From contig JAQGBZ010000034.1 in the NCBI GenBank assembly GCA_034687125.1, forward strand, positions 62,001 through 126,000: 64,000 nucleotides of DNA, read 5' to 3'. Source of the DNA: Neelides folsomi (lineage: Eukaryota; Arthropoda; Collembola; Neelipleona; Neelidae). A program made the position numbers and the translations under genes. The notes beneath the pieces were generated by a model that was not told where the DNA came from, did not search any database, and worked only from the letters and a program-made list of their open reading frames with translations. Below are positions 1 to 64,000 of the stretch, one piece after another (the stretch's first letter is position 1; each line of letters begins with the position of its first letter).

Positions 1-655
1 GAGGACTACGAGGACGTGGACAAGCGAGGAGGGAGCGGAATGTATTCTTTCGGCCTCGGGAAAAGGAACCGAGCTTATTCCTTTGGACTCGGGAAAAGAC
101 TCGAAGCTGGATGGAAAAATCAAGCGATCAACCCCGCCTACAGGTTCCATTCAAAGATTAATCTTGGACCACAAAGCTCTATCGTTATACAACAGGATTG
201 GAAAAATATTAGTTTAAATATTTGACTGGTTAAACATGACAATTTTGACTGTTTAAACATGATCATTTGGACTGTTTACCACATAAGGCATTTTTTGACT
301 TTTTAAAAGGGCATTTTGGACTGTTTAAACAAGGCATTTTTTGACTAAACAGATCTATATAGACTGTTTAAACTAGGGTCTGTAAATTAAGGTATTTAAA
401 TTAATGTCGTCGAAATAGGCTATTTAAATAGTCTGCCATTTTGCCGAAATTTGAATTTTAGCATTAAGGACCGATTGCACTAATGGAGTAAAAGGAGTAA
501 CTGATTTAATTTAATATTTCAGCAGGCAGGAGCGTCGGTCCAAGGTGTACTCGTTTGGACTTGGTAAAAGGTCGGACGAGGAGGCGTGGGACGAGAAGCG
601 GGCATCTCCATCCCGCCAATTCTCATTCGGCCTCGGCAAACGCGACTTTGTATGA
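1..655 (+). CDS. AstA: Allatostatin A (FGLamide) precursor, 3' part
   Basis: Prohormone for A-type allatostatins, amidated brain-gut peptides acting on galanin-like receptors. The 5' part with the signal peptide lies outside the window. Two exons are visible, 1-143 and 523-655 (stop TGA 653-655). They join in phase through a GTTCCA donor and a TTTCAG acceptor. Four peptides end in FGL followed by GKR: MYSFGL, AYSFGL, KVYSFGL and RQFSFGL. In each, KR is the dibasic cleavage site and G the amide donor. Acidic spacers (EDYEDVDKR, SDEEAWDEKR) are typical of the family. The last three residues after the final KR are DFV. A polyadenylation signal AATAAA lies at 848-853. The peptide signature is unmistakable; the splice junction is inferred. 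Confidence 0.93.
223..375. repeat. Degenerate direct repeats in the AstA intron
   Basis: The intron 144-522 contains at least five imperfect copies of a motif around TTTTGACTGTTTAAAC, often followed by AAGGCATTTT. Copies are irregularly spaced and diverged. No coding potential is seen. Confidence 0.6.
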
Positions 656-847
656 ACAACCAACGAACGAACAATTTGGTCCACTTTTGCCAACTCCATC
701 TTCGGTTCCTTCCTCTTTTTTAGCTCTTAGGGTCAACTCAAGGCAGCTTGTTCATTTACACTCAACTGCAGCGTTAACAAATGCTTCCAAATCACTGAGA
801 GAGAATTTAGCAAATTATTGTAAATTGTAATTCCTTGGATGTGTTAG

Positions 848-853
848 AATAAA
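848..853 (+). terminator. Poly(A) signal of the AstA gene
   Basis: AATAAA lies 193 bp after the AstA stop codon, in a GT/T-rich context. Confidence 0.5.
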
Positions 854-3343
854 TAATTGTGTTGTTAACAATATTTACATATAATAAATGTGTATGATCA
901 AATAGCCGAAGGAGTTCGGATAGATTTTCAAAATAGAGGATTTTAAATAGCAATTGTTAAATGTCTTCTTGTGCTGCAAACAACTTTTATTTTCAACCTT
1001 CGACCCTTTGTAAATTTGGAAAATGTTTGGGAGCTCGAGGGTTCTTCCCTAACTTTGCCTATCCTGTTGAAAGTTGTGCAATTAAAAATCGGCGCGACCC
1101 TCTCGGCTTTTTTCTCCATCGGCAACAGCGAAATAAAACTATGACATTGGTAAATTACAGATTACTTTAAATAAAAACCCTTTGGTAACTTTATTCACTC
1201 ATATGCATACAAAGAGTAAATTTCTTTCACTTGCAAAATGTCACGGAGTTCGTAGGCGTGTGAATGAATTCATTTCAAAATGACGATCATGAAATCTACA
1301 GATACCATTTGGAGGATTTTAAAATAATTCTATGTAATTCTACAATGCAGTTTTATAGCCCTTGGCTTTAAAAAATATTCTGGCCTACAAAATGTATGAA
1401 AATTATTTTTCCAAAAATTAAAATTTCCAATGTTATTACATAATAAAAAATGTAATTATTTCGAAATAACGATTTGTGTTTATATACTAACTTACTAGTA
1501 TTTATAACAATGGCTGGAATTACAGAAACTGTTCATTTGAACTCATTTGGTTGTCAAAATGGTAAATTAATCCTTTTTTGATCCCAAAGCCTTCGATTCC
1601 TTCAATTTCCCACCAATCCCTCTCCCGAAGAGACGGAGATTTGTCTTTTTTCTTCTCTTAATTGGATCCTGCCATTTATTTAATTCTTCCTGAAAATGGG
1701 AACGCAATTTGCGGATCGGATTACATAATTGTCAATTACAAGCACAAGTTGACATAATGGGAATCTTCTCACTCCAATTTCATATAATAAACCAAATGGA
1801 ACATATGTACTAATCCATGTATATTGATATGCACCTTAGATTGTAATTACAATATAAGGTTACAATTAGACAGGCTTCAATAGTAAATAAAAGAAATAAT
1901 TAACTAATTATTACAAAAACATAGACAAGTGAATTAGAATAATATTGAATATTAAACCTGTTGGGGAGAATTGGGAGAGTTTGTGACGACTGGAAGATAT
2001 TAAGGAATTAACGAGCGGAAAAGAGGTTAATTTCCTTTCTACATATTTCATCTACAATTCCAAATTCAAGTTTACGACCCAACACACAATGACCAAAATG
2101 CAAGGAAATATTTATTTCTGTTTTTAACATAGGAGATTCAAATGAACTATGAGGACAATAATTAAATACAAATGAGACAAAGTTCAATTATGTAAATGTT
2201 TTTAAGTTTAATTTAATTTTTATAGTTTTTAAAATTTTATAAAAATATTTGCTCAATGAAATTTGCTCATAAATTTATTAGATCTATAATTACATTAATA
2301 TATTGATAAGTTAGATTTTGACAATATTAGATTTTAATTTTTCACTTTGTTTAAATAAAAATTATTTTTATTAAATTTCCTAAATATTAATAATAAATAA
2401 ATTAGAATTTTTTTTCGTCCAGGGCTGTAAAAAGTGAGTGATTTAAATGAAAGAATGAAATGTAAATGCAGAAGAAAATGGAATTTGGTGGCTGTCCAAA
2501 ATCATTTCTAACTTTCCTTAATTTCTGGCGTTTTCCACTTCCTTCACAATTCACATCCTTCCAGTTTAATTAAACGAAGGTCGAACTTTGACTTGTTTGA
2601 CATTTCCATTGAGCTCAAGTTTTTCCCAAAGGATGAAATTCATCTTTGGTATCAAAAGTGAGGAAATTTCCCTTTTTGCATCCTTTCATCTCTTCTTAAG
2701 ATTTCCCTTCTTACTTCCCACATTACTTACCTTCAATGGATTTCATTTGACAAATGAGTTGAAATGGGTCTGACAAATATTAATCATAATCTTTCATTAT
2801 TATAATGGAAATCTCTTCATTGTTACTTCCAAGGAAACAAAAGTTTAATTTGAAAACAAGGAATTTGGCCAATACCTTCCACACGGAGAACACAAATGGT
2901 AATTGAGATTTGATCATAAAATATTTAGGGGAAAGGAAAAAAACTTGGGAAAGTTGCGGTAAGTTTGGGAAGGCGACGGGGGTGAAATTTCGTTTCTTTC
3001 AAAGTAATTGAGAATTGTTGGACAAAGTTCCAAAAGCCAACCGCATTTGTCAATCAAGGAAAGTAATGAGAGAAATATTCCGATTTCATTCCTCTCCGCC
3101 TTCCGATTTATAAACCAAGAAAACTTGTTCACTTCGGTGACAAAATGAATGAAGAACCAAAAACCGAATTCCGACTTGGTCGAACTCTTGCGACAAGTTT
3201 CGGACTTAAAACCGAGAAAGAAAACCCGGGTAAGAGAAAGCAAACACCGGAGATAGATGGAGATTCAAACGCTTGGAAATTCACAAAGACAAACCAAAAG
3301 CCCAATATATATATATTTTCTCCTTCCAAATATCCAAATATTT

Positions 3344-3445
3344 AACTTTAAAACAACTCATTTAAATTTAAATTCTTAACTTTAAAACAACTCATTTAAA
3401 TTTAAATTCTTAACTTTAAAACAACTCATTTAGATTTAAATTCTT
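3344..3445. repeat. Tandem repeat, 34-bp unit, three copies
   Basis: Three consecutive units, each starting AACTTTAAAACAACTCATTT, begin at 3344, 3378 and 3412. The third carries an A-to-G change (TTTAGATTT). It is nearly perfect, so either recent or maintained by slippage. Confidence 0.85.
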
Positions 3446-5243
3446 AACATTAAAATACAAATAAGCCGGTTTTTAAACAGTGAACTTTATTTTGAAAATG
3501 GCAGAATTTAGTATAACTCCTCTATTATCTTTGGCAGGATAATTATTGATATTTTCGACATTAATTTAATAATCTTATTTAAATGTTAAGTTCATTAAAA
3601 CATGATATGATTCATGTGTTGTAAAAAGACATCAATATTTCATGTTGATTCATACCCATCTCCTAAATATTTTTTACTTGTTTTATACCGTGATTTCCCT
3701 TTATTATTTTCCCCCTCTTTCCAACTTCTTTTCCAACAGAACGGGAAATGGTCATGAAAAAAGAAACCACTTAGGAATGGCCGGACATTTTTAAAAGACC
3801 AAATCTGTTGTTCCACTTAAGACAATAAATATGTCAAAAGATAACTTTATCCTTACAATCTTTCTAACTTTAAGAGCAAACAAACATTCCGCTATCAAAT
3901 ATATTTAAATACAAAACACTTGACCATTTTATACATTTTTATAGCAAAAAATATATAGATACACATACAATAAGCATGTAGAATATTAACAATATAAAAT
4001 AAATACAGTAAAATAAATAATAATGTTAAATACATTTACGTAACATATGGTATATTGATAAATATAATATAAAGTTACCTCCCTAACAGATTTAAGAAAA
4101 ATATATAATAAATATTGTTTATAATAAATGTACGATATTTGTTTCTTTATAAAAAGTATGCCAGAAAGATGAACATTTTGTTTTTTGTTTTTGCGATGTG
4201 AAAATGAGCTTCAATAATTTGGGAAGATTTGTGAATTCCGTGACTGGGTAGTTTGAAAGCACGGGAGATTATTTGTGTGAGTTTGTTTTAATTGACGGGT
4301 GTTGGAAGTTGGGCGTCCGATGGTTCTCTTCCTCAGAGGGAATTAAAGGCCCTAACTCAATTAACAACAATGAATTGGAAATGAAGACCAAACTTTTCCC
4401 AATTATCCTCAAGAGTTAAAGGAAAAGTTGAGAAATATCCGCAAACAAGAAAATAAATAAAGCCCTCCAACGCACCTTTTATTCTCTGCATTATTCCCTT
4501 CATACTCAATTACAACCTAATTATTAATTCCGCATTTGCTTTAATTTATTCCCCAATTAATGTCCCGATTCATTTCATCTTCGATTCTCAATTCACCCAA
4601 ACTAACCAAAGGTAAATTATGATACATAAAACAAAGTCATCCTATTCGAATTATAAATACATAAATTACATAACAATTTAATTAATTTAAAGGTCAAAAT
4701 CATAATGTCCTATTGAATAGGACGAAAACGAAAAGATTGTCAGATTTCCTATGATACAATGTAAATCAGCTCAGATTGACAACGTCAGTTCAGATTGAGA
4801 AATAAAATAAAAGTTTTCTTATAAATTTATATTTATTTATAGTGGACTATATAGGGAGACTCAAATCAATTGATATTATAGCGAAGGAACGCGCAATGTA
4901 TTTATATTGGAAAGTGTAAAAACGTTTTCTCTTATTATAGTGAAAGGATGGTATATAGAGTCAATATATACTCAAATAATAATATACTCTATATATAAAT
5001 AAATATACATATAAGTATATAAATAGTAAATATAAATTTATATAAATATACATATAGGCATGGATAATAGAAGAGAGATATAGATAAGAGAGATACATTA
5101 TTAGCTCAGCCCTTGCTCCTCCCCCTCCTACCTGCCAAAGCTATAAAATTCCAATCTGAGCTGAGGTAAGAGATGAGCATAATGTTAAATTCCTATCTTA
5201 ATTCAAAAAACATCGTTTTAGGTCAGATTACTTTTCGTTCTCT

Positions 5244-5280
5244 AATTTTATTTGAATAGGACTCCTATTCAAATAAAATT
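5244..5280. repeat. Perfect 37-bp palindrome
   Basis: Arms of 18 bp (AATTTTATTTGAATAGGA and its exact reverse complement) flank a single central base at 5262. A related 17-bp palindrome, GTCCTATTGAATAGGAC, lies at 4707-4723. The two share the CCTATT/AATAGG core and could be parts of one decayed element. Confidence 0.8.
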
Positions 5281-8076
5281 TATTCTTAACAAATTAATGA
5301 AAAGTAAGTACCATAACAAATTTTGAAAATTTTCGAATTTGTCCTCATTCTGCTCATTAAAATTATAAGTTAAAGAAAATGTTTCTTTATTAAATTTCTA
5401 CGGTTGTTTGGGTCATATAATAAGTTTGTACATACTTTTGGATATTAATGTATGTAACTAATCAAGAAATAATTATATATGTATTAGGCATTACAGAATC
5501 ATTAACTACCATATGTTAAATGTACGTACCTATATGTTATATACTTAATTTGATATTGTATGCGTGATTTGAGGATTTGAAGTATTTTTCCACGTGAGGA
5601 TGAAAATTCGCAAAGAAGGTTCATTTCCCCAAGCTCTGGAACTTGTAAATGGAAAAAAGATGAAAAAGCGAATGAAACTTTTTTCGCAGCTTCTTCTTAA
5701 CACCACAAACATTTGATCCAAACGTTCAACCCACGCAGGATGGAAAAAAATAAATGTGATACACCAATGGGATCATCAACACAATTTTTCACTTTTATAT
5801 ATAAATATACAAAGTACATACATACATAATAATAATATACTTATATTTGTTTCATATAACTATATACAAACGTACAGTTACTTTATTCATATTCCAATAT
5901 CAATATTTCATCCACATTTGAAATTATTCTATAAAATTCTGAATATTTTGAACTTTGATATATGATTAATATGATATAATATATAACATATGTTTATGAA
6001 ATATTCCAAACATATGACCAATATTAACAAAGTACATTATGTATATATTATGTATTGTATTTTGAATAATATATTATTTATTTCATAATTAAATGGTTTG
6101 CAGTGTTGGTGATATTTAATTCTATGACCAAAGTCCATAAAGTGTTGAAAATGTGTGAAAGGGGTAAAGTGTTGAGGGGAGATATGAAGTGAGCAAATAG
6201 AATTTATTTATTAAATGGCGGTTTGTGAATAAAGGAATTAAATGGAGGTTGAATTGGTCTCATATGGAATCCAAAGGGTTTTCCCCACGTCGTTTGGCCA
6301 TGTGGTTAAAAGGGATTTGGGAGAAAGTCGTAAAACTGTTTCGCCCAGTCCCACAACTTATCTCACTAATTCACCCAAGTTAAATATATCCACAAATCGA
6401 GTTCCAATTACGACCAAATTCACACTCAATTAAAATATAAAAACCATTGGAAAAGAATAATCGTAATAAAAACATGAATAGAGTTAAACTATTTAATTTA
6501 AATAACTTTTAAATTTCTCAAATGACTTTTAAATATCTCAAATAAATTTAATAACTTAAATAACTTTAATTTCATTATTAATTGTCTCAAATGAATAAAT
6601 AAATAGCGAGTGTGTTTAAAATGAATAAAAAGATGAAATTTGTGGAGGTTGGATGTTTTTTTGAGTGTAAGGTTTTGGGTTGGGCCGTGCGGGGAATCTC
6701 TAAAGGGGAAGATTAACTATAAGGATGTGAATAAAATTGAAAAGAGTTTTTTGGAGTTTCCAAGCTGTCGGGGTCATTTAAACGAATGTTCAATTTCTAG
6801 AGCCCCAGAGTTGGTCGATGGAGGAAAAAGTAATTTATTCTTCCTCAATTGATCACATCCACTTCCACACTCATCCTTGTTAATTAAAGGCGGCCGAGGA
6901 GAAAAACTGGGATTAAAAAGAATCAACAGGAATGAGGGGTTTGAACGCGAGGAGTGTGAAATTGACAGGAATATGGGAATTAAATGGGGAATTCATCCTC
7001 TGCTAATTCCCCAAATTAAACTTTTACATCACTTCCCTCTAATTTACTTCAATCCTTATGCAAACATTTTCAACACTTTTGCCCCATTTGAGAAGGGGGG
7101 AAAGAAATGAAAAAATGTCGAGTTTAATTGGAATACTTTCGGGTGACGTTGAGACGGGTGAATTAAATGGAGAATTAAAACGGGGTGGAATCGATTGAAT
7201 TAGGAGGGGTAATTAAGTAACCACCTGGGGCAGATGGGTGAGGATTATGGTCAATCCACTAATCGGATTCCCACCGTGTTTATACTTTCAATTCCCTCCG
7301 AGGTTGCGGGCGATAACGCGCTCAAGAGCTCTCGCTCTTAATTCAATTTTGTCAATCATCCCAGATGGAACTTTAACCTTTACCCCAACTCCGCCCTTGT
7401 GGTCAACAATCCCACACATTTACCATACTTACACCACAATTAAATTAAATTTGACATAACTTTTAAATCGATGCCAACAATAAATTATTTATTCTAACAA
7501 TAGGTTATTTATTCCACCAATAAGTCATTTAATTAAGTCTTTACTTAAATGTACTTTACATAAATAATATCAGTAAATTTATTGGTATTTATGTTTTTTA
7601 TTGAATTAAATTGGTGTTTTATTATCTCCATCTATCAATCGTTATTAATTTAATAAGATTTCTGTCTGATCTCCATTTGACCATTTGAGATCATTTGAAA
7701 TTGAGGAAATTGAGGAAAATGGATTTTAGGGTTTTACAAGATAATTTATTCAATTGTTTTCTCAAGTTTATTTAATTGAGCTTTTAGGAAAATGACGAGG
7801 TCAGGTTTCCAATGTGGGGGAGTTTTAATAATAAAAATGTTCGGATTTGTTCCCACGGGTGCTTAGGGAAGTTGCCGTTGAGAATTGATGAGCTCTTGGT
7901 CCAACTGGCCAGATTCGTGCTGAAGGGTCTTTCGGGGAGATTTTCACCTTTCGGGTTCAAATGAGCCCCCGCGGGAGTTTCCTCCCTCCCGCCCCGAACT
8001 TAACATTTAATTAGGGTAATTGGGGGAATCTGCGCAGGAGGTGGGCGGGGGGAAATCCCCGCCCTGGTCCCTTCCC

Positions 8077-8083
8077 TATAAAA
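8077..8083 (+). promoter_or_regulatory. TATA box of the MIP gene
   Basis: TATAAAA sits in a GC-rich stretch just upstream of a plausible first exon. Transcription would start near 8107, and a donor after 8147 (CGACAAG then GTTCGT) would splice to the coding exon that opens directly with ATG at 9208. A near-symmetric GGGGGAAATCCCC, resembling an NF-kB/Dorsal-type site, lies at 8048-8060. Function is inferred. Confidence 0.5.
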
Positions 8084-8330
8084 AGCAACGTTGGTGGGCC
8101 GAAGAGACGCCACCACGACGACCCTTCAAATAACATTCACCGACAAGGTTCGTTCTCACCCCTTTCACATTACATTAACCCTGTAGCTCTCAAACTCTAC
8201 CCGATACATTTAATTACAAAGATGATTAACACTAAAATTAGTTAACTTAAATATAATGTAATTGATAAGGTTAAATTAACTCTGTTGTAAAATCTCACGT
8301 ATGCTTATCGTAAATTTAACAATATTCGTT

Positions 8331-8460
8331 ATTACGGATTATACAGTTATTACAGATTATTGAATTAGAGTTATTAGGTTATTGTTATTACAGATTATTG
8401 TAATACAGTTATTGGGTCATTGTTATTACAGTCATTGGGTTATTGTTATTACAGTTTATT
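8331..8460. repeat. Degenerate minisatellite
   Basis: Several imperfect copies of a unit close to TTATTGGGTTATTGTTATTACAG lie in the inferred 5' intron of the MIP gene. Confidence 0.7.
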
Positions 8461-9207
8461 TCTCTAATTATAATTTTTAAATTTTTGAGAATATTTTTTT
8501 AAATGGAAAAAGGATCTGAATATTGTGATAAATTGTATCCCAAGCTGAGAGCTTCGTTTTCTCAAGTTAACTTTGTCGAGTTCAAGTTGGTTTGGCGATG
8601 TGGGGAAAGTTTTTTGGTTAACAATTGACATCTTGTTCGTCCCACGGGATCTCATTTCAAATCTCCACCATTCCAGACGAATGTTCAAAACTCCTTTTCC
8701 TACATATGGACAGATCCAAGTCTCTGAACAAGCCCCTTGTTTAATAAGCTTCTATTTACTTATCGTTACTAACTTGGAAACCGAATGCACACAATTAACC
8801 ATTTCCATATTCTTCCCATAACATCATTTTATTAAATATTATAACTATAATTCACAATTTCACGTATTCCTTTCATCATTTCATTTTTATGCCAATTAAT
8901 TATAATTAATTATATATTCTTCTATATAAAAATCTGTAATATTATAAAACTACATATTTACATCATTATAGTTTACTATACTACACGTTAGGTTTGGTTA
9001 CATACATGGTTTTAATTGGTTTATTTTTATGCAATTGTTTATTAAAAAAGTAACTATTGGACCACTTTGTATGTTTGTAAATGGGAGTTAATTAATTGCG
9101 GGATAATTTTAAATGTTAAAATATGATGTTTCCACTAGCGTGGGATTTGAGGGAATTTGTGTGAGGGTTTAGGTAATTGATCACCGACACCTGTTGAATT
9201 TTGATAG

Positions 9208-10336
9208 ATGGTTCCCCGTGGGGTGACGTGTGTTTTATTCGCGAGTCTCCTTCTCCTCGTCTCCCTGGTCGTGGCGGAGGTGAAGGAGGAGGAGGAAAAG
9301 TCTGCAGGATGGAATTCCTCTCTTCAGCCCAACTACGACAAGAAAGCATGGGGGGATTTGCAGGTGAATCTTTTAAGACCTGAGGGGATTTATGAAATGA
9401 GAATTGAAAATTCCCTCTGTGGAACAAACGAGGTGTGGAGGTTGGGAGGAATGAATTAATTAAACCCTCATTACACTTTAATCAAATTCTTCATCCCTCT
9501 GCTTGAGATCATCGTCTGTGTACTTACCCTCTTTGACTTAAGACTCTTAAGAGAGGGGTTAAACGCATTGAAGGAGGAATCCTTCTTTTCTCACCTCAAA
9601 AACCTTCTCCTTTCATCTCACATCCAATTTCAATTCTCTTTTCCCAACATTTCTTTCTGCTCAGGTGAACTTCAATTCCACAAAAACTATTGTTTTAACA
9701 TAGCAAAAAACCATTCACCAGATCAGGGAACAGAATGAACCAAATTTGAATTTAAAGGATAAAAAAACTAAATTTAAATTTTTCAAATTCTCCTTAAGAG
9801 CCAAAACTTACTCTTAAAACGAATAAATCTCAGTAAACACTAAAATTAGAAAAAATTAAAATTTTTAACGGGGTTTTTTAAGATTTAAATGGAGGGTTTT
9901 TTTAAATGGAGAGTTTTTAAAATTGTAAATTAATATATAGGTAATTAGGATTCCGGAGTTTTAATTTTTTGGTTTTAGGGGGCTTGGGGTAAGCGTGGAT
10001 GGGAGAAAATGGGGGGTTCTTGGGGAAAACGAGCCGATGACGACGAAGAGACTTGGGCAGTTGACAAGCGGCCAGAATGGGGAAAGTTCAAGGGTATACT
10101 GCTACTTTGAATGTATTTAAATTTTAAACCCTCACAATGAAGGATTCCGTTGTTTTAAAGTAGTTCAATTTAGTGTTTAAGTAGTTAAACTTAGCATTAA
10201 ATTTCAATTGTGGTTTCCAGGGTCATGGGGTAAGCGAGGGAGCGCAAACGGCGGTTGGAGCAACATGAAAGGACTTTGGGGGAAACGGTCGTGGGGGAAG
10301 ATGGGCAACGCCTGGGGAAAGCGATTCGACGGTTAG
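9208..10336 (+). CDS. Mip: Myoinhibitory peptide / allatostatin B precursor
   Basis: Secreted prohormone for W(X6)Wamide peptides (MIP/AST-B), which inhibit gut muscle and regulate ecdysis and feeding. Exons: 9208-9363, 9979-10093 and 10221-10336, 128 codons. Residues 1 to about 23 (MVPRGVTCVLFASLLLLVSL...) form a signal peptide. Five amidated peptides precede GKR: AWGDLQGAW, GWEKMGGSW, EWGKFKGSW, GWSNMKGLW and SWGKMGNAW. The first and third are split by introns immediately before the GAW/GSW ending. The stop used here is TAG 10334-10336. Alternatively a GTTAGG donor at 10332 could join an acceptor at 10716 and end the protein in GDEEENYK. The ATG lies directly after the acceptor, implying a non-coding first exon near 8.1 kb. 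Confidence 0.94.
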
Positions 10337-10794
10337 GAATTTAATCTAATTACTTTCCTCCCGCATTACAATGGAATTTAAACCGACATACATTGCACAT
10401 GCAGGAAATCTCTCCAAAGAAAACTATTTAGACACAATGAGAGAGAATTTAACATTTGAAAATTTTGAATTTATGGCCAATAAGTCCAAAACCCACACCG
10501 CCTGTTTTCTAAATAGATGCGATGATATAAACAAGTTTTAATTAAATTAGCATTATTGGCTAAATATAGTTTTATAAATTAGTATTAGTATCAAATTATC
10601 ATTTAGTTAAATTATAATCAAATTGAGTTTCATTTATCTGTCCCAAATTGTGGCAATAAATACAGTTAAATATGTTTAAATTGTTTAGGATTAATTTTGG
10701 GTAATTTTGTTTGCAGGAGATGAGGAGGAGAACTACAAGTGAAAGTGTTGTTTGATTGAAGGGCTCTTCCTTGGAGGGTCCGCCGTAAGAAATT

Positions 10795-10800
10795 AATAAA
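10795..10800 (+). terminator. Poly(A) signal of the MIP gene
   Basis: AATAAA follows the possible alternative terminal exon (10717-10740). Its position suggests that this downstream exon or 3' UTR belongs to the MIP transcript. Confidence 0.5.
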
Positions 10801-12329
10801 GTACGCCCGTACCTTCATTTCTTTTAAAATGTCCCTCTGAGGGAAATAAAATTAATTGGGAAGCAAACGGCATATAAAACTCATTTCGAGACTCACGGGA
10901 TATTTCATCTTTTCATTTTCATCCCAAAACCTGCCCGGTGTGGAAAGGAAGATCCGAATTAGGGAGAAAAGTCGTTTCCTCCGCCCCGCCATCTCCTGGC
11001 TTTCAATCCACATTTTCCTCGTTTAATTCAAAAGTTAGGTCTAATTGTCTAATGGATTAAAATCTCATTTCATAATTCATCTTTTCCGCCCGCGCCCTTC
11101 GATCTTCCACTCAAACTCTCAAAATTTAAGTGGAAAATGAATGGAAGAAATTAAGAAAAGCTGAATAAATCCATTAACACATTGTTCATTCATTTACTTC
11201 ATTTATACATCGTTTCCTTAATGCCCACTCAGCCCACTCCTAAATCCTAACAAATTGCTTAAATTCCTTTTCCATTCATTTCCATGTGGATTTATATGCC
11301 AAAGGTCCTCACAAACGATCATAATAGTAATGGGATAAATAATTGAAAATTACCATTAAGCTATTTGATGATCCTTCGATTAATGGGACCAATATTGAAA
11401 ATGAAGGACGAGGAATGCATCAATGCATATGGTAGGTTGCATAAGAAAATGTTCCAGTGAGAAAATTCTTGTTGGTTCTTGTCTTGTTGGTGATTTGTGA
11501 AGTATTTGAAGATGAATGACGTTACGAGAGATGACGTTGAGATTTTGAAATGTTTCTTTTGATCTTCTCGTGGGACCCGCGACGTGAACGGAGAGGTGAA
11601 AGAGAGAAAATGAATTCGATTTGTAATAATATGTAATTCAAGCCTTGGGGATTTCTCTCCCAACCTTTGAACCTCTCAGATTGGATCAAGTCCGGAGATC
11701 TTCTTCGACCCACGACGGACTCCCGAGGATTTAATTGAATGAAGCGAAGATGGGAAACAACACGTGACTGCTTTCACTCATTTTATTCAATGATAATCTC
11801 ATTAGCATAAAACAAAAAAATGTCCCAATGGAGTTACAATTCCCAACTGTCCCTTAAGGCTTAATTCAACACTTGGTCAAAAAATAATACAATTTTAAAT
11901 AATTTATTTAAATTAATTTAAGACGCTTATCAAGTTAAAAATATATGTCATAAATGAAAATCACAAGTTGGATTAATAAATTGTACATTAAATCTTGAGT
12001 CATAAATAAATCACCTTTGAGTCATCTGGCTGAGGAATTGTAATTTTACAAAAATATACTTTAATTAAATAATTAAATAATACAGACATGGTGAAATTGG
12101 AATTAAAATTCCTATATAATGTTATATAAGTTATATAAGTCTTGTAAAAGTACTTATTTTGATCTTACAGATGTTCAAATGAAGAATTTTAAAAATCAGA
12201 CTCCATTTTGATAGTCACTGCTCATATCAATTACATTACTAGTTTCATTCAGTCACCACCTTGAGTTTTTGGATCGGATATTGTATTAGTATATTTATTA
12301 GTTTAAGTTATTAGTTAAAGCTATGTAAG
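10801..12329. other. Intergenic, MIP to RASSF
   Basis: About 1.5 kb between the MIP poly(A) signal and the minus-strand RASSF stop. I see only AT-rich sequence and short frames such as that around 11361-11713, which have no recognisable domain or splice support. Confidence 0.5.
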
Positions 12330-15300
12330 TTAAACGAGTGTGTCGAGGGGTTCATCGGAGTCCCGGGAGTTTTTCGGTGAGTCCTGGAGGAGAATCTGTA
12401 GGAGTTTTTCCTCACTTTCCTCCGCCTCCATTTGTCGTAAGAGGGCATGGAGGACATTTGTCTTGACCTTTAATTCTTCCTCGACTGCCCCGAGATGAAC
12501 CTCGTTCGCCTCCGATTCCTCGGCGATCCAAGAAATTTCCTCTTCAACGGCACGAACCTCCGATTCCAATTCCTCCCTCGCACCCGCAAAACGATCCAAC
12601 TATCAATCAAATCCCTCGGGTTAATTCATACATCTCCCATCGAATATTGATAAAAGAATCATCAACTGTCTTGTAAATCTTGTTCAGATAAATCATCTAA
12701 TACAAAGAGGAGATAAAGTGAGAGGTGTCAGGAAAGTAAATATCTTCCATATTCACATCCCTTCAAAATTCCACAAATGCCATTCAAATCCTTCAATCTT
12801 CACAAGGGACGATTGACAGCAAATATTTCTCAACTTCGCTAATGTCTTTTTTCCTCGCAATTTTGGAATTGAAAAACATGGAAATTTAATTAGATTTCAA
12901 AAAATCATCTTTACATTGCTTAACTATTCCCATTTACATAATTTTACCATTTTCATTATTCAGAAAAACAACCAAACTATTTTACATGCATATACCATAT
13001 ATTAATTAAATACAAAATACCGTATATAAAATATTGTTATCTAAATATCTAACAATATTTATATACTTTATATACTTCTAAGTAATAGTGTATTGTAGTT
13101 AATATGAACTATAGGTATAAGGTATTACATATAAAAATTTCATTCAATGCATAAATTTACTATGCTTATATAAATACTATTTCACGCTTATAGGATTTAT
13201 GTATATTGTAGGAGTTTGGAAATTATATTTCTAAGCTTTCACCGCATCTTTCCCTATATACATTATACATTTTCTCCAGGGTTTGTAAGCATAAAGGGTA
13301 TTGGGATGATCAATTTGGGCACATTGATAGAAATGGGCGGAAATGTCATTGTGAGGTCTTGGAATGAATTGGGAATTGAAATATTAATGGGAAATCCTCG
13401 ACCTCCTGACTTCACCATTTCCCGTTGGAGTTGAAGGCGGAGAGTTTTTAAACTCTGGCTCTTCCCATTACGTCAATTTCAAATCAATTGGTCCCTAAAT
13501 ATATGGGAAGGGATAGGAAGGGCCTTAAAACACATTGAGGAGATATATGGACAATTTACATGTATCAATCTCCCACGCCCCGTTGAACTCTTCTTATTAA
13601 AAAACTATTACTTATCCTTCACCTACCTTAATAAACATCCTATTATTATTATTATTCCTTTATTACACAAACCATATTCTTTTCATACATCTTTCCTAAA
13701 TGCGGAATTTTCCACACATACCATTAATATATGGTACATACACGTGCTTGGAATATGTATAAAATAGATATGAGAAGAAGTATAAGAGTAATGATCTAAT
13801 ATGTCCCATGAGATATGTAAGACAAGTCAATATTGAGCATTTGATCAGTATTAAGGAATTGGGCTTAATATACTCTTTCACTTACTATATATACAATATA
13901 CAGTATATTGCATTATATTGTATTATACAGCATATTTGAGTCCCACTTGTTATAAATTGAGTGTATTTGGGGAAAGTGTAAAGAGAGCTAATCGTGAGAT
14001 GAATCTTGTAAGTTGTTAAGAAATTGGTGAATTTCAAAGTTTCTTTTTCCTGGGATGGTAAATGTGTGTTTGAATTTGGGTAAATATCCAAGAGGAATTT
14101 GTTATGAGGACTTTTGTTTTGTTCGGTTGAGTAAATAGGGAAGTTTGTAGAAAGTTAAGGGGCCATTATTCAATATTTGACCGACAGGAGATGTTGGGAA
14201 AACTTTTCACTCATCCCTTCCACCCAACACGTTTTTCTCCCATCCCTCACCCTCTTCAAACTATTCCAATTTAATTGTGCCATTTGACTAAATCCGCCCA
14301 CATCTCACACGCCACGCCGATAATCAAACTTTGAGGGCTCAATTATTCAAAGACCGGGTTTTAATGGCTCAATAACCTAAAGTGGGTTCATAATTCCAGC
14401 GGGAGGGCGCAGGGTTTAGTCTTTTCCAAACCGAATAATTGGCGGAATGATAGATGAGCTTTGTGTGTAATTGATTCGCTCTGGAGACGCCCCTCTTTAT
14501 GATTATTATCGAGAGGGGCCATCGATCATCTCCCCCCAATTCCCTATGCAAATGAAGGAGAAATTGAGAAAGCTCAAGAACTTAAACATTCACAGCACAA
14601 CCACCAAAACACACAAATTCAAATCTTTGATATGGTTTTTTCAATAAAACCATATCACTCGCATATATACCATTTATACCATAGTAAGATCTCTATATAT
14701 TATGTATACCAATATTATACTGTAATACTCTGTATAATATTTTATCAGTAAAATAAATACAAATTGTACAGATATAATACTTAGCTTAATATTATATATT
14801 GTATATAACGTATGGTACTACACTATGGTGCTAAATACGAAGCTGTACATATATTCTACATTACTATATATGTATTTATATTTTGGGTTTTTATGTAAAG
14901 AATTTGTGATTGTTTAAATATCATGGAGGTCTTTCGTGGAAGAAATCGTAAATGGAAGGAATTGGGGTGACGGAGGGTTTGGAGGTGTTCGATGGAGTTT
15001 CCCGCTTTCCCCCCATTCAATTCCAAGAAATGTTCAAATATTGAATAAGAAACAAATTTCCGATCGAGGGATTCACTTCCGCTCCACAAAGATCTCAACT
15101 CACAGACTTCTCAACTTTTATGCCCTTTTTATCATTTTCTTTTGATATAACCCCCTTTGCAGCTTTGGTTCAAACAATGCGCACCTTCCACGTGTTCAAA
15201 AATCTATAAATATTGTAATATCTCTCCAAATATACATTTATATGGTAAGGATAAATATTACAATATATTTTCAATATATATTACAATTCATATGTATATG

Positions 15301-16723
15301 TACAAGTATTAATGTATTATATGTAATATTAAATATTATTTGTATATCTGTATAATAGGAAATAAATGTATAATTTATTAGGATATTTTGATGATTAGAG
15401 TTGATGTGAAAGAAAACTATGTGGATAATGGGATTCTTAATTGGGATGTTTTGGGTTATGATGTCTGAATCAATATTTTAATGAGTTTAAGTATTTAAAG
15501 GGTTGACCTCTCTGCGTGTTCGCATCATCTTCAAACTTCCTTGACGTCCCCACGTTCCCTTACACATCTATTCATCAATAATCCAACAACTCCCCATTGG
15601 CCACACAGCCCCTCAATGCATTTTAGAGGATTATTGGTTTTATAATAAATTATATCCTGCCTATGAGTCTGCTAAACCATACCAGGTGATAAAATACCCA
15701 GTATATAGTCAACTCTCCTGATCCTTATACTAAAAATATAGTTCTCCATTTCCTCAATAATGGGAAGACTATATCCCGCTATGTGTGTCCATGAGAGAGC
15801 GACTGGCAGGATATAGGGTTCTGTTAATTGGAAGTATATCCTGGGAGTCAAAAATGCCTGTTGGAATCGTGTTAAGAGGACGTGTTTGAAGTTGGTGGGT
15901 AATTGGGAGCCGTACGTGAGTTTGAAGCCCTGCCGCGAGATTCATTTCCTCTTCTACTCGACGTTGGAGGGATTTGATGGCCGCGGTGAGGATTTGGCCC
16001 TCGTCGTCGTTGGGAATTGGATTTCTCGCCAGCTTCCGCACTTCCCCTTCGATCCGTCGGCCGTGGGAGATGGCGAGGGCCAACAGCCGCCCCGCTTCCC
16101 GCCCTCGCAAAACCCTCGTCTGCGACCAAAACAAAATAAGCGGATGTGGGGATTGGGGGAATTAGCGCAATTTGTTTTAAAGCTCTTCGTGCCCTCGAGG
16201 ACTCCGCGGATTGGGAAGTTTGGGAAATATAGGGAGGAGGGCCAATATAATAAATACATCTTAATATAGAGCCAATTAGTGGGAAACTCACGGAATGACG
16301 GAGGACGAGCGAGACGTCTTTGCGATCTTCGCCCCAAGCACGCCAAACCTTCAACACTTTGTCTCCCCCTTCAAGAACCCGCTCCATCTCCAAAAACAAA
16401 ATTGGACAAATTTCACATAATGCCTTTAACTTCCTTAAGGGCATTAATAATTTAATTTTACCATAAATAACCATTTACTACTTATAGTGAACTTTTCAGG
16501 TTTTCGCCAATTTGTATAATAATATTGTGCCGGTGTTTACCTTTCTCCATTTCTCCACGATTGAAATATGTGCTGGATGAGTTCCCGAAGCCCTGGCAAT
16601 GGCCTTGATCACTTCCCCACATGTGGTGGTTTTGTTAAGGGCGAGGGTCCGACGATGGCGCCCGACCCACAAGGGAACTTCCATCATGTCAATGAACCAA
16701 CTGGAGGTTTGGATCCAGTTCAT
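12330..16723 (-). CDS. N-terminal Ras-association domain protein, RASSF9/10-like
   Basis: RASSF adaptor of the N-terminal-RA subgroup. Coding exons in transcript order: 16723-16541, 16387-16292, 16119-15916 and 12599-12330, 250 codons. The RA domain spans exons 1-2, with EVPLWVGRHRRTL, then TTCGEVIKAIARASG, SIVEKWRK and ERVLEGGDKVLKVWRAWGED. This parallels vertebrate RASSF9 (EKWRG.ERVLP...ILKLWKAWGDE). The rest is coiled coil, where NLAAGLQTHLDRFAG matches the RASSF9/10 AGL..H segment, and the protein ends SDEPLDTLV. The start is uncertain: ATG 16723 (MNWIQTSSW) or 16687 (MMEVPLW). A 3.3-kb intron separates the last two exons, the largest in the window. It is shorter than the vertebrate proteins of about 430 aa. 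Confidence 0.82.
12600..15915 (-). other. Large RASSF intron without recognised genes
   Basis: A 3.3-kb intron in a gene whose other introns are 150-170 bp. The content is AT-rich, with microsatellite-like ATT near 13640 and TA tracts near 13010-13100 and 14700-14880. Frames inside it lack splice partners and domains. Confidence 0.55.
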
Positions 16724-17227
16724 ATGCAGTGGGTCACGCTTCCCTTCCCACACCCGTCCCCCCACATCAAAGATCTTCCCAAACACTCTGCACTTACTCT
16801 CACAGATAAGAATGGAGTTCTTTGCAAAGCATAATAACGGAATAATAAATAATAGAAACAATTTATATATTATAATATAATAATATATAGGTACAATACA
16901 AATAACTAATAACTTCATTTATATACATAACAATACTTATAATTATACAGTATATGTATAAAGGAATATTATGTATAGATCTATGTTTATTTCTTCCGTC
17001 ATGTATTCTCATAAGTATTATGGTTATGATGAGAACCAGCGAATAATAAATATATTACATAATTTACATAATTAATTATATTATTTTCATGTTGCATTTG
17101 ACATTTTACTCGTTTTACATGTGTGTGTTAAAGAATTTGAATATGGATATAATAATTGTAAGTGATGTTTAAATAGTTAATTGGCCTTGGCCTCTTTAAT
17201 AATGTCTATTAAAAGTCGATGGATTGT

Positions 17228-18370
17228 TTAGGATTCCTCTCTGGATCGACCGAGTCGAGGTGAGAAATGATCCCGGCTGAGGCGTGGGGCGAAATCCCCC
17301 GCTGTCGTTGGCGGCTCCTGTGGACTCTCCGTCCGCCCCTCCCCCTTCCGCTTCTCCTCCTCCGATCGACCCGGGCTGTGAGAGAGGAAAGTCAAGGCTT
17401 AATTGCAAAGCTAATTATTACCTCCCGGACTCGAACCGCTCTTCGGAGCTTCGCCCAAGACGCGGTGTGAAAGAATTCTTCCGGTCTGAAAAAAACCAAA
17501 TGGTCAAATCCACAACATTCACATTTAAACTTCATTTGTGTATCATGGACATTTTTAACTCAGGTTTTTAACTCAGGTTTTAAGGGAGGTTTTTAATTGA
17601 GGTTTTAATTGAAGTTTTAATTGTGGTTTTACCCCGAATGGGAACAATTGCCCAACTGAAGTTGGTCAGGATTTTGGCAAGCGTCCGTCCTTCTTCGCCC
17701 GACTCGGAAATGGATCTCTTCTTCCTTCCGAGCCTCGGCCCAAACCACATGCCGGTGGTTCCGCCGCCGTTTCCACCTGACCGCTTCTCGAGGTCGACGG
17801 AGTCATCGGGGGATTCCTCGTACACGGCAGAGTCGTCGTAGTCGAAGAAATAAGGGTCATAGTGCCAGTAAGGGCGCTTTCCAACTCGGGGGAAAGGAAT
17901 CAATTGCCGCTTCCCGACTTCTCCTCCACTTCGCCCGATCCGAGGAAAGGGAATAAGCCCGGGAGAATTACCGTTCCTTTTGTCCCCCATGTAATAACGC
18001 GGGTCGCGGCCGACTCGCGGGAAAGGAATGATCGACGTCCCTTTCTCACCTTGTTGACCTGAGGAACCAAAATGTAAAAGACAATTTACTCTTTTTTAAT
18101 TACCTTCGACAACTTCCACGACGGCCAACATCGTCGCCATCGCCCAGAGCTCAATCAGACACCTGGAATTGTAAAAACTTTCAAGATGCAAATTTTCATT
18201 CTTAAATATAAATTTTACTTTGAGTTTAATTCTTAAATTTTAATTATTTCCAGCCCTTAAAAATTTAATTTTGATAACGTTTAATAATTTGGAGTGTGGA
18301 AAATTTTGAAGAAAATATTTTGTTGGTAAAATTTTTGAAAATGTTTTTCTCACCCTCTAAACCTCTTCAT
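17228..18370 (-). CDS. Capa: CAPA / pyrokinin (PRXamide) precursor
   Basis: Secreted prohormone for periviscerokinins and pyrokinins, which control Malpighian tubule function, visceral muscle and related targets through PRXamide receptors. Exons in transcript order: 18370-18354 (17 bp), 18162-18104, 18058-17633, 17485-17422 and 17375-17228, 237 codons. The signal peptide MKRFRGCLIELWAMATML... is completed only by joining the first two exons. Peptides: three CAPA/PVKs (GTSIIPFPRV-GR, GLIPFPRI-GR, QLIPFPRV-GKR), one tryptopyrokinin (TTGMWFGPRL-GRKKR) and two pyrokinins (NSFTPRL-GR, DHFSPRL-GR). A further copy, DFAPRLSR, has Ser instead of the amide-donor Gly and should not be amidated. Many sites are single-Arg GR cleavages. 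All phases agree across the five exons. Confidence 0.93.
17552..17628. repeat. Short tandem repeats in the CAPA intron
   Basis: Repeated AGGTTTTTAACTC / AGGTTTTAATTGA units fill the intron just downstream (in transcript sense) of the exon 3 donor at 17632. They are diverged and of low complexity. Confidence 0.6.
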
Positions 18371-18417
18371 GACGAATCCTTAAGGCGTCTGTGGAGATCC
18401 TGTCCCTTGCCTGTCCT

Positions 18418-18423
18418 CTTATA
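18418..18423 (-). promoter_or_regulatory. TATA box of the CAPA gene
   Basis: On the minus strand the sequence reads AGTATAAGAG. It predicts a start near 18392, about 20 nt ahead of the CAPA ATG at 18370, so the 5' UTR would be very short. Confidence 0.5.
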
Positions 18424-18430
18424 CTCTTTG

Positions 18431-21400
18431 ACCCCCGGTGGGCAAAGAGAGAAATAAGTAGGGCCGGAGGTTCATTTGCTCGAGGGATTATCCGCAATGA
18501 GGATTTATCTTTTTCCGGCGGAGTGGTTTAAGGCCCTTCGCCCACGGCGGGTTGGCGGCCCCAATTAATCCTTTTAAGAACCAAAGACACCGGGTGGGGC
18601 ACGAAAGACGACAAGGAATTAACTCCCCTAATCCCCCTCACGATCCAGAGATCAGCAACAAGTTTAACTTTTTCATTTCCAAACATCCATTTCTCACTCA
18701 GCTGACCTCATCAGACGTCTGTGTCATCCTTAATTAAACATTCACATCCAAGTCTATTATTATCAATCAATTCCAATTCAATCAAATTTCCTTGTTCCAA
18801 TTTCAAACCTTCCCTCTCGAACCTGTCATTTGTAAAATGACAGGTTTTAAGAAGTTCCAAAGAGATTTCTTTCCGGGTTTTATTGGTTTTCCTTCCCTGG
18901 TGAAAGGCGTAATGAAAGTTTATTGTTGGAGAGAGATCTAGGAAATATGAATTATGTGAAGAAGTGGAAGAGCCAGTTGATAAAAAAGTGGATCAGCTTC
19001 CTTTTCAATTTATCTCCATTTGACGGACCTTAAAACCCAGGTCCAGAATAAAAGAATCATTTTTCTATTAAAGGGAACAAAGGGGATTGGAAAGCCAAAT
19101 GAACCTGCAATATTCATCAAAGTGGATCATTCAATTTTACATCCTAATCGATTTACCTCCATCTTTTATTTCTTATTATTCCCCATCATAATCATACTTA
19201 TATACCAGACATACAATATTATTACTCTATATTATATCAGACCTATAAGTTATGTATATGATATTTAATATAAAAGTTATATGATTTTAATATAAGTTAT
19301 ATGTGGAGGGTAAATGTATTGTAAATTTAGTAGTCTGGATGGAATAGACAATCCCACAATGTTACAATATCCGTCATAGTTAATTTGTTAATATCCCAGG
19401 TAACAATATCCCCTGAATAGATTTCAAAGGGAGGGTATTTATGAGAGGGCTTTGACGGAGTGTTTGGAAGGAAATTCACGTGGATTTGCCATGGTGGGTT
19501 TTAATATCATTTCCATTCTCTCGAGTGAATCCCTCTGGGGAGGAGAAGATAAAAAAAGACGTTCCTTGCAATAAATCAAAAGACTCCTCCACATATAAAG
19601 TCATATAATCACTCTCTTAATGTCCGACCAATCCAGCTATATTCGATGTTATAGGAATTAGGTATAGGATTATACATGTACCATACATCTAAATGTATAT
19701 ATTCCTTTATTCTCCTCCAGCCCCAATATGCTCTGTATGTAAGGATGTCATCTAAGTTGATACAAGGTAAGTTAATTGAAAGCCGTGTAGAGTGGGGATG
19801 TCATAGGTCATCATCTCATCATTAAAAGGTCGTGTGAGTGGGGAAAGTTGAAGGAGGATGAATGCGAGATAAATAAAAGTAATTGTGAATGAAGAAAGTT
19901 TCAGGTTGGTGAGGAATTCCAGTTCCGACCTCCTTAGCCCAATAGGAGATGATTAGTGGAGGAAGTTGGAATTGAAATTCCGCGATTCTTCCCCATACAT
20001 GGAATGATTAAGTCCAGGAATTCCACTTATATTTATTGCTTCCCCCCTCAAATTGAACCATCATATTTTAGGTATTTCCAATACATGGAAATATTCAGAT
20101 GGTAAAGAAAGTGAGGAAGAAAGGTCTACTATATATCTTGTATCTAGACTATGTACCATGTACATACATACTGTAAATTTGTACAATATACTTATTGTTA
20201 GAATGTATATGGTAGGTATTTATATAATAGTTATAATACATATTCCTTCCAGATGTCTTTTACATCTAAGCTCGAGTTGGTATGAATGGTTAATTGCACA
20301 GATGCGCAAAAACAAGTTGAATGAGGGCTATAGAGGGCTACAAAGAAGTAATATAAGGTTGTTGAAGATCTATTCATTTCTTGAGCTGGGAATGGGGGTT
20401 TCTTTCCCGGGGACTCCTTCGTTGATTGTAGTGGGGGAGTTTAAGTGTTCTGGGTGGGGTAATGAGATTAAAAGGGTGCGTTGAGGTGTGGTGATTTGGA
20501 TCTCTTGACTTGGGAACTTTCGGAGTTGTCACCTCCAATCAAAACCTCCCCAACCCATCACATCCCGAATTAAATTGTTAAATGAATGGCGAAGGCCCTT
20601 CAAACTCACTTCCAACTCCCCTTCAATTATTACTACCACTGAGGAGGAAACGAGGACCCTAAATTGGGAAAGACAAGGATACATTTTCAATGACCCAATG
20701 GCTTATTTAAACCTTCAACCAAAACCGTCCTTTGCAATTAGAATAATTTTTAATTCTCCCTTCAAGGAGCCCAATCCTGAAAACGATACATTTCATAAAT
20801 ATTCAAATTCACTTTCTCACCATATCAATATAAGTACCATATACATATTAATATATTAACCAACGTATATATTAAAGTACCATAAATAATTACATATGTA
20901 CATAGATAATTTTATATCTATGTTAATTTCCCATGTAGAAATGTACTAAAATTTGGATCAATGTAAGACATTGAAGGCTCTGAATAAATAACATGAATTA
21001 TATCATATAATTTATATGTATGTACCTATGTATATTGTATAGTATGTTATGTAGAGTATATTAAATGGGAAGCTGAAGAGGATATTTTAGTATATAAGTA
21101 CTTATTATATCATATATAGTATATTAGTAGTATGTTACATTAATATTAATAGGCCCAAGACATCAGAGACAGGATATTAACTAAATAGGAAAGTTATAAT
21201 GTGATGGTGAGATGTTGTTTAGATACATATATATATATATTTATATATATAAGATGTTGTATATAATGTTGTATAAGATATATCTTTCTTGAAGGGTTTT
21301 CTATGGGTGTAAGTGAAGGAAATATCTTGGGTTTTAGCTCCAATTGAGTCCATTGGATTTTTGGATTAGTTTAATTGAGTAATTGGAAGGAGGAATTAAA

Positions 21401-22093
21401 GCGAGGAGGTTCATAACTAATGAACACCCTTTAATTGTTTTACTAACTCCCAATGAAGGTGGATAATGAGCGTTGAATTATTCCAAGCTGGTCCCCCTTC
21501 CCCTCGGTTTTATTAAATTCCCCCCCACCAACCCTCGTCCCTGTTAAATATTCACTCAACATTTCACTCCACCAAATGGCTGGTGGCTCATATTCATCTT
21601 CTTTCGCCATGGAGATTCAATTCACAAATAAAACATCTTCAATGAAAAGAAGAAATATTAAAATGACCAAAAACGCTTATAAACCTCAAAACACTTATAG
21701 TCCATTAAAATGAATTACGGGATTAAACATTGAAAGTTAAATGCGGTTTTTTAAATGTTCCATTTTCCTGTGGGGTTTAGAAGGTGAAAAGTTTTGCGAG
21801 TGTATTTTTGTGTGTGTGTCCAATGGTTGTGGAAGTGGAGGATAATCGCGGTGAGGCTGAGTGGATTAAAGAGGTAAAGGACTCTCTTGGTACTTGTCAT
21901 TCTCTACATATTTCATACGCTTGGGACTCCTTCCCAAACCAACACATGCGGGAGAAAGGAAAAATGGAGAAAACTTCATTACGACTCCCAAATACCTTTC
22001 TTAAAACTATCCAATCCAAGGCTATAATATATATCATATACATGTATCATATGTATGATATGATACATAGATGTATATGTATATGGTATGTAT
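18431..22093. other. Intergenic, upstream of CAPA
   Basis: AT-rich sequence with many TA-rich tracts (a perfect AT run near 21224-21246). The longest open frame, 20053-20484 (+), has an amino-acid composition dictated by AT-rich DNA (Ile/Tyr-rich) and no recognisable domain. I see no gene here. Confidence 0.5.
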
Positions 22094-22594
22094 TAGGGAG
22101 TCCAAAACCGTACAAAAATAAATTAACCGGTTTTCGGTTATTTAAAATCGCAAAAACATTTTTTTAAAACAAAAATGTTATAAAAACACAATTTAAAAAA
22201 AAATTTGATGGATTTTGTGCTAAAAGTATCTAATTGGGTATAATGTATTTATTCACATTCTTTTAATGTTTAATTTTGAGTCTATGTATGAAATAAACTC
22301 AAATTATTTGTTTATTTAAATGATGCACATTGGTATAAGCACAAGAGTATATATACCAAAATTAAATATCAAATATTTGAAAATGCTTAAAGCCGAATAA
22401 AATAATATATTTTATGTGAGTTTTGTGAAAAGCTAATTTAAGTACGCAAAATAGGAACGGTTATGTAAATAAATATCGAAAATTTTAAATAAAATTATTA
22501 AAATTTTAGCAGTTTTAAAAACCGGTTAACCTTCCAAAAATCGACGGTTTCGGTTCGGTTTTTTAAGGCCGGCTAACCGGTTTTGGACTCCCTA
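22094..22594. mobile_element. hAT-type non-autonomous DNA transposon (MITE)
   Basis: The element is 501 bp. Its termini are perfect 17-bp inverted repeats, TAGGGAGTCCAAAACCG at the left and the reverse complement at the right. It is flanked by an exact 8-bp target-site duplication, GTATGTAT (22086-22093 and 22595-22602). Subterminal inverted ACCGGTT motifs lie just inside both ends. There is no transposase frame, and the interior is AT-rich. An 8-bp duplication with T/CAGGG..CCAAA-type ends is the hAT superfamily hallmark. The intact duplication and termini suggest a fairly young insertion. Confidence 0.9.
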
Positions 22595-24176
22595 GTATGT
22601 ATGTATTTGGTATGTATGAATATGATGTGTATATATGTAGGATATGTATATGATATGGTATGGTTGAATGATGGTCGTAGGAGTTTGGCCTAATGGTGGT
22701 TGTGATATGTTTGTGTAGTGCGTATGATATGTTTTGCCCCTACTTGGAGATATACCATACTTATTTCCATGTAGAATGAGAAGTAAATAAGTTTGAGACT
22801 GTTCGATTTGACCAGAGGGGGAGAAGAGATAAGGATGACTTGGGATTTATGAAGAGAAAATCTCTCGGATCGACTCGGCCTTGTCGAGTTATTCTCTACG
22901 TGGATCCGAACAACCTCCAAAAACCTCCGAGAAAGTCGGGAAGCCCCATGGAACCCGCACCTTGCTATAAATCCAACCCGGGAAATAAATGTTTGCCTTT
23001 AACTTTTTATTTAAACTTCTCCGCGAGTCAACCCATTGGAAAAGTAAAATAGAGAAAGTTAAAGACAACGATCAAAAAACCAAGCATTCCCATACAACAT
23101 TTAAAATGGGGAGCAAATATTGGTTTTCGACTTATGAAAGAAACTCTCCTAGTTTAATACCTTACATATATAATATACTTTACACATGTGTACACCATTG
23201 TAACTAACTATCTACAAATGCCAAATATTCAATCCTTGTTAAATATTAACTTTTCTACTTACAACCTCCATCATAACAGAAAGATATATTTACATAATAC
23301 GGCATTATGTAAAATATATTTTTTACTTCTTTTTCAATTGTCAATTTTGTGTACTCAATTTTGAGTCTGTCAGTAATGTTTCGTTTACGGGCTAATTGAA
23401 CTGTTAATGTGAGATTTCTTATGTAGATTTGTTCTGGGATTTGACCTGTGGGGTGTTGAGGGTGGTTTTGGGTCCGGTGTGTGTTGGGCGTTGTCCCTTG
23501 GGATCCCCGGGACCTCATTCATTGGAGTGGCGATCAATAGGGAGCCGAGGGTTGGAATCATCATCGAGTGTCTCTTCCCAATTGCACTCGCGTGCCGACA
23601 CGGACCCAAAACACACACACACACACAAACAGACTCAATTTAATAATCCGCCTTCATTGAGGCCACTCAATCCAAAACAATCCTCTTCAGACTCAGACCA
23701 CTTCTTTACAAATCCGGGTTCAATGGAAAATGAATCCAAATATTTAATCGCTAATTAATTCAATTGTCAATCATTTACTAATGACCAATTTTATATAAAC
23801 TCCGCTAAATAATAACTGTATTTAAGGTACTTAATAAATATTAATTAATGTTGGTAGGTAGATTATTAACTATTTGTAATAACAATAACTGTATGAATAT
23901 ATGCTGTAATAATAATAAACTATAGCTGTAATGTATTTACATTGCATTTGATATTTTATTTATAAATGAATGAATGTTCTCAATAGGAGTCTGTTTAATG
24001 GTGGTTGGCTGTGGGGAGAACATTTGGGCACATAAATAGTCCGGGGGTTTTATTTGTAGGGAATAATGAAGATAATGGGAGAGATTAAAAAGAAGTTATA
24101 TTTCGAGTCCCGGGTCGGGAATCCCCGGGAGACCCGTTTCACGCTCCTCAATGAGGAAGAGAAGGAGAGCTGAAGG
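22595..24176. other. Intergenic, upstream of the WDR91-like gene
   Basis: This interval holds a TATAAA at 22966-22971, an (AC)n run at about 23607-23627 and a moderately GC-rich patch at 23430-23630 that is open on both strands. Neither reading of that patch resembles a known protein, so I do not call a gene. It could contain 5' exons of the downstream gene. Confidence 0.4.
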
Positions 24177-25325
24177 ATGCGAAAGCCCGCGAGTTGTTTG
24201 AACATCCGGTCCATCGATCTCCAATTCATTTCATCGTCGTCGAAGTCGGAGAGGATTCCTCGGTCGGGATCGGACATTCGGACCCCTCGGATGGCCACCG
24301 TCGCCAAAGCCGCCTTCTCGGTGAGCTGAAACAAGTCCTGGTTTTTTAATTAATCGTTGTGGTGATCAGGTGGAGCGGATCGTGACGGATCTCGGTCTTT
24401 TTGTCGACTCCTCCGATCTCAACTCACTCAGGGAACTTTGGAGTTATTTGGAAGGAAAATTCTTTTGTCGTCTTCCTGCTTCCGCTGCCGCTGGTTAGTA
24501 TTTTTTCCCCAATAAATTATTAGTGAATGTCGTTCAATTTAATTATTTGAATTTTTTTAGAGTTTAATACTCAATTTAATTAAATTATAGACAGATTTTA
24601 TTCTTGGGTCAATTTAATTCTTGGGTGTTTTTTAAATGACAGTTGTAAAAAAGTATGAATTGGGGTTGTACAAATTTTACGTCCTTGAGGCTGGTCGAAG
24701 CGCAAGACGAGAAAAACTCGCTGAATTCTTTGACAAAGTCGGGCCCGAACTCGGCGGCCAAGGAGAATGGCGTGATTGGTGGCGAGGGTGAGGAATTTTA
24801 AATCAATTTAAACAGTGCAATTCCAAATCCATTTAAGGTTCATTATAATAAATTTACAATTTTATCCAATTGACTTAATTTAATTAATCTGATTCATCGT
24901 TAGTAAAATAAAGTAAAATTGTTCTTCGTTTATAATTTCATTTAATTAATCTTGACCAATTGAATTTTTCTTGACCATTTAAAATGTTCTTGACCAATTG
25001 AGTTCATCTTGATTTAATTTAAAACATATTGATTCGGCTCTCAACTACTTATAAATATTCAATAACTATTTTTTTATCATAATAAATTCTTGATTTTTAA
25101 AATTTTTTCTTCAGTTTGATGGTTCTTCATCGCGGGATGGGCGAAGCGTTCGAAGAGAGTCCCTGGAGTTCTCGAGCCTACCGCGATGCATTTTTCCTCT
25201 CCCTTCGCAATTTCCTCAACGTGCTTTATCACCGAACCTGGGGCGTGGCGGAACTCGCCCCAAAGAACCAATACGCCGTAGAGATCATGGACGACTTCTT
25301 CTCCATTGCCCAGCCCAAAGGATGA
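24177..25325 (+). CDS. WDR91 N-terminal-domain-like protein lacking WD40 repeats
   Basis: Exons: 24177-24320, 24370-24493, 24643-24787 and 25115-25325, 207 codons. From residue 49 the protein follows the N-terminal region of WDR91, an endosomal Rab7/PI3P regulator: VERIVTDLGLF, LRELWSYLEGKFFCRL, GLYKFYVLEAGR, KLAEFFDKVGPEL, GEWRDWW, FFLSLRNFLNVLY. The stop TGA 25323-25325 is followed at once by AATAAA (25327-25332), so no WD40 half can follow. The first exon (48 codons from ATG 24177, or 10 from ATG 24291) does not resemble the LisH-like start of WDR91 and is the weakest part. The gene is convergent with the octopamine receptor. It may be a separate short paralogue or a truncated WDR91 relic under constraint. 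Confidence 0.7.
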
Positions 25326-25326
25326 A

Positions 25327-25332
25327 AATAAA
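25327..25332 (+). terminator. Poly(A) signal of the WDR91-like gene
   Basis: AATAAA begins 1 bp after the stop codon, leaving an extremely short 3' UTR before the convergent receptor gene. Confidence 0.5.
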
Positions 25333-25383
25333 AAAGTCATTTCTCAGTGTACAGATCGTACAAAGACCCTTATTCCTCCATAT

Positions 25384-28300
25384 TTATTCACTAGTCAACC
25401 CTCCCTCCCGGTAGTTGATGGAATCGGGGGGAACGGGAGGGTCCAAGCAGCACCGCCCGCAAAAGATCGCTGCCAAAACTCCTTTAAACGCATTCCGGAA
25501 CTCCCGGTTGAAATAGGCGTAAATAACCCTAAAAGTTAAAATATTCCATCTTAAGGTTCTTTCCTTGAATTAAAAAGGCATTTACGGGTTAAGTGAAGAG
25601 TTGGCATATCCGATCCAGAACACGAGGTCGACGACCCACGGTGGAGTTGGGCAAGCTGTGTGGCCGCAAAGAGCCGTCACGAGGTACCTACAATTATAAA
25701 AATCCAATTAAATCCAATTATGAAAATTCGCAATCTCCATTAAATTTTTTTAAAAAATATTTCTTAAAAATACTTTCAAAATATACATACTAGATTCATC
25801 ATAGGTTTAAAATTTTAGTTTAAATCCTCATACTGTATATAAACTATATATTTATGTATATTGTAGGAAAATATGAGAGGAAAATGAAAAAGTTTTATAA
25901 ATATTTTGGATATGCAAAGAATTTTCTGATTGGAAAAGTTGAAAAAAAAGTTTTACAAATTTTGTACCAAGAGAAGAAAGGGAGCCAACAGAGGACGAAA
26001 ACGCCCATGATGATTCCAAGTGTTCTCGCCGCTTTGTGTTCTCTCTTCATGCTCTGGACACTCGAGGCGGAGATTTCGGGGCCGATGGGCCCCTCAGCTC
26101 CGCTTTGTACTCTGATCCCGATCTCGCTGATTTGAAGGTGTTTGTTCAAAAGGGCGGCCGCCACCTTCGTCCTGCAAATATTATATTGAGAGATCTATTG
26201 GGACTAATTGAGTCTTCCACAATACAGAGAGCTCCTGAAGCCTCCAGAGGATTCCCAAATGCATTATGCAAATGAGTCATATTGGGAAGATGTAAATATC
26301 CGAAATTGCTCTTCCGCTGTGGGCGGTTCATTCAACATTTTGAAAAAGGGGTGAAAGATGTGAAATTGATAAATGAATTTTCCTAAAAGCTCTCTTTGAC
26401 TCATCAAAGAGCCAAAGTGTGTCACAATTGGAGTCTCGTTGAGCCAAATTCAATTACGAACCCTTCGCCGGGGTAATTAATCCGAGGACGCTAATTAGAG
26501 GAATTTATGATTTACCTGTAAAGGATGTGTTCTTGCTGCGCGGCCTCCCTGTAGATCCTCCAGTAAGTGATGACCATGACGATGGCGGGTATCCAGAAGG
26601 AAATGGCTGATGAGAGAAGGGCATAGGTGCCGTTGACCTCCAGGTCGCACGACTCCCGCCCTTCCCCCAACGTCCCCGTCCCATAAAACCCGGTAAAGAT
26701 GGGGAGGAAGGACACGGCCGCTGGCAGGAGCCAAATGCCCGCTGTTTAAAACAACCCAAATTTAAATGAAGGTTGACCAAGTTGAGGTCAACCAAGGTCA
26801 ACCACCGGATCTCACCGAGCATGAGACGAACTGTCGAAGCGGTCATGGTGAGCGGATATTCCAATGGCCGGCAGATCGCGTAATAACGGTCAACAGAGAT
26901 CGAACAGAGGTGAAGGATCGACGTTGTGCAGAAATAACTTCAAAAAAAGGGAAAAGTGAGCCGGGTAGATTTAATTAGTGATCTAAATGGGATTGGGGGG
27001 ATCTTGGGTTGAAAGGGATGTTGGTCCTTTCGAGGAATGACATGAGAGGTCTTAAAAGGAAAAGACTACCCTTTTCCAGCCCAAACCTCAATGAAATTTG
27101 AAGAATGAAAAAAAAATCCATAATTTCCTTCAGAAGAATTGAAAAGTGAAGAAAGTGGAAGGAAATCCCCTCGACAGAAAATGAAATTCTCCCAAACTCC
27201 TCGTTTCAATCATTCCCCATATCAACCCCAATTGAAGGTCCTTTTAATAAAGAGATCTCCCAACATCCAACTCTACTCCAACACACCCAATAAAACTTTG
27301 AGAAGAAAACAAACTTTCCCGAGGAGGATCATGCAAAAAAGGGGAAAGACTCGACTCACTTATGGGGTTTCCCCATTTTTTACTGTATTAAGCTAATTGA
27401 AACTAAGGGCTATAATACACCTGGGATATTCACCTGTGATGCAACAAGAAGTTTTCAATTTACCTCAAAAGAGCTATTGTATAGACCTATACTTCCCATC
27501 AACTTTTCCCAAACATCCATATAAATATTACCTACTACGTACCATATACAAACATCTTGAATATATCTTGAATATACATATATTTTATATATAAATATAT
27601 TTTATATGTTTATATGAGGAATCCTTTGAATATCCTTTGAATATTGAATATGTGATAGATTTAATAGAAGATATGTTTAATATTTGCAAGTTTCCTTTGG
27701 CGCATTGAATGAACGTTGTAGATGTAAAATCTAAATGTCTCCAAGTCTGTAATACATGTGGTACATACGATGGGGCTAAATAACATTTGATGATGTTTAT
27801 ATTTGCATGGGCTTGAATGGAATCTTAATAGAAAGACATGCGAGGAGATGAGGTCGTTTATATGCATAATTATTGAATTATTATAGTAATTACTCCTTGG
27901 GTCTCTCTCATATTAAAAGGATCATGGGGTTTGTAAGTGGACGATTACTTTTGCGAATATACCATGTTTGATTAAAAGAGGTATAATGGGGAAATATAGG
28001 GCCCATTACAGGTGAAAAAGTCTCCTGACTCATTTTCCGATGAATAAAAGAACAATGGGACATTCACTTAATATTATTACTAAATAATAGACAAGTGAGC
28101 ATGTGAGGGAATATATGGAGATGGTTTATCGATGAGAGGAGTACCGGAGGAGTATGACCGCGGTTTCGGTTTGCCCCAACTACCCACGGCGGGATTTCCC
28201 GGGGAAATGGCGGGATGGGGTTGAAGTTAAAAATTTTAACTAAAGATTTTGCATACACGTCGAGCGAAGTCCAAAGGTCGCAGAGGAAGGGGCCAAATGG

Positions 28301-28672
28301 CCAAACACCGTCGTTGAGAGTTTGAGACGCGTTGAACGTCATGGCACAAAGAGCCACGAGCGTGTCGGCGGCCGCCAATGACACGACGAAGTAATTTGTG
28401 AGTGAGCGGAGTCTCCTGACCCGCCACACGGCAGCGACCACCAACGAGTTCCCTAAGATTGCCGAGAGGATGATGAGGACGAAGACGAGGAGCTTCCCGG
28501 CCCACACGAGGCCCCCCATCCGATCACCTCGGAGGCCCCCGGCCGACTGAACCTCATTCCTCTCTCGCGCGCAAACCCACCCAACTCCCACAACCACAAC
28601 CACGCTCGTTTGGTCGCAGCTCCGGACCTCCTGACACTTTAGGTCAAATCCACCTCGAATTGTCATCCGCAC
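25384..28672 (-). CDS. Beta-adrenergic-like octopamine receptor (class A GPCR)
   Basis: Biogenic-amine receptor, closest by eye to insect Octbeta2R. Exons in transcript order: 28672-28257, 26937-26816, 26741-26516, 26171-25968, 25687-25586 and 25528-25384, 404 codons. Landmarks: TM1 [21 protein letters not shown]2 [15 protein letters not shown]; the TM3 amine-binding Asp in [16 protein letters not shown] (DRY); TM5 Ser pair in [13 protein letters not shown]; a third loop ending [17 protein letters not shown]6 [12 protein letters not shown]7 [17 protein letters not shown]; and a C-tail Cys cluster FCGRCCL. The N-terminus is uncertain: ATG 28672, ATG 28519 (MGGLVWAG) or an upstream exon spliced near 28630. 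The tail overlaps AATAAA at 25388-25383. TM motifs are directly visible; the ligand is inferred. Confidence 0.88.
26938..28256 (-). other. Octopamine receptor intron 1
   Basis: A 1.3-kb AT-rich intron that interrupts the receptor at TM3 right after the amine-binding Asp. I see no embedded gene. Confidence 0.6.
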
Positions 28673-28677
28673 TCGTC

Positions 28678-31600
28678 ATGTCAGACGTCGGGTCACTCAC
28701 GCTGCCCTACAGGGCCGAGTATGCAAAGTCGGGAAGATCAAGTTGCAGAAGCTGCAAGTCGACGATTGAGAACCAGTCACTGAGGATCGCCGTCATGGTG
28801 AAGGTAATCCCGCGTGCCCGGTCTTTGTTATAAAACGATTTATTATCAAATCCAATAAAGGGAAATTTGGGGATTTTTGTTCCAATTAAAACTTTAAATT
28901 TAATTATCATTTATTATCAATTTTATTCTCATTAAAGTAAAGTCTTAATCGAATTTCTTAATTTAATACGCTCCTATAAATCCTCTTGCACCAATTTCAC
29001 CGGTTGAAGGTTTAATTATAAAAGGAATTTCCTAATTTGGGCTCCACTTCAGCTTTCATTAAATAAAAGAAGGAATTAAATCTGAAGAGGTTAATTTTTA
29101 ATTAATGTCGTTTAGTCGCCTCACTTCGATGGCATGATGCCGCAATGGAACCACCACTCATGTTTCTTCAAAAAATATCGACCAGCTTCCGTTGGAGCCA
29201 TTTCTCATTTCGAGTCGCTTCGCCCGAAAGATCAAGATCTAATCAGGAAGCAAATCGGTAACATTAAGTTTAAAAAAAAGATTATTCGAAAATATCGCTA
29301 AACCGATTACCAAATCATTTCTTCTAATAATTAAAATCGTCCAAGGTGGCGGGAGCGGAAGTGAATCTAATGGATCCGAAGCCGCATCAGTGCCACTCGA
29401 AGAGTTTAAAATCCAACATGCTGCATCGAGTCGGTCAGGATGTGTGGCCTGCAGTGAAAGTATTGCGAAGGGTGAAGTGCGAATCGGGAAAGAAGATAAA
29501 CTGTCGGAGTCTGCTGCGGCCTTTGGCCCCATCGTAAGTCCCACGCAGGATAAATCAGGTGGGCGATTGGGGAGATTAGCAAATGTGTGGAAGGAGTTTG
29601 GATTAATTCATTCACCTCGACGTCAAATCATTGTGTTGTGGGGGAAATGTAATTTTCTCTCCGATGGAATTTGGAAAAGGATTTCCCCATTTGTTTTTCG
29701 TCCCGAGACCCTCGTTAGAAGTAATTAGGAGCGGGGAGATTCGATGAATCAAATCCAATTCCACTTGACGTCACCCTAATGGCCAAATGGGGAAAAATAG
29801 ACTTGGGCTAAATCAATCAAATAACGCAGGGACCTCAATTACCTTCATTACGACATAACATGTCATATGCTGGGGATTATCAAATACTAATAAGGAAAAT
29901 AGTTGTAATGGCTTTTAGTTGTGTAACAGGTAGCGGGGGTTCGAAACTAATTTTTTTTCATTAGTTCCGATGGCACCACATACCATGCTTCATCAAAGTG
30001 GCTGCTGACATTGGATTCACCCACGACCCAAACAGAATTCCTGGATTTAAAGATCTCGAAAAAGCGGACCGTGATAAAGTCCTTAAGGCATTGAAAGCTC
30101 TTCCTAAGTGAGTATTTAATAAAATTCCATATTTAATTGAGACTACTTTTTTTACTTTACTTTTAATTAAATTCCTCCTCGTTATAATTTTATAATCATC
30201 CAATTTTAAAGGAAACGACCAGCCAATGGAACTGCCGATGCTCCTGCAGCTAAAATGGCTAAATCTGATACAAACCCCAATGAAGCTAAAGTCAAGGCCC
30301 AGATGAATCGATGTTACAAAATTCGCGACAAACTGAGCAAAGCCTTTGAGGAAAAGATGTTGACTAAGAATGACATTTACCGACTCTGTCAAGAAAATCA
30401 CCAACAGATTCCTTCAGGGATTCAAAGCGTAATTCTCAAAATTAATTTTCCGAGCAAATTTAATTTAATTAACTTTCTCGAATCAACTTAATTAACGCCA
30501 ACTTTCCATCTAAAGGCCTTTGATCGTCTCATGGACTACATGGTTTTTGGACCTATTAAAAACTGCGAAAATTGCAAACAGGGCCAACTCGTTTACAGGT
30601 AAAAGATTTAAAACCCATTATATATTATTATAAAGGGATTATGAACCAAGTAATTTCTCACTATAAATAAATTATCAAAGGAGTGGTGTTGGATATCAAT
30701 GCTTGGGATATGTCTCTGAGTTTGCCAAGTGCAATTTCGTGTTGGATCAGCCTAAGAGATACAGCAAGTTCAGAATTCCAGAAGATCTCAAAGACAAATG
30801 CCAATTCCTGTAAGTTTTAATTCCCATCTATTTCCCTTTCATCTCCCAGTGTGTTTGTGTTGTAGAAGTGATTTCGTGTTCAAGCCAGAAATCCGAGTCA
30901 TTCCGACCCATGTGGAACACAAGGCTGCTTCTGAAGGGTAATTGCCAAAATGGAAAAAACAAACACAAGTCTTTAATTACAATTTTTGAGTCTGAGAGGA
31001 GCAAAGGGGGATATGGCTTAATTTTCTCTCTTCCAGGCTCCAGGGATTTGCTCAACTAGTGAAAAATCCCCTTAAAGGCTTTGAAGTCGCTTTCATGGGT
31101 CCGAAGCCGACAAAGAAGGCAGAGAAGCTCGTGACTGGATTTGGTGGCACGATTGTAGAGGACCAACCGTTTTTCTTTTTACTCACTAAAGGTAATTTCC
31201 TAATTTATTCAAACCTAAAAATAACCATATGGATCATCAATAATTTAAAATGCATTCCAATTATTTGATCAGCATAAGTAATATCCATTAATATAGAGCA
31301 TATTAGGAATTAAAATTGATTTTGGAAAGGAACCATATTATGAGGTTATTTAGTAAATGTATTACTCTATGTAAGGTCGCATATTGAGATTTTATCAATT
31401 TCCATTCAACCATGTCTGGGTGGATGAATATAAAAGAAGCGGATTAAAAGGGAAGGAAAGTGACATGTATGGGAATGAACATTCCCTTCGTAGTTCCTTT
31501 AATGAGACGGAGTTTTCATTAACTCGTCCTTATTGAGAGATGTTGTCGCGAGAGATTTATGCTTCACCCGTTTGATTCGATTTCCTTCCCATCTCCCTTT

Positions 31601-34529
31601 TGAATCTCTTTTAATCACTTCAAACAGAAAAGTAAGGGAGAAAAAGAATCCTATTCATTCAAACAAGCTTTTCTGTTTTCTCCTCCCAAAATCACTTTGG
31701 ATTTGAATGACGCAAGTTTTGTTCTTTTCGAATGTGAGATTAAGATTGGGAATGGTGATTTAAGCAGCATTAAAATACATGGACCGTTTGTATGTATATA
31801 TTTGGATTAAAAACTCTCGTTTCCTTCAAGGGGAAAAACCTGGGAAAATGATGGTGAAAGGAAAAGAAAATTTCCCCATCTTTAAAATCTCAGCTTTGGA
31901 TGAGCCAGATCTCGTGAAGGGGAAACCAATTGAGAAAATCCTTTTACCATACTTGGCCCATGGAGATTTTAATGAAGAATCCATCAAGGCCCATTTCTTA
32001 TCCAAGGACCCTAACTATGGGAAAGAAAAACGTAAGGCTTTTTTAAATTAATAACATTTGATTCAATACAAGAATTATTAATTAATGATTAAATTCATAA
32101 TTAATGATTAAATGGTCAATGTTTAAAATGTTTATAATTTTTAAAATATTTAAAACAGCCCGTGGAGGTGAAAACAAAGAGGAACGTCGTGTGAAGCTCA
32201 AAATGAAAGGGGGCGCTGTGGTTGATCCAGATTCCGGCCTCGATCACGACTCTCACGTTTATCGTGATCGTAATGGTCGATATTACAACGTGGTTCTTAA
32301 CCGAACCTCAGTCGAAGACGGAACCAACTCTTATTACAAGATTCAACTCATCGAAGCGGACAAAAAGTAAGTTGGTTGGATCATCCCAATTTCCCTAACC
32401 AACTTCCTTCAATGATTGGCATTAGGGCAGAGGAGTGTGATTAATCAAACCAAATATGACTTGATCAAGGGTTCATCCAAATGAGGGCAATTTCCCACTT
32501 CAACCCGAAGACTCATTGGGGGAAATGAGTTTTCCCCCATTTGAGATTAAATTAAGCCCCTTAATTCGAGCTCAATTTCATCATTTGGATCTTGAGGTTG
32601 ATCCAGTGTGAAATTATAAATTATTTTCTTAACTTTAAAGGCCCCCTGGAAAGGGTTTTTTTTATCCAAAATGAGAAAAAAATATAAAAAATTAAATAAA
32701 AAAAACTTAAATTGATATTTTTTTGTGAATTCACATTTACTTGTTTAATTTTAATTTTCTTAATGTCTTAATTTAAAAAATGGTTAATTATTTCAGGAAT
32801 GAGTTTTACGTTTTTAATGCTTGGGGTCGAATTGGAACCACTCGTGGTGGAAATAAGTTGGAAGAATATTCTGACATCGAAGAGGCGAAGGACCAATTTA
32901 CGGAAATTTTCGAAAAGAAGACTGGGAATATTTTCGGAAAGAAATATGTTTTTCGCCCCGGTGGTTACATGCTCATGGACATTGATTATTCTGGTGGGGA
33001 CGAAGTCAAGATACAGAATGAGAAAATGCCATCAACATTGGCAACTCCACTCCAAGCTCTCGTTCAGCTCATCTTTGATGTGAAGAAAATGCGAGAGACT
33101 CTTATTGAATTCGAGGTAAAATTAAGATTTAATTAATTGCTAATTAAAATTAAAATTTAATTAAATTGTTAATTAATAATTATTGGATTATTGATTTATC
33201 TTCTAATATTTCAGCTCGACGTGAATAAACTCCCACTTGGTAAAATGACGAAGAAGCAGCTATTGGGGGCTTATTCAGTTTTAAGCAACGCTGTCAAATT
33301 CATGGCCTTGGATGATGAGAAATTAAAGAAAGCCAAAGCTATTGAAATTAGCAACAAATTCTACACAATCATTCCCCATGATTTCGGGTCTCACATCCCG
33401 ACCATTCTCGACAAGGAAGAATTGATCAAAACCAAAATGGAAATGATCGAGAATTTGATGGAGATTGAAATTGCTTATGAGTTGATCAACCAAGGAGAGA
33501 AAGATGCCAAAGGGAAGAACCTTATGGATGCCAAGTACGAGACACTCAAAGCTGAAATGTCCGTCATTGAGAAAAATTCAGACGATTTCTCAATCATTGA
33601 GAAATATCTTAAGAACACACATGCTGATACTCATGATCAGTATTCGCTTGATATAATTGATGTGAGTTAATATTTTAATTTAAATAATAATTGTAAATAA
33701 TTAATAAATTTCAATTAAGTGAGTTAATTGTTAAATTTTTTATTAATTGGACTTGTTAATTCCAGGTGTTCAAAGTGGTCCGACAGGGCGAAGGTGAGCG
33801 ATTCGAAAAGTTCAAGTGTTTGCATAATCACAAGCTCCTTTGGCACGGATCGCGAACTACGAACTTTGCTGGGATTTTGTCCCAAGGACTTCGAATTGCT
33901 CCACCTGAAGCTCCGGTCACTGGCTATATGTTTGGGAAGGGCATTTACTTCGCTGACATGGTCTCAAAGTCAGCCAATTATTGCAACACTTCCCCGACCA
34001 ACTCAACTGGGCTTTTGCTTCTTTGCGAAGTTGCTCTCGGAGACATGTATGATTTCAATTTAATGGATTGCACACAAATTAAATTGATAGTTAATTACTG
34101 TTAATTACAATCAGCTAATTGCCTGTATTTATTATTTAATATCCGTTTTGTGGTCAATCAGGGCTAAGATGATGACTGCTAAGGAGACGTTGAAGAAACC
34201 TCCAGGGCATGATCACAGCGTGATGGGAATTGGAAAAACTTGTCCTGATCCAAAGGGTTCCGATTATTTGGAGTTTGACTCGAAGAAGGTTCAAGTTCCG
34301 CTTGGGAAACCGACACAAGTTCGTACGGACTCTCATCTTCTTTATAACGAGTAAGTGATGTTTTATTAAATTTTAATTAAAAATGAAATAAAAACTATTT
34401 GGTCAAATTATAATGAATTAAATGAATACAAATTGTTTAAGGTACATCGTTTATGATCCGGCCCAAGTTCGAGTTCGTTATCTTGTCCTGGTCAATTTTG
34501 ACTACACGAAGAAGAAGAGGCGTTATTAA
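28678..34529 (+). CDS. Parp1: Poly(ADP-ribose) polymerase 1
   Basis: Nuclear DNA-break sensor that builds poly(ADP-ribose) from NAD+. Sixteen exons: 28678-28803, 29116-29257, 29346-29533, 29965-30107, 30212-30428, 30516-30598, 30681-30809, 30866-30937, 31037-31191, 31831-32031, 32159-32366, 32797-33115, 33215-33661, 33766-34046, 34162-34350, 34442-34529; 995 codons against about 1014 in human. Domains in order: zinc finger 1 ([12 protein letters not shown]...WNHHSCF), zinc finger 2 ([12 protein letters not shown]...WHHIPCF), zinc finger 3 ([19 protein letters not shown]...GYQC), BRCT ([11 protein letters not shown]), WGR ([12 protein letters not shown]), helical domain ([18 protein letters not shown]) and catalytic domain ([19 protein letters not shown]). 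The H-Y-E triad is intact: His in WHGSR, Tyr in [15 protein letters not shown], Glu in LLYNEYIVYD. The protein appears complete and functional. Confidence 0.97.
31192..31830 (+). other. PARP1 intron 9
   Basis: A 639-bp intron inside the BRCT region, longer than its neighbours. No gene, repeat or conserved element was recognised. Confidence 0.5.
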
Positions 34530-35513
34530 TGGATTTATAAATCCTTCAATTAACTATTTCTCACTTTTATAAATATTTATAGTTTATAATTAAAAACATA
34601 CCTGAAAATTCCTTAAATACAGAATGTAACGAGAGACCTGAACTTATTAATGATAAGATTAACCTGTCTTTTAAAAGTAACCCTTTCCTCGAGATCAACT
34701 TTATTTTGACCCATTTGTTAATTTATCTCTTTTCCATGTTATAAAGTACAGTTTATTTTTCCATTTTTTATTCAGAATTAAGACTTTCAGTCAGTTTATG
34801 TATTATTTCAATTATGCTCTCAGCTTTTATTTTTCAACTTTTATGATTAATTTTTATCAATTACAGTGAAATTTAGAAAACTAACTTTTATAATTAACAC
34901 TATATACAACTATCTATATTGATCTATATTTCTGTTTTAGTAATTATATTAACTTCCATATTTACTCTAGACTAATTTCAATTAATTAATTTACTATCAA
35001 ATTTAGAAATTATGTTTTTGCCTTATTAACTAAAAATATTAAAATTCTTTATAATGCTCTATATCTCTGTTTTAACATTTAGTAATTATATTCCTTGAGT
35101 GATGAATTTCAAACCATTTTCCTCATATTATAGTAAGAAAGAAAAAATGACTAATTATTTATTTGAAATAAGTAATTCTTTGATTGAATATATTATGTCA
35201 TAGTTCAACTTGTTTTCTCTGAATAAAGCGCTCAAAAATAAATCACATTTATTTATTCAATTAATAAGCTCTGTGCATTAAACATTTTAATTGAGTGAAT
35301 TGTTACAGTTTTATGTATTTAAATATTTAATAGATATATGTAAAATTCATTTAACATTGGATCTAATTGTAAACTACTTTTTCTCTTCCAAATTCACCAG
35401 GAATTTTCAATTGATGGCAAATCCGTACGTTGAGCCGGGCGACTATGCAAACCATTTTAAAATTAATTTCCATAATTTATTTTAATAAAATGCCCAATTA
35501 TTTATTTTAATGG
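34530..35513. other. Intergenic, PARP1 to IR25a (convergent)
   Basis: About 1 kb of very AT-rich sequence between two converging genes. It presumably holds the PARP1 3' UTR, but I found no canonical AATAAA close to the PARP1 stop. Confidence 0.5.
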
Positions 35514-35519
35514 TTTATT
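35514..35519 (-). terminator. Poly(A) signal of IR25a
   Basis: AATAAA on the minus strand, 18 bp after the IR25a stop codon. Confidence 0.5.
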
Positions 35520-35536
35520 AAAATCAAATGTCCAAT

Positions 35537-38500
35537 TTACTTGTATTGTGTGTTGAAATTGGTCCTTTCTGCGGAGAAGGTCGTGGCAAATTCTTTGGGT
35601 TGCGGGAGAGCCATTTCGGCCATTTCCTCCGCAATGTTCCTCTTCCTGTACCACCAATACTCGAAGACGAGGGTGAAGCAGGCCATCAAAATCCCAACGA
35701 AAATGACAATGAACACACCGCCAATGTTGTGAATGCTGATTCCATCAGATTGGTTGTCGTCTCGTGGACACGTGGCTTTATTCGGATTATCATTCCACCA
35801 TTGTTCCTTCAATTGTTCCAAATAACGTTGGTTCAACAGCTTTAGAATCCTACATTAGAAAAATATAATTATTATTCAAATAACTACAAATTGTCAATTA
35901 TCATAAGCTAAGCTCAAATTAATCTCAAATTGTCAGCATTAGTAAAGTGGAATTAAGCATTAGTGCGATTAAAACTTCTGTAACAATGTTTATAAGTACA
36001 AGACAGTGATTAATATAAGGATTAAATATTCTATGCATACACTATACATATGCAAGTGTCTTAATATACAAAGGACCAAGACAAGTGTTGAATGCGAACT
36101 TAAAATTCCCCTCTTATGGATTTCTCCTTACGCATCATTTAATTGATCTTTGAGCGGTGATCCTTGTTGGACCGCAAGAGCGTAAGGCTTCCTTGAAAAT
36201 TCCTCTCCGACCATCATGAGGTCACATGAAGTGAGAACTTCATATCGAATGTCCGTTGCATCACCTACAAAATCCTTCACCGATGACAAAAAGCATTGGT
36301 GGAATTCCTCACTTATTTGTGAGATTTAATTAAACAATTCCTTCGCGGTGCGAAGGTATTCAAAAGCCGATGCGAATTTAATAATAGTAATTCCCTTATG
36401 GAATCTCACATTGACCTTCCTAAGTCATTTAAAGGAAGGTTGTTCACATTATAAAAATTAAAATGAGGCCCCGTTAATGAGGGTTTTTCCATTTCGGAAG
36501 TTGTATCTGATTTACATGTGTGAGAGGGATTCCTTCAAAGGGGATCCTTTTTGTACAGCAAGGGCGTAGGGCTTCCTGGAAAATTCCTCTCCGATCTGAT
36601 TGAACTCGCAGTTGGTAATGGTGAGATATTTGACATCCGTCGCTTCCTCTGTCCAACACATTTCACCACTGCCAATAGAAATGAAAGAACTTACCAAGGA
36701 AAGCAAATCCATCAGCGTCAGCTTCTTTCCCTCTCACACGTTCCACGGCCAATGTAAAGTTCTTAGGTGGCGTATTTTCCTGCATGGCTTGCCAAATCTT
36801 GGTAAATTTGTCACTAACGGGATAATCCCACACGGCAAGTTGACTTCTTTCATAATCGCTCATGCTGTCGTTTAAGCTCATGTCTTTCCAAATCCTTCAC
36901 AAATCAAAATTGATTTTAAACATCATTCATAGTAATAAAAGAAATGATAAATAATGTTATAGTTATAATATACTATAGTCTATAGTACATGGCTCCTATT
37001 TACATGTATTTGTACTTGAGTAAAAATTGAAATTATTAGGTTATGTAAGGTTATATAAATTTAATGATGTTATAATTAAATTAACAAACTCATAGAATCG
37101 ATGTTCAATGTGAGCCATTCTATCAAAGTAAATCCATGCCGAGGATCCTTCCACTGGGGCATATTGGATTTTATACTGTTTGCTCAGATCCTCCAGGGAC
37201 TCGATCGGAGCGTCTAAACGCGAAACGGTCAAGAAAGCGGCCAAATTGGCTGTGTAGGATGCAATGATGATGAAACCAAAGAGCCACCAAGTGGCGGCAA
37301 CCAAACGACCAGAAAGATTTTTAGGAGCTTCACCACCGCCCTACAATTACACAAATATTAACCCTGTGAGTATTCATTCATAGTAAAACATTAAATACAT
37401 TAAATGTATTTAATGTTTTACAGGTAGTAGTTAAATATAAAAAAATATTTATAATCAATTCCAAGTCACCTGCGGTGTCAAAGAGGTCATACAAAACCAA
37501 AGACATTCCTTGAGGTTAAACTCCCGCTTTTCCTCATCGTCTTCGTATTTTTCTCGGTTGTTCTGATAGGAATAAGGACTCCAACGGTCAAACACCCACA
37601 TCAGGATACTAGAAAATATACCGTATTTATTCAAATGCTTTCTATAGATATTAAAGTTCAAATTATACTAAATAATAAAAATATCTAAATGTAAATTATA
37701 CTAAATAAAGATATAAACTAAACGTTTGTTGTTGGGGCTGAATGCAACAATAGTCAACGCCATCTTAAAAGATGTTAAGAATCTTCTATTGGGACTTTTT
37801 TGATTGTCTTTCATTTCTCCTTTTGTCATTGCCCTCATTGCATTGTTATTATATATTTGTTATTGTAATATAATAATACCCAAAGTTGTTTGTTTTATTA
37901 CAAAACTATTTTAATGGTCGTTATTGATAATTTATAGAAATGGATTAGCGTAAATGGTTTTCCAATCCAACCAATTAATTATTATGTCTTTTGCCTAATG
38001 GTCACAAAAGAGAATGTATTTTGTTATTCATTTTGATTAATTTTGCAATCAAGATTTGCGCCTTGGTCGAGTTTGTTAAAATCATCATTCTATGTATTTT
38101 CCTATTTTATCAACTCGTTGGCTTCAAATGTCCTTTTCAACTTGGAATAACTCAATAATTCATGTGCATAATTCTTAATGTCTCACTCGGCTTCTCGCTT
38201 TCACTCAATTATGAATTGATCAATATTTGATGAGATCGAAGAGGGACGGGGAAGTAAATATGAAATTCATACTTAACAAAAACACTCTTATTTCTCCCCA
38301 TTAATAAATAATGGAGTCTGTGAAAGGAAATATCCCTAATGGCCATAAACATTAATAAACTGCATGAAACATTGGGGGGAAAGTGTACTTAAAATTCCTT
38401 TTTCTCCTTTTACCATACAAATCCCATTTGAAGAAATTGGAATAAATTAAATGATAATTCAAATCTAAATACAGTGAAACAACACGTCTTTTAATTAATT

Positions 38501-41355
38501 CATTAAAAATAATGAATTTTAATTATCAATTATCTCAAAATAATGAATTTTAAATATCAATCATCTCAAAACACTGTTCAAACTGACCTGGTAAAGAAAT
38601 ATGCTCCGAGGATACACATCCAAACGTCGTTTTCCAAAACAGTAAGAAATTTGAAAAGACTCGTCACCACTTTGGGTTTCCTCATCAGAATGGAAATTCC
38701 CACGAGGTCATAATAAGGAACTGTAAAGTCAACTACGCTTTCCCGCTCAGCCATGACGGACATGGCCCCTAAGGCAATGTCAGCTTTCTAAAATAAATCA
38801 ACAATTAAAATGACCATTTAAAGAAATTCAAACATATAAAGATATTCAAAGGTAAATTAAATAATACATTTATTTATTTAAATTTTAAATAAAGTTTCCC
38901 CTTACGCGATCTTTCAACTCTGCGACCATTCCATTCCAATTGTGTGGAGGCTCAAGGCTCATGTAACCATAATCGACTACAGATCTAATTGTGTAATTGA
39001 ACTTCAAATCCTTTTGAATCTCCGCCAACAAATCGATACAATATCCTTCGAAACAATGATGGTATTTGTCTTTTTCATCTGGCACACAATTTTTCTTCAA
39101 GTAAACAAACGGAGGTTGCTACAAACAAATTTAATTTAATTTAATAAATTAAAAGTCAATTAAATGTATTATGGAACCAAAGGATTATTAGATAAGTATT
39201 CAGAGATTCTTTGTTATTAGCGGATTGTTATATTATGACTTTTTACCACAACGGTCACAATCCGAAATACGGTGTGAGCAATATGGGGGACGAGATCAAG
39301 ACCAGATTTAAAAGTGACAAGTTCAGCGTCTCCAAATCCAGCCGTCCAAAATCCAATATCTGTGCTCCGTACGGGCTAAGAATGATAAAATAATTTAAAT
39401 GTGTATAAAACAGTATAAACACGGTAAATGAACATTTCAATACCGCTTCAGTATTTTCTTTGAATTCCAGTCGAGTAATAGTCATAATAAATTTAGGATA
39501 ATTTTTCCCATTCCCTTCCAAAACAAACGATCCAAAAATGTTGTCATCTCCGGTTTCCCTCAAAGCCGTTATGAAATCAACGTCAAGGGGGCCAGGGGCC
39601 TTAGTAGATTCAAAATTAACACAAGATGTTGGATTCAACGCTGGCCAACTTCCTTTTCCTTTTAATTGCCTAAAAACATTATTAAAACATAAATGGCTGA
39701 ATTGCCATTAATTCCAAATTAATTTATTAGTTATATTTAATAAATTAATTAAACTGACCCAACAGCCAAAAGTGTGTTGACGGTGAGATCGAAATAAAAA
39801 AAGTCCATGAGGGTTGATGGTTGTCCCTGTGACTCAAAATATGACTTTCTCTTTTCTCCTCCCAGTTTGGTAAAATCTGGTTGAAGATGAACGAGATTGA
39901 CCGGAGTTCGACATTGTCCGCATTTTGGAGTCCCCGATATCATGCTCATGGAATACCAAGCAAATTCATCAGAGAAGTAAGGGCCATCTTCGGCCTTCGG
40001 GTCAGACGCTTCCGTGATGACTTGACTAATTTGACTCGGATCGGCTGCAATGAAGAAATTGGAGATGTCGACATGGACCAAACGATGAATTTGTTTCCGA
40101 AGTTCTTTCTCCTCCGACTCGACCTTCGTTAGAAGATGGCGAGTTGGCATATTTTGAAGCAGCGATTTGTACTTATGATACATTTCTATTTATACAAAAA
40201 TGACCTTCTTAATTGACCTCTGACATTTTTTGACCGTTTACCATATTTCTCTCGATCGAACAAAAGGACCGCTGAAGTCATATTCTGAATGTCAACCAAA
40301 GAACGAACCGATTGGACCAAAACGTCGGCTGGTGGGGGAATCTAAACAAACCATTAACTACAATTAACAGTTTTTAACCAACTAACCAATTAATGCTTTA
40401 ATTAATGATTATTAACTAATACAATTAGCATATTAACCAAATAAGCAATTAATGCTGTAATTACTGATTACATATGATTAGATGTCACGAGTGAAAATAC
40501 AAAAATTAAAATTATTAATTTAACCTGAATGAGATATTTTTCTTGTTCCGGTGTTAAATCTCTCCATTCCCTCACATCCCCTTCTTGTCCAAATGTTCCA
40601 GAAACGGTTGGAAGTTGAAGTGACTTGACTATGATTTTGACAGCTTCCGAAGCCACTTCAGCTCTTGTAAGATCCAAGACAACATCCGGTTTGTCCGTTC
40701 CTTTCATGGCCTCATCCACCTGCTTACACACTTACAGGAAAACAAACATTCAAAAATCTTTCTCCTTTTTTATAAAAAAACCCTCACAATCAGAGACGAG
40801 TTTTTGCGGGTCGCCCCCGGTCGATTGGATTTTCGTAACTTTGCCAACTTTCACTCCAAGACTCGGATTTTCTCCGATGAATTTCAAAGCAATGTCCAAA
40901 TCCTTTTCTGCCTGTGCTTCTTGTGTGAAAACAACTGAAGGGGAAAAAATGCATTTTGGAAAAAGTTCAAAATGAACCTCAATAATATTCAAAACATTCC
41001 AACGCTACTTAAAAAATCAAAACGATCCATTTTGGTTCATTTTGAACCCCCAGTGTTATTTTGAACCTCAAGTGCAATTTTAAACCCCAAGTGCAACTTT
41101 AAACCTCAAGAACAAATTTAAACCTCAAGTGTCTTATTAATGTCATTAAGAAACCAATAAGTTTTGTATAAAGTGATCAAATGAGAAGTGTCGTTTAAAA
41201 TGAATTTTAAACTCAATTTATGATTTATTGATGAATATGGTTTTGACCAGTTGAATAATTGAATGAGACTTACGTAAGTTGATCGTTTGCAAATCCTGAG
41301 CTCGACCAATAGTGGCAATGAATAGGGTCAAGAAAAGCCCTTTAGCCCCCACCAT
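35537..41355 (-). CDS. Ir25a: Ionotropic receptor IR25a (chemosensory co-receptor)
   Basis: Glutamate-receptor-like co-receptor for odour, taste, humidity and temperature IRs. Exons in transcript order: 41355-41274, 40934-40782, 40730-40525, 40341-40242, 40185-39759, 39669-39444, 39375-39247, 39118-38906, 38787-38588, 37608-37470, 37340-37090, 36894-36695, then either 36648-36516 or 36264-36132, then 35849-35537; 923 codons. It has a signal peptide ([20 protein letters not shown]), the full amino-terminal domain that distinguishes IR25a from most IRs, S1 ([11 protein letters not shown]...[20 protein letters not shown], keeping the Arg that binds glutamate in iGluRs), pore ([12 protein letters not shown]), TM3 with the [11 protein letters not shown] motif, S2, and the last TM ([28 protein letters not shown]). 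[26 protein letters not shown] matches Drosophila IR25a almost residue for residue where I recall it. Several donors are GTT-type. Confidence 0.96.
36132..36264 (-). other. IR25a alternative exon 13b
   Basis: A 133-bp exon encoding [45 protein letters not shown]. The acceptor is TTTTGTAG and the donor GTAAGG. It enters in phase 1 and leaves in phase 2, exactly as exon 13a does, and joins the last exon as GC+G (Ala). It encodes the part of S2 carrying the acidic ligand-contact position (Asp here) and the first Cys of the conserved S2 disulfide. It is the copy closer to Drosophila IR25a ([10 protein letters not shown]). Confidence 0.9.
36516..36648 (-). other. IR25a alternative exon 13a
   Basis: A 133-bp exon, the same length and phase as 13b, encoding [45 protein letters not shown]. 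The acceptor is GTTGGACAG and the donor GTAAAT. The acidic ligand-contact position is Glu instead of Asp. The stretch [13 protein letters not shown] is identical to 13b. Including both exons would break the reading frame, so one or the other must be chosen. Confidence 0.88.
37609..38587 (-). other. IR25a intron 9
   Basis: A 979-bp AT-rich intron between the first transmembrane segment's two coding exons. Nothing recognisable lies within. Confidence 0.5.
41041..41133. repeat. Minisatellite in IR25a intron 1
   Basis: About four imperfect copies of a unit near AACCTCAAGTGCAATTTTAA. Confidence 0.7.
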
Positions 41356-41407
41356 CTTCAACGAGTAGAATGGAAATGAAATGATCGATTCAAGTTACAA
41401 TAGAGTT

Positions 41408-41413
41408 TTTATT
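41408..41413 (-). terminator. Poly(A) signal of PHRF1
   Basis: AATAAA on the minus strand, about 20 bp after the PHRF1 stop and only 52 bp before the IR25a start codon. Confidence 0.5.
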
Positions 41414-41431
41414 AAGACCGTTGCGGGGAAG

Positions 41432-44400
41432 CTACGGGTGGGGGTTTTTCCCCCGCGTTCGTCGAAACTTCTTCACGTATGCCTCAATCAGCTCTTTGAT
41501 CTTACATGGGTTGATCTCTCCCGTTTTGTTGTGACAGATCTATCAATATTCAATTTATATTATTTAATTATACAAATCTCAATTAATTATAAAATATCAT
41601 TAAAATATGGCAACATTATGAATGATACCTTTGGGACTGCCCTTCTGAGAATTTCTTTATATTCCTCCTTATTGATGGCTTTTTTGGAGTAATGGGGTTT
41701 GAGCGAGAGTTTGACTTCTTCCACAACCCGCTCTTGGCGATTCAACTTCTTGAGGAACTTTTCTTTAACTCGGAGCTCCACAGCAGAAGTGGGCAAATCA
41801 TCAGCTCGCAATTCTCCTTCACTCAATCGAACTTCCGTTTTAACCTTCGCTGCTCCTCGTTTTCCAGGTTTCTTTGACCGACGTGGTGGGCGGGTGGGCG
41901 GGGGACCAAAAAGCGTTTCCATCACCGATGCAGGTTTCCCATCCCCGCCAGTTCCACCTTCTCGTGGGGGTTCAAAAAGATCATCGCCATCGGTACTGTT
42001 GGGGGAAAAGGGTGAATCGCCACTTCGCCCTCCGCGACCCAAACGCCCCTCTCCATTTGATGAACCTCGACCCTGAAAAAAATACCATCATGTTCCAATT
42101 TCCAATTTCTCATATATTCAAGTTCATCAAAATTTCCCATCCCTCAACATTATTCGAAATTCTCACAATTTTAGTTTTAAAACCCTTTATTTGATATAAA
42201 GGAATAAAAGTATATCTAATAATAATAATAAATTCAATTCGTCAGGGTTTCGACCATTGAAAAGAGATAAATTGATCGAGGGGGTCGTAAAAAATTCAAA
42301 GCTCGACTCGAAATTAAGTGAAACCCAACTTGTGAGTTGACACGTCTTTTATAATTCACATTCAATAAACCTCGTTCGTGCAAGGGAACATTAATTATTC
42401 AACTCATCCATTTCAACGAGGTCCGGAAAAAAAGTGATACACCTAATAAAACCCACGCCACTCATAACCTACTAAAAAACCCCATCTAAAAACCATGCAA
42501 TTTCTAAACCGTCGTCACTTCAAAACTTTATCCAATAATTTATCAATATCATATACCTACACTCAAATCATCAACCATAACGTCCTACAAAAACAAATAT
42601 ATGTCAAAATGCGAAATAACTTTGTTTAACAAACAGCTCAATAACTTGTCTAAATGAAATACAATTTTATCTATTTCTACAATGGATAAAATAAATATAA
42701 TAAATATGTTAAATACATATTATATACATATAATACATATTTAATTCATATCTTAATCAACTCCATATTTAACTATGGCAGCTTTTGTTATGTTATTAAT
42801 GTTATTTAAAATTTATGTAGTTAAGCTAAGGTTATTTAATTAATAATAATTTCTTACATCTTTGAATATGGGATTCGAGTGTTGGCGAGGTTTTTGTTGA
42901 GTAATTTTGGGTATGGGCGGTCTAAAGAGGGGGGCATAGGTGAGAGCGCTTGAAATTGTTGCGAGGACGTTTGAGCTAATCAGCTGAGGTCCACGTGAAG
43001 TGTCTTTTAAAACCCCGCCAGAATTGAGAACGGGGACAGGTGGGGGTTTGAGGGGTGGTTGTGGGGAGGACACCGGCGACCCCCCGCCATCCTCCACATC
43101 CCTCGATGATGACACCCCCGTGTCGGACCGTGGGGGTGAGGGGAGTCGGGGTGGGGAGGGGGGTTGGGGTTCGGTGCTGTCAGCCGCCATCAGTCGCTCG
43201 TCCTCTTCATCGTCACTCAGAGTAATCAATGTGGGAGAAGCTCCAATCGAACGCTCTTGAGCTGGAGAACTAAAAATAAAATATTTTAAATGACATATCC
43301 ATTTAAAATTAATAAATTAAATTAACACATAAAATTACTAAATTATTAAAAATTGAATTATTAGAATTAAATTAATTAAAACTCATTTCTACCTTGCTAG
43401 GTCAACAAGCAGAGTTTTCTTAGGAACCTTTCGATTTTCTTTCCGTCGTTCTGACTCCTTTTTACGCTCCCCTTCTCCTTCCTATTCATAAAAAATATTT
43501 AAACTATTAATATTTTGAATTAAATCACAATTAATAATTAAGATATGAAGAGTTCATAAAATGACCTGAGTGAGCTGAAGGTCATTTGGAGGAGGATCAG
43601 GTTCCTTTTGCTTTTGTGCAAAAGAGAGGGAAACAACGATTGAGTCCCCAGTGGCAAAAATGGCTTTAGCCGGTGAGAGCGATCTTTCCCTCTTCTTTTT
43701 TTTCTTCTTCTTTTCTTTCAAAGAATCACGCAAATCTCCTTCTTTGCGATTTTTCTCTCTTTTCCTTTTCCCAGCAGGTGAAGAAGAATTGGAGCGACGA
43801 CGATCTTTTTGTTTTCGACTCACACTACGCTTTTCTCTTTTATTGCCCCTTTGCCCGCTGCTTCTTGAACGATCAGCACTTGGTGAACGACATGTTCTTC
43901 TCCTTTGGAATTAATAAAATTTGGAATAAAAATATGAAAGATTATAAGATGAATAATTTACCTTTGTGGTGATGTTGAATGAGATTTGCGTTTGCGTTTC
44001 GGACTCTCAGACTTTCGCTTTTTATCTTCAGACTTCTCAATGTTGTCCCGATTGGGTTTTTCTCTAAAATAGCGATCTTCCCCTTTCGGTTTCCCATCCC
44101 TGTAATTTCTATCTTTGGACGCCTTGGAAGGTTTTTTCCAAAGCGTGTTGTCATCATTAGAGGAACTTTTGTCTCGTCGACGCTTCTTGCCCTTCTTTCG
44201 CTTCCCCTTGCGTCTGAGAGGTCGCGTCGCTTCGACAATTTCCCCTTCTTCGAAATGTGAAGAAGAAGAGGACACGGCCCCAATGACTCGGATAGGCGAC
44301 GAGGACTCCTCAGACTCATCAGGCTAAAACAATATTTAAAATATTAATTCAAAAATATAAGGTATAGTTGAAGAATACTGGGACGAGCGATATTAAATAT

Positions 44401-47400
44401 AAGGTGAGTGATTTTACACTAATTCGACTATGCTAATTACGAATCTGAAGTTAGTTTGCGTCGCTCGCGTAAAATAAAAAAGTTATGAGCATTTAAACTT
44501 TAAATTCCACCTTCAATTTTCTCTTTCCTTTCATTTCTGAAAATCCTTTTCATTTTTCCATGTTCATTTCTTTCTTTTCAACTTTAATTTTACGATTGGT
44601 TAATCGATTTGTTTTATTATTTTAATTTATTTTATATATTTTTTTAATTCTGGTTTATATTTATATTATGTTAGGTTAGGTTAAGAAGAATACTTTTCTA
44701 TTTGGATATTTGGTTTTTAATGTGTTTATTAAAAGGCAACAACTCTAGATCGCTTTACCATTTTCTGCCTATACGCACACATGATTAGTAAAACTTTAAA
44801 TATTCATAACTTTTTTATTTTACGCGAGCGACGCAACTAGCTTCAGATTCGTAATTAGCATAGTCGAATTAGTGTAAAAACACTCAACTTATATTTAATA
44901 TCCGTCCCAGCATTCTTCAATTATTCCAAATATAATTAATAATTGAATTTCAAATTAATTAAATCAAAATAATGTTATAAAAATGGAGATTTATTAATTT
45001 TTTAATTTACCCGGTTGTTAGTTGAGCCAACAATGGGCGCTGTTGCTATGGGCGTTGTTGTTGTTATGGGCGGTGTTGTTGTCGTAGTCGGAATTTTTTG
45101 GGGTGGGGTAACTACAGGCACGGTGTTGTTGTTGACGGTCGAAGAATCAGCAATTGTGGGAGCGAAAAGAGAATTTTGTTGTTCTTCCTCATCCATGCCG
45201 AAGAGCGTGGCAAGGAGATGGGAAGAGTCTTGAAGGATTGGTTTGGGAGAAGTGTTGCCAAAAGCCTTTTTCACATCCGCGTCCACATCTCGTCCCGCCC
45301 CCTTCCCTTCTTTCTTCATCACTCCTCGCTGACGACAAAGAAGGCTGCTGATGGGGACGAGACGATGACGTGTAGGGATGGAAAATTGAATGGTCGGACG
45401 GCGGGTCTCGTCAGGTGGAGGATTCCAATTCTCCGCTGCTTCTTCTTCGGATGAGTTCAGCGGCTGCGAGGGGTCATATTCTTCCGGGGGAGGAGGAAGA
45501 GGAATCGAAATGTCTTCAGTCCCTTCGTCAATCACCATTTCATTCAAAGAATCTTCATTCGGAGATTTTTCTCCACCTCTTAAATTCTTTCGGCGTTTCT
45601 TCCTCACTCCGCCTTCTGGAATTAAAAATTAAAATTAATGAAAAATCAGGAACAATAATTAGGGAAATTGTCATTATTTAAATGATTTAGTTAATTAAAC
45701 GAATATCTAATTTAAATGAGTTTTTAGTTAATTAAAACCAATTTACTATATAAATTTTTCTACCTTCAAGGTCAGAATAAATGTCGAATTCTTCATTTGG
45801 AGGTTGCTGAGTTTGTGTGGGGGCAGATGAGGTCGAGGACTCGGGAGCTGTCACAGAAGAATTGTGAACATCCGAATTTCCATTCCTCGGCGGTGTTGGG
45901 GAAGATTGTGGGTGGGTCGGGGGGACGACAGCTGCTCCCCCGTCAGTTCCTAAAAGAGGGGCGAAGGCAGGTGAAGGCACCAACGTCCCATCTCGTTCAA
46001 TTCGCATATCTCGATCTTCGTGAAGGACGCGTTGACGGGCCAAGATCGACCCGAGAACATCGGTCACAATTGGTTTGACTAACCGACGAGGGCGGCGAAC
46101 GATTGAAACTCGTGTCCCTTCACCGTCAGACCTTTAATCAAATATTCAATTCAATTATAAAAACTATTCGTTTTATACAACCTTAATATTAATTTCTAAA
46201 ATTTCATTGAATACTATTTCAATGAAAATTGTTTAAATTGATTAGACAATAAAAATCTTAAAAATTTCGAAAAGGATGAATTAAATCGATTTAGGAAAAC
46301 AATGCCAATGAAATTCCAAATTTAAATTAATTAAAAATTAAAAATTTAAATGAATTAAAAATTGGGAATTTAAGTTAATTAAAAGTCCTTACCATTCTTC
46401 CTCATGTTGTTGAGGCGAAGGTGAACGAGAAGGTGAGAAAAGCACACCGGGCGGTGAATGTCGAATGCTGAGTGGCGCAATGCCAGAAGAACTTCTCATG
46501 AGGGAAAGTTGACAAGAAGGTTGTCGTCTACTTGTGCCCACTCGGCGGCTTTTCCTCTTCGCTCCTCTTTTCTTCTTCCGTCCGACTCTCCTCTTTCGAG
46601 TTTTTCTCCTACGAGGGGAGAGAGGGGCGGCTCGGGGTTGAAAGGAAGAGGACTCGATGAGGGAAAGGGCAGAGGGAATTTCGGCCGCTCGGGTCCTTCG
46701 GATCTCCCGAATGATCCGATCCGAGAGAACAGTTCTGGTCACGCGGGGTTCGTACAATTCGGTTGGAGAACTCGGCGAAACACTTGGGACACAAGTTGGA
46801 CAAAACCAATCCCCCATGGGGACGTTGGTGAGCGGCGGAGTGCAGCATTCGAGATGAATCCCTTTGTCACAACCATCACAGAGTAAAAGACGATCCTGGG
46901 ACCAAAAATTAAAAATCAATTATAAAATTAAAGTCTAAAAATTAAAAATTACTAAAAAACCATATCCCTCAAAATTTCTTGTTTTAATTAGTTTTAATTA
47001 AATTGTACCTCGAAATTGGAGCTGCCACACACTTCGCAAAATGTGAGTTCAAGAGGTTGTTCATTAATTTGAGCAGGGAGAACGGGTTCCCTTCGAGTTT
47101 CCTCTCCGGTGGCAAAGTCACGGACGGATACCTCATTAAACGTCAGGCGATCCACAGGGCAAGTGTTGACCTTCTGTTGGCACCAAGATATTTAATATCC
47201 TATATTTCTTCTGCCCGTCAAAGTCCTTACCTTGGCCCACTCGAGAAGACAAACGATGCAGAAGGCGTGTTCACAAGGGCCAGGAACTCCGATGACCCCT
47301 CCGAGTCTTTGGAGACAAATGGGACACCGCGGGTCGTCGGAGTCCGACGATCCCGACGAAGACTCCTCGTCCCACTCCTCCCCGCCTTCTTCTGACTCCT

Positions 47401-47410
47401 CCATGGACAT
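41432..47410 (-). CDS. Phrf1: PHD and RING finger domain-containing protein 1
   Basis: Nuclear E3 ligase/chromatin reader linked to the RNA polymerase II CTD. Exons in transcript order: 47410-47231, 47173-47009, 46895-46393, 46131-45764, 45615-45011, 44323-43962, 43902-43566, 43481-43393, 43269-42858, 42072-41629, 41539-41432; 1190 codons. The RING is residues ~28-70 (CPICLQRL...CEHAFCIVC...CPVD). The PHD finger follows, split by an intron: [11 protein letters not shown] joined to [18 protein letters not shown] and GDWFCPTC. A long low-complexity Ser/Pro/Thr- and Lys/Arg-rich middle comes next. The C-terminal SRI-like helix bundle is [20 protein letters not shown]...[14 protein letters not shown], as in PHRF1 of other animals. 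The domain order RING-PHD-SRI is diagnostic. The gene starts 256 bp from the divergent RpS13 ATG. Confidence 0.95.
42073..42857 (-). other. PHRF1 intron 9
   Basis: A 785-bp AT-rich intron. No embedded gene or clear repeat. Confidence 0.5.
44361..44927. mobile_element. Foldback/MITE-like element with ~140-bp inverted ends in a PHRF1 intron
   Basis: The left arm (44368 to ~44506) and right arm (~44790 to 44920) are inverted copies of roughly 90% identity. Both read TTGAAGAAT(A/G)CTGGGACG inward, and share ACTAATTCGACTATGCTAA and GCGTCGCTCGCG followed by TAAAATAAAAAAGTTATG. The middle, about 280 bp, is unrelated AT-rich DNA without a transposase frame. Weaker similarity extends to 44361 and 44927. 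The target duplication is not clear, so I leave the superfamily open. The element lies in the 687-bp intron between PHRF1 exons 5 and 6 and accounts for most of it. Confidence 0.85.
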
Positions 47411-47666
47411 TTAAGGGTCCTGGGGACGTGGGCGGTTTTTTAGTTGTCGGAGGCGGGCGCGGAGCCGCCCAAGAGATGAACCCTGGCAAACGTCGAGTAT
47501 CGCGCCCTCGGGCGGCCGAACATCCTACGCCATCTAACTCCCAAATAGAGAACAAAACCCACCTTATCCGCGTGGTTATAATTCTCATTCCTTTTCCCGA
47601 CCCGGTCATATAGAATTCAGTCGAGGTCGTATAAATTTCAAGTGCAGGTCAAAGTAAAGTCAGACC
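47411..47666. promoter_or_regulatory. Shared divergent promoter region of PHRF1 and RpS13
   Basis: 256 bp separate the two start codons. It is relatively GC-rich. A pyrimidine-rich TTCTCATTCCTTTTCCCG at about 47580-47597 on the plus strand could be the TCT/TOP initiator expected for a ribosomal protein gene. No TATA box is evident for PHRF1. Confidence 0.45.
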
Positions 47667-48342
47667 ATGGGTCGCATGCACGCACCCGGAAAGGGAATTT
47701 CCCAATCCGCCCTTCCTTACCGCCGTGGAGTCCCCACTTGGCTCAAGCAGAGCCCCAACGATGTCAAGGATCAGATCTACATGCTGGCAAAGAAGGGACT
47801 CATGCCATCCAAAATCGGTGACCTTTGAGTTTAATTAAAGTTCAATTCACCTTACATTTAATTTGGTTAATTAACCAAGGTGTTTTAATCGTTAAGATTG
47901 CAACGAACTAATTTTATTTATTTTCACAGGTGGAATTCTACGGGATTCTCACGGCGTAGCACAAGTAAGGTTCGTCACTGGGAGCAAGATCCTCAGGATT
48001 TTAAAGGCAAAAGGTCTTGCTCCGGATATTCCAGAGGACCTTTACTTCCTCATCAAGAAGGCCGTTTCGATCAGGAAGCATCTTGAGAGGAACAGGTCAA
48101 TTAATCTCTATTCCAAATACTTGTAAAATTAAATGCCCTAATCGTCACAATATCAAATTATCAATAAATTGTATTTGATGAGTTTATTTGAATTAATTCA
48201 TAGGAAGGACAAGGACTCGAAATTCAGGCTTATTCTTGTTGAATCCCGAATTCACCGATTGGCTCGATACTACAAGACGAGGCGAACTCTTCCACCTAAT
48301 TGGAAATATGAGTCGAGCACGGCTTCAGCCCTCGTCGCATAA
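47667..48342 (+). CDS. RpS13: 40S ribosomal protein S13 (uS15)
   Basis: Small-subunit ribosomal protein. Three exons, 47667-47817, 47930-48095 and 48204-48342, give 151 residues, the canonical eukaryotic length. The sequence begins [20 protein letters not shown] and continues [60 protein letters not shown] and [20 protein letters not shown], matching animal S13 almost throughout. A poly(A) signal AATAAA lies at 48376-48381. I looked at both short introns for a C/D snoRNA (vertebrate RPS13 hosts some) and saw no convincing C/D box pair. Confidence 0.99.
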
Positions 48343-48375
48343 ACGACTTTCGAGTTGATTTTTTTTGAAATATGA

Positions 48376-48381
48376 AATAAA
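48376..48381 (+). terminator. Poly(A) signal of RpS13
   Basis: AATAAA lies 34 bp after the stop codon. Confidence 0.6.
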
Positions 48382-48829
48382 ATTCAGAAGTAAAATGTTT
48401 CATTTAATTCCTTTTTGACATTTAAAATCAACCCTTATAATTATTTTGTATGTAATCATTCTAAATGTCTATTCCAATGTTGTATTTAATATTTAATTAT
48501 ATACTTATATCACTACTCATATTTCATTAAATGGACCAAGCCAAATTACAGCATATGAAATACGTATTCAATATATACAAAAATATATACATACAGCATG
48601 CGGTATAAAAATGTATACACATTATATATATGTATATGTACTTGCGCGGTGAGAGTCTGAGCTTGGGGCGAGGGAAAGACAAACACATGCGGCTATTTGA
48701 GTTTTTTGATTCTTCGACGACGCTCTTGGAACTTTGCGAATCCTCATCGGTCTTTGGGACTTTTAACTCATCGAATCCTGCCATCGGCCTCCTCATCTAT
48801 GAATTTGTGAACAAAAGCCCTGAGTGAAG
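48382..48829. other. Intergenic, RpS13 to CTR9
   Basis: The first part is AT-rich with TA tracts. The last 190 bp (48640-48829) are less AT-rich and open on both strands (plus 48630-48827; minus 48796-48527). I treat these as 5' UTR/promoter of CTR9 because neither frame resembles a known protein. Confidence 0.4.
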
Positions 48830-51800
48830 ATGAGGTACGGAAACGGGCCGACGACTGTCGAAATCCCACTCAAGGATTCCGACGATGTTCTCGAAATTAA
48901 TATCCTAGAGCATATCGACTCTTCAGAACTCATCGCAATCATGAAGCAAGAACAAGTTCCTTACGCAATTTGGCACGCTATAGCTGTAAGAAAACAAAAA
49001 TTTTAATTAAAATATTATTTTAAAATACAAATAAGCTAACCATTGATATTCAAATATATTAAATATATTAAAATTTAATATTATTATTCAATTGACAGTA
49101 TAAATTAAATGTCAATTTTTTCTTCTTTAGCTCGAGTTTTACAAACAAGGCAAAGATGAAGATTTTGTCAAAGTTATGGAGACGGCGAAAGACAAAGGTC
49201 AAAATGGTTTTTCATAATTTTCTCTTTTTATTCAATTTTTATGAAAATTACTTAACTTCGGTTTGACCTTTTAGGAGGCCCCGGTCGTAAAATTCCCTCT
49301 CAGACGGACGAAAAAGAACTGATGAGACTTTTGGACTCTCTCGCTGCTTACTATGTCAAGAAAGCGAATAAAGAAAGAGTGAAGGACAAACGACGGGATT
49401 TCTTTGGCAAGGCCACGCATCTCTACACCACAGCCGACAAGATTTTGATGTACGATCAAAATCATCTCCTAGGTCGGGCTTTTTTCTTCCTTCTCGAAGG
49501 GGACAAAATGGACCAAGCCGATGCCCAGTTCAATTTCGTCCTCAACCAAAATTCTCAAAGTATTCCCGCCCTTCTTGGCAAGGCCTGCATCGCGTTCAAC
49601 AAAAAAGAATACCGCGGGGCTTTGGCCTTTTACAAAAAAGCCCTCCGGACAAATCCCCTCTGCCCGGCCGATGTTCGTGTTGGAATCGGCCATTGTTTTC
49701 TCAAGCTCGGGAACCGGGAGAAGGCCGAGCTCGCCTACGACCGGGCTTTGGAGCTCCAAGGCGGTTGTTCTGGAGCCCTCGTGGGTCAAGCGGTCCATCA
49801 CATGAATGTGAGGTCAAAGGACCGGATCAAACGAGGAGTTCAGCTTCTTTCAAGGGCTTACAGCGTTGACCCGACCAACCCGATGGTCCTCAACCATCTT
49901 GCAGATCATTTTTTCTTCAAGAAGGATTATTCCAAAGTTCAGCACTTGTCCCTTCACGCCTTCCACAACACCGAGAACGAGGCGATGCGGGCCGAGAGCT
50001 GCTTCCAACTTGCCCGCTCTTTCCATGTTCTCAACGACTACGACCAGGCCTTTCAATATTATTACCAAGCCACCCAATTTGCTCAACCCTCATTCATCCT
50101 ACCAAACTTCGGACTCGGTCAGATGTACATTTACAGAGGAGATCTTGAGAATGTAAGAATCACAATGCCATTATAAAGTTAATGTCAATATCATGACTGT
50201 CAAAAATCGATAAAATTGTTTTGACTGTTTAAATAAACCTTTTTAATCTGTATATTACAGATTATATTACATATTACATTTTGTAAATATATTTCAATCT
50301 ATCAATATCAATCTACCATATATTTTAAATTTAAATGGTATTTAAATATCCTATTAAACCTTCAAATTTGCCATTTTCACAAGCCTCGTTAAATATACAA
50401 AATTAAACACGGGTTAACGTTTTAGCATTTAATTTAACAATTCTTTATTTAATGTTTATGTATGATTTAGGCTGCGCAGTGTTTCGAGCGAGTTTTGAAA
50501 CAAGAGCCAGAGAATTACGAGACGATGAAGATCCTTGGGGCTTTGTATGCAAGTTCAGGGAGTTCTTCGAAGCGAGACGTTGCTCGGGATTATCTCAGAA
50601 AAGTCACAACCCGAGAACCCGACGACGTTGAAGCTTGGATTGAACTTGCCCAAATACTCGAGCAGAGTGAATTAGCCGAAGCTCTCAAAGCTTACAATCG
50701 AGCTGTGAATCTCTTTGTCGACAAAGTGAAGTCACCGATTCCACCGGAAATCCTCAATAATCTCGGGGCTTTACATTTCAGGTTTAAGATTTTTAATTAT
50801 TTTCTATTTCATATTCTTAATTATTTAATTATTTCATATTCTTAATTATTATCTATTTCATATTTTTAATCATTTTTAGTATTTTTTAAAATTCAATCAA
50901 TTTCAACCTCAATTCTTATTTTAATATTATTCCTTATTCGAATTTTTTTGAATATGCAATATTTTTAAATGTTTATTATTTTATTACTAACAAGTCATAT
51001 ATTTCTCATTTCTTATGCAAAATTTTCTATTATTCAGATTGTCAGATTACAAAGAAGCCCTTCGATATTTTGAAGAAAGTCTCCGTCGTGCAAGGTTTGA
51101 AGGAGAGCGAACCGAAGGGGCGTATTATTCTTCCATTGCTGTAACAACCCAATACAATCTTGGGAGACTGAACGAGGCCATGTGCAACTTTGGCGAGGCC
51201 GAGCAGTTGTACAAGGCCGTGTTGAAGGAACACCCCAATTACGTCGATTGTTATCTTCGCCTCGGGTGCATGGCCAGGGACAAGGGACAAATCTACGAAG
51301 CCTCGGATTGGTTCAAGGACGCTTTGCAACTCAATAATGAACATCCAGACGCGTGGTCCCTCATTGGCAACCTTCATTTGTCAAAGGCTGAATGGGGTCC
51401 AGGTCAGAAGAAGTTCGAGCGAATTCTGAGGAATCCTCAAAACCAAAACGATGCCTATTCCTTAATTGCCCTGGGCAATGTTTGGTTACAAACCCTCCAC
51501 GCTCCAACACGAGACCGAGAAAAAGAGAAAAGACATCAGGAAAGAGCCCTGCAAATTTACAAACAGGTCAGATTGATTTAACACACTTAATAATATAGGT
51601 AATGTAAATTTAACTCGTTTTTACTAGTCTGACTGTTTTATTAAAGTTAACTACTCTAAAAACTGTATTAGAACGCGGGGCCTCTAATAGAACGCGGGTG
51701 TTTTGTCAGATTTTGTAAATAGAACGCGGGCCTTTAATACAACGCGGGTACCTATATACCAAATACATGCATATATGTATTTATGTATATAAGATAGTAG

Positions 51801-54800
51801 ACAAAGTTGGTGAGATTGAAATACTGAAGCATCGAATGCCATTGCCATTATACTACGAATAACATGACCACGATTTAATTAAAATTATTTTCATATTTGG
51901 AGTTAGTAACTGCTTCAATTGCGTTTAGTTGGAATAGAATAGAACGCGGGTCATTTGTGAAATATTGCAAATAGAACGCAGGGCGCTCTATTACAGTTTT
52001 TAGAGTATATTAACTTTAAAAGTGCTTCATATTAATTTCATTTAATTAATGTAACATTAAGTTTAATTAAAAGCATTATTTCTTACATCACAATTGATAT
52101 GAGTCTAAGAATCTTGAGTTATCGATTCACAATATACCAAAATCGAACAAAGGAGTTTGTATAGAGAGAGTGAATTATTGGATTTTTGACTTTATTGGAA
52201 TTTCCTTGACATCTTTTGATTCTTTTTCAATTCCCCTGTCAACTTTGTATAATCCAAATCATAATAAATATCAAAATATTGGATTTTTTCTTCTGTTGTT
52301 GGGAAAAAAGGAAGGCCTGTTTTAATATTTATGACATTGTGGGCGGAGAGAGATTTTAATTAAACCGCAATTTATTTATTTCTCATTTGGGATTCTTCCC
52401 AGGTAATTGGAATTAAAAACTCCGTTTCATCTCTGAGTGGTCGATGGGTTGAATAATTAATTGAAATGACCAGCACTTGGCCCAACCTTTTAACTTTAAC
52501 TCTTTTATTTAATCAAGTTAATTAATTTCATCATTTAAACCAATATACATTGAATATATCAAAGTAGGTCCTGAGTCTGACGCACATTGAAAACATAGAG
52601 TACATGAACATCCCTATGTTATTTTATTTTTAAAAAAGTCATTTTAAGAATTGTTGGAATAAAAATAATTCAATTTGTAAATTGTGTCAAAAATAAATGA
52701 GAAGGCAATATTATTTTTTCATTTCTGTAAAAAAGAATGGTGGAAGATGTTTGAATTGAATTTTATTGATTCATATCTAAAGATATATCATTGACTTCAT
52801 TGAGATATTTGTCCCAAGGGTTTTCCAAAAAAATTTAGGATTCTTCTTGTGCAGGCGTTGAATAATTTTCCTTACGAGACTTCATTACATTTAAAGTCTC
52901 AATTCCTTGTTAAGTGGCTCAATTGGGGATTTGGAAAAAATGTGGAAGATTCCTTCGTTTTTTCCCATTCACAATTTGAAACATTTCCTGGGTGGAATTT
53001 CAATTTTTCCCTAAGCAGCCTCCATTATTCCTTTTCTAAATTCAATTACAATCGGTGGATCATAAATTGTTTTTTTTATTCTATATGGAGCTCTGAGCTC
53101 CATGGATTAGAGTTGAGAGGATGAGGAGGATCTAAATATTGCGAATGGTTTTTATCAACATCACGGAATTTGCTGTGTATTTTTAATTCATTAATTATTT
53201 TTTTAGGTTCTTCGAAGTGATCCAAAGAATATTTGGGCTGCGAACGGAATCGGAGCCATTTTGGCTCACAAAGGATTCGTCAACGAAGCCAGAGATATTT
53301 TCTCGTCAGTTCGAGAAGCCACTGCGGAATTTGCCGATGTTTGGCTCAACATTGCCCACATTTATGTTGAACAGAAACAATATGTCTCGGCTGTTCAAAT
53401 GGTAATTTTAATCTTATTGTTGCTCAAATTTCTATATGACTATTTCATGCGAGAGTCATTTCAAATAATTACAATTATTGCATTAAATTGTTCAAATTGT
53501 ATATATAGTAGGTATTATATAGGTATGTGTTTATATTTAAGACTCTGCTTCAAACCATTGGCGAATATTTAATAACATGGATGTTGAGGTATTAAGTTAT
53601 TCAAAATGATTATTATTAGGGATGTTATTGAATGAACTTTCCCAATAATAATAAATACTCACTTGGTTAGGGCTAATAACCCCCATGAGCTTTTCAGTTA
53701 ATCCCATAGGAATCTTCATAAAGAGACTTGAACCTTTTAAACTTCCCCATTTGAGCCCTTCAATTTCCTCTCAGATTGAGCGGAAATTGAACATTTGGAC
53801 AAAGTTATGAACTAAACTTGTCGCCTTTGCTCATTAACATTTTAATTCCCCTTAAATCCAATCCATGACTAGATTGTATTAAAATTTAAATAACTTCATA
53901 TATAATATTATTATATTATTATATGAAGTATTATTATCATATATAGATTTTTTTAATTAATAACTAATATAAACTAATTTAAAAATTACTTTAAAAATGC
54001 TTTTAGAAACTTTATTGTTTTTTTAGCATTGAGACTTTGATTTAGGGAATAATTGTACTGAATACCAAGGAGTCATTTTTGCATAATGGATGAATTTGTA
54101 GTTTTCTCCTATTTATCTAGCCATGATGAGAATAGGTTAAAAGGTTGTCTAATTGATGTGAGAGAGTTAAAAGGTAATTGGCCATTAGCAGTTCCCTCCT
54201 TCTCTCCACCCAAATTGAATTAAAAAGAGAGAATCCCTCCAGTCTGAATATATTGTATTTAAATAGTACGAGAACTGCGGACGGAAGTTTTTCAAACATC
54301 ACAACCTGGACATTCTTCAGTATTTGGCTCGGGCATATTTCAAGAGTGGGAAATTGCGAGAAGCGAAGCTCTCACTTTTAAGGGTAATTAAAATATCAAT
54401 TACCATTTTCCATTCCACTCTGTTTGACTTTCAAAAGTTTGTTCCCTTTCCACAAACCACCCGGATTTTCCCACCGATTCTCTTTCTAACCCAACTTTTC
54501 CTTCCTGGGTTGATAGGGGCGTCGAGTGAATCCAGGGGACACAACGGTTTTGTACAATCTCGCCCTCGTCCTTGAAAAGCTTGCAAGTGAGACGTTGAGG
54601 GACGAAAAGAGCAATTTGGCTGCTGTGCTCTCTGCAGTCAAGGAATTGGGTCTTGCCCATACTTATTTCCAACATTTGTCTGTCAATGGAGATCGGACCA
54701 AGTATGATTTGGGCCATGCTGCGGCAGAGGCCCAAAGATGTCAAGATCTGTTGAGTCAGGCCCAATACCACGTGGCCAGGGCAAGGAAGTTGGACGAAGA

Positions 54801-55692
54801 GGAACGAACCTTGAGGAAGAAGCAGGAAGAGGAGCGTGAAGCATTTAGGGCCAAGCAGGTAGAAGAACAAAGAAAGATTGACGCTTTGAAGAAAGTGGCT
54901 GTGGAGGAAGCGTTGAGAAGACGAGAAGAATTCAAGGAGAAGACCAAAGCGGCCTTGATGTTTGTTGAACCAACGCCGGAGACGAAGGAGAAGGGGAAGA
55001 AACGTGGGAGGAAGGAGGATCAATATTCCGAGTCGGGATCGTCGGGTGAAGAACGTCCCGGCACCAAAAAGAGGAAAAAGGGCGAAGGGAGGAAAAAAGG
55101 AAGAGGAAGAAAACAAGCAGCGGCAAAGGGGAGGAAAAAGAAGCCAGCAGACGAAGACGGACTCACCAAGAAGCAAAGAAGCAAAATCGTGTCAAAGGCA
55201 ACCATTTCAACTTCAGAAGAAAGCGAGTCGGATGCGGAAACTTCCAAAAGGTCAATAAAATTAAATGTTTTAATTCACTTTGGATCAATTTGATGGAATT
55301 TGAATTATTCAATTAATTATTGTTTATTTAGGAATGAGAAGAAAAGGAAGGCGCTTTCTTCTGGAGAGGAATCGGACCAAGGGTCACGAAAATCCGGGTC
55401 GAGATCACCGTCGAGAAGCAGGTCAAAGAGTCGGTCTAAAAGTAGATCGAAGAGCGGTTCGAGATCGAGAAGTGTTTCCAAGAGTCGGTCGAGATCGAGA
55501 AGTGGATCGAAGAGCGGTTCGAGATCAAGAAGCGTTTCCAAGAGCCCATCGAGGTCAAGGAGTAGGTCAAAGAGCAGGTCGAAGAGCAGGTCCAAGAGCA
55601 GATCGAAGAGCGCTTCGAGGTCAAGAAGCGTTTCCAAGAGTCGATCGAGAAGTCGTTCAAAGAGCGGTTCAAGCAGCGGAAGTTACAATTAA
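48830..55692 (+). CDS. Ctr9: RNA polymerase-associated protein CTR9 (Paf1 complex)
   Basis: TPR scaffold of the PAF1 complex in transcription elongation and histone modification. Nine exons: 48830-48985, 49131-49197, 49275-50152, 50471-50781, 51038-51566, 53207-53401, 54267-54383, 54517-55250, 55332-55692; 1115 codons. The start [20 protein letters not shown] aligns with human (SIEIPLRDTDEV). Highly conserved TPR stretches include [82 protein letters not shown] and [14 protein letters not shown] charged coiled coil ([20 protein letters not shown]) follows, then a Lys-rich tail. The last exon is dominated by SRS/SKS repeats, an RS-like tail unlike the acidic serine-rich human end. Poly(A) signal at 55820-55825. 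Intron 5 (1640 bp) carries a small inverted-repeat element. Confidence 0.97.
51641..52019. mobile_element. Small inverted-repeat element with TAGAACGCGGG motifs in a CTR9 intron
   Basis: A 379-bp unit bounded by ~27-bp inverted repeats. The perfect core is TACTCTAAAAACTGTA at 51652-51667, mirrored at 51992-52007. The outer AGTTAA is also mirrored and TTAA occurs at both extremities. Inside are six near-identical direct motifs TAGAACGCGGG at 51669, 51688, 51720, 51738 (TACAACGCGGG), 51940 and 51972 (TAGAACGCAGG). No coding frame. It looks like a MITE; TTAA flanks would suit a piggyBac-type target, TA a mariner type, and I cannot decide between them. Confidence 0.75.
52020..53206 (+). other. 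Remainder of CTR9 intron 5
   Basis: About 1.2 kb of AT-rich intron. A frame at 52849-53124 has no splice or domain support. Confidence 0.5.
53402..54266 (+). other. CTR9 intron 6
   Basis: An 865-bp AT-rich intron with TA-rich palindromic stretches near 53900-53945. No gene recognised. Confidence 0.5.
55332..55692 (+). repeat. RS-repeat coding region (CTR9 last exon)
   Basis: From about 55410 to 55680 the DNA is a degenerate tandem array of AGGTCGAAGAGC-like units encoding SRS, SKS and SRSVSK repeats. The long frames seen on the opposite strand and in other frames here are by-products of this array. Confidence 0.85.
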
Positions 55693-55819
55693 ATTGTATT
55701 ATGAACTGAATATGTTTAATATGCTTACATGTACTTATATGTACTTTAATACTTATATTCACTGTACATGAAATATTATGCACGTATGTATGTATGATGG
55801 GTGTATATGATTTTCTGAG

Positions 55820-55825
55820 AATAAA
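55820..55825 (+). terminator. Poly(A) signal of CTR9
   Basis: AATAAA lies 127 bp after the CTR9 stop, in the 226-bp gap to the convergent peptide gene. Confidence 0.55.
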
Positions 55826-55918
55826 GAAAGAAGAAGTTTATAATATATAGAGATTTCTTATTTGACCAATTAATGTTGTTGGGCTAGGAGAGCACTACGG
55901 AGCTGTCGAGATTCTTCA

Positions 55919-56780
55919 TCACATCGGATGAAAAGCTCCAAATCCTCCATTGAAGACATCGTCATGGAAACCCGCCTTTGTCATTTCTGGCCTCCGCTTC
56001 ATCGTCTCAAAGTCGCCGAAGCCCTGAGAATCATTTAGTTTATTAAAAGGACACAATTTAAATTTAAATGTGTTTCATCTTCAAAAACCCTTGATTTTAA
56101 TTGGGTCAATTTAACGGAAATGTTGGATGTGACGTTGTAGCTAAATTTTGCTTAATGAGGGCATTTTGAGTGGAGATTTTGAATTTGTAATGGAGTGTTG
56201 ATGAGGGTGGATTTTAATTTTGTGAGTTTATGAGGGTTGACCTGAGCGAAGGTGTCTCCGTGGAATCCTGTAGCTCCCATTTCCGGCCTCCGCTTCCCCA
56301 TCATCCCGTCCCTCTTCATGGTCTCGAACTCTCCGAAGCCGTTGGAGAAAGTGTCACCGTAGAAGCCCGCCGCGTCCGCCTCGGGTCGTCGCTTCTCCAA
56401 CCCCCGACGTTTGACGGGAGAGAAGTGACCAAAGTCCCGGTCGAACACGTTCTCGTGGAACCCGCGAGCCGAGAATCCTGTGGGAGACCGGCGGACTCGG
56501 TTCAGCCCTCGACCAACTGAGGTTGAGTAACCTTTGGCCCCCAACGCCGCCCTCTCACCACCTCCGCCCTGGCGAGTTTCTTCGGATCCAAAGGCGAAGC
56601 CGCCAAAGCTCACCAGCACCACCGCCACCTCAAATGGAACAAATACATAAAAGCTTATACACATTTAAACAATAATAACTAACTAACTAAATTTATTAGT
56701 TTAAATGAAGGGATTTAATTCTCGTTGACGTATTTTGGAAAGGTTCGAGGACGATTTTTTACCAAGTTGAAGAGGAGCAT
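55919..56780 (-). CDS. Secreted four-repeat neuropeptide-like precursor (pedal peptide/orcokinin-like?)
   Basis: Exons in transcript order: 56780-56763 (18 bp), 56628-56242 and 56023-55919; 169 codons. The first two exons together make a clean signal peptide, MLLFNLVAVVLVSFGGFAFG. Dibasic sites (RR, KR) then release four related, non-amidated peptides with the pattern GF(H/Y)x(D/N)xFxxxFGxF: SARGFHENVFDRDFGHFSPV, AAGFYGDTFSNGFGEFETM, ATGFHGDTFAQGFGDFETM and KAGFHDDVFNGGFGAFHPM, the last ending at the stop. Copies 2-4 begin RRPE(M/A). The Gly/Phe-rich, non-amidated, KR-bounded layout is that of pedal peptide/orcokinin-type precursors, but the canonical orcokinin start NFDEIDR is absent. I therefore do not assign the family. 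A TATA box lies upstream at 56832-56838. Confidence 0.8.
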
Positions 56781-57862
56781 CGTGGGGCAGCTCGAAGTCG
56801 TTTAGTGGGACGGGAACGGTGGGATTCGGGTTTTTATAGTCGGCAACAGTTGGTGCGCAGGGTGTGATGCCGCACAACCCCGGGGCAGGTCACACAATCA
56901 ACGGCCTTTCATATTAACTCCAACTGCCGGGGGAGGGTGAGGAATTGAAACTCCCTTCCTCATGACATGACTTCGTAATGAAGACCCACAATGACATTAA
57001 TTCACTCTGTGGATTATTCATCCCAATTACCCAACCAAGGGTCATCAGATCATTCTCATTATTATCAACAACTTTAATACTGGGACAATATTTACCGGAT
57101 TTTAATATGGAACAATGGTTAACGATGTTGAAACACTACCAGGATATTAACACAATGCCCTTATATAAGATATAGGTATACTCTTTTAATAGCTATACAT
57201 GGTAATTTTGGTAATTTTACAAGGGGTGAGAAGGTCGTGATGAGAATGGAATTTAAATTTAAATTTGTCAAAGTCGAAAAATGAGAAATTAATGGGATTA
57301 AAGAGGAAACTGGTGATGAATGTCGAATCGTCATTCATATTGTCATCACGAAGGAATTACGATCGTAATTTGGAGACGGGGAGTTGTGAGAATATTAAAT
57401 ATCTGTCCGGGTCGTTCATAAAACCCGGGTCGCTTTGTGAGGAAAGGGCATTTAACAATAAGTGAAAGAGAGCATTTAACTAAATATTTTCCTTTTATTA
57501 GCCATTTAACATTTGAGTATGGGAACGGGAGATGATTAAAAGGGTGATTGTTCCCCCGAGGTGTCTGGTGTTGATCTTTGTCAAGTGAGATGTTGGGCTG
57601 CGTTGCCGGGTGGGATTCGGAATCCCGGATTCGGGAGGGGAGCGTGGGGCGGGCATTGCCGGGCAGACGTTGGGCCTAGTGCTCCTGGTCGTCGCAAGGT
57701 GGCGGGGTTTGTTTCGGGCAGTTCCGCTTCTTGAGATCTCCGAGTGAATGTTTTTCTGTGAGTGTGTGGGGATGCAGTGGGGTGGGTCCGGCGGGGCGCG
57801 GGCGGGTTGGGGATACCGGCGGACCTCCGGCGGGTGATGGTTATTCGGGGGGGAGGAACAGT
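56781..57862. other. Divergent intergenic region, peptide precursor to liprin-alpha
   Basis: About 1.1 kb. The first 130 bp hold the peptide gene promoter. The middle is AT-rich. The final 250 bp (57600-57862) are strongly GC-rich and probably contain the liprin-alpha promoter and 5' UTR; a frame open from 57731 joins the liprin reading frame but lacks an ATG before 57863. Confidence 0.5.
56832..56838 (-). promoter_or_regulatory. TATA box of the peptide-precursor gene
   Basis: The minus strand reads ACTATAAAAAC. This predicts a transcription start near 56807, about 27 nt ahead of the ATG at 56780. Confidence 0.55.
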
Positions 57863-60800
57863 ATGTGGAACATGATGTGCGACGTGATGCCGACGATCTC
57901 GGAAGACGGGATTCCGCAGAGGAACTCGGGGTTCGGCGGCGAGGACGCCAATTTTGAGCAGCTCATGGTCTCAATGTTGGACGAGCGGGACAAGCTGATG
58001 GACAGTTTGAGAGAGACCCAAGAAAGGCTGCAGGAACATGAGCTCAAGCTCACAGACATTCAGAAGGAGCGGGACTCCCTCGTTAGACAACTCTCTGCCT
58101 CACTCCCTCAGGTGAAATTAACAATTAAAGGACGAAACCCGCCATTTGAACTCAAAAATTTAATAGGCCACTTTGATCTTCGATGGGGTCAGTATGACCT
58201 CTTAACTAATCCTTCATTCAATGGCTATTTCACTTTTTTTTAAATTTATTTAATTGATCAATAATGAGTTTGAATTAATTAATATTTATTTAATGACAGT
58301 GTTAAATTATATTGTTTTTAATTTTTTAATTTATTTATTCAAAATAAACATTTTAAAATTGTATTTTGACCTTTGAATTCACTTTTTTCCTTCCTTTCGA
58401 GAAAGGGGCGTTTTCTTTGACACTTGTATATCTATATGACTTGAGACGTGTGGAAACGTCAAATTGACATTTAACAGTTTAACAAGTGTTTTTCAAAATT
58501 CTTATTATTGAATGGAGGATTAAAAAAATAGTTATTTTAGTTATTTACTTATCCAATACTTCTAATAAGATTAAAATCGATTGAATAAATAGGGAAAATA
58601 GTTGAATATTAATGTGAGGGGATAGGGCTGTGTTTATTTATCATTTATATTTTAATAAAATAATAATTCGCTAACAATAAATTTGTTGTCTTTGAAGGAA
58701 TTCGCAAGTTTGACCAAGGAGCTGAACCAGTCCCGGGAACAGCTCCTCGAGCGAGAAGAAGAAATTTGCGAATTGAAGGCCGAGAGAAATAACACAAGAG
58801 TAAAAACAATAAATAAATACTTAAACGACCATTAAATTTAATCTCTATTTATTGTTTAGCTTCTTCTTGAACATCTTGAATGTCTCGTGTCCCGCCATGA
58901 GCGTTCACTCCGAATGACGGTCGTGAAGCGTCAAGCGGCAGCTCAGTCAGGGGTTTCTTCAGAAGTTGAAGTCCTCAAAGCTCTCAAATCTCTTTTTGAG
59001 CATCACAAAGCTCTCGATGAAAAAGTAAACCAAGAAAATATTCTAAATTCAAACTAAACACCAATTTAATGATTTCGATGTCTTTATAATGATCTCGATG
59101 CCTTTATAATGATTTCGATTATTTTTCAAGGTTCGAGAACGTCTTCGCGTGGCTCTTGAACGTGTTTCCCAATTGGAGGACGAATTGACAGCAGCGAAAG
59201 ACGAAGTGGCGACGACTCGAAGTTGTCAAGACAACAATGAGAAGTGTAGAATTTCGAAGGAAAATGGGGAGCAGCAAACGAGCATCGATGGGTCTCCATC
59301 GACCACTTTCCCAAAAGTAAGGAATCAATTGTAAAATAATAAAAAATTAAATAATACATTGTATGTTGAGAAATTGTATTTTAATAAATATAATAATTAA
59401 TGTAAAATATTTTTAGCGAGTATCAAATGGTTCCATGGAAGGCGATGAGAAAACCAACGATCTTCAAATGGTGATTGAAAAACAATCGAGCGAGTTGTCG
59501 GGTTCAGCTCGACGAATCACCGAACTCACAGCCCGGGTCTCTGAAGTGGAAGAGGTTTTGAGCAGAGCTCAAAGGGACCTCTCAAGAGCCACCGAAGCAA
59601 ACACCAAACTTCAAAGAGACCTAAGGGAAAATGCAGCCCAGAAAGTTGACCAAGTAATTCCTTTTATTACATCCTATTTAATATTAAACTATTAAAATAA
59701 TATTTACACGTAACTTATAGTCATAGTTAATTAAATGGGGATTTAAATATTTTTATGAATTACAGGAGGAACGTATCGCAACATTGGAGAAACGTTACTT
59801 GAACGCCCAACGTGAATCGACGTCTCTCCGTGACCTGAATGAGAAGTTGGAAGGGGAGTTGGAGCACAAAGAGGCCCAATGTAAATTGTCCGAGGAAAAG
59901 TCTCGTGCTGTGGTGGAGAAGCTCGAACTCTCCGATCAAAAACTCGCCCAATTCTCCAAACTCCCCGATATGGAAGAGGAGTTGAAGGCGAGATTGGCCG
60001 CCCTCACCGTCGCCCAAGAGCGCCATGGGTCTGCTGAAGAACGCGTGGCTCGATTGGAAGCCCAATTGGAAGAAAAGAGCACGGAGCTCATGAGACTCAA
60101 CCAACGGCTGAGGGTCAACGAAGATCACAATTCAAGGCTTTCGGCCACTGTGGACAAATTGCTTAACGAGTCAAATGACCGGCTTCAAGTCCATCTACAA
60201 GAAAGAATGCACGCTCTGGAAGAAAAGAACGCTCTCACACAAGAACTCGACAAAGCACGGAAATATTTGGAAGATTTGCAATCTGAAAAGGTAAAAATTG
60301 GAATTTAAATAATTTAATTTAATTTAAATCCTTATTTTTATTTAATTACATAATTTGTTAATGAGGTTTATTATTTTAAACGTAGTTTTTAAATTAATTT
60401 TTTATTCATTTAGGCTGAGTTAGTGAAGGAAGTGACCAAGGGACGTTTGGAGGTTGAGAGCTGCAAGCGAACTTTATACCAACAGGAGATTGCTTACAAC
60501 ATCCAACAAACTGAAGCTCTAACTCGGAGTCTCTCTCCCACTGGTGGGGAATTCGGACGAACTTCGAGTCATTCCTCTTTTGATGGCCATCACTCACTTC
60601 CTCGTCGGATGGTCAAAGAAGAACCCAAAGGCCCTCAGTTTGAAGACTGGGAGGGCGAGGGCGAATGGCAGGTTTTAGCAAACGTCCAACAAGCCTTTGA
60701 GCTCTCCGATGCCGAGGCGGACGATTCCGAATCGCTTTTCTCCGTACAAGAAGTTTTGAGCCCCAGTCAGCAAACCGATGCCCAGACGTTGGCCCTCATG

Positions 60801-63800
60801 CTCCAAGAACAATTAGATGCCATCAACAATGAAATCCGGTTGATTCAGGAAGAAAAGCAGAGCACTGAAGCACGGGCCGAAGTTTTAGAATCCCGGGTTG
60901 GGTCAATTGAAGCAGTGAACATGCTCTCCAGAAGGGGGCTCTACGACCGACCCTGCAGCCCCCCTTTGAGTGGGAGGTCACTTGATCTCCTCAACAGACC
61001 ACCGAGTCCTCCACTCTCAGGGAGGTCAACTCCGAGGTCGTCTGCTTCACCCCAAAGGGACCTCTTCCACAAATTCCATACGGTAGGCCATTGACTTATT
61101 TTTAAATATTTCATAAGTTTTTAATTTTTGAATATTTAATTTCAAGGATTTCGTTTTTTTAAATGTAGGTTCCTAGTGGTGGTTATTACTCCGACATGGG
61201 CGGCTATCACCAAGGTTCCCTCCAAATGAGCGAGATGAAGCGAAGTCCCCCAACACCTCGGTCCCTCCGTTTGCACGAGGGGCTGATGAGTCAAAGCAGC
61301 AGCGAGGAGCTCCGTCGTGCCGTCCTCGCAAATTATCCCGACAACCCCCAGCAATATCAGCCAATGCCGGGGAATGCAGCCAAGAAAAAAAGTATCAAGT
61401 CAAGTATAGGGAGACTTTTTAGCAAAAAGGAAAAGGTGAGAAATTATAATTAATTTAATTCTGATCTGAGGCGGAGGACGTGATTTTTTTCATACTTTGA
61501 GAATTGCTAATTGCGATTTAATGAATTTAAAGTTAGTTGGTTATATTGGTACATAGGATCTATTTTTTTAATTTGTATTTAAAGGGGAAAAAGGAACTTT
61601 ATGACGCTGGCGGTTTTGAGAGCGAAAGTTCATTGGGAAGCGAAGGGGGCATAACTCCCACCGCCGTCCCCCAGCTCGGCCCCCTTCCCCTGCTCTCAGC
61701 CAAAGCTGACTTTGACCGACGGAAGAAGCGGAAAACGAAGTTGTTGTCTGAGGCCATGAAGGCCGGAACACCATTTGCCCTCTGGAACGGGCCGACGATT
61801 GATGCTTGGTTGGAACAATGGGTGGGGATGCCGGCATGGTATGTAGCAGCCTGTCGGGCCAACGTCAAGAGTGGAGCCATCATGAGCGCTTTGTCGGACA
61901 CAGAGATCCAACGAGAGATCGGGATTAGCAATCCGCTCCACCGACTCAAGCTCCGTTTGGCCATCCAAGAAATGGTGAGCTTGACCTCTCCGTCGGCCCC
62001 CACGGCCGCCCGCCTCGCCCATCTCGCATTTGGGGATATGAACCACGAGTGGGTGGGGAACGTGTGGTTGCCGTCCCTGGGTCTCCCACAGTACAGGACC
62101 ACATTCATGGAGTGCCTCGTCGATGCCCGAATGCTCGATCACCTCACCAAGAAAGATCTAAGGACTCAGCTGAAAATGGTCGATGCCTTCCACAGGTACG
62201 TGGGAAAACTTTTTTAACGGCCGATTCCACCCCAAAAAACTCACGCTCCCAATCCCAAATTGGGATTCCCAATAAGAGGTCAAATATTAAAGGGAAATGA
62301 ATAACAATTTCCAATTAGCTATGCCCCGTGCCCAATACCCATTTACTCGAATTTAATTCCCTATGCAATACTTTTATACTTTATTCTTTTATTATCTGTA
62401 TCTTATATCGTATCTGTACAAGTTGTCCAATATGTACAGAGAGGATTTGTATTTCTTTTGTGTTGTATGGTGAAGAAGAACTATTTGGAAGTGGAGTGTG
62501 TGAATGAATGGATTTATCAAGCGTATATTCAAATATGGTGAAATTGTATTTTGTGGATGATTTTCCAAAGGTTTGACTTTGAAAGAGATAAGGATGAGCT
62601 TTGGATGATTCGTTGAGGTACTTGAGAGGGGAATGAATGGAACCAACCATGTTCCCCCCTATTGATCTCCTTGGGATTGAAGGGACGTATCTTTTTAATT
62701 GATATGAATATCGTAATGAGGTGGCGATGAGATCTTTTGTCCCCTCATTGGGTTCCGTTGGGTGCTCAATAAATTTCCCGTGGATTCGGCACGGAATGAA
62801 GAGGATTGTAAAGGCGGATCATTCCCTGGACCTGGATCCATTCCCTCATTGTTTTCCACCCATATGGTTTCCCATTCATGACTCACTGATGCTCACTTTT
62901 TTGGATGGGTTTTGAAAGGAGAGATGAGGATTTGTCAAGTTTTATTAGGGTTCACCTTATTTCACCCCTGTTCGGGAGGGTAATTGGGCGAGGGATGATT
63001 ACACGGTGAGGAGCAGGGAGATAATGGGAACAGATGAATGGGAGATCCCTCAAACTCATCCTTTACACGAACCGAGGGATGTCAGGGACAATCAATTCAC
63101 CCCCTTTGAGGACTCATTGAGGAAACATTATATAATAGGAGTTTGGTAAATTTTAATCCTAATTGGGAAATTGGCATTTACAGGAATAGCCTCCAGTTTG
63201 GAATAGCCGCGTTGAAGCGGCTCAACTATGACCGAAAACTCTTAGAAGAGAGAAGGCGAGACTGTGAGGTCGAGAATGTGGATTTGCTCGTGTGGTCAAA
63301 TGATCGGGTCATCCGGTGGGTGTCGGCCATTGGCCTCAAGGTACAAACAAAACGGTTACAACTTTCAAATTAAAACATGGTTTTAAGAAGTAAATTAAAT
63401 TGAAGATATTGATTGGGATTCAATTAAAATAAAAGGTCAATTGAGACATAATTCAATTAGAACATTTTCAATACAATAATTTTCACTACATACCTATTAC
63501 AAATCATTTTAATTAAAGATCAAATGGAAGGCTAAAACTTTTGAGGGGTTTTTTAAAAGGGGTTTTTGAGGAGTTTGGTTTTTATTTGTCTAAATATGGA
63601 TGGTATTTAGGAGTTTGCGGGTAACCTGGGCGAGACCGGAGTGCACGGGGCGTTGGTTGCCATGGATGAGAATTTTGACAGTAATGCGATGGCCCTCGCC
63701 CTTCAGATCCCAACTCAGAGCACACAGGTAAAGGAATGAATGAACCTTCGGAGGTTTAATGGTTCCCTTTCTTTCAAGGTCCGCCATATCCTTGAAGCCG

Positions 63801-63859
63801 AGTTTCGGAATTTGCTGACTTTGGCGGAGCGCGGGCTTTGCGTCGGCGACCCCTCCTGA
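57863..63859 (+). CDS. Liprin-alpha (presynaptic active-zone scaffold)
   Basis: PPFIA/Syd-2 family scaffold of presynaptic active zones. Twelve exons: 57863-58111, 58698-58799, 58860-59024, 59131-59316, 59417-59653, 59766-60290, 60414-61082, 61169-61435, 61585-62195, 63184-63340, 63611-63727, 63779-63859; 1121 codons. The start is [16 protein letters not shown], the conserved liprin-alpha N-terminus, followed by [20 protein letters not shown]. Coiled coil runs to about residue 560, then a variable Ser/Pro linker ([22 protein letters not shown]). Three SAM domains follow: [58 protein letters not shown] with the final helix [15 protein letters not shown]. The protein ends 11 residues later ([11 protein letters not shown]), with no extended tail or PDZ-binding VRTYSC end as in vertebrates. 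A longer splice form could exist beyond the window. Confidence 0.95.
58112..58697 (+). other. Liprin-alpha intron 1
   Basis: A 586-bp AT-rich intron; the coding frame of exon 1 runs on into it until 58243 without meaning. No other feature seen. Confidence 0.5.
59070..59122. repeat. Short tandem repeat in liprin intron 3
   Basis: Three near copies of a ~22-bp unit AATGATTTCGATGTCTTTAT, just upstream of the exon 4 acceptor. Confidence 0.75.
62196..63183 (+). other. Liprin-alpha intron 9
   Basis: A 988-bp intron between the two halves of SAM2. It is less AT-rich than most introns here, but I find no embedded gene; frames on either strand lack domains. Confidence 0.5.
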
Positions 63860-64000
63860 CCCCCCCGACAGGCCGAGGTGTGAAAGGGAGACTCGGCCAT
63901 TTGTGTATTTGAATATAATAGTCAGGCGTCTCGGCCGCACCGAATGTGTTAAACTACATACGTTTTTAACCTCTCTCTCTCTCACACTCTCTCCTATCAA

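Follow-up and report, generated by a model that had tools for sequence, protein, structure and literature searches.

The IR25a-type co-receptor gene on the minus strand of the analysed window (the whole stretch of 64,000 nucleotides from Neelides folsomi) contains two real, well-preserved alternative exons, 13a and 13b, each encoding its own version of one segment of the ligand-binding lobe S2; the two are very likely mutually exclusive. We hold with considerable confidence that the best explanation is a duplicated exon 13 whose copies have become two selected, mutually exclusive alternatives. A stronger reading, on which we are evenly divided, is that regulated mutually exclusive splicing, set by cell type or stage, would let one gene yield two IR25a co-receptors of different function, altering the ligand-contact position and the dimer apex in a flip/flop-like manner that would have evolved independently of vertebrate AMPA receptors.

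The gene model is complete, running from an ATG at 41355 to a TAA stop ending at 35537, with introns of 46-979 nt (Table 1). Isoform A (carrying 13a) and isoform B (carrying 13b) are both 921 aa long and free of internal stops, and about 430 aa precede S1, forming a long N-terminal domain. The protein matched the Pfam families Lig_chan (7e-43) and Lig_chan-Glu_bd (4e-32), and no Pfam family was reached by its amino-terminal domain in this search. By sequence, the closest solved structures are those of kainate receptors. Exon 12 carries an insert resembling the extra loop of the co-receptors, which has been reported to span 30-35 residues near the S2 start, to contain one N-glycosylation motif and to be missing from iGluRs (PMC6472016); between the aligned blocks, the IR25a protein has 54 residues where GluK2 has 20, that is, 34 extra residues including an NFT motif. 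The related co-receptor IR8a retains the whole glutamate triad of Arg, Thr and Asp/Glu (PMC7882480). In the present protein, the Arg is aligned within AERESVVDF and the Asp or Glu is supplied by exon 13, while an Ala aligns with T690 of GluK2, leaving the triad, unlike that of IR8a, incomplete. Because of the extra loop with its NFT and the triad without Thr, the gene is best called an IR25a co-receptor. The second disulfide Cys, the last transmembrane helix and the C-terminus are encoded by exon 14. Relatives of the gene were absent from the viral and prokaryote contig collections, and no RNA families or tRNAs were found.

Table 1. Window coordinates of the IR25a-type gene and of the exons and introns around the alternative pair
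Feature	Position	Strand	Remarks
IR25a-type co-receptor gene, 14 coding exons and 1 alternative	35537..41355	(-)	splice-consistent exons; Pfam
Exon 12, common to both isoforms	36695..36894	(-)	phase 1 donor TTG/GTAAGT; end of first part of S2
Intron ahead of 13a, 46 nt	36649..36694	(-)	shorter than the other introns measured; acceptor weak, with 6 of 17 positions pyrimidine
Exon 13a, alternative S2 segment, 133 nt	36516..36648	(-)	first and last codons shared with neighbouring exons
Intron between 13a and 13b, 251 nt	36265..36515	(-)	folding compared with shuffles
Exon 13b, alternative S2 segment, 133 nt	36132..36264	(-)	gene model
Intron following 13b, 282 nt	35850..36131	(-)	fold unremarkable
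Exon 14, common to both isoforms	35537..35849	(-)	phase 2 acceptor; end of S2

An earlier note on this DNA had described two tandem 133-bp exons and had argued that including or skipping both breaks the reading frame. When we rebuilt the gene, the coordinates, phases and peptides given for the two exons were all correct, and the frame argument was confirmed. The exons are tandem, homologous, equal in phase (phase 1 at the start and phase 2 at the end, with GT-AG borders) and of a length indivisible by 3, the features that mark a mutually exclusive pair. With both included, the frame meets a stop after residue 818, which lies 132 nt upstream of the last junction; with both skipped, it ends after residue 775, at a stop within the last exon. 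Splicing errors of either kind are clearly non-productive. The double-inclusion transcript would be a good substrate for nonsense-mediated decay (NMD); the skipping product would escape junction-dependent NMD because its stop sits in the last exon, leaving a truncated protein. The similarity between 13a and 13b is far beyond chance, as their match scored 63 bits, and none of those arising by chance in 30 shuffled windows exceeded 21.6 bits. No second copy of any other IR25a exon was present in the window.

The two copies are identical at 26 of 45 residues and 80 of 133 bases, corresponding to ~40% nucleotide divergence. Nei-Gojobori comparison gave dN 0.39 and dS 2.23 over the whole exon, and dN 0.05 and dS 1.33 over codons 20-38, where change was almost all silent; exact dN/dS values are rough, with dS near saturation and 45 codons only. 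The differences within codons 20-39 were distributed over codon positions 1, 2 and 3 as 2, 0 and 9. In unconstrained simulations run to the same divergence, about 9% of the sequences stayed free of stops, and none of 20000 kept at least 18 of the 19 core residues. The substitution pattern and the simulations therefore indicate that selection has acted on both copies at the protein level ever since they arose by an old duplication and that neither is decaying. This comparison of synonymous and replacement change had been proposed as a check on the exon pair, and the mostly silent change in codons 20-38 argues against a dead duplicate. The near-saturated dS further suggests that the duplication of exon 13 is old.

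The swapped block comprises 44 residues of S2, aligned to GluK2 738-781, and the second S2 segment matched solved kainate receptors almost equally well in the two versions, at 70.1 and 66.9 bits, with E738 and C750 aligned in both. We considered whether 13a is the glutamate-receptor-like copy and rejected this, as it scored better on GluK2 (slightly) and worse on GluA1 and GluA2, with no general trend. As a lead, 13b seems closer than 13a to the usual insect IR25a sequence (GDATDIRY...). On the alignment to GluK2, the varying residues form two clusters around an unchanged core of 14 residues. The first cluster runs from position 738 through a strand and loop to 755, with Cys750 retained in both versions; the residue aligned with the glutamate-contacting Glu738 is Glu in 13a and Asp in 13b, and the loop ahead of the conserved Cys is rewritten, both as previously claimed. 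The second cluster, in GluK2 numbering, comprises 770 (Lys/Gln), 776 (Glu/Asp), 777, 779 (Ser/Asn), 780 and 781. In GluK2 itself, Glu738 touches the ligand, the apex of the ligand-binding-domain dimer includes R775, D776 and T779, and D776K abolishes desensitization, while the AMPA receptor residue matching D776 varies between flip and flop (PMC3866869). The earlier emphasis on ligand binding was thus one-sided: the swap does fall at the position aligned with E738, but the second cluster falls at the dimer apex and the triad Thr is missing. The Glu/Asp swaps at key positions are conservative, which speaks against the model set out below. Since the Thr is absent, an acid is kept in both versions and the second cluster lies at the apex, an effect on gating, dimer stability, assembly or partner choice seems at least as likely as a change of ligand.

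Both exons had been credited with good splice sites, which holds for the donors and fails for the acceptors. Using a small matrix trained on the window, with 19 acceptors from IR25a and the neighbouring same-strand gene, we found that the acceptor of 13a was the weakest of the 19 and that of 13b among the weakest. Weak alternative acceptors would suit regulated exons. Because the acceptor of 13b is stronger than that of 13a, 13b may be the default exon, and the poor acceptor of 13a together with its 46-nt upstream intron means that 13a could be spliced rarely. Devices known to keep such exons apart are a very short intervening intron, mixed U2/U12 sites and competing RNA pairs. The intron between the two exons is not short enough to bar their joining, and all sites are GT-AG. 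This intron, which contains the inverted repeats TGTGAGATT/AATCTCACA and GCGAAGG, folded better than its shuffles each time in two runs (z -3.4, then -2.8); however, introns 5-6 and 10-11 of the same gene, both constitutive, fold at z -3.6, so its folding is not specific and we did not adopt the structure as the exclusion device. Intron-intron RNA duplexes, considered as docking pairs, were no better than mononucleotide shuffles. Separately, TGTTGGAC, immediately upstream of the 13a acceptor (36651-36670), is complementary to GTCCAACA within 13b (36153-36172) over arms of 20 nt at 75%, and the matching sequence is missing from 13a. This pairing could possibly hide the 13a acceptor; it is short and perhaps due to chance. 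The hexamer TCTCAC occurs four times across 13a, 13b and the intervening intron (minus-strand starts 36626, 36525, 36324 and 36236) and is a possible splicing element, chosen by eye and of doubtful significance.

Taken together, these results are consistent with a model in which exon 13 was duplicated in tandem long ago and the two copies, now alternative exons, were both retained by selection. The spliceosome would link exon 12 to one of the pair, 13a or 13b, and that one in turn to exon 14, and the non-productive transcripts with both exons or neither would enforce mutual exclusion at the protein level. The resulting isoforms would have the amino-terminal domain, lobe S1 and the channel in common and differ in the 44-residue S2 block, where the swap would alter the Glu738-aligned acid, the strand and loop leading to the disulfide Cys, and the start of the dimer-apex helix (GluK2 770, 776, 777, 779-781). 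By analogy with AMPA flip/flop, the likeliest effect would be altered closure, desensitization or choice of heteromer partner, not a wholesale change of ligand. From the sequence, we infer that both 13a and 13b are transcribed and that the choice between them is probably regulated.

The evidence for constraint bears directly on two other accounts of 13a. It might be a dead or cryptic duplicate with 13b as the sole exon used, which would agree with an acceptor that is the weakest of 19 and an upstream intron that is the shortest; yet 13a carries neither a stop nor a frameshift despite 40% nucleotide divergence, an outcome that chance would give in about 9% of cases. It also retains 18 of 19 core residues (0/20000 neutral simulations), its borders and both donors are intact, and it fits GluK2 slightly better than 13b does. 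We therefore regard a dead 13a as unlikely. The pair might instead act as a productive/non-productive switch, with double inclusion tuning the IR25a level and the 13a protein being of little importance. The double-inclusion stop 132 nt before the last junction and the weak acceptors would allow this; a pure poison exon, however, needs no protein-level constraint, yet 13a shows it, and the skipping stop, being in the last exon, would escape junction-dependent NMD, which makes such a switch quite improbable. That the two exons are an assembly artefact, with two alleles or paralogues joined, is barely credible given the 40% divergence, the unique flanking introns and the single, shared exons 12 and 14, and we found nothing in its support. 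Retention of both copies as selected, mutually exclusive alternatives thus stays the preferred reading.

The arrangement resembles the flip/flop exons of the AMPA receptors (GluA1-4) in having two adjacent, equal-length, mutually exclusive exons for a stretch of S2 of an ionotropic glutamate receptor, the exclusivity being predicted in our case. The flip/flop exons are shifted slightly downstream, in the direction of the last membrane helix, and leave the ligand-contacting Glu untouched. In contrast, the IR25a block (GluK2 738-781) begins at the ligand-contacting residue and reaches the start of flip/flop with no more than its last residues. Because the exon borders relative to S2 do not coincide, the IR25a pair looks like an invention independent of flip/flop. 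In both systems, the dimer-apex position aligned with D776 of GluK2 varies between the versions (PMC3866869). If the model is correct, it would add a second case of S2 exon swapping, independent of flip/flop and parallel to it. Many IR complexes depend on IR25a, in sensing odours, tastes, humidity and temperature, and the role of its own ligand-binding domain is unclear (PMC6472016); two natural versions that differ in a single 44-residue block would offer a ready-made experiment on that role.

Exon-swapped IR25a variants had been thought undescribed, a claim that the literature does not bear out as worded. For the copepod Eurytemora affinis, the main text of Robertson 2017 refers to 'an alternative-splicing arrangement in IR25a' (PMC5714493), a likeness to the present gene within the same receptor. 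The copepod IR25a has 34 coding exons in 90 kb, compared with 14 + 1 in about 6 kb here, and that main text gives neither the alternating exon nor the protein region concerned (PMC5714493). IR25a is also multi-copy in some arthropods, with four copies in the dipluran Campodea augens (PMC6938034), five in trombidid mites and three in Tetranychus urticae (PMC6275457); these duplications likewise provide more than one IR25a protein per animal, but as whole-gene copies with no single swapped exon. At insect odorant and gustatory receptor loci, for example in Blattella, several receptors arise through exon choice (PMC6175461), where long first exons with their own starts join a common C-terminus, whereas the IR25a swap affects an internal cassette of a co-receptor. 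It is thus already known that one animal can have more than one IR25a protein, and alternative splicing of IR25a is not without precedent. In the papers searched in full text, which leave out most subscription journals, we found no fully characterised exon pair spanning the ligand-contact residue and the dimer apex. The pair could be the same ancient arthropod arrangement as in E. affinis, which is compatible with the best explanation and bears on novelty. Robertson 2017 lists the IR25a arrangement among introns (PMC5714493), and the near-saturated dS suggests an old duplication; on the other hand, the exon is not named in the main text of that paper, and alternative splicing of IR25a is not mentioned in the other papers searched. 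We consider a shared ancient origin possible, while leaning somewhat against it.

The window is compact between 26000 and 62000. In this part we also identified, on the minus strand, a rhodopsin-family GPCR and a PHD-finger gene and, on the plus strand, a PARP catalytic domain, liprin-alpha and a TPR-repeat protein that looks like CTR9 by inspection. Upstream of IR25a on the same strand is a gene that is PHRF1-like by inspection of its C-terminus and matches a PHD finger further upstream; the stop codon of this gene lies only about 76 nt ahead of the IR25a ATG (41434-41355). An AATAAA stands between stop codon and ATG, and an acceptor-like tract with AAG at its end runs directly up to the ATG. 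The arrangement could reflect a 5'-UTR intron, trans-splicing or an operon-like pair. An intron of the PHRF1-like gene (45010-44324) contains a long, nearly perfect inverted repeat at 44355-44933, with arms matching at 96% (44389-44456/44835-44902) and 93% (44456-44501/44791-44836); the repeat folds far below its shuffles (z about -17) and looks like a recent hairpin-type mobile element.
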